From Hydrogenophaga sp. (GTDB lineage Bacteria > Pseudomonadota > Gammaproteobacteria > Burkholderiales > Burkholderiaceae_C): a stretch of 32,071 nt of DNA. The stretch lies in assembly GCF_028698005.1 (NCBI RefSeq), contig NZ_JAQVEJ010000015.1, positions 1 to 32,071 on the forward strand. Direction: 5' to 3'. The position numbers were made by a program, and so were the translations under genes. This document shows, piece by piece, positions 1 to 32,071 of the stretch. The notes beneath the pieces are model-generated. The model saw only the letters and a list, made by a program, of their open reading frames with translations. It searched no databases and was not told the origin of the DNA. Position 1 is the first letter of the stretch, and every line of letters begins with the position of its first letter.

Positions 1-200
1 GCACCGAAACCATCGCCCGCGCGATCGCCGAATCGAGTGCCTTCAGCATCGCCGGCGGTGGCGACACGCTGGCCGCGATCGCCAAGTACGGCATCGAGAA
101 GGACGTCGGCTACATCTCCACCGGCGGTGGCGCCTTCCTGGAGGTGCTGGAAGGCAAGACGCTGCCGGCGTTCGAGGTGCTGGCGCGGCGCGCGGGGTGA
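1..200 (+). CDS. pgk: Phosphoglycerate kinase, C-terminal end (partial)
   Basis: Only the last 65 residues are in the window; the reading frame enters at base 3 and stops with TGA at 198-200. The piece carries the glycine-rich nucleotide-binding segment of phosphoglycerate kinase, seen as [13 protein letters not shown], followed by [16 protein letters not shown] and the short hydrophobic tail that ends every bacterial Pgk. The enzyme makes ATP and 3-phosphoglycerate from 1,3-bisphosphoglycerate in cytoplasmic glycolysis and the Calvin cycle. The gene converges on the DUF454 gene, with only 24 bases between the stops. In related bacteria pgk commonly sits next to pyk and fba; here those two genes lie about 24 kb further on. 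Confidence 0.95.
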
Positions 201-224
201 GCGGGCGGGCGCTGGCCCGGGGCA

Positions 225-632
225 TCAGGGGCGGCGTGTCGGGATCCTGAGCACCACCCAGGTACCGATCGCGGCCAGCACGGCCAGCGTGATCTGGGCC
301 AGGACGCGCCCGCGGAAGGTCCAGATCGAGAAGCCCACCATCACCAGCATCGAGCCGACGGCGATGGCCTTGGTGCGCCGGGTCAGGCTGCGCGTGGCTT
401 CCCAGTCGCGCAGCAGAGGGCCGGTGAGGCGGTGGCCGAGCAGCCGGGCATGCAGGCGCGGTGAGGCCTTGGCCCAGCAGGCGGCTGCCAGCAGGATGAA
501 GGGCGTGGTGGGCAGACCCGGCAGCACCACACCGATCAGGCCCAGCGCCAGCGAGACGCCGCCGGCCAGCCACAGCAGGGCGCGCACGACGGGCGAGCGG
601 TGCAGCGTGGGCGGGTGGCGGGCGTCGGGCAT
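225..632 (-). CDS. DUF454 (YbaN-like) inner-membrane protein
   Basis: 135-residue protein with the DUF454/YbaN pattern: a first hydrophobic helix (about residues 17-38), the conserved stretch GVVLPGLPTTPFILLAA (about 35-51), a WAKASPRLHARLL amphipathic segment, and two closely spaced C-terminal membrane helices (about 90-130). Function of the family is unknown; small size and helices place it in the inner membrane. The start at 632 was chosen because it lies 14 bases after the stop of the upstream reductase gene and gives the usual family length. It is probably cotranscribed with that reductase. Longer upstream extensions of the frame are shadows over the reductase gene. Confidence 0.85.
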   Translation of the reverse strand: MPDARHPPTLHRSPVVRALLWLAGGVSLALGLIGVVLPGLPTTPFILLAAACWAKASPRLHARLLGHRLTGPLLRDWEATRSLTRRTKAIAVGSMLVMVGFSIWTFRGRVLAQITLAVLAAIGTWVVLRIPTRRP

Positions 633-646
633 GGAGCGGTGCCCGC

Positions 647-1783
647 TCAGGCGGTGGTGCTGATGGCGTCGGTGGCCAGCGTCGGGTAGTCGATGTAGCC
701 TTTTTCGCCGCCACCGTAGAAGCTGCTCTGGTCCCAGGGATTGAGCGGGGCATCGCGGCGCAGTCGCTCGACCAGGTCCGGGTTGGCGATGAAGGCCTTG
801 CCGAAGGCGACGATGTCGGCGCGTCCGCTGGCCACGGCCTCGGCCGCCATGGTGCGGTCGTAGCCGTTGTTGACCATCCAGGCGCCCTGGCCATCGGCCT
901 CGCGGTAGGCCGCCTTGAGCGCGGCATAGTCGAAGGGGCGCTCGGGCAGTTCGCGCGGGCCGCCGGTGGCACCCTCGATGATGTGGACGTAGGCCAGGCC
1001 CAGCGCGGCGAGCTGGCGCACCACGTAACCGAACAGGGGCTGCGGGTCGGCATCCACGATGTCGTTGGCCGGCGTCACCGGCGACAGGCGGATACCCACC
1101 TTGCCGCCACCCACCGCGTCCACCACCGCGCGCGTGACCTCGAGCAGCAGGCGGGCGCGGTTCTCGATGGCGCCACCGTAGTGGTCGGTGCGCTGGTTGG
1201 CGCCGGTCTTGAGGAACTGGTCCAGCAGGTAGCCGTTGGCCGCGTGGATCTCCACGCCGTCGAAGCCCGCGTGGGCCACGGCCTGGCGCGCGGCGTTCGC
1301 GTAGTCCTGAACGATGCCGGGCAGCTCCGATGCATCCAGCGCCCGCGGCGTGGAGGTGGGCACGAAGCCGCCCTGGCCGGTGGCGCGGTCGATCAGGTAG
1401 GTCTTGGCCCTGGCGGTGATGGCCGAGGGCGCCACGGGTGCGCCGCCGCCGGGTTGCAGTTCGCTGTGCGAGACGCGGCCCACGTGCCACAGTTGCGTGA
1501 CGATGCAGCCGCCGCGCTCGTGCACGGCCCGGGTCACTGGCCGCCAGCCCTCGATCTGTTCGGGCGCGTACAGGCCCGGCACGTCGGCGTAGCCCTGGCC
1601 CTGGTGGCTGATGGCGGTGCCCTCGGTGATGAGCAGGCCGGCGCTGGCGCGCTGCGCGTAGTAGGTGGCGGTGATCGGCTGTGGCACGGCACCGGGCGAG
1701 CGGTTGCGTGTCAGGGGTGCCATGGCGATGCGGTTGGCCAGGCGCAGATCGCCGGCCTGGATGGGGTCGAACAGTGTGGGCAT
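647..1783 (-). CDS. Alkene reductase, NemA/old yellow enzyme family
   Basis: 378-residue FMN-dependent TIM-barrel ene-reductase. Family marks seen in order: N-terminal LFDPIQAGDLRLANRI and MAPLTRNR (FMN site, about 5-28), EGTAISHQGQGY (about 54-65), the WHVGRVSH motif (about 99-106), GFDGVEIHAANGYLLDQFL (about 173-191) and the C-terminal phosphate-binding GRADIVAFGKAFIANPDL. Such enzymes use NAD(P)H to reduce activated C=C bonds, N-ethylmaleimide or nitro compounds in the cytoplasm. Length fits NemA-type members. It is divergent from the luciferase-like oxidoreductase at 1943, with 159 bases between the two starts, and DUF454 follows in the same direction. The physiological substrate cannot be read from sequence. 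Confidence 0.93.
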   Translation of the reverse strand: MPTLFDPIQAGDLRLANRIAMAPLTRNRSPGAVPQPITATYYAQRASAGLLITEGTAISHQGQGYADVPGLYAPEQIEGWRPVTRAVHERGGCIVTQLWHVGRVSHSELQPGGGAPVAPSAITARAKTYLIDRATGQGGFVPTSTPRALDASELPGIVQDYANAARQAVAHAGFDGVEIHAANGYLLDQFLKTGANQRTDHYGGAIENRARLLLEVTRAVVDAVGGGKVGIRLSPVTPANDIVDADPQPLFGYVVRQLAALGLAYVHIIEGATGGPRELPERPFDYAALKAAYREADGQGAWMVNNGYDRTMAAEAVASGRADIVAFGKAFIANPDLVERLRRDAPLNPWDQSSFYGGGEKGYIDYPTLATDAISTTA

Positions 1784-1809
1784 GAAGACGTGAAGCGATA
1801 GGGCAACAG

Positions 1810-1842
1810 GGCACGGGGAACGGTGCCAAGCCTACCAAGGCT
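1810..1842. promoter_or_regulatory. Two adjacent inverted repeats between divergent flavoenzyme genes
   Basis: The nemA/LLM intergenic region holds GGCAC-N8-GTGCC (1810-1827) followed immediately by AGCCT-ACCA-AGGCT (1829-1842). Both are perfect but short. Their place just upstream of the reductase start suggests an operator, yet no regulator gene adjoins and 5-bp arms arise by chance at this GC content. Confidence 0.25.
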
Positions 1843-1929
1843 GCGCGCATCGGACCAGAGGCCGACGGCCGACCCGGAGCCTGGCGTGAGGGCATCCGCC
1901 CCATGGGCGCACGGGCCGCCCAGGCAGCG

Positions 1930-1935
1930 CACAAT
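1930..1935 (+). promoter_or_regulatory. Candidate -10 element giving a near-leaderless transcript
   Basis: CACAAT ends seven bases before the ATG at 1943, so transcription from it would begin at or within a base or two of the start codon. There is no Shine-Dalgarno sequence before this ATG, which agrees with a leaderless message. No clear -35 is seen. Confidence 0.35.
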
Positions 1936-1942
1936 CGCGCTC

Positions 1943-2956
1943 ATGAACGCCTTGCCCATATCCCTGTCCGATATCCGATTGTCCATGCTGGATCTGGTGG
2001 CCGTGCGCGAAGGCGGCACGGTGGCCGATGCGCTGGCCATCGCCCTGCGTACGGCCCAGCATGCGGAGCGGCTGGACTTCGCCCGCTACTGGCTCGCCGA
2101 GCACCACAACATGCCCGGCATTGCCAGCTCCGCCACGGCGGTGCTGGTGGGCTACATTGCCGGCGGCACGCGGCACATCCGTGTCGGCTCGGGCGGGGTG
2201 ATGCTGCCCAACCACGCGCCGCTGGTGGTGGCCGAGGCCTTCGGCACGCTGGCCGAGCTGTACCCGGGCCGCATCGACCTGGGCCTGGGCCGCGCGCCGG
2301 GTACCGATCCGCTGACCATGCGCGCGCTGCGCCGCGACCGCGTCGAGACCGAGGAGGACTTTCCGCGCGACGTGGCCGAGCTGCAACGCCTGCTGGGCGA
2401 CGCGCAGCCGGGTCAGCGTCTGGTGGCCACGCCCGGCGCGGGCACCCACGTGCCGATCTGGCTGCTGGGCTCCAGCCTGTTTTCGGCCCAACTGGCGGCC
2501 GAGCGCGGCTTGCCCTATGCGTTCGCCTCGCACTTCGCCCCCCGCTATCTGCTGCAGGCGCTGCACCTGTACCGGCAGAATTTCAAACCATCGGCCACGC
2601 TGGCCAAGCCCTACGTCATCGTCGGCGTGCCCCTGATCGCGGCGCCCGACGACGCCGAAGCCGACTACCTGGCCAGCAGCACCTACCAGCGGGTGCTGGG
2701 CATTCTTACCGGGCGCCGGGGGCTGTTGCAGGCGCCCATCGATGGCTTCATGGCCGGACTCGATGCGCGTTCGAAGGCCGCGATCGGCGACTTTCTGGCC
2801 TGTGCCGTGGTGGGCGGGCCGGCCACGGTGCGCGCCGGTCTGCAGCAACTGGCCGATGCCACGCGGGCCGACGAGTTCATGCTGGTGAGCGATGTGTTCG
2901 ACCCGACCCTGCGCCTGCGCTCGCTGGACATTGCCGCGGCCGCCATGCGCGGCTGA
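1943..2956 (+). CDS. LLM-class (luciferase-like) flavin-dependent oxidoreductase
   Basis: 337-residue bacterial-luciferase-like TIM barrel of the MsnO8-like group. Visible marks are [12 protein letters not shown] near the N terminus (about 12-24), [20 protein letters not shown] (about 49-68), the [18 protein letters not shown] strand (about 83-100) and [13 protein letters not shown] (about 111-123). These enzymes use reduced FMN and oxygen, or F420-type cofactors in other lineages, for monooxygenation; the substrate is unknown. ATG at 1943 is chosen because the alignable family start follows directly; an upstream in-frame start at 1823 adds 40 low-complexity residues with no family likeness. 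It is divergent from the NemA-type reductase, so both may answer one signal. Confidence 0.9.
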
Positions 2957-2966
2957 GCGCCCCGCC

Positions 2967-2983
2967 TTGCTGCAATGCAGCAA
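2967..2983. promoter_or_regulatory. Perfect 7-3-7 dyad, PhaR-like
   Basis: TTGCTGC-AAT-GCAGCAA is a perfect inverted repeat 10 bases after the LLM stop. Its core, CTGC-N3-GCAG, is the pattern described for the polyhydroxyalkanoate regulator PhaR. It has no T-run, so it is not a standard terminator. The bases after it (about 2981-3000) resemble a degenerate copy of short repeats I associate with Comamonadaceae intergenic regions, which is a weak impression. Confidence 0.35.
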
Positions 2984-3011
2984 TTCTGATAGCAGCGCGC
3001 AGGACGGCGGA

Positions 3012-3044
3012 TTGCACATTTCGCACGGGGCGGGTATAACCCGC
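3012..3044 (+). promoter_or_regulatory. Candidate sigma70 promoter of the fdn operon, -10 inside a palindrome
   Basis: TTGCAC (3012-3017), a 17-base spacer and TATAAC (3035-3040) make a plausible promoter. The -10 lies inside a perfect dyad, GCGGGT-ATA-ACCCGC (3030-3044), so a bound protein there would block RNA polymerase. Transcription would begin near 3047 and leave a leader of about 205 bases before fdnG. The -35 matches the consensus only at TTG. The rest of the 296-base gap between the LLM gene and fdnG shows no other gene I can support. Confidence 0.45.
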
Positions 3045-3252
3045 ACTGCCAGCCCGGAGATTCCTGGGGTGCGCGCACAGGCCAGCGCCCCATGTCCATC
3101 CGGCTCCATTGGTTTCCTGGCCGCCGCGTGCCGACCCGACAGGTGCCGCATACCGACGCCCCCCCGCAAGGTTTGTCATGAACAGAGGCTCTTCCAGGGG
3201 CCCGCACCACGATGAAGCAGCTCACAGACCACCTGTGGCGGGAGGGTCCGTC

Positions 3253-6200
3253 ATGGACATGAACCGCCGCCATTTCTTCCGCGTCAGCGGTGCCGGCCTG
3301 GCCGGTTCGAGCCTGGCGCTGATGGGTTTCTCGCCCGCGACCGCGTTGGCCGAAGTGCGCCAGTTCAAGCTGGCCTCGACCACGGTCACGCGCCAGACCT
3401 GTACCTACTGCTCGGTCGGTTGCGGCCTCCTGATGTACTCGCTGGGCACCGGCGGCAAGAACGCCAAGTCCTCGGTGATCCACATCGAGGGCGATCCGGA
3501 CCACCCGGTCAACCGCGGCACGCTGTGCCCCAAGGGTGCGGGCCTGCTCGACTACATCAACAGCCCGAACCGCCTGCTGTACCCCGAGTACCGCGCGCCC
3601 GGCTCGAACGAGTGGCAGCGTCTGTCCTGGGACGACGCGCTCACCCGCATCGCCCGGCTGCTCAAGGAAGACCGCGACGCCAACTTCCAGGCCACCACGG
3701 CCGATGGCCTCACGGTCAACCGCTGGACTTCCACCGGCATGCTCGCCGCCTCCGCATCGAGCAATGAAGCCGGCTACATCACGCACAAAGTGGCCCGCTC
3801 CTGGGGCCTGCTCGCATTCGACAACCAGGCACGTGTCTGACACGGCCCGACGGTGGCAGGTCTTGCCCCGACGTTTGGCCGTGGAGCGATGACGAACCAT
3901 TGGGTCGACATCAAGAATGCGGACGTTGTTTTGATCATGGGCGGCAATGCCGCCGAAGCGCACCCCTGCGGGTTCAAGTGGGTGACCGAAGCGAAGGCGC
4001 ACAACAAGGCGCACTTCATGGTGGTCGATCCGCGCTTCAACCGCTCGGCGGCGGTGGCGGATTTCTACGCCCCCCTGCGCTCGGGCTCGGACATCGTCTT
4101 CCTGGGCGGGATCATCAACTACCTGCTGAGCAACGACAAGATCCACCACGAGTACGTGCACAACTACACGGACTTCAGCTTCATCGTGCGCGATGACTAC
4201 GAGTTCGTGGACGGCATCTTCTCGGGTTACAACGAGCAGGCGCGTACCTACGACAAGCGGACCTGGGACTACGAACTGGGCGAGGACGGCTACGTCAGGA
4301 CGGACCCGACGCTGCAGCACCCGCGTTGTGTCTACCAGCTGATGAAGCAGCACTACGCGTCGTACACGCCCGAGAAGGTCGAGAGCGTCTGCGGCACGCC
4401 GAAGGAGAAGTTCCTGCACGTGGCCGAGATGTTCGCGTCCACGGCGGTGCCGGGCCGTGCCGCGACCATCATGTACGCCCTGGGCTGGACCCAGCACTCC
4501 ACCGGTGCGCAGATCCTGCGCTGTGCCGCCATGGTGCAACTGCTGTGCGGCAACATCGGCGTGGCCGGTGGTGGCATGAACGCGTTGCGCGGGCACTCCA
4601 ACATCCAGGGGTTGACCGACCTCGGGCTGTTGTCGGCCAGCCTGCCGGGCTACCTGTCGCTGCCGGGCGAGAAGGAGCAGGACTACCAGCAGTACATCGC
4701 CTCGCGCACGCAAAAGCCCTTGCGTGCCAACCAGATGAGCTACTGGCAGAACTATCCCAAGTTCCATGTCAGCCTGATGAAGTCCTGGTTCGGCGCCGCT
4801 GCCACGGCCGAGAACAACTGGGCTTTCGACTACCTGCCCAAGCTGGACAAGCAGTACGACATGCTGCAGATCTTCCAGCTCATGCACGAGGGCAAGGTCA
4901 ACGGCTACATCGCGCAGGGCTTCAACCCGATCGCGGCGCTGTCGGACAGCAACCGGCTGCGCCAGGGGCTGGCCAAACTCAAGTTCCTGGTCGTGATGGA
5001 CCCGCTGGCCACCGAGACGTCGGAGTTCTGGAAGAACCACGGCGAGTACAACGATGTGGACACGGCCTCGATCCAGACCGAGGTGTTCCGCCTGCCCACC
5101 ACCTGCTTCGCCGAGGAAGAGGGCGCGGTGGTCAGCTCCAGCCGCGTGCTGCAGTGGCACTGGAAGGCGGCCGAGCCCCCGGGCGAGGCCAGGACCGACA
5201 TCGCCATCATGGCCGGCCTGCACGCGCACCTGAAGGCGCTGTACGCCAAGGACGGCGGGGCTTTCCCCGACCCGATCCTGAACCTCGACTGGCGCTACGC
5301 CGATCCGGCGCACCCCAGCGCCGAGGAGCTGGCCAAGGAGTACAACGGCAAGGCGCTGGTCGATCTGCTCGACCCGAAAGACCCGACCAAGGTGTTGCGC
5401 CCCGCGGGCCAGCAGGTCTCGGGCTTCGGCGAGTTGCGCGACGACGGTTCCACGGCCTGCGGCTGCTGGATCTACGCCGGCGCCTGGACGCAGGCGGGCA
5501 ACCAGATGGCGCGGCGCGACAACAGCGACCCGACAGGCATCGGCAACACGCTGAACTGGGCCTGGGCCTGGCCGGCCAACCGGCGCGTGCTCTACAACCG
5601 CGCCTCGGCCGACCTGCAGGGCAAGCCCTTCAACCCGCGCCGCAAGCTGGTCGAGTGGAACGGCAAGAGCTGGGGCGGAGCCGATGTGCCCGACTTCGGT
5701 GCCGCGCTGGCACCCGAGACGGGGGCCGGTCCGTTCATCATGAACCCCGAAGGGGTGGCGCGCTTCTTCGCGCGCCGGGCGATGAACGAGGGGCCGTTCC
5801 CCACCCACTACGAGCCGTTCGACACGCCGCTGGGCTACAACCCGATGTACCCGGACAACGCCAAGGCCACGTCCTCGCCGGCCGCGCGCGTGTTCGCCAA
5901 CATCTGGGAGACCTTCGGCAAGGCGGACGAATTCCCGCATGTGGGCACGACCTACCGCCTGACCGAGCACTTCCACTACTGGACCAAGCACGCCCTGGTC
6001 AATGCCATCACCCAGCCCGAGCAATTCGTCGAGATCGGCGAGGCGCTGGCCGAGCAGCTCGGCATCAAGGCGGGTGACCGCGTCCAGGTCAGCTCCAAGC
6101 GCGGCTACATCAAGGCCGTGGCCGTGGTGACCAAGCGCATGAAGGCCATGAAGATCGAGGGACGCGACATCCACCATGTCGGCATTCCGATCCACTGGGG

Positions 6201-6318
6201 CTTCAAGGGCGTGACCAAGCCCGGGTTCCTGGCGAACACGCTGACGCCCTTTGTGGGCGACGGCAACACCAACACACCGGAATTCAAGACCTTCCTCGTG
6301 AAGGTCGAGAAAATCTAG
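3253..6318 (+). CDS. fdnG: Formate dehydrogenase-N alpha subunit, selenoprotein (TGA at 3838-3840 = Sec196)
   Basis: 1021-residue molybdopterin catalytic subunit that oxidises formate to CO2 in the periplasm. A Tat signal peptide opens it (RRHFFR at 5-10, cleavage likely after TALA near 33). A [4Fe-4S] site follows at Cys50, Cys53, Cys57 and Cys92. The frame runs through TGA at 3838-3840 and continues as [17 protein letters not shown], the context that surrounds selenocysteine in E. coli FdnG, at the same residue number (196) and followed by the same histidine. A SECIS hairpin begins on the next base. Later marks include [20 protein letters not shown] and the C-terminal molybdopterin-binding domain to 6318. 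E. coli FdnG is 1015 residues. ATG at 3253 has GGAGGG six bases upstream; an in-frame ATG at 3177 would add 25 residues before the Tat signal and is less likely. Expression needs selA, selB, selC and selD, none of which is in this window. Confidence 0.96.
3838..3883 (+). promoter_or_regulatory. Sec UGA codon and bacterial SECIS hairpin
   Basis: Directly after the TGA, CACGGCC (3841-3847) pairs perfectly with GGCCGTG (3877-3883). Above it, CGG (3851-3853) pairs with CCG (3868-3870), T3854 is bulged, GGCA (3855-3858) pairs with TGCC (3864-3867), and the loop is GGTCT (3859-3863). A bulged U below an apical helix capped by a GGUCU loop is the arrangement recognised by SelB in E. coli fdhF and fdnG. 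The bases also encode the conserved protein, so they serve two purposes. Drawn by eye, not computed. Confidence 0.88.
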
Positions 6319-6328
6319 GAGGCGCCGG

Positions 6329-7258
6329 ATGTCACTGCAATCCCTTGATATCAAGCGCTTGTCGGCCACCACCACGCCGGCACCCCAGGCGCGCACCCCG
6401 CAGTCGGGCGAGGTGGCCAAGCTGATCGATGTCTCCAAATGCATCGGCTGCAAGGCCTGCCAGACCGCCTGCATGGAATGGAACGACCTGCGCCAGGAAC
6501 CGGGCCACAACGTGGGGGTCTACGACAACCCGGCCGACCTGACCGAGAACGCGTGGACGGTGATGAAGTTCACCGAATACGAGAACGAGGCCAGCGGCAA
6601 CCTGGAGTGGCTGATCCGCAAGGACGGCTGCATGCACTGCGAGGACCCGGGCTGCCTGAAGGCCTGCCCCTCGCCGGGCGCGATCGTGCAATACACCAAC
6701 GGCATCGTGGATTTCCACGAGGAGCATTGCATCGGTTGCGGCTACTGCATCACCGGCTGCCCGTTCAACGTGCCGCGCATCTCCAAGCAGGACCACAAGG
6801 CCTACAAGTGCACCCTGTGCTCGGACCGCGTCGCGGTCGGGCGCGAGCCGGCCTGCGTGACCACCTGCCCCACGGGTGCCATCGTGTTCGGCACCAAGCA
6901 GGCGATGAAGGACCACGCCGAGACGCGCATCGCCGACCTGAAGGAGCGCGGTTTCGAGAAGGCGGGCCTGTACGACCCGGCCGGCGTGGGTGGCACCCAC
7001 GTGATGTACGTGCTGCACCACGCCGACCAGCCCTCGCTGTACGCGGACCTGCCCGACGAGCCGAAGATCAGCTCGATGGTCAGTCTGTGGAAAGGCATGG
7101 CCAAGCCGCTGGCGATGGCCGCGCTGGGTGTGGCTGCGCTGGGCAGCCTGTTCCATTTCATCACCAAGGGGCCGAACGAGGTGGCCAAGGAACTGGAGGA
7201 TGAAATGGACCGCAAGGACCGCGAGGCCGATGCCGCCGAGAAGGAGAGCCAGCCATGA
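6329..7258 (+). CDS. fdxH: Formate dehydrogenase-N beta subunit, four [4Fe-4S] clusters
   Basis: 309-residue electron-transfer subunit. Sixteen cysteines in four ferredoxin-like sets are visible: Cys38/41/44/48, Cys101/104/109/113, Cys134/137/140/144 and Cys161/164/176/180. They would wire formate-derived electrons from the alpha subunit to the cytochrome. A single membrane helix lies at about 260-279, followed by a charged tail of about 28 residues, as in FdnH/FdoH, so the bulk of the protein sits in the periplasm and rides with the Tat-exported alpha subunit. A strong AGGAGG sits between the fdnG stop and this ATG, with only 10 bases separating the genes. Its TGA overlaps the next ATG. Confidence 0.96.
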
Positions 7259-7881
7259 TACGCAATCCACGCGACCTGCAGCGCTACACGGCCGGCGAGC
7301 GCGCCAACCACTGGATCGTGGGCATCTGCTTCATCCTGCTGGCGCTCTCGGGCCTGGCGTTCTTCCATCCGGCCTTCTTCCCGCTCACGATGCTGTTCGG
7401 CGGCGGCACCTGGACGCGCATCCTGCATCCCTACATCGGGGTGGTGATGGCCGTGTTCTTCCTGCTCATGGTGGTCCGCTTCGCCGCGCTCAACCTGATC
7501 GAGTCGCGCGACATCGAGTGGCTCAGGAACGTGAACAAGATGGTCGATGGCAACGACCACGACATGCCCGAGCAGGGCAAGTACAACGGTGGCCAGAAGG
7601 TCCTGTTCTGGGGGCTGGTGCTGGGCATGGTGCTGCTGCTGGCGTCCGGCGTGCTCATGTGGCGCGCCTGGCTGAACCTGCCGGTCGATGTGGTGCGCAT
7701 CGCCTCGGTGGTGCATGCGGCAGCGGCCGTGTGGATGATCGGCCTGATCATCCTGCACGTCTACGCGGCCATCTGGACCCGTGGCACCATCCGCGCCATG
7801 ATGTACGGTACCGTGACCAGGGCCTGGGCCAAACAGCACCACCGCGGCTGGTACCGCAAGATGACCGGGGACAACAACTGA
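7255..7881 (+). CDS. fdnI: Formate dehydrogenase-N gamma subunit, cytochrome b556
   Basis: 208-residue integral membrane dihaem cytochrome b with four helices (about 20-37, 57-76, 115-137 and 150-172). Histidines that match the haem ligands of E. coli FdnI are at 19 (ERANHW), 58 (ILHPYIG), 154 (SVVHAA) and 168 (IILHVY). It passes electrons to menaquinone or ubiquinone near the cytoplasmic face and so contributes to proton-motive force. The ATG overlaps the beta-subunit stop in an ATGA, showing translational coupling. Basic residues near the C terminus ([10 protein letters not shown]) fit a cytoplasmic tail. Confidence 0.95.
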
Positions 7882-7883
7882 CC

Positions 7884-8822
7884 GTGCCACAACGCATTCT
7901 CCAACCGGGCGAAATCGAGGCCCTTGACCGCACCAGCCTGCCCCGGGTCCGGCTGCCGCAGCCGTCCAGCCTGTTTGCCGACCGCGCCGCGCGGCTGGTG
8001 CAACTGGCCGATGGCCATCCCATCGGCGACTATCTGCGCTTTCTGGCCGGTCTGGCCAGGGCGCAGCACAAGGCCGCCGCCACGGTCCTGACGGCGCCGA
8101 TCGATGCCGACACCGTCCGGCGTGCCAACGCGCATGGCATGCCCCTGGTGCAGGCGGCCAGCCAGATCGACCCGGCGTGGCAGGGCGTGCTCGATGGCCT
8201 GCTGGATGCGGTGCAGGCCGATGCCGGGCTGCCGGCGGCACTGCTGCCGGTGCTGGAACGCCTGCGCACGCTGACACCCGAGGCGCGTGACCAACTGGCC
8301 CGGCGCGTGCTGGCGGGCCTGCTGAACGAGCCCGATGACCTGGCGGCGGCGCCCATCGTCGTGGCTGCGCTGCAGGTGGTGTTCGCCGACCAGGCCAGCC
8401 ACCTCAACGAGGCCGAAGTCCCGTATGCCGAGCCGGCCACGGTCTGCCCGGTGTGCGGCACACCCCCGGTGGTGAGCGTGCTGCGCATCGGCGGACGCGA
8501 GGCCGGTCTGCGCTACCTGCACTGCGGCACCTGCTGCACCGAGTGGCACATGGTGCGCGTCAAATGCAGCCATTGCGAGTCGACCCAGAACGTGCGCTAC
8601 CAGAGCGTGCAGGATGGCGGCGACGTGGTCGTGGCCGAGACCTGCGGCACCTGCCACACCTATCGCAAGCTGGTCAACCAGGAAAAAGACCCGCTGGCCG
8701 AGCCGCTGGCCGACGATCTGGCGTCGCTGATGCTGGACCTGCTGATGGGCGAAACGGACTTCGCGCGGGCCACCATGAACCCCTGGTTGCCGATGTCCGA
8801 GGTGGCGGCGCCATCACCCTGA
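7884..8822 (+). CDS. fdhE: Formate dehydrogenase accessory protein FdhE
   Basis: 312-residue cytoplasmic protein needed for maturation of respiratory formate dehydrogenases. It has the GDYLRFLAGLARAQ segment (about 49-62) and a cysteine-rich core: CPVCGTPPVVSV, LHCGTCCTEWHMVRVKC, CSHCE and ETCGTCHTYRK. These CxxC pairs bind iron in E. coli FdhE. The C-terminal EKDPLAEPLADDLASLMLD is also typical. The start is GTG at 7884, two bases after the fdnI stop; no earlier or nearby ATG fits, the alignment with FdhE begins here, and coupling with fdnI would compensate for the weak ribosome site. E. coli FdhE is 309 residues. It closes the operon; no sel gene follows. Confidence 0.94.
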   Translation: MPQRILQPGEIEALDRTSLPRVRLPQPSSLFADRAARLVQLADGHPIGDYLRFLAGLARAQHKAAATVLTAPIDADTVRRANAHGMPLVQAASQIDPAWQGVLDGLLDAVQADAGLPAALLPVLERLRTLTPEARDQLARRVLAGLLNEPDDLAAAPIVVAALQVVFADQASHLNEAEVPYAEPATVCPVCGTPPVVSVLRIGGREAGLRYLHCGTCCTEWHMVRVKCSHCESTQNVRYQSVQDGGDVVVAETCGTCHTYRKLVNQEKDPLAEPLADDLASLMLDLLMGETDFARATMNPWLPMSEVAAPSP

Positions 8823-8945
8823 CCGGTGTAGGGGCATCGGTTCGGGGCTTGATGCAGGACAAGGAGCAGCGGCGGGCCAGCCGGTAAGCTTGCCCTATTT
8901 GCCCGGTATTCCTTCTTTTTGGCCGGGTGCTGTGGACCCTGCCGA

Positions 8946-10205
8946 ATGAATGACCAAGCCCTGCGCGTCGCCGACGCATTTCCCCCTCATGACGCCGACC
9001 TGAACACCGACCCAGCCCTGCGGCTGGTGCAACTGGCCCGCGAAACAGGTCTGCGCCCCTGGGTACTGCACGGCAAGACGCTGATACCCGTGGTGCAGGG
9101 TGGCATGGGGGTGGGGGTGTCGGCCGGCGGGCTGGCCGGTACCGTGGCACGCCACGGGGGCATGGGCACGGTGTCGTCGATCGACCTGCGCCGGTTGCAC
9201 CCTGACCTGATGGCCGAAACCGCCCCCCTGGAAAAGACGCAGAATGCGCGCGAGCGCATCGATCGGGCCAATTTCATCGCGCTCGACCGGGAAATCCGCC
9301 GCGCGCGCGAAATCGCCCAGGGACATGGCCTGATCGCCGTCAACGTGATGAAGGCCCTGTCGGCCTACGAGGACTACGTGCGCCAGGCGCTGGCCAGCGG
9401 GGTGGACGCCATCGTGGTCGGCGCCGGCCTGCCGCTGGACCTGCCGGACCTGGCCTGCGACCACCCCGATGTGGCGCTGATTCCCATCCTCTCGGATGCG
9501 CGCGGCGTGCAGCTGATCATCCGCAAGTGGGAGAAGAAGGGCCGCCTGCCCGATGCCATCGTCATCGAGCACCCGCGTCTGGCCGGCGGCCACCTGGGCG
9601 CGGCCCGCATCGACGACCTGGGCGATCACCGCTTCGACTTCGAGGTGGTCATCCCGCAGGTGCTGGCTTTCCTGCGCGAGGCCGGCATCGAGCGCGAGAT
9701 CCCGCTGATCGCCGCCGGTGGCATCAGTTCGCACGAGGACATCGAGCGGCTGCAGAACCTGGGTGCCAGCGCGGTACAGATGGGTACCGCGTTCGCCGTG
9801 ACGCAGGAGTGCGATGCCGACGCGGCATTCAAGCAGGTGCTGGCCGAGGCCCGGCCCGAGGACATCGTGGAGTTCGTGAGCGTAGCAGGTTTGCCGGCGA
9901 GGGCGGTGCGGACCCCCTGGTTGGACAAGTATTTGAGGGTGGAATCCAAGCTCAAGGCGGTGGCGCACGTCAAAAGCCGTTGTAATATGGCCTTCGACTG
10001 CCTCGCCCGTTGCGGATTGCGCGACGGCAAGGCCGAGATGGGCCAGTTCTGCATTGACCAGCAATTGGGGCATGCACTGGCCGGGGATCAGCGCAAAGGC
10101 CTGTTTTTCCGGGGGGCGGGACGTCTGCCCTTTGGCAGCGACATTCGCCCGGTGCGCGATCTCCTGCAATGGCTGCTGGCTGGACACCATCCGGCCGCGG
10201 CCTGA
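8946..10205 (+). CDS. Nitronate monooxygenase-family flavoprotein with Cys-rich C-terminal region
   Basis: 419-residue FMN TIM-barrel protein of the 2-nitropropane dioxygenase/nitronate monooxygenase family. Visible marks are IPVVQGGMGVGVS (about 40-52), ARHGGMGTVSS (about 62-72), the AGGHLG loop with the likely catalytic histidine, LIAAGGISSHEDIERL and GASAVQMGTAFAVT (FMN phosphate). Beyond the barrel lies a C-terminal stretch with four cysteines at 346, 352, 356 and 369, which short nitronate monooxygenases lack. Family members oxidise alkyl nitronates, while relatives such as FabK reduce enoyl-ACP, so the exact reaction is uncertain. ATG at 8946 is preferred because the extra nine residues of the longer frame are not family-like. 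It lies between the fdn operon and nrdJ, apparently as a separate unit. Confidence 0.8.
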   Translation: MNDQALRVADAFPPHDADLNTDPALRLVQLARETGLRPWVLHGKTLIPVVQGGMGVGVSAGGLAGTVARHGGMGTVSSIDLRRLHPDLMAETAPLEKTQNARERIDRANFIALDREIRRAREIAQGHGLIAVNVMKALSAYEDYVRQALASGVDAIVVGAGLPLDLPDLACDHPDVALIPILSDARGVQLIIRKWEKKGRLPDAIVIEHPRLAGGHLGAARIDDLGDHRFDFEVVIPQVLAFLREAGIEREIPLIAAGGISSHEDIERLQNLGASAVQMGTAFAVTQECDADAAFKQVLAEARPEDIVEFVSVAGLPARAVRTPWLDKYLRVESKLKAVAHVKSRCNMAFDCLARCGLRDGKAEMGQFCIDQQLGHALAGDQRKGLFFRGAGRLPFGSDIRPVRDLLQWLLAGHHPAAA

Positions 10206-10252
10206 TCCACCAGAGGCCGGCCACCAGCGCCGGCAACAGCTGAACGTACACC

Positions 10253-12691
10253 ATGAAACGAGATACCGAACTGCGGGCTCAGGACCTGACCCGCACCCAG
10301 CCCATCAGCCAGGACGTCCTGGCCGAGAAGTACCTGAAAGGGGACGAAACCGGCATCGAGGACCTGTTCCGGCGCGTGGCGCGGGCGCTGGCCTCGGTCG
10401 AGAAGGATGCGCTGCGTGCCGAATGGGAACAGAAGTTCCTGGACAACCTGCATGCCGGCGCCATCGGCGCCGGCCGCATCATGAGCGCGGCGGGCACCGA
10501 CATCCAGGCCACGCTGATCAACTGTTTCGTGCAGCCGGTGGGCGACTGCATCCAGGGCTTTGATGACGAGGGCTATCCCGGCATCTACGAGGCCCTGCGC
10601 GAGGCGGCCGAGACCATGCGCCGCGGTGGCGGCGTGGGCTATGACTTCTCGCGCATCCGGCCCAAGGGCGCCGAGGTGCGCGGCACGCACTCCATGGCCT
10701 CGGGCCCGTGCAGCTACATCAACGTGTTCGACCAGAGCTGCTCCACGGTCGAGAGCGCAGGCGCGCGGCGCGGCGCGCAGATGGGCGTGCTGCGCATCGA
10801 CCACCCGGACGTGCTGGAGTTCATCACCGCCAAGCGCACGCCCGGCCGCTGGAACAACTTCAATGTGTCGGTCGGCGTGCCCGACGCCTTCATGGAGGCG
10901 CTGGCGGCCGACCAGCCCTGGGAACTGGTGCACCGCGCCAAGCCCGGAGCCAGGCTGCTCGAGCAGGGCGCCTACCAGCGCGCCGACGGCCAGTGGGTCT
11001 ACCGCACCGTGGCGGCGCGCGAGCTGTGGGACACGATCATGACCTCGGCCTACGATTTCGCCGAGCCGGGTATCCTGTTCCTGGACCACATCAACCAGGA
11101 CAACAACCTGCGCTACTGCGAGGGCATCGCCGCGACCAACCCCTGTGGCGAACAGCCGCTGCCGTCCTACGGTTGCTGCGACCTGGGGCCGATCATCCTG
11201 ACGCGCTTCGTGCGCCATCCGTTCGGCTTTGGCGGCCTGCCCAGTTTCGACTTCGACGCCTTCGAGCAGGTGGTGGCCACCCAGGTGCGGGCACTGGACA
11301 ACGTGCTGGACCTGACCTTCTGGCCGCTGGAGCAGCAGCGCGCCGAGGCCCACGCCAAGCGCCGCATCGGCGTGGGTTTCACCGGCATGGGCAACACCCT
11401 GGCCATGCTGTGCCTGCGCTACGACCGCGAGGAAGGCCGCACGATGGCGGCGCAGATTGCCGAGCGCATGCGCAACGCCGCCTACCGCGCGTCGGTGGAA
11501 CTGGCCAAGGAAAAGGGCCCCTTCCCCAAATTCGAGGCCAACGGCTATCTGCAGGCCGGCACCTTCGCCAGTCGCCTGCCCAAGGACATCCAGCAGGCGA
11601 TCCGCAAGCACGGCATCCGCAACAGCCACCTGCTGTCGATCGCACCCACCGGCACCGTGAGCCTGGCCTTTGCCGACAACGCCTCCAACGGCATCGAGCC
11701 GCCGTTCTCCTGGACCTACCGGCGCAAGAAGCGCGAGGCCGATGGCTCGACCAGCGAGTACGCGGTGGAAGACCATGCCTGGCGCCTGTACCGCGAACTC
11801 GGCGGCGATGCCGACCAGCTGCCCGAGTATTTCGTCAATGCGCTGGCGATGACGGCGGACGAGCACATCGCCATGATGGAGGCGGTGCAGCCCTTCGTGG
11901 ACACGGCCATCTCCAAGACGGTCAATGTGCCGGCCGAGTACCCCTACGAGGATTTCAAGGGCCTGTACCGGCAGGCCTGGCGTGCCCGGCTCAAGGGCCT
12001 GGCCACCTACCGGCCCAACACCATCCTGGGGTCGGTGCTCGACACCGGGGCGCCCGAGGCCAAGGCCAAGGAGGAGGTCGCCGCCCCGCCGGTGGACCCG
12101 ATGCGCACGGTGATCGAAAGCCGGCCCAAGGGCGCGCTGTCGGCCGTGGCCGACAAGATCGAGTACTGGACGCAGGAAGGCCACAAGACGCTGTACATCA
12201 TCGTCTCGTTCCTGCCGGTGCCCGCCGCCGACGGCGTGGGCACGGTGGAGCGCGCGATCGAGTTCTTCATGCCGGTGGGCCAGAGCGGCGAGTCGCAGCA
12301 GTGGATCACCTCGACCATGCGCATGCTGTCGCTGGCCGCGCGCGGCGGCTTCCTGGGCCGCGCGCTGCGCGACATGCGCAAGGTGGCCTGGGACCGCGGC
12401 CCGGTGCGTCTGGGCACCTACGAAAAGGCCGACGGCACGCACGTGCCGATGTGGCACGACTCCGAGGTGGCGGCGATTGCCTTCGCGATCCAGAACATCC
12501 TGGCACGCCGTGCCGAGCATGTGGCGAACCACAAGGCGTCTTCGATGACGCCCGCGGCGCCCGAGCTGCCCGGCATGCCGACCGGCGTCATGGCCGGCAA
12601 GAAATGCCCGGAATGCGGCGCGCATGCCATGATCCGCAAGGACGGGTGCGATTACTGCACTTCCTGCGGGCACCTGGGGTCTTGCGGCTGA
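10253..12691 (+). CDS. nrdJ: Adenosylcobalamin-dependent (class II) ribonucleotide reductase
   Basis: 812-residue enzyme that makes deoxyribonucleotides using vitamin B12, with or without oxygen. The redox cysteine is in LINCFVQPVGD (Cys91). The active-site signature NPCGEQPLPSYGCCDLG has Asn296, Cys298 (thiyl radical) and Glu300. GGGVGYDFSRIRPKG (about 125-139) and SIAPTGTVSLAFADN (about 460-480) are further family blocks. The C terminus ends in a zinc-ribbon-like tail (Cys785, 788, 799, 802, 805, 811) whose last cysteines probably re-reduce the active site. It is a single-gene unit with a strong terminator. The 47-base gap upstream is too short for a cobalamin riboswitch, and no NrdR box is evident there. 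Confidence 0.95.
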   Translation: MKRDTELRAQDLTRTQPISQDVLAEKYLKGDETGIEDLFRRVARALASVEKDALRAEWEQKFLDNLHAGAIGAGRIMSAAGTDIQATLINCFVQPVGDCIQGFDDEGYPGIYEALREAAETMRRGGGVGYDFSRIRPKGAEVRGTHSMASGPCSYINVFDQSCSTVESAGARRGAQMGVLRIDHPDVLEFITAKRTPGRWNNFNVSVGVPDAFMEALAADQPWELVHRAKPGARLLEQGAYQRADGQWVYRTVAARELWDTIMTSAYDFAEPGILFLDHINQDNNLRYCEGIAATNPCGEQPLPSYGCCDLGPIILTRFVRHPFGFGGLPSFDFDAFEQVVATQVRALDNVLDLTFWPLEQQRAEAHAKRRIGVGFTGMGNTLAMLCLRYDREEGRTMAAQIAERMRNAAYRASVELAKEKGPFPKFEANGYLQAGTFASRLPKDIQQAIRKHGIRNSHLLSIAPTGTVSLAFADNASNGIEPPFSWTYRRKKREADGSTSEYAVEDHAWRLYRELGGDADQLPEYFVNALAMTADEHIAMMEAVQPFVDTAISKTVNVPAEYPYEDFKGLYRQAWRARLKGLATYRPNTILGSVLDTGAPEAKAKEEVAAPPVDPMRTVIESRPKGALSAVADKIEYWTQEGHKTLYIIVSFLPVPAADGVGTVERAIEFFMPVGQSGESQQWITSTMRMLSLAARGGFLGRALRDMRKVAWDRGPVRLGTYEKADGTHVPMWHDSEVAAIAFAIQNILARRAEHVANHKASSMTPAAPELPGMPTGVMAGKKCPECGAHAMIRKDGCDYCTSCGHLGSCG

Positions 12692-12717
12692 CCGGCGCAG
12701 GTCCCTCACGGCCAGAA

Positions 12718-12751
12718 GGCCGGTGCCCTTGAAAGGGCGCCGGCCTTTTTT
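12718..12751 (+). terminator. Rho-independent terminator of nrdJ
   Basis: An 11-bp stem (12718-12728 with 12735-12745, one G-U pair), loop TTGAAA, then six T (12746-12751), starting 27 bases after the nrdJ stop. The facing crotonase gene ends at 12772. No A-run precedes the stem, so it should work in the nrdJ direction only. Confidence 0.92.
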
Positions 12752-12771
12752 GTCGTGAAGAGAAGAAGGGA

Positions 12772-13563
12772 TCAGCGTCCCTGGAAGCGTGCCGGCTGCT
12801 TGTCCAGGAAGGCGGCGATGCCTGAGGGCAGATCGGCGGTGTGGGCGCAGTCGTTGAAGGCGCTGGCCTCGGCCGCCAGTTGGGCCGCCAGGTCGCGCTG
12901 GAAGCCCTCGCGCATCAGGCGCCGCATGTGGCCATGGGCCACCGTGGGACCATCGGCCAGGCGCCGGGCCAGTGCCTGCACGGCGGCTTCCAGCTCGCCG
13001 GCCGGCAGCACGCGGTTGATGAGGCCGGTGTGCAGGGCCTCCTGCGCATCGAAGGTCTCACCCAGCAGGGCGATTTCGAGCGCCTTGCGCAGGCCGACCA
13101 GCCGTGGCAGGAACCATGAGGCGCCGACATCGCACGAGGTGCCGAGGTTGATGTAGGCCAGGTTGAAGCGCGTGCCTTCGGCCGCCAGCACGAAATCGGC
13201 GTGCAGCATCAGGCTCAGGCCACCGCCGGCGGCCGCACCGTGCACCTGCGCGATCACGGGGGCGTTGAGCCCGTGCATGAGCAGCATGGCCTCGTTCAGC
13301 GGCGTGAGCAGGTCCGCCGCCCCCCGCGCCGGGTCGGCGCGCAGCGTGGGCAGGTCGCCGCCGGCGACGAAGGCCTTGCCGGCGCCACGCATCACCACGG
13401 CACGCACCGACGCGTCGTCCGAGAGCGCGCGCATGGCCGCGAGGAAGGCCTGGGCCATCGGCACATCGATCGCGTTGAGCGCGGCGGGCCGGTTGAAGGT
13501 CAGCGTGGCGATAGCCCCTTCGCGGGTGAGCAGCAGGGGAGAGGCGTCGGACAGGTCGGACAT
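12772..13563 (-). CDS. Enoyl-CoA hydratase/isomerase (crotonase) family protein, PaaG-like active site
   Basis: 263-residue crotonase-fold protein, last gene of the liv/CoA-ligase operon. Oxyanion-hole segments are AFVAGGDL (about 63-70) and VHGAAAGGGLSLML (about 107-120). The next block reads FNLAYINLGTSCDVGASWF then LPRLVG. The glutamate of the usual hydratase PE(I/V)xLG motif is absent, while an aspartate sits where PaaG-type isomerases have their PDxG aspartate. That favours a double-bond isomerase or another crotonase reaction over simple hydration. It would act in the cytoplasm on the CoA thioester made by the ligase just upstream (27 bases between the genes). Substrate unknown. Confidence 0.85.
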   Translation of the reverse strand: MSDLSDASPLLLTREGAIATLTFNRPAALNAIDVPMAQAFLAAMRALSDDASVRAVVMRGAGKAFVAGGDLPTLRADPARGAADLLTPLNEAMLLMHGLNAPVIAQVHGAAAGGGLSLMLHADFVLAAEGTRFNLAYINLGTSCDVGASWFLPRLVGLRKALEIALLGETFDAQEALHTGLINRVLPAGELEAAVQALARRLADGPTVAHGHMRRLMREGFQRDLAAQLAAEASAFNDCAHTADLPSGIAAFLDKQPARFQGR

Positions 13564-13590
13564 GGGGCAGGGTCTCGGGTGAGAGAAGGG

Positions 13591-15414
<1,824 letters not shown>

Positions 15415-15419
15415 GGCGG

Positions 15420-16241
15420 TTACGACAACCAGCGCTTGCGGCGCTTGTAGTGCTTGATGTGCCGGAAACTCTTGGCCTCGCCGCTGCCGCCCATGCCGAG
15501 GTAGAACTCGCGCACGTCGGGGTCATTGGCCAGGCGCTCGGCCGTGCCGTCGATGACGATCTTGCCGTTCTCCATGATGTAGCCCTGGTGGGCCACGGCC
15601 AGCGCGACGGTGGCGTTCTGCTCGACCAGCAGCATCGAGGTGCCGTGCTCGGCGTTGATGCGCGCGATGATGCCGAAGATGTCTTCGGTGAGCTTGGGCG
15701 ACAGGCCCAGCGAGGGTTCGTCCAGCAGCATGAGCTGGGGCCGGGCGATGAGCGCGCGGCCGATGGCCAGCATCTGCTGCTCGCCACCGGAGAGGTAGCC
15801 TGCCAGGCCCTTGCGACGCTCGTGCAGGCGCGGGAAATAGCTGTAGACCAGATCGAAGTCGGGCGCGCCGGTGCCGCTGCGGCCGGTGAGGGCGTAGGTG
15901 GAGGCGATGAGGTTCTCCTCCACCGTCAGGTCCTCGAACACGCGGCGACCCTCCATCACGTGCGACAGGCCCTGGCGCACGAGTTGCTGCGGCGGCACGC
16001 CGGCCGTGTCTTGGCCGTTGAACAGCACCGTGCCCGATTCGAGTTCGCCGTTCTCCAGCGAGAGCAGGCCCGAGATCGCCTTGAGCGTGGTGCTCTTGCC
16101 CGCGCCGTTGCTGCCCAGCAGCGCCACGATCTGGCCGCGCGGCACGGCCAGCGACAGGCCGCGCAGGGCCTGCACCGCCTTGTTGTAGATGACCTCGATG
16201 TTGTTGACCTCGAGGACCTGGCTGCTGAGTGGAGACGGCAT
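15420..16241 (-). CDS. Branched-chain amino acid-type ABC transporter ATPase (LivF-like)
   Basis: 273-residue ATP-binding subunit. Walker A is LLGSNGAGKST (about 41-51), the ABC signature is LSGGEQQMLAIGRAL (about 149-163), and Walker B is LMLLDEPSLGLSP. It would pair with the LivG-like ATPase encoded at 19461-20315 to drive the LivH/LivM permeases. A basic C-terminal extension of about 20 residues (GEAKSFRHIKHYKRRKRW) goes beyond ordinary LivF. Such extensions seem common in versions linked to CoA ligases, which is my recollection and not checked. It is separated from the binding-protein gene by 68 bases containing a hairpin, and from the CoA ligase by five bases. Confidence 0.93.
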   Translation of the reverse strand: MPSPLSSQVLEVNNIEVIYNKAVQALRGLSLAVPRGQIVALLGSNGAGKSTTLKAISGLLSLENGELESGTVLFNGQDTAGVPPQQLVRQGLSHVMEGRRVFEDLTVEENLIASTYALTGRSGTGAPDFDLVYSYFPRLHERRKGLAGYLSGGEQQMLAIGRALIARPQLMLLDEPSLGLSPKLTEDIFGIIARINAEHGTSMLLVEQNATVALAVAHQGYIMENGKIVIDGTAERLANDPDVREFYLGMGGSGEAKSFRHIKHYKRRKRWLS

Positions 16242-16254
16242 GGCGGGTTACCTC

Positions 16255-16272
16255 GGGCCGCTTCGCGGGCCC
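16255..16272 (-). other. Intercistronic hairpin after the substrate-binding protein gene
   Basis: GGGC (16255-16258) and CGC (16259-16261) pair with GCG (16265-16267) and GCCC (16269-16272), with one bulged G and loop TTC. It lies between the binding-protein stop and livF. Hairpins in this position often raise the level of binding-protein mRNA relative to downstream genes. There is no T-run, so it is not a full terminator. Confidence 0.4.
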
Positions 16273-16309
16273 CCGTATCGGGAGAAGACGAAGCGGCGCA
16301 GGGAGTGCA

Positions 16310-17500
16310 TCAGAGTTTGATCCAGTCGGAGACGGCCACCATCTTCTGCGCCTTCATGTCGGCCCGGTAGACCCGGCCCACCGGGATGGAGTTGCCGCTG
16401 ATGGTGATGGGCGTGCCGATGATGCCGCCGGTGTCGAAGTCCTTGATGGAGTTCAGGGCGGCCTTGAGGTTCTTGCCGTTGAGCGGCTGGCCGGCGGCCA
16501 GCGTGCGTTTGGCCGATTCCAGGAACAGCATGGCCGTCAGGAAGCCCTGCAGGTAGGCCGTGCTCTGGTACTCGGGGCGCATGGCGCGGATCTTCTCCAG
16601 CATCGGCGCCTTCTCGGTGTCGTAGTAGTAGCGGAACGGCATCACGCCCATGAAGCCGTCGCCGTCCGGACCCATCTTCATCACCGTGGAGCTGTCCATG
16701 GTCCAGAAGGTGCCCATCCACTTGCTGGTCATGCCCTGCTGCTTGCCCTGGGTGATGAACTCGGGGATGGGCGCGAGGATGTAGCCGTGGAAGATGGTGT
16801 AGTCGGGCGCGGCGCGGCGCAGCTTGATGACCTCGGTGGACACGTCCACGCTGCCGGCGGGCGTCATGATCTTGACCGGCACCGACAGGCCCAGCTTCTT
16901 GGCCAGGGCCTCGCTCTCGTCGATCGGATCGCGGCCGAACTCCGAGTCGGAATAGACGAAGGCCACCTTGGCGCCCGGCTTTTCCTTGGCGATGTGGTTC
17001 AGCAGGATGCCGAACATCTCGGTGTAGTCGGGGCCGACCAGGAACTGGTTCGGGTACTTCTTCGGGTCGTTGAGCTCGGTGGCGAACGAGGCACCGGCCA
17101 TCAGGATGTTGCCGTTGCGCTCCAGCTCGGGGTTGATGGTCTTGGAAAAGCCCGTCGAGTCGCCGTAATAGAGGTTCACCTTGTTCTGGCTGGTGATCTT
17201 CTTGAACGCCGCCACCGACACGTCGACCTTGTAGCCGGTGTCCTCGGGCACGTAGCGCACCTTGCGGCCCGCGATGCCGCCGGCGTCGTTGACGATCTTC
17301 ACATAGTCGGCGATGCCCGCGTTGATGCCCACGCCGGCGAACGCGAACACGCCCGTCATCGGGATGGAGCCGCCGATGACGATTTCCTCGGCGCCCTGCG
17401 CCAGCACCGACAGCGGGTGTGTCAGTGCGGCGGCACCGGCCGTGGCGGCGGCGCCCAGCATCAGTTGGCGGCGCCGGATGGAAGTGCTTGTCTTGCCCAT
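16310..17500 (-). CDS. ABC transporter periplasmic substrate-binding protein, LivK-like (Peripla_BP_6)
   Basis: 396-residue periplasmic receptor of the branched-chain amino acid/amide type. The first about 35 residues form an export signal with an RRRQLML start and a cut after SVLAQ, which suggests Tat or Sec export. The mature part opens with EEIVIGGSIPMTGVFAFAG, the usual first strand of this fold, and continues with VAFVYSDSEFGRDP in the hinge region and TAYLQGFLTAMLFLESA near the end. No lipobox is seen. AAGGAG lies six bases before the start. Such receptors bind amino acids, amides, urea or aromatic and aliphatic acids; the downstream CoA ligase argues for an acid. Confidence 0.92.
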   Translation of the reverse strand: MGKTSTSIRRRQLMLGAAATAGAAALTHPLSVLAQGAEEIVIGGSIPMTGVFAFAGVGINAGIADYVKIVNDAGGIAGRKVRYVPEDTGYKVDVSVAAFKKITSQNKVNLYYGDSTGFSKTINPELERNGNILMAGASFATELNDPKKYPNQFLVGPDYTEMFGILLNHIAKEKPGAKVAFVYSDSEFGRDPIDESEALAKKLGLSVPVKIMTPAGSVDVSTEVIKLRRAAPDYTIFHGYILAPIPEFITQGKQQGMTSKWMGTFWTMDSSTVMKMGPDGDGFMGVMPFRYYYDTEKAPMLEKIRAMRPEYQSTAYLQGFLTAMLFLESAKRTLAAGQPLNGKNLKAALNSIKDFDTGGIIGTPITISGNSIPVGRVYRADMKAQKMVAVSDWIKL

Positions 17501-17531
17501 GTCTGTCTCCTTGCTTGTGGTGGCGAAATGC

Positions 17532-18569
17532 TCAGTTGCGGAAGGGCCAAAGGTGGAAGAACCGGCGCGTGCGGCGCCACATTTCTGCGAGCCCCAGCGG
17601 CTCGAAGACCAGAAATCCGATGATCAGCGCGCCGAAGACCACCAGGCGCACCGGCGAGAGGAAGACCGTCAGCTCGATGCCGCCGGGCAGCAGGTCGAAC
17701 ACCAGCTTGAGCAGCTCGGGCACCATGGTCATGAACGCGGCACCCAGGATGGAGCCGAGGATGGAGCCCATGCCGCCGACGATGATGGCCGCGAGGAAGA
17801 AGATCGACATCGACAGCGGAAAGCTCTCGGGCGTGACGACGCGGAAGAAGTAGGCCCAGAGGCCCCCGGCCACGCCGGCGTAGAACGATGACAGCCCGAA
17901 GGACAGCAGCTTGTAGCGCAGCAGCGGGATGCCCAGCACCTCGGCCGAGATGTCGCGGTCGCGGATGGCGATGAAGGCGCGTCCGATGCGGGTACGGAAC
18001 AGGTTGGCCGCGCCCAGCAGCATCAGCACCATCACCGGCACGATCAGCCAGTACAGGCGGAACGAGGTGTCCAGGTCGATGCCGAACACGCGTGCCGGCT
18101 GCATCGAGATGCCCCCGGTGCCCCCCGTGATCGCCAGGTTGGCGAACAGGAAGTGGGCGATGAACGAGGCGGCGATGGTGGCGATGGCCAGGTACAGGCC
18201 CTTGACGCGCAGCGAGGGGATGCCCACGATCACGCCGCCGACCATGGCCACGGCGCCGGCGGCCAGCAGGTTGAGCACGAAGGGCGTGTTCCAGTGCGCC
18301 TGCACGATGGCCACCGTGTACGCGCCCAGACCCATGAACGCGGCCTGGCCCAGACTCACCAGGCCGGTGTAGCCGGTGAGGATGTTCAGGCCCGTGGCGC
18401 TGGCGACGTTGATCGCCACCAGGCAGGCCATGTAGAGCCAGTAGTCGCTGGCCATGAACGGGAACAGCGCCAGCAGCGCGGCCGCGATGGCCAGCCACAC
18501 CTTCTGCGTGCGCGAATCGAACAGCGCCGCGTCGGCAACGTAGCTTTCCTTGAGGGTTCCGATGCGCAT
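17532..18569 (-). CDS. Branched-chain amino acid-type ABC permease (LivM-like)
   Basis: 345-residue integral membrane permease with about nine hydrophobic helices. Family marks include NILTGYTGLVSLGQAAFMGLG (about 65-85), the cytoplasmic coupling segment FRTRIGRAFIAIRDRDISAEVLG (about 190-212), and GGMGSILGSILGAAF near the C terminus. It would form the transport channel with the LivH-like partner encoded 13 bases upstream. The N-terminal 20 residues are hydrophilic, longer than in E. coli transport proteins of this type but ordinary for LivM. Confidence 0.93.
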   Translation of the reverse strand: MRIGTLKESYVADAALFDSRTQKVWLAIAAALLALFPFMASDYWLYMACLVAINVASATGLNILTGYTGLVSLGQAAFMGLGAYTVAIVQAHWNTPFVLNLLAAGAVAMVGGVIVGIPSLRVKGLYLAIATIAASFIAHFLFANLAITGGTGGISMQPARVFGIDLDTSFRLYWLIVPVMVLMLLGAANLFRTRIGRAFIAIRDRDISAEVLGIPLLRYKLLSFGLSSFYAGVAGGLWAYFFRVVTPESFPLSMSIFFLAAIIVGGMGSILGSILGAAFMTMVPELLKLVFDLLPGGIELTVFLSPVRLVVFGALIIGFLVFEPLGLAEMWRRTRRFFHLWPFRN

Positions 18570-18582
18570 GTGGGGTCAGCCC

Positions 18583-19461
18583 TTACAGACGTTCGATCTC
18601 GTGCGTGCCAAACAGGCCGTAGGGGCGCACCATCAGGATCGCCACCAGCACGAGGAAGGTGGCCAGCAGCTTGTACTCGCCCCCGAGGAAGGCGCCGGCG
18701 AGTGCCTCGACCACGCCGATGAGCAGGCCGCCGATGAGGGCGCCGAGCACGCTGTCCAGACCGCCGACGATCACCACCACCAGCACCGACAGGCCGAACA
18801 CCCCCATGCTCGAGGAGATGCCGCCGATGGAGCCGACGATGATGCCGGAGACGGCCGCGAGCATGGCCGAGGCGACCCAGGCCAGCGAGAACACGCGAGG
18901 CACGTTGATGCCGACCGAATAGGCCGCGGCCTGGTCGCTGGCCGTGGCGCGCAGGGCCACGCCGCCGCGCCAGTAGCGGAACAGCAGCAGCACGGCCGCG
19001 ATGAACAAGGCGGCGACCACCGCGCCCCAGAACACCTTGGGTGCGAGAAAGGCGTCGCCGACCATGATCGGACTGGTCGGCATGAAGTCGGGCAGGCGCC
19101 GCTGGTCGGCGCTCCAGAGGATCTCGACCAGCCCCACCAGCACCGAGCCCAGGCCGACGGTGACCATGAACACCGAGATCGGCGGCTCGCCCAGCAGCGG
19201 CCGGATCACCGTGCGCTCGATCACCGCGCCCAGCACCCCGCTGGCGAGCACGGCCGCGGGAATCGCCAGCCACAGCGGCAGCGCCCACATGGCGGAGAAG
19301 GTGAAGAACAGGTAGGCGCCGGCCATCAGCATCTCGCCGATGGCGATGTTGACCACGCGCGTGGCCTTGTAGACCATGACGAAGGCCAGCGCCGCCAGGG
19401 CGTACAGGCCCCCGCTGGCCAGGCCGGTGAGGCTGATCTCGAACAGGTAGGCCCAATCCAT
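18583..19461 (-). CDS. Branched-chain amino acid-type ABC permease (LivH-like)
   Basis: 292-residue permease beginning MDWAYLFEISLTGLASGGLY. Typical LivH segments are ALAFVMVYKATRVVNIAIGEM (about 26-46), the coupling loop WRGGVALRATASDQAAAYSVG (about 165-185), and VVVIVGGLDSVLGALIGGLL near residue 235. The ATG at 19461 shares its A with the TGA of the livG-like gene (TGATG), so translation is coupled. A much longer open frame upstream is only a shadow over livG. It works with the LivM-like permease to move the substrate across the inner membrane. Confidence 0.93.
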   Translation of the reverse strand: MDWAYLFEISLTGLASGGLYALAALAFVMVYKATRVVNIAIGEMLMAGAYLFFTFSAMWALPLWLAIPAAVLASGVLGAVIERTVIRPLLGEPPISVFMVTVGLGSVLVGLVEILWSADQRRLPDFMPTSPIMVGDAFLAPKVFWGAVVAALFIAAVLLLFRYWRGGVALRATASDQAAAYSVGINVPRVFSLAWVASAMLAAVSGIIVGSIGGISSSMGVFGLSVLVVVIVGGLDSVLGALIGGLLIGVVEALAGAFLGGEYKLLATFLVLVAILMVRPYGLFGTHEIERL

Positions 19462-20315
19462 CACTGCGCTCCTTGCGGGGTGGCGGCCGCCCGCAGCTTG
19501 CGGCGCAGTTCGCCCACGTCGCCCGAGCCCAGATAGGCGCGGTTGACCTCGGGATCGGCCTGCACCACGGCCGGCGTGCCCTGGGCGATGACCTGGCCGA
19601 AGTTGAGCACCACCACGTGGTCCGACAAATCCATCACCAGCCCCATGTCGTGCTCGACCATGAGCACCGTCACGCCCCACTCGGCGCGCACGTCGAGGAT
19701 GAAGCGGGCCATGTCCTCGGTCTCTTCGCGGTTCATGCCGGCCACCGGTTCGTCGAGCATCAGGATCTGCGGCTGCATGGCCAGTGCGCGCGCCATCTCG
19801 ACGCGCTTTTGCAGGCCGTAGGGCAGTGCCGCGACCGGCGCATGACGGATGTGGTCGATCTCGAGGAAGTCGATGATGCGTTCCTCGATGTCGCGGCGCA
19901 GCTCGGCCTCCTCGCGCCGCGCGCGGCCCACGTACAGCAGGGCGTCGAACACGTTGGTCTTCAGGTGCGCATGGCGGCCGAGCTTGATGTTGTCGAGCAC
20001 CGTCATGCCGCGGAACAGCGCGATGTTCTGGAAGCTGCGCCCCAGGCCCAGCCGGGCGCGGCGCGGCGCCGGCAGGCGCGTGATGTCCTGCCCCTGGAAG
20101 CGGATGCTGCCCGCGTTGGGGCGGTAGAAGCCCGAGATCGTGTTGAACAGCGAGGTCTTGCCGGCCCCGTTGGGGCCGATCACGGCCGTGATGGAGCCCG
20201 GTTGCACCTCGAACCCCACCCCGCTGAGGGCATGCACACCGCCGAACGAGAGCGTGACACCGTCCACTTGCAGCAGGGGAGCGGGGACCGCAGGGGGCGA
20301 TTGGGGAATGGTCAT
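19461..20315 (-). CDS. Branched-chain amino acid-type ABC transporter ATPase (LivG-like)
   Basis: 284-residue ATP-binding subunit and first gene of the operon. Walker A is VIGPNGAGKTSLFN (about 40-53); the signature region reads LPYGLQKRVEMARAL (about 164-178), a variant with YGLQ in place of the usual SGGQ; Walker B is ILMLDEPVAGMN. The C-terminal EVNRAYLG motif is typical of LivG. The gene starts 118 bases from the divergent TetR regulator, with a 33-bp dyad between. No clear Shine-Dalgarno sequence precedes the ATG. Confidence 0.93.
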   Translation of the reverse strand: MTIPQSPPAVPAPLLQVDGVTLSFGGVHALSGVGFEVQPGSITAVIGPNGAGKTSLFNTISGFYRPNAGSIRFQGQDITRLPAPRRARLGLGRSFQNIALFRGMTVLDNIKLGRHAHLKTNVFDALLYVGRARREEAELRRDIEERIIDFLEIDHIRHAPVAALPYGLQKRVEMARALAMQPQILMLDEPVAGMNREETEDMARFILDVRAEWGVTVLMVEHDMGLVMDLSDHVVVLNFGQVIAQGTPAVVQADPEVNRAYLGSGDVGELRRKLRAAATPQGAQ

Positions 20316-20347
20316 GGCGAGGCGGGTTTGTCCGGGTGTCCGTGAAC

Positions 20348-20380
20348 CTACTAATACGTAAAGTGCTTACTGATGAGTAG
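20348..20380. promoter_or_regulatory. 33-bp dyad, candidate operator for the divergent TetR regulator
   Basis: CTACT.AT..GTAA at 20348-20361 is mirrored by TTAC..AT.AGTAG at 20367-20380, centred on 20364; 11 of the 14 bases in each arm are symmetric. The site is AT-rich compared with its surroundings and lies midway between livG and the TetR gene, where a TetR dimer, or two, could control both promoters. Confidence 0.65.
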
Positions 20381-20433
20381 ATTCTGGAAGCCCGCGCCCA
20401 CCTTGGCATTGGGATTTTCCCGATGCGACACTG

Positions 20434-21138
20434 ATGCCTGCCATGTCCAAGACCCTGCCTGCTTCTCCGTCCGGCCCGTCCGTGTCCGCTCCCGTCTCCG
20501 CATCCGCGCCGTCTCCCTGGGCCAGCAGGGCCGACCGACGGCAGCAGCGCGAGGTCAAGCGCCTGGCGGTGCTGTCGGCCGCGGCGCAGTTGTTCAATGA
20601 GCGGGGCTTTCATGCGACCTCGCTGGACGACATCGCGGCGCGCCTGAACGTGAGCAAGCCGACGCTGTACTACTACGTCAAGAACAAGGACGAGATCCTG
20701 TTGCAGTGCGTGAAAAAGGGCCTGCGCATGACGCTGGAGGGCATCGAGGCTTCACGCGCTGCCGGCGGCAATGCGGTGGACCAGTTGCGTGCCTGCATGC
20801 GGGTGTATGCCGACATCGTGATGCAGCCCTTCGGCATGTGCCTGATCCGCGTCGGTGACGAGGAGGTGCCCGAGCCCAGCCGGACCGAGCTGCGGCGCAT
20901 GAAAAGCGAGATCGACCAGGCATTTCGCCGCCTGGTGGCTCAGGGCGTCGAGGAGGGCGCACTCGAGCCCTGCGACCCGAAGATGACGGCCTTCGTCATC
21001 GCCGGCGCGCTGAGCTGGATCGGGCGCTGGTACCAGCCCGGGGGTGGCTGCACGCCCGAGCAGATCATCGAGCAGAGCATCGGTACCCTGCTCGGCGGGG
21101 TGCTGAAGCGGCCAGCCCGGGCCAAACGCGGCAGATGA
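20434..21138 (+). CDS. TetR/AcrR-family transcriptional regulator
   Basis: 234-residue one-component repressor. After a Ser/Pro-rich tail of about 30 residues comes the DNA-binding domain (about 35-85): VLSAAAQLFNERGFHATSLD, then DIAARLNVSKPTLYYYVKNK with the recognition helix. The C-terminal ligand domain contains MRVYADIVMQPFG and AFVIAGALSWIGRWYQPGG, as in regulators of fatty-acid or aromatic acyl-CoA metabolism. It is divergent from the liv/CoA-ligase operon, and a 33-bp dyad lies between; a CoA thioester made by that operon is a reasonable inducer, though this is inference. A second ATG at 20443 is equally possible as start because neither has a good ribosome site. Confidence 0.9.
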   Translation: MPAMSKTLPASPSGPSVSAPVSASAPSPWASRADRRQQREVKRLAVLSAAAQLFNERGFHATSLDDIAARLNVSKPTLYYYVKNKDEILLQCVKKGLRMTLEGIEASRAAGGNAVDQLRACMRVYADIVMQPFGMCLIRVGDEEVPEPSRTELRRMKSEIDQAFRRLVAQGVEEGALEPCDPKMTAFVIAGALSWIGRWYQPGGGCTPEQIIEQSIGTLLGGVLKRPARAKRGR

Positions 21139-21143
21139 GTCCG

Positions 21144-21159
21144 CCGCGGGGCACCGCGG
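21144..21159. other. GC-rich hairpin between convergent genes
   Basis: CCGCGG, loop GGCA, CCGCGG, starting five bases after the TetR stop. It could slow transcription in either direction, but no T-run follows on either strand, so I do not call it a terminator. Confidence 0.3.
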
Positions 21160-21225
21160 AACCGGCTTTGCCAGGCCGCAGGCGCCGGTACCGAGCCGCG
21201 TCAGCCGCGCCGCCGGGTGCTCACC

Positions 21226-21867
21226 TCACTCCGCGTCGGGCTGCTGGCGTGGTGCGGCCTTCTGGAACGCGTCGAGTTCCATGCAGGCCTTCTCGACCTC
21301 GGCGATCAGGGGCCAGCGCGTGAGGTCGACCTTGAAGCGGCGCGCGCTTTCGATCTGCGGGATGAGGAACACGTCGGCGATGGTGGGGGCATCGCCATGG
21401 CTGAAGCGGCCGCGCCGGGTGTCGGCGGCCAGCAGCGCCTCGTAGGCGTCGAAGCCGGCGCCGATCCAGGTGCCGCACCAGGCGTTGATGGCGTCGGTGT
21501 TGGCACCGAAGGTCTGGCGCAGGTAGTCGAGGATGCGCTTGTTGTTGACCGGGTGGATGTCGCAGCCGACGATGGCCGCGAGTGCACGCACCTGGGCGCG
21601 CTGCAGCGGGTCGCGCGGCAGCAGCGGCGGTTCGGGGTATTGCTCCTCCAGCCATTCGATGATGGCCGGTGACTGGATCAGCACACCGTGGCCAGTGTCC
21701 AGTGCCGGCACGAGCTGCTGCGGGTTGACCGCCTTGAACGTGTCGCCATGGTGCTCGTCCTTGACCAGGTGCACCGGCAGGTACTCGTAGGACAGGCCCT
21801 TGAGCTGGAGGGCGATGCGCGTGCGGTGCGAGGTGCCGCTGCGCCAGTAGTTGTAGAGCTTCATCAT
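21226..21867 (-). CDS. maiA: Maleylpyruvate/maleylacetoacetate isomerase (zeta-class glutathione transferase)
   Basis: 213-residue glutathione-transferase-fold isomerase. The thioredoxin-like half has KLYNYWRSGTSHRTRIAL (about 3-20), NPQQLVPALD (cis-Pro loop, about 48-57) and LIQSPAIIEWLEEQYP (about 63-78), where the Gln-Ser pair binds glutathione. The helical half has CDIHPVNNKRIL. The classical SSCS active-site stretch of MaiA reads SGTS here. Downstream of a gentisate dioxygenase and fumarylpyruvate hydrolase, its likely job is glutathione-dependent isomerisation of maleylpyruvate to fumarylpyruvate (NagL role) rather than tyrosine breakdown. Two ATGs are adjacent (21867 and 21864); either may be used. 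Confidence 0.88.
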   Translation of the reverse strand: MMKLYNYWRSGTSHRTRIALQLKGLSYEYLPVHLVKDEHHGDTFKAVNPQQLVPALDTGHGVLIQSPAIIEWLEEQYPEPPLLPRDPLQRAQVRALAAIVGCDIHPVNNKRILDYLRQTFGANTDAINAWCGTWIGAGFDAYEALLAADTRRGRFSHGDAPTIADVFLIPQIESARRFKVDLTRWPLIAEVEKACMELDAFQKAAPRQQPDAE

Positions 21868-21888
21868 CGCTGGAAACGGGCAGGGGGT

Positions 21889-22590
21889 TCAGGCCGGGTC
21901 GCCGATGGTCAGGGACACCTGGGCCACGCCGTCGACGCGGCCGGTGATCCGGTCGCCCGTCACCACCGGACCCACGCCCTCGGGCGTGCCGGTGTAGATC
22001 AGGTCGCCGGGCTGCAGGTGGTAGAACTGCGACAGGTCCGCAATGATCTCACGGATATTCCAGATCAGCTTGTCGACGTCGGACGATTGCCGGGTCACGC
22101 CGTTGACCTCCAGCGCGATCGCCCCCTGGCTGATCACCGTGCCCTCCATCGGCACGATTGCCGAGCAGACCGAACCCTGTTCGATGTCCTTGCCCAGGTC
22201 CCAGGGGCGGCCCTTGTCGCGTGCGGCCAGCTGCAGGTCGCGGCGCGTCATGTCCAGGCCGGCGCCATAGCCAAAGATGATCTCGTGGGCGTTGTCGGCG
22301 CTGACGCGGAAACCCGCCCGGCCCACGGCCAGCACCAGTTCCATCTCGTAGTGGTAGTTGGCCGTGCCGGGCGGGTAGGCCACGGTGGCGCCGCTGTCGA
22401 CCAGGGTCTGGGGCGACTTGGTGAAGTAGAACGGGCGCTCGGCCGACTTGTCGACCGGCTTGCCCATTTCGAGCGCGTGCGCGTGGTAATTGCGGCCGAC
22501 GCAGAAAATGCGGTTGACGGGAAAGCGCTCCGTGCGGCCCCGGATGGGCAGGGACGGAACGGGGGGTGGCGGAAACAGGTATGTGCTCAT
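21889..22590 (-). CDS. Fumarylacetoacetate hydrolase-family protein, probable fumarylpyruvate hydrolase
   Basis: 233-residue FAH-fold hydrolase. Marks seen are IFCVGRNYHAHALEMG (about 29-44), the metal ligands in HYEMELVLAVG (Glu-x-Glu) with the aspartate of GAGLDMTRRDLQ, KDIEQGSVCSAIVP, and DLIYTGTPEGVGPV near the end. Together with the flanking gentisate 1,2-dioxygenase and maleylpyruvate isomerase, it should cleave fumarylpyruvate to fumarate and pyruvate (NagK role) in the cytoplasm. The family also includes acylpyruvases and 2-keto-4-pentenoate hydratases, so the assignment leans on context. It lies 21 bases after the dioxygenase stop and 21 before the isomerase start. Confidence 0.88.
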   Translation of the reverse strand: MSTYLFPPPPVPSLPIRGRTERFPVNRIFCVGRNYHAHALEMGKPVDKSAERPFYFTKSPQTLVDSGATVAYPPGTANYHYEMELVLAVGRAGFRVSADNAHEIIFGYGAGLDMTRRDLQLAARDKGRPWDLGKDIEQGSVCSAIVPMEGTVISQGAIALEVNGVTRQSSDVDKLIWNIREIIADLSQFYHLQPGDLIYTGTPEGVGPVVTGDRITGRVDGVAQVSLTIGDPA

Positions 22591-22611
22591 GCGGGAGGAG
22601 GGAAATGCGGG

Positions 22612-23682
22612 TCAGGGTTGGGCGGGCATGGCCGGCTGGCCATCGGCGCGCACTTCGTACACGCCGAGCTTGCGGTGCAGCGGCGACTCGTCGGCCACGA
22701 ACAGGAAGGCCGGCCCGGTGGCCGAGGCGTTGGTCAGTGTGGTGGCGGTGTAGCCCGGGATGCAGCAGGTGTCGGCCGGTGCGAGGTCGAATCCCTGCGC
22801 ATCGGTGGCCACGCGCGCGGCGCCTTCGATGACGTGGTACACCGCCGCCGGCGAACGCGCGGGCAGGGCCAGCGTCTGGCCCGGGCGCAGCATCAGGGCG
22901 TGCAGGCCCAGGATGTTCTGGGCGTCCTCGCCGGTTTCGGGGTTCACGTAGGTGATCTGCACGTGGTCCAGCCCGGGGCGGTCCCCGGCCAGCGACAGCA
23001 ACGCGGCGCGCGCCTCGGCCCAGGGGTAGCGCAGCAGCGGGTAGCGCCGGCCGCTGCGGTCGAACACCGGAGTGGGCACGAGGCCGGCGCGCGCGTAGGC
23101 ACGGTGCCCCTGGCCGGGCTCGACCGTCTGGGTCGTGCCGTTGAGGTGGTAGCTGGTCTCCGTGTAGTAGACCAGCGGCAGGTCCAGCACATCGAGCCAG
23201 ATCACGGGCGCATTGCCGTCGTGGCCGTGTTCGTGCCACAGCCCGGTGGGTGTGAGGATCAGGTCGCCGCGGTGCATCGGGCACTTCTCGCCGTCCACCG
23301 TGGTCCAGGCACCCTCGCCCTCGACGATCATGCGCACGGCATTGGGCGTGTGGCGGTGGCTGGGCGCCCACTCGCCGGGCAGCAGCAGTTGCATGCCCAG
23401 GTAGATGGCGGCACTGGCCTGCATCTTCTCCAGCGTGTGGCCGGGGTTGGCCAGCACCAGCACGCGGCGCTCGGCCTTCTCGATCGGCGTGAGCTCGCCG
23501 GCCCGCAACAGCAGTGGCCGGATGTCGGCATAGCGCCAGCGTGTGGCCCGGGTCTGGCGCGCCGGTATGCCCGGGGGCAGCACGGCGCGCAGGCTGGGCC
23601 ACAGGGGCACCAGGTTCTGCCGGGCCAGCTCATCGCGGTAGTCCTGCGGCAGATCTTCCAGCCGACCCAGTTCATGGCTCAT
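22612..23682 (-). CDS. gtdA: Gentisate 1,2-dioxygenase
   Basis: 356-residue double-cupin Fe(II) ring-cleavage enzyme that opens gentisate (2,5-dihydroxybenzoate) to maleylpyruvate with O2. The first cupin has EWAPSHRHTPNAVRMIVEG with the HxH iron ligands (about 98-116), then GDLILTPTGLWHEHGHDG. The second cupin region contains TLALPARSPAAVYHVIEG. N-terminal DELARQNLVPLWPSL is typical. The start at 23682 is chosen over one 12 codons upstream because AAGGGA stands six to seven bases before it. It is the first gene of a three-gene pathway operon, divergent from a MarR regulator. No gene for a gentisate-forming hydroxylase is next to it. Confidence 0.94.
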   Translation of the reverse strand: MSHELGRLEDLPQDYRDELARQNLVPLWPSLRAVLPPGIPARQTRATRWRYADIRPLLLRAGELTPIEKAERRVLVLANPGHTLEKMQASAAIYLGMQLLLPGEWAPSHRHTPNAVRMIVEGEGAWTTVDGEKCPMHRGDLILTPTGLWHEHGHDGNAPVIWLDVLDLPLVYYTETSYHLNGTTQTVEPGQGHRAYARAGLVPTPVFDRSGRRYPLLRYPWAEARAALLSLAGDRPGLDHVQITYVNPETGEDAQNILGLHALMLRPGQTLALPARSPAAVYHVIEGAARVATDAQGFDLAPADTCCIPGYTATTLTNASATGPAFLFVADESPLHRKLGVYEVRADGQPAMPAQP

Positions 23683-23722
23683 GTCGATTCCCTTGGTGTA
23701 GCGCGTGACGGGTGGCACCCAT

Positions 23723-23786
23723 ATGATGAGTACACTGACGATATCCTAGTGCTACCATGATCCGGTTGCCCATGCGGGTTAACCCG
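23723..23786. promoter_or_regulatory. Dyads in the gentisate dioxygenase/MarR intergenic region
   Basis: A perfect 12-bp palindrome, CGGGTTAACCCG (23775-23786), ends 10 bases before the marR ATG. A second, imperfect dyad of 39 bases is centred near GATATC (23723-23761; 9 of 16 positions symmetric). The position before marR suits autoregulation; the second would cover the dioxygenase promoter. Confidence 0.5.
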
Positions 23787-23796
23787 TGTCTGAACC

Positions 23797-24309
23797 ATGA
23801 ACCCTTCCGAAGCGTTCGATGGCGATATCGACCTGCTGCCCGGCTATGCCATCCGCCGCCTGCAGCAGATTGCCGTGGGCATTTTTCTGCAGGAGATGGC
23901 GGCGGGTGGTCTCAACCTCACCCCGGTGCAGTTCGGTGCGCTGCAGGTGGTGGCCCTGCAACCGGGCATCGACCAGCGGACGCTGGCCGGCCGGATTGCG
24001 CTGGACACCTCCACCATCGGCGGGGTGGTCGACCGGCTGGAGGCACGCGGCTGGCTGCAACGGCGCCGCTCGACCGAAGACCGCCGGGCACGCCTGCTGC
24101 ACCTGACACCCGCCGGCCAGCAGGTGCTGGCGCAGGCCGTGCCGGGCATGTTGCGCGCGCAGCAGCTCATCCTGGCACCGCTGCCGCCCGGCCAGCGCAC
24201 GCAGTTCATGGCGATGCTGCACACCCTGGTCACGCAGAACAATGAATGGAGCCGCGCGCCAAGTGAAAACCCGGCCACGGTGGGGCGCCAGGGTTCGACC
24301 ATCGGCTGA
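23797..24309 (+). CDS. MarR-family transcriptional regulator
   Basis: 170-residue winged-helix repressor. Helices QIAVGIFLQEM and LTPVQFGALQVVAL lead to DQRTLAGRIALDTSTIGGVVDRL (recognition helix, about 66-88), followed by the wing RRRSTEDRRARLLHLTPAG, the most typical MarR motif. It is divergent from the gentisate operon and probably controls it, with gentisate, salicylate or a related acid as effector; that is inference from position. The C-terminal 25 residues are polar and not conserved. No clear ribosome site precedes the ATG. Confidence 0.9.
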   Translation: MNPSEAFDGDIDLLPGYAIRRLQQIAVGIFLQEMAAGGLNLTPVQFGALQVVALQPGIDQRTLAGRIALDTSTIGGVVDRLEARGWLQRRRSTEDRRARLLHLTPAGQQVLAQAVPGMLRAQQLILAPLPPGQRTQFMAMLHTLVTQNNEWSRAPSENPATVGRQGSTIG

Positions 24310-24405
24310 GCCAGGGTTGGGCGCCCGTTGGTAACCGATTTCATGGACAATTGAAACCAAATTACAGCCGGCCCAGCGATCCGGCGAACTCCGGAGACTG
24401 TGTCC

Positions 24406-25839
24406 ATGCCCCAGCGCGCCACCAAGATCGTCGCCACCCTCGGCCCCGCGTCCAGCGACCCGGACCTGCTCGAGGCCATGATCCGTGCCGGTGTCAACGT
24501 CGTGCGGCTGAACTTCTCGCACGGCGCGGCCCAGGACCATATCGAGCGCGCGCGCCTGGTGCGTGAGGCCTCGCAGCGCGCCGGGCGCGAGGTCGCCATC
24601 ATGGCCGACCTGCAGGGGCCCAAGATCCGCGTCGGCAAGTTCGCCGAGGGCAAGGTGGTGCTGGTGCCTGGCGAGCCCTTCGTGCTCGATGCCGCGCGCA
24701 CCGAGCCGGGCGATGAGCGGGGTGTGGGGCTGGACTACAAGGAACTGCCGCGCGACGTGAAGCCCGGCGACACGCTGCTGCTCAACGACGGGCTGATTGT
24801 GCTCGCCGTGGACCAGGTGGCGGGGTCGGCCGTGCACACCACGGTCAGGATCGGTGGCGAGCTGTCCAACAACAAGGGCATCAACCGGCAGGGCGGGGGG
24901 CTGACGGCGCCGGCGCTCACGGCCAAGGATATGGAGGACATCAGGACCGCCATGGACCTGCAGGCCGACTACGTGGCGGTGAGCTTTCCCAAGACGGCCG
25001 CCGACATGGAGCTGGCACGCCGGCTGTGCAACGAGGCGGCCGCGTCCATCGGCCACAAGCCCGGCCTGATCGCCAAGATCGAGCGCGCCGAGGCGATCCC
25101 CGAGCTGGAGAACATCCTGCGCGTCTCCGACGGCATCATGGTCGCGCGTGGCGACCTGGCGGTCGAGGTCGGCAACGCGGCCGTGCCGGGCCTGCAAAAA
25201 CGCATGATCCGCCTCGCGCGCCAGATGGACAAGGTGGTCATCACGGCCACGCAGATGATGGAGTCCATGATCGTCAACCCGGTGCCCACGCGCGCCGAGG
25301 TGTCCGACGTGGCCAACGCCGTGCTCGACGGCACCGACGCGGTGATGCTCAGTGCCGAGACGGCGGCGGGCAAATACCCGCTGGAGACGGTGCGGCAGAT
25401 GGCCGCGATCTGCGAGGAGGCCGAGACGACCGAATACGACCCGCTGGAGGACGACTTCATCGGCCAGACCTTCCAGCGCATCGACCAGGCCATTGCCATG
25501 GGGGCGCTGTTCGTCGCGCACCACCTCAAGGCCAAGGCCATCGTGGCGCTGACCGACTCGGGCTCCACGGCACTGTGGATGAGCCGGCACAACGTGATGA
25601 TGCCGATCTTCGCGGTCACGTCCAAGCTGGCGACGCAGCGCAAAATGACCCTGTACCGCAACGTGCGCCCGCTGCTGGCCGACACCAGCGCCGACCGCGA
25701 CACCGCGCTGGCCGAGGCCGAGGCCGATCTGAAAAAACGCGGCGTGATGCAAAGTGGCGACGTGTACGCCATCACCGTGGGCGAGCCCATGGGCACGCCG
25801 GGCGGCACCAACACGCTGAAGATTTGCCGGGCTGCCTGA
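24406..25839 (+). CDS. pyk: Pyruvate kinase
   Basis: 477-residue glycolytic enzyme that makes pyruvate and ATP from phosphoenolpyruvate. It opens with RATKIVATLGPASSDPDLL and has VRLNFSHGA, the substrate-site LIAKIERAEAIPELENIL, GIMVARGDLAVEVG, and the pyruvate-kinase block MDKVVITATQMMESM, followed by PTRAEVSDVANAVLDGTDAV. The C-terminal allosteric domain (from about 350) is complete. ATG at 24406 has GGAGA eight bases upstream; a GTG at 24400 would be too close. It begins the pyk-fba-purC block. The promoter region holds a split inverted repeat (TTGG 24328-24331 and TTTCA 24339-24343 against TGAAACCAA at 24352-24360) of unknown meaning. Confidence 0.96.
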   Translation: MPQRATKIVATLGPASSDPDLLEAMIRAGVNVVRLNFSHGAAQDHIERARLVREASQRAGREVAIMADLQGPKIRVGKFAEGKVVLVPGEPFVLDAARTEPGDERGVGLDYKELPRDVKPGDTLLLNDGLIVLAVDQVAGSAVHTTVRIGGELSNNKGINRQGGGLTAPALTAKDMEDIRTAMDLQADYVAVSFPKTAADMELARRLCNEAAASIGHKPGLIAKIERAEAIPELENILRVSDGIMVARGDLAVEVGNAAVPGLQKRMIRLARQMDKVVITATQMMESMIVNPVPTRAEVSDVANAVLDGTDAVMLSAETAAGKYPLETVRQMAAICEEAETTEYDPLEDDFIGQTFQRIDQAIAMGALFVAHHLKAKAIVALTDSGSTALWMSRHNVMMPIFAVTSKLATQRKMTLYRNVRPLLADTSADRDTALAEAEADLKKRGVMQSGDVYAITVGEPMGTPGGTNTLKICRAA

Positions 25840-25933
25840 CCCGCCTGTCGGCTGCGCCTGTCTGCGCGCAGGGCCGGGCGCCTTAAAATCCCGGAGTTAC
25901 GGACCGGTTACCAACTTTGACTAGAGGATTCTC

Positions 25934-26998
25934 ATGGCACTCGTTTCCATGCGCGAACTGCTCGACCACGCTGCGGCCAATGGCTACGGCATCCCGGCGT
26001 TCAACGTCAACAACCTGGAGCAGGTGCAGGCCGTGATGGCCGCGGCCGACGAGGTCGGTGCGCCCGTCATCCTGCAAGCCTCGGCCGGTGCCCGCAAGTA
26101 CGCCGGCGAGAGCTTCATCAAGCACCTGATCCAGGCTGCCACCGAGGCCTATCCGCACATTCCCCTGGTCATGCACCAGGACCACGGCACCAGCCCCAAG
26201 GTCTGTGCCGGCGCCATCGAGCTGGGCTTCGGCTCGGTGATGATGGACGGCTCGCTCATGGAAGACGGCAAGACGCCGTCGAGCTTCGATTACAACGTCG
26301 AGGTCACCCGTCAGGTCGTCGAGATGGCGCACAAGGTCGGCGTGACGGTGGAAGGCGAACTCGGCTGCCTGGGCAATCTGGAAACCGGTGATGCCGGCGA
26401 GGAAGACGGCATTGGCGCCGAAGGCAAGCTGGACCACAGCCAGATGCTGACCGACCCGGAGGAGGCCGCCCAGTTCGTCAAGGCCACCCAGCTCGACGCC
26501 CTGGCCATCGCCATCGGCACCAGCCATGGCGCCTACAAGTTCAGCCGTCCGCCCACCGGCGACATCCTGGCGATCAGCCGCGTCAAGGAAATCCACGCCC
26601 GCATCCCCAACACCCACCTGGTGATGCACGGTTCCTCGTCGGTGCCGCAGGAACTGCGCGCCATCATCAACCAGTACGGCGGCGCCATGAAGGAAACCTA
26701 CGGCGTGCCGGTGGCCGAGATCCAGGAAGCCATCAAGCACGGCGTGCGCAAGATCAACATCGACACCGACATCCGCATGGCCATGACCGGCGCGGTGCGC
26801 AAGTTCATGGCCGAGAACCCGGAAAAGTTCGACATGCGCGAATGGATGAAGCCGGCCCGCGAAGCCGCCAAGGCGGTGTGCAAGCAGCGCTACCTGGAAT
26901 TCGGCTGCGAAGGCCAGGGCGCCAAGATCAAGGGTGAAACCCTGAGCGTGATGGCGGCCAAGTACGCCAGGGGCGAATTGGCACAACAGGTGAACTGA
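25934..26998 (+). CDS. fba: Class II fructose-1,6-bisphosphate aldolase
   Basis: 354-residue zinc aldolase of the CbbA type that interconverts fructose-1,6-bisphosphate with two triose phosphates. Marks are [14 protein letters not shown] (about 17-30), the zinc-site histidine in [10 protein letters not shown] (about 77-86), [12 protein letters not shown] (about 137-148), [11 protein letters not shown] and [10 protein letters not shown], and [13 protein letters not shown] near the end. AGAGGA stands seven bases before the ATG. A candidate -10, TAAAAT, lies at 25884-25889, so fba may have its own promoter in the 94 bases after pyk. Confidence 0.96.
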
Positions 26999-27042
26999 TC
27001 TCACCCCGGTCCGACCTGCGATAATTCGCCGGAATGGTTCGG

Positions 27043-27076
27043 AGCCCGCTGACTGTTCGGTTGGCGGGCTTTTTTT
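27043..27076 (+). terminator. Rho-independent terminator between fba and purC
   Basis: AGCCCGC (27043-27049) pairs with GCGGGCT (27064-27070), loop of 14 bases, then a run of T to 27076. A -10-like GATAAT lies 18 bases before the stem (27020-27025); if it is a promoter, the terminator would sit in the purC leader and could act as an attenuator. Confidence 0.85.
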
Positions 27077-27106
27077 CTTGCGTCCCGTATTGCCGACCAC
27101 CCGATC

Positions 27107-28015
27107 ATGACCGACGTCCTCCATACCTCCGACCTCAAGTCCTTGCCGCTGCTGGCGCGCGGCAAGGTGCGCGACAACTACGCCGTGGGCGACGACCGCA
27201 TCCTGATGGTGGCTTCCGACCGCATCAGCGCCTTCGACGTCATCATGGGCGAGCCCATTCCCGGCAAGGGCAAGCTGCTGACCCGGCTGTCCCTGTGGTG
27301 GTTCGAGAGGCTGGGGCCCCAGGGGCTGAACATCTGTCCGATCCACCTGACCGGCGAGGCGCCCGAAAGCGTGGTGGCGCCCGAGGAGGTGCCCCAGGTC
27401 GAGGGCCGGTCCATGCTGGTCAAGCGCCTCAAGCCCATCCCGGTGGAGGCCGTGGTGCGCGGCTACCTGGCCGGCAGCGGCTGGAAGGAGTACCAGGAAA
27501 GCCGCTCGGTCTGCGGCGTGCCGCTGCCCGAGGGCCTGCGCAACGCCAGCAAGCTGCCCGAGCCGATCTACACCCCCGCGGCCAAGGCGGCGGTGGGCGA
27601 GCACGACGAGAACATCACCTACGAGCGCACGGTCGAGATGGTGGGGCCCGAGATCGCGGCCCAGATCCGCGACAAGGCCATCGCGCTGTACCGCGCGGCG
27701 GCCGAGATCGCGCGGGCCAAGGGCATCATCATCGCCGACACCAAGTTCGAGTTCGGCCTCGACGAGAACGGCACCGTGGTGCTGATGGACGAGGTGCTGA
27801 CGCCCGATTCGTCGCGCTACTGGCCGGCCGAGCAGTACGCCGAGGGCAGCAACCCGCCGAGCTTCGACAAACAGTTCCTGCGTGACTGGCTCGAAACGGC
27901 CAAGGTCAACGGACAGCCCTGGGACAAGACGCCACCGGCACCGCGCCTGCCGCGCGAGGTGATCGAGAAGACCGCGGCCAAGTACCAGGAAGCGCTCGAA
28001 CGCCTGCTGGGCTGA
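27107..28015 (+). CDS. purC: Phosphoribosylaminoimidazole-succinocarboxamide synthase
   Basis: 302-residue SAICAR synthase of purine synthesis: joins CAIR and aspartate using ATP. It starts with [21 protein letters not shown] (about 13-33), then [14 protein letters not shown] (about 34-47), the ATP-site [22 protein letters not shown] (about 105-126) and [16 protein letters not shown] (about 205-220). [16 protein letters not shown] follows, and the C-terminal lid is complete. The length is that of the longer, SAICAR synthase type found in many proteobacteria. It follows the fba terminator by 30 bases and converges on the DUF4189 lipoprotein gene. A hairpin at 28022-28040 without a T-run lies between the two. 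Confidence 0.96.
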
Positions 28016-28056
28016 CCGCTGGCGCACCGGATGGTGGCGCCCGCTTCAGGGGGGGA

Positions 28057-28440
28057 TCAGTTGCACCGGGGGGCCAGCCCCGGGATGTCGCGACAGTTTT
28101 CGCCTCCGTTGGCGCTGCAGGCGTGGTTGGCGGCGGTCTGTGCTTCCAGGGTGGAGCGGCCCTCGGCCACACCGATGATCAGCCGCCCGCCGGGCAGGGT
28201 GCCCGCCGACAGGGCGCCGCATTCCCGGAACTGCAGGACCACCTCACAGTCGCGTGCGTCGCAGCGGTCGCGCGCCTCATCATTGGCCTCGGATTGTGTC
28301 CAGCCGCCGGTCACGATGGCGGCCCGCGTGGTGTTGTGGCTGAAGGCGATGGCCCCATAGGTGTCCTCGTCGCCGCAGGCCGCGACGAGCGCGGCGGCCG
28401 CCAGCAGGCTGGCCAGGGTGGTGATGCGTCGGTTCGACAT
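28057..28440 (-). CDS. DUF4189-domain lipoprotein
   Basis: 127-residue protein with a lipoprotein signal: ASLLAAAALVAAC, the cysteine at residue 22 being the likely lipidated one. The mature part reads TYGAIAFSHNTTRAAIVTGG, then SEANDEARDRCDARDCEVVL, FRECGALS and AQTAANHACS. This is the DUF4189 pattern, with repeated Cys spacing that probably forms disulfides in the periplasm. The function of the family is unknown. Its promoter appears to be the mirror image of the promoter of the sulfur operon on the other strand. Nothing ties it to sulfur metabolism apart from that shared region. Confidence 0.8.
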   Translation of the reverse strand: MSNRRITTLASLLAAAALVAACGDEDTYGAIAFSHNTTRAAIVTGGWTQSEANDEARDRCDARDCEVVLQFRECGALSAGTLPGGRLIIGVAEGRSTLEAQTAANHACSANGGENCRDIPGLAPRCN

Positions 28441-28483
28441 GAGCTTCCCTCCTCGGTGTGCGGCGAAAGCCGGCTCGAGCTTG

Positions 28484-28517
28484 CATTCTAGGGTGTACGG
28501 CGACAGGGCCTAGAATG
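28484..28517. promoter_or_regulatory. Back-to-back divergent -10 elements in an inverted repeat
   Basis: CATTCTAG (28484-28491) and CTAGAATG (28510-28517) are a perfect 8-bp inverted repeat 18 bases apart. Each arm contains TAGAAT, a good -10, reading away from the centre: plus strand (28511-28516) toward yeeE and minus strand (28485-28490) toward the DUF4189 gene. Each -35 region would fall on the opposite arm, so the promoters may compete, or the repeat may be an operator. Confidence 0.5.
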
Positions 28518-28522
28518 GCGCC

Positions 28523-28651
28523 CACAGACAACTCCGCTTGTGCCGCGTGTCGGCTGAGAGAGATCGCATGGCCCGCCAGAGGCCGCACCAACGCCCAAGT
28601 CCTGTCTGCCTGAATCGGTGGGTGCCGTGCGCCTGATTGCCGGGAGTTGCG
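28523..28651 (+). promoter_or_regulatory. Structured 5' leader of the sulfur operon; 5' end can pair with the ribosome-binding site
   Basis: Starting from the TAGAAT at 28511, the leader is about 130 bases. CAACTCC (28529-28535) is fully complementary to GGAGTTG (28643-28649), which contains the Shine-Dalgarno sequence of yeeE (GGGAG at 28642-28646). Inside lie GCCG-N5-CGGC directly followed by TGAGA, GGCC-N7-GGCC, and GCACC that can meet a later GGTGC. This closed multi-branch shape resembles translational riboswitches. The CTGAGA recalls the thiamine pyrophosphate riboswitch, but the other invariant blocks of that class are missing. Pairings were found by eye. Confidence 0.4.
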
Positions 28652-29761
28652 ATGCCTTTTGAACCATCCATCACGACATTGCTGTGGGCAGGATTTGTGC
28701 TCGGCGCTGCCTTTGGCGCGTCGGCGCGGGTCGGACGCTTCTGTCTGCAGCGGGGCTTGCGCGAGGCAGCGGCGGGCGGGCCGGCACCGGCGCTGCGCGC
28801 CTTTGCGCTGGCGCTGGCCGTGGCGCTGCTGATCTCGCAGGTGCTGGCATGGTCGGGCCTGGTGGCGCTCGATGGCGCCCCGGTGGCGCGGGGGCGTTTT
28901 TCCTGGGTGGCCGTGCTGGTCGGCGGTCTGCTGTTCGGCGCCGGCATGGCCCTGGCGCGCGCCTGCGGCGCCCGTTCGCTGGTGCTGCTGGCAGGAGGCA
29001 ACCTGCGGTCGCTGGTGACGCTGCTGTGCCTGGGGCTGGCGGCGCAGGCCACGCTGACGGGTGTGCTGGTGCCCGTGCGGCAGTGGCTGCAAGGTTGGGG
29101 CGGGGTTGCGCTGGCGCAGGCCACACTGCCCCAGCAGTTGCGTGCCTGGGGGCTGCCCGACCCGGTGGCCGCGCCGGGGGCCGCCGCCCTGCTGGCATTG
29201 CCCTTGCTGATCTATGCGCTGCGCCCGGCCAGGGCGGGCCGGGGTGATTCGAACGCGGTGCCCCTGCTGTGCGCGGCCATCATCGGTGTGCTGGTGGCCA
29301 CCGCCTGGGTGGTCACGGCGCACCTGGGCGATCCGTTCGAGCCGGTGCCGCTCACCTCGCTCAGCTACGTCGGCCCGGTGGCCGAGGGGTTGCTGTTCCT
29401 GCAACTGGCCGTCGGACGCGACGCCAGCCTGGGTCCGGCCATCGTGGCGGGTACGCTGGCGGGCGCCGGCGTGGCGGCCCTGCTCACACACACGGCCCGC
29501 TGGGAAGGCTTCGAGAGTCCCGCGCAACTGGCCACCTCGGCCATTGGTGGCCTGCTCATGGGATTCGGCGGTGTGCTGGCCGTGGGCTGCACCATCGGTC
29601 AAGGGCTGGCGGGCCTGTCCGCGCTGGCATGGGCCAGCGTGCCCGCCTGTGCCGGCATCGTGGCCGGGGCGTGGGCCGTGCTGTGCCTGCAAGCCCATTC
29701 CTTTCCATCCGGTTCCCGTTCACCCAGGAGAGCACCCTCATGCAACGACGCCATTTCCTGA
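28652..29761 (+). CDS. YeeE/YedE-family (TsuA-like) sulfur/thiosulfate transporter
   Basis: 369-residue membrane protein of two similar halves and about ten helices. The three cysteines that mark thiosulfate-carrying YeeE proteins are present in context: GRFCLQRG (Cys31), ARACGARS (Cys105) and AVGCTIGQGLAG (Cys313), close to Cys22, Cys91 and Cys293 of characterised YeeE. These pass thiosulfate or a related sulfur species through the inner membrane. ATG at 28652 has GGGAG five bases upstream; a TTG at 28637 is less likely. The last 22 bases overlap the next gene. A related group (YedE/FdhT) is linked with selenium, but the soxYZ neighbours favour sulfur here. Confidence 0.87.
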   Translation: MPFEPSITTLLWAGFVLGAAFGASARVGRFCLQRGLREAAAGGPAPALRAFALALAVALLISQVLAWSGLVALDGAPVARGRFSWVAVLVGGLLFGAGMALARACGARSLVLLAGGNLRSLVTLLCLGLAAQATLTGVLVPVRQWLQGWGGVALAQATLPQQLRAWGLPDPVAAPGAAALLALPLLIYALRPARAGRGDSNAVPLLCAAIIGVLVATAWVVTAHLGDPFEPVPLTSLSYVGPVAEGLLFLQLAVGRDASLGPAIVAGTLAGAGVAALLTHTARWEGFESPAQLATSAIGGLLMGFGGVLAVGCTIGQGLAGLSALAWASVPACAGIVAGAWAVLCLQAHSFPSGSRSPRRAPSCNDAIS

Positions 29762-31068
29762 TCACCCCGCCCGCCCTGGCACTTGGTGCCGCGGCCGCTC
29801 CCGTGCTGGCCGCCCCGGCGGTCATCAGCCCGCAATCGGTCATCCTGCCGCGCCGCGGCAAGGGCCCGCGCATCGTCGTCTGCGGCGGTGGCTGGGGCGG
29901 CCTGACGGCGGCGCGCTACCTGCGCGAGCTCATGCCCAACGCCGACGTGGTGCTGCTCGAGCGCAACCCGACGTTCTGGTCCGGCCCCATGAGCAACAAG
30001 TGGCTGATCGACATCGTGGGCACCGACTTCGTCCAGCACGACATGCTGCACCCGGCCAACAAGTACGGTTACACGCTGCTGCAGACGCACGTGACGGGTT
30101 TCGAGCGCGACCAGCGCCGCGTGCGCACCACGCACGGCCTCGTGGAGTACGACTACCTCATCCTCTCGGGCGGCATCCGTGACGCGTGGGACGCCTGGTT
30201 CGGCGACGACCAGCGTGTCATCGACTACACGCGCCGCCACTTCTCCAGCGCCTACATCCCCAACCAGGAGATGTTCGCGCTCAAGCGCCGCGTGCACGCG
30301 TTCAAGGGTGGCACGCTGGTGATGACGCTGCCGCCGCCACCGCACCGCTGCCCGCCATCGCCGTACGAGCGCGCCTGCCTGATCGCCTCGCACATCAAGA
30401 AGAACAAGATCCCGGGCAAGATCGTGATCCTCGATCCCAAGCCGAGGATCGCGCCCATCGGCGTGGGCTACCAGCAGGCGTTCCAGGAGCTGTACCCCGA
30501 CATCATCACGCACGTGCCCAATGCGCGTGTGCAGGAGGTCGATCCCTTCAACAAGCACATCAGGACGGCTGCAGGCGACTTCAGGTTCGACGAGGCCATC
30601 CTCATGCCGCCGCACCAGGCCGCCGACATGGTCTGGCACGCCGGCCTGATCGGCCAGGACGCGGCCGGCAAGCCGACCGGCTGGGCCGACATCCACCCGC
30701 ACCTGTTCCATGCCAACACCGACGACCGCGTGTACTTCGTGGGCGACCTGATGGGCATGATCTCGGACCAGTTCGGTCACTACCCCAAGAGCGGCCACGT
30801 GGCCAATTACATCGGCCGCATCGTGGCCAAGTACATCGCGCAGCGCGTGGCGGGCCAGGAGGTGACGCCGCTGCTGCCCGACAATCTCTGCTACATGATG
30901 GTCAACACCGAGCCGCAGGAGGAGATCTCCGTGAAGTTCACCTACGAGCTGGACGCCAGCGGCAAGGTCATCCAGACCCAGACCGACATGGACGTGCGCA
31001 CCGCCGACCTCGTGCCCGAGGACTTCGCCTGGGCGCGCTCCAAGTTCAGCGACTTCCTGGGAATCTGA
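29740..31068 (+). CDS. Flavocytochrome c sulfide dehydrogenase-type flavoprotein (FccB/SoxF-like)
   Basis: 442-residue FAD protein with a Tat signal (QRRHFLI, cut near residue 25). The FAD-binding VVCGGGWGGLTAARYL is at about 46-61 and the second FAD contact VYFVGDLMG at 331-339. Two cysteines that form the redox disulfide in FccB are present: Cys204 in HRCPPSPYERA and Cys384 in DNLCYMM, 180 residues apart (176 in Allochromatium FccB). It should oxidise sulfide or a bound sulfane sulfur in the periplasm. The c-type cytochrome partner (FccA/SoxE) is not encoded nearby. AGGAG lies nine bases before the ATG, inside the end of yeeE, so translation is coupled. Confidence 0.9.
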   Translation: MQRRHFLITPPALALGAAAAPVLAAPAVISPQSVILPRRGKGPRIVVCGGGWGGLTAARYLRELMPNADVVLLERNPTFWSGPMSNKWLIDIVGTDFVQHDMLHPANKYGYTLLQTHVTGFERDQRRVRTTHGLVEYDYLILSGGIRDAWDAWFGDDQRVIDYTRRHFSSAYIPNQEMFALKRRVHAFKGGTLVMTLPPPPHRCPPSPYERACLIASHIKKNKIPGKIVILDPKPRIAPIGVGYQQAFQELYPDIITHVPNARVQEVDPFNKHIRTAAGDFRFDEAILMPPHQAADMVWHAGLIGQDAAGKPTGWADIHPHLFHANTDDRVYFVGDLMGMISDQFGHYPKSGHVANYIGRIVAKYIAQRVAGQEVTPLLPDNLCYMMVNTEPQEEISVKFTYELDASGKVIQTQTDMDVRTADLVPEDFAWARSKFSDFLGI

Positions 31069-31071
31069 GCC

Positions 31072-31542
31072 ATGCAACGACGAACCCTCATCACCGCCGG
31101 TGGTGCCACGCTGGCCCTGCCGGTGGCCGCGCTGGCGCAGCAGAGCAAGGTGCCGCTGGCGCCCATTCTGGCCCCCAACCCGCAGGAGTTCCGGCGCATC
31201 GTCGCCGAGTTCACCGGCGGCAGGAAGCCCGAGACCCGGGGGCTGGAACTGGACGTGCCCGTGCTGGCCGACAACCCATCGGGCGTTCCCGTGAAGGTGG
31301 TGGTGACCGAGCCGATGACCGGGCAGGACTGGTGCGAGCAGATCATCGTGCTGGCCGAACTCAATCCGCTGCCGCTGGCCTGTACCCTGTACTTCACGGC
31401 CGCAGCCGGCGTGGCCGAGGCCGCCGTGCGCGCGCGCCTGGCGCAGTCGCAGACCCTCCACGCGCTGGCGCGCATGAAAAGCGGGCGCATCCTGGGCGCC
31501 AGTCAGGAAGTGACCGTGGCCGCCAGCGGTTGCGGCATGTGA
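31072..31542 (+). CDS. soxY: Thiosulfate oxidation carrier protein SoxY
   Basis: 156-residue periplasmic carrier with a Tat-like signal (QRRTLITAGG, cut after ALAQ near 23). The mature domain shows the SoxY order: VPLAPILAPNPQEFRRIV, VPVKVVVTEPMTG, and a strand-rich Ig-like core. Sulfur intermediates are carried on a cysteine near the very end; here it is Cys154 in the tail ASGCGM. Canonical SoxY ends GGCGG, so the swinging arm is altered on both sides of the cysteine. It starts three bases after the fccB-like stop and pairs with soxZ downstream. No soxA, soxX, soxB or soxCD is in the window. Confidence 0.88.
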   Translation: MQRRTLITAGGATLALPVAALAQQSKVPLAPILAPNPQEFRRIVAEFTGGRKPETRGLELDVPVLADNPSGVPVKVVVTEPMTGQDWCEQIIVLAELNPLPLACTLYFTAAAGVAEAAVRARLAQSQTLHALARMKSGRILGASQEVTVAASGCGM

Positions 31543-31566
31543 GCCACGGGCAGAAAGGACATCCCC

Positions 31567-31896
31567 ATGAACGCCAAGCCACCGCGCCTGTGGATCAGCA
31601 ACGCCAAGCCCCGCCAGGGCGAGAAGCTGCGCGTGCGCGCGCAGATCGAGCACATCATGGAAAGCGGCCTGCGCACCGACCCGCAGGGCGCCGTGCGGCC
31701 GCGCAACATCGTCTCGCGCTTCGAGGCGCGGCTGAACCAGACGCTGCTGTTCGCCTGGGAGCCGGGCATCTCGATCGCGCAGGATCCGTACATCGAGTTC
31801 GCCTTCCTGGCGCGTGAAAGCGGCGAACTGCACCTGCGCTGGGAAGACGAATCCGGCCAGAGCACCAGTGTGAGCCGGCCCATCACGGTGGTGTGA
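31567..31896 (+). CDS. soxZ: Thiosulfate oxidation protein SoxZ
   Basis: 109-residue partner of SoxY; the usual SoxZ length is about 100-110. Marks are KPRQGEKLRVRAQIEHIMESG (about 14-34), where the HxM segment is highly conserved, then NIVSRFEARLN, PYIEFAFLARESGELHL and a final strand. It has no signal of its own and in this family is exported as a complex with Tat-dependent SoxY. AGGA lies before the ATG in the 24-base gap after soxY. It is the last gene of the operon; the next gene has its own promoter-like sequence. Confidence 0.92.
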   Translation: MNAKPPRLWISNAKPRQGEKLRVRAQIEHIMESGLRTDPQGAVRPRNIVSRFEARLNQTLLFAWEPGISIAQDPYIEFAFLARESGELHLRWEDESGQSTSVSRPITVV

Positions 31897-31902
31897 GCGG
31901 GC

Positions 31903-31908
31903 CATAAT
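31903..31908 (+). promoter_or_regulatory. Candidate -10 element giving a leaderless transcript
   Basis: CATAAT ends eight bases before the ATG at 31917, so transcription should start at or very near the A of the start codon. The layout matches that before the gene at 1943. No Shine-Dalgarno sequence or clear -35 is seen. Confidence 0.4.
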
Positions 31909-31916
31909 GGGGCGCC

Positions 31917-32071
31917 ATGAACCTGCCCGTTGATGTCACCTCGGTCACCCACAGCGTCCAGCTGGCGGTGGCTCCCGTGTTCCTCCTGACCGCTGTGGCC
32001 GGCATGATCAGCGCGGTGGCCGGGCGGCTGGCCCGCATCATCGACCGTGCGCGGGTGCTGGAGGACCGGGT
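31917..32071 (+). CDS. DUF2721-domain membrane protein (N-terminal part)
   Basis: The first 51 codons are in the window. They read as a short polar start, a hydrophobic helix (about 15-36, VAPVFLLTAVAGMISAVAG) and the conserved basic segment RLARIIDRARVLEDR. That combination is the DUF2721 signature; the function of the family is unknown. The gene continues past the window. It follows soxZ by 20 bases but is preceded by its own -10-like sequence. Confidence 0.75.
   Translation, partial: MNLPVDVTSVTHSVQLAVAPVFLLTAVAGMISAVAGRLARIIDRARVLEDR

Follow-up and report, generated by a model that had tools for sequence, protein, structure and literature searches.

A predicted selenocysteine formate dehydrogenase operon in Hydrogenophaga, probably served by sel genes of another ancestry

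The formate dehydrogenase locus

The stretch of Hydrogenophaga DNA analysed here (‘the window’; 32,071 nucleotides) carries the genes for a membrane-bound formate dehydrogenase (FDH), fdnG, fdnH and fdnI, followed by fdhE (Table 1). The genes for the beta and gamma subunits lie directly downstream of that for the alpha subunit, and both score above the cut-offs of their family models. FdhE assists formate dehydrogenase maturation. The reading frame of fdnG contains a single internal stop, a TGA at codon 196, ahead of its terminal TAG at codon 1022. The initial annotation took this TGA to encode selenocysteine (Sec), which we take to be the metal ligand at residue 196 of FdnGHI, and took the histidine that follows to match E. 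coli FdnG. Both claims hold. The protein read through the TGA matches the FDH-N alpha model, TIGR01553, across both sides of the codon (residues 3–1020; 1449.9 bits, cut-off 814.2), and its residues 1–1020 align with residues 1–1014 of E. coli FdnG (PDB 1kqf_A; 1544 bits), in which a non-standard ‘X’ occupies position 196, immediately ahead of HGPTVA.

Table 1. Features of the fdn locus and its flanks (window positions; nt, nucleotide identity)
Feature	Position	Strand	Basis or remarks
Left flank: luciferase-like monooxygenase (MsnO8 family), genus-native	1823..2956	+	85–86% nt to genus mates G208, G280, G341; 80% to G114
fdnG/fdoG, FDH-N alpha subunit, type I, 1021 aa with predicted Sec196	3253..6318	+	TIGR01553; 1kqf_A alignment
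UGA predicted to be decoded as selenocysteine 196	3838..3840	+	E. coli FdnG alignment; TGA in 232/236 loci
Bacterial SECIS (RF01989 match)	3835..3893	+	Hairpin 3841–3883; bulged U17 = 3854; loop GGUCU = 3859–3863
fdnH/fdoH, FDH beta (Fe-S) subunit	6329..7258	+	TIGR01582, 469.3 bits (cut-off 334.7)
fdnI/fdoI, FDH gamma (cytochrome b) subunit	7255..7881	+	TIGR01583, 182.4 bits (cut-off 115.85)
fdhE, FDH accessory protein, start codon tentative	7878..8822	+	TIGR01562, 289.2 bits (cut-off 187.65); PF04216, PF24859, PF24860
Right flank: FabK-like oxidoreductase (8919–10205) and B12-dependent ribonucleotide reductase, NrdJ (10253–12691)	8919..12691	+	Profile matches

Under the standard code the frame divides into open reading frames of 243 and 821 amino acids, as it would if the TGA were a true stop or a nonsense mutation and fdnG were broken. 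We consider this extremely improbable. The 1022 codons contain one stop only, which coincides with the Sec position of E. coli FdnG; a SECIS element scoring above its cut-off lies right at the TGA; of 236 homologous loci, among which some share a genome and 30 were selected by SECIS, 232 keep the TGA; and the host genome has a complete sel set. A truly broken fdnG of the family, that of genome G253, has six stops in its matched stretch. Given the lone stop at the Sec position, the SECIS and the conserved TGA, we reject the pseudogene reading. With an in-frame UGA and a SECIS immediately 3′ to it, fdnG is, as judged from its sequence, a standard bacterial selenoprotein gene, and the selenocysteine reading is correct and of an ordinary, very common kind. 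During translation of the fdnG mRNA, SelB carrying Sec-tRNA(Sec) would bind the hairpin right after the UGA, and selenocysteine would be delivered as residue 196 of FdnG.

The SECIS element

The initial annotation described a hairpin with a 7-bp lower stem, a bulged U and a GGUCU loop, and proposed that positions 3838–3890 be searched with a covariance model. The Rfam SECIS_3 model (RF01989) matches 3835–3893 of the forward strand over its full length, at 85.3 bits (E 3.6e-19; gathering score 63), and no other SECIS_3 match was reported in the host genome. The predicted fold of 3838–3890 reproduces the hairpin: a lower stem of seven pairs (positions 4–10 with 40–46, or 3841–3883), the bulged U17, an apical stem and the GGUCU loop. 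Its energy is −25.5 kcal/mol (z −2.50), and 2 of 200 shuffled sequences are equally stable.

Covariation was assessed in 55 distinct homologous elements, the broken G253 copy being left out. Standard pairs fill 91.0% of pair cells, versus 84.5% in shuffles, and 47 cells are changed on both sides, versus 15.6; none of 500 shuffles reaches either value, although these counts are not independent events because the sequences are related and protein-coding. The signal is destroyed by sliding the pairing partners. Coarser measures are unremarkable: five pairs changed on both sides (reached by 47 of 500 shuffles) and nine further pair types (52 of 500). Covariation is clearest at the pair that closes the apical stem, which is A-U in 30 elements and C-G in 25. 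The lower stem is not universally of 7 bp, pair 5–45 being unpaired in 34 of the 55 elements and pair 9–41 in 14. The bulged U17 and the loop residues G23 and U24, all present in the window element, show no change in any of 56 distinct TGA-bearing elements; in the available text of PMC8659212 these three are named as fixed SECIS positions, with U17 and G23 as the SelB-binding ones. The 59-base element is identical, letter for letter, in 27 loci including the window's own.

Selenocysteine machinery of the host genome

The host genome, G000, is a draft of 281 contigs and 3.17 Mb, 99.16% complete. selA, selB (479.7 bits) and selC (tRNA-Sec, anticodon TCA) lie one after another on contig C39, and are the only above-cut-off matches in the genome. 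selD is in two pieces, on C236 and C250, with a contig break between; the two contigs overlap by exactly 127 bases, and the active site of SelD, HGGGCGCK, has Cys rather than Sec. The initial annotation reasoned that the host must have SelA, SelB, SelC and SelD; genes for all four are present, selB and selC included, and the selenocysteine reading is not refuted. In the window, ARAGORN finds no tRNA, and there is no match to selA, selB or selC. The four components would thus be supplied from elsewhere in the genome, outside the fdn locus.

Downstream of selC, at 7904–12104 of C39, are a nitroreductase-like gene and ModC-, ModB-, ModA- and ModE-like genes; the Mod-like genes would serve molybdenum supply for the same FDH enzyme. 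On the other side of the sel genes is coaBC.

Co-occurrence of Sec and sel genes in the family

Our family sample comprised 399 genomes. SECIS_3 occurs in 93 of these and selB, above cut-off, in 105; among the selB matches listed, which cover 101 of the 105, 87 genomes have both, 6 SECIS only, 14 selB only and 292 neither. FdnG is matched in 98 genomes. The initial annotation had pointed to relatives with a sense codon at this site as a possible objection; 91 of the 98 keep exactly one in-frame TGA (three of them with the gene as two pieces). The other FdnG genomes are G300, with two pieces that lack the Sec region, G345, with a partial gene, G253, with six stops, and four whose gene is full-length and stop-free (G126, G170, G181 and G384). 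In these four, codon 196 is TGC or TGT and the GUCU loop has disappeared; selA is found in none of them, nor, among the matches listed, is selB above cut-off. We conclude that Sec and sel genes go together. Four genus mates of G384 carry the Sec form, with FdnG 80–81% identical to the window's, versus 58–59% for the Cys form. Sec-to-Cys changes occur mainly in FdhA and SelD according to the available text of a 2026 review (PMC13188914).

SECIS without selB was considered as a class and set aside. G071, G255, G320 and G378 have selA and selB-like sequence in pieces, and appear as ‘SECIS only’ because of an HMM-fragment effect; the remaining two are a fragmented assembly (G321; 840 contigs) and the broken gene of G253. 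The latter (C12:33000-39500) has a six-stop fdnG and yet an intact SECIS of 80.3 bits; G253 lacks selA and, among the matches listed, any selB above cut-off, and the locus is perhaps a relic of Sec use. The 14 genomes with selB and no SECIS_3 above cut-off, among the matches listed (e.g. G304, G369, G161 and G037), may encode other selenoproteins, or an FDH that escaped detection.

Separation of the fdn operon from the sel genes

Stretches containing fdn, with sel where found, were taken from 96 of the 98 FdnG genomes, leaving out the sel regions of G253 and G345; sel genes are present in those of 91. fdnG and selA share one stretch in 88 genomes, no more than 3.6 kb apart in 84 and 5.7, 6.4, 7.6 and 12.7 kb apart in the other four, in agreement with the remark in the initial annotation that sel genes often adjoin fdhE in relatives. 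They are on separate stretches in three genomes. In two of these, G160 and G326, about 2.6 and 3.3 kb of contig remain beyond fdnG; in the third, G000, 25,753 bases of contig continue past fdnG without selA, selB or selC, and the sel genes are on a different contig, C39. Their absence from the window, also part of the initial annotation, is a real departure from the usual linkage. A different arrangement is seen in G359, where selA is within 3.3 kb of fdnG on its contig C11 and the only above-cut-off selB, among the matches listed, is on C1; this may be a further way in which sel genes are split, or may stem from the assembly.

The right flank of the operon (8919–12691) has one colinear match, of 82% nt, in each of the genus mates G280 and G341, and the order DUF454, OYE, luciferase-like gene, [fdn], FabK-like gene, NrdJ is common to these two and G000. 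Because its flanks are colinear with theirs, the fdn operon is embedded in DNA of the genus. Where G000 has fdn, G280 and G341 have in common some 9 kb carrying UbiD, flavoprotein and peptidase U32 genes; the flanks are widely separated in G114 and G208. The genus mate G341 does possess fdnGHI–fdhE, between a metallo-beta-lactamase-fold gene and selA. On C39 of G000, this same left neighbour is followed after 34–165 bases (depending on the start of selA) by selA, with no fdn between. Foreign composition of the fdn tract was not found, 23% of 52 background slices being equally atypical.

Two further features of the window may be mentioned. A 97% identical copy of positions 1–187 lies next to a second fba gene where C220 ends, and the sequence is also repeated in relatives; this repeat is perhaps the reason why the window's contig breaks where it does. 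At 28637–29761, on the forward strand, is a gene for a YeeE/YedE-type membrane protein (PF04143). It was rejected as a selenium gene: it scores 35.5 against the YedE/FdhT model (cut-off 350) and 84.1 against that of the thiosulfate transporter TsuA (cut-off 400), both below cut-off, and is nearer the TsuA model than the selenium-linked one.

Evidence for two ancestries

The FdnG of G000 is 90% identical to those of G283, G213, G004 and G136, all of other genera, and only 61–63% identical to that of its genus mate G341. With G341, G000 shares 83% identity in SelA and 74% in SelB; its SelB is 53% identical to that of G283. FdnG at least 77% identical to that of G000 (‘type I’) occurs in 39 genomes, and sel genes were recovered in 38 of these, the exception being the fragmented draft G321. 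In the other 37, SelB is 42–53% and SelA 52–62% identical to those of G000 (SelA in 36 of 37). Genomes with FdnG at 66–69% have SelA at 68–77% and SelB at 52–65% (36 of 36), and those below 66% have SelA at 52–83% and SelB at 46–74% (17 of 21 with sel), G141 and G354 forming a branch of their own. SelB identity by itself does not separate the groups cleanly; G177 and G215, of the 66–69% group, are slightly nearer the type I sel reference. Among the 38 genomes with type I FdnG and sel genes recovered, only G000 has type II sel genes, and among the genomes examined it alone joins a type I fdn to a type II sel and lacks linkage.

Trees were built for 40 genomes; they are quick trees without bootstrap, and unrooted, so that they give no direction. 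G000 falls inside a type I clade of 14 in the FdnG tree (support 98), and is sister to G341 in the tree of SelA + SelB (support 100). By the AU test, with groups chosen after the trees were seen, FdnG rejects G000 with G341 (p 5.4e-7) and G000 with nine type II FdnGs (p 1e-64), and SelA + SelB reject G000 with 14 type I genomes (p 1.3e-59). We judge, with a probability of roughly 0.9, that the following hold jointly: the Sec codon and SECIS are standard, fdnGHI–fdhE and selA–selB–selC occupy separate loci, the two sets of genes are of different ancestries, and the operon would depend on type II sel genes.

The mismatch has counterparts at a broader scale. A crude typing against two references (FdnG/Sel: I/I 39, I/II 35, II/II 15 and II/I 2, of 91) was set aside; it is misleading because it lumps the 66–69% FdnG group with type I. 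FdnG was instead split into groups by identity, and group changes were counted on both trees. The four groups require three changes on the FdnG tree versus seven on the sel tree, and the histories of fdn and sel therefore diverge repeatedly within the family. In one genus, G140 and G224 are sisters in SelA + SelB (support 100) and have FdnGs of different groups, each linked to sel, and it looks as though the operon was exchanged in place at this sel locus. From this pair and the seven changes, fdn types change beside type II sel elsewhere too.

Transfer, reciprocal loss or a misplaced contig

The best reading, likely but not proven, is that the host gained the fdn operon without the accompanying sel genes, and that a resident SelB of another lineage serves it. 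A type I operon would have arrived without sel genes, the resident fdn would have been lost from the type II sel locus now on C39, and the type I SECIS would be recognised by the non-cognate, resident SelB. In this full form, in which a Sec-decoding host replaced its linked FDH-N by the newcomer and decodes it with a SelB only about half identical to the cognate one, we hold the account to be probable. As a yardstick we used one gene, pyk. The identity of fdnG exceeds that of pyk by 5.9 points between G000 and 12 type I genomes, versus 1.2 points in the 66 pairs that these 12 form with one another (range −3.4 to 4.3, sd 2.0), and 11 of the 12 values lie above that range. After regression on pyk, which here extrapolates to lower pyk identity, outside the fitted range, the excess is only 1.8–4.5 points in 11 of the 12 and −0.5 for G190 (residual sd 1.7). 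Together with the new site, the pyk excess favours arrival of the operon without sel genes, and is no proof of it.

Much the same outcome could be reached by reciprocal loss, if the ancestor of the genus had both type I and type II fdn–sel clusters, G000 kept the fdn of the one and the sel of the other, and G341 kept its type II cluster entire. Loss is common: three of the four genus mates (G114, G208 and G280) have no fdnG match, no sel locus and, among the matches listed, no selB above cut-off. The unforeign composition of the fdn tract and the weakness of the pyk excess also count in its favour. Set against it is the site of the operon, at which G280 and G341 have an unrelated block in common; nor was fdn found beside these flanking genes in the nine other-genus genomes searched with the left part of the window. 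We regard reciprocal loss as unlikely, though it is the more serious of the alternatives. The other is that the mosaic is an artefact of contig binning, with the window contig or C39 derived from another organism. Since G000 is a draft, in 281 contigs and with an estimated contamination of 1.71%, a misplaced contig is possible; the assembly is also small, 3.17 Mb versus 4.8–5.3 Mb for the four genus mates. For the window contig this is unlikely by gene order on both sides of fdn, colinear with G280 and G341, and by pyk, fba and purC. The window's pyk is 85–87% identical (nt) to those of the four genus mates, versus 77–84% where pyk aligned alone elsewhere, and fba–purC is 86–90% identical to three of the four; values for G114 are weaker (81% for fba and purC, with fba by itself at up to 87% in certain other genera). 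C39 might come from another species within the genus; neither it nor the window shares ends with the other contigs compared, and C39 is without a physical join. Its SelA and SelB are nevertheless sister to those of G341 (support 100), its left flank is 77–80% identical (nt) to that genome, and its composition is low but in range (correlation 0.914; 20 background stretches have mean 0.935, sd 0.017 and minimum 0.901). selA, selB and fdnG each occur once above cut-off in G000, so that an artefact would require both a contig of foreign origin and, at the same time, the absence of the native sel locus. A binning error accordingly seems to us distinctly improbable, and we continue to prefer acquisition of the operon without its sel genes.

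Significance and comparison with known systems

Among titles and abstract openings in the literature, most subscription papers lying outside the search, we found no Sec-FDH operon with sel genes of another lineage. The mismatch between operon and machinery, likely rather than proven, is a modest addition to the known picture of selenoproteins. Within a single genome it allows a Sec-FDH operon and sel genes to be distinguished by ancestry, with G341, a genus mate in which the two are linked, for comparison, and offers a natural test of how freely SelB reads the SECIS of another lineage. If true, and with fdn types interleaved on the sel tree, it would mean that selenoprotein operons swap Sec-decoding partners repeatedly within one family. 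Such swapping would run against the co-transfer rule proposed for FDH in the available text of a 2006 study (PMC1794560), which suggests that transfer of sel needs clustered sel genes and a co-transferred selenoprotein gene. Transfers of sel genes were reported in 2005, as the accessible part of PMC1273633 indicates, and the portion available of PMC5029168 (2016) describes the same proximity of fdh and sel in most donors and recipients.

In its parts, the system resembles those already known. The FdnG of Hydrogenophaga has Sec predicted at the same position, 196, as E. coli FdnG (1kqf_A), with the same HGPTVA; the protein is divergent in sequence, and no functional difference is seen. Its SECIS matches the full Rfam SECIS_3 model, again with no difference seen. 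The text available of PMC1794560 describes, for Sec-decoding alpha- and betaproteobacteria and Pseudomonadales gammaproteobacteria, a selA–selB–selC cluster with a neighbouring fdhA. Hydrogenophaga likewise has a selA–selB–selC run, on C39, and an FDH alpha subunit whose gene holds the only SECIS_3 match in the genome; unlike the cluster as described there, its FDH operon lies apart from the sel genes and appears to be of another ancestry.
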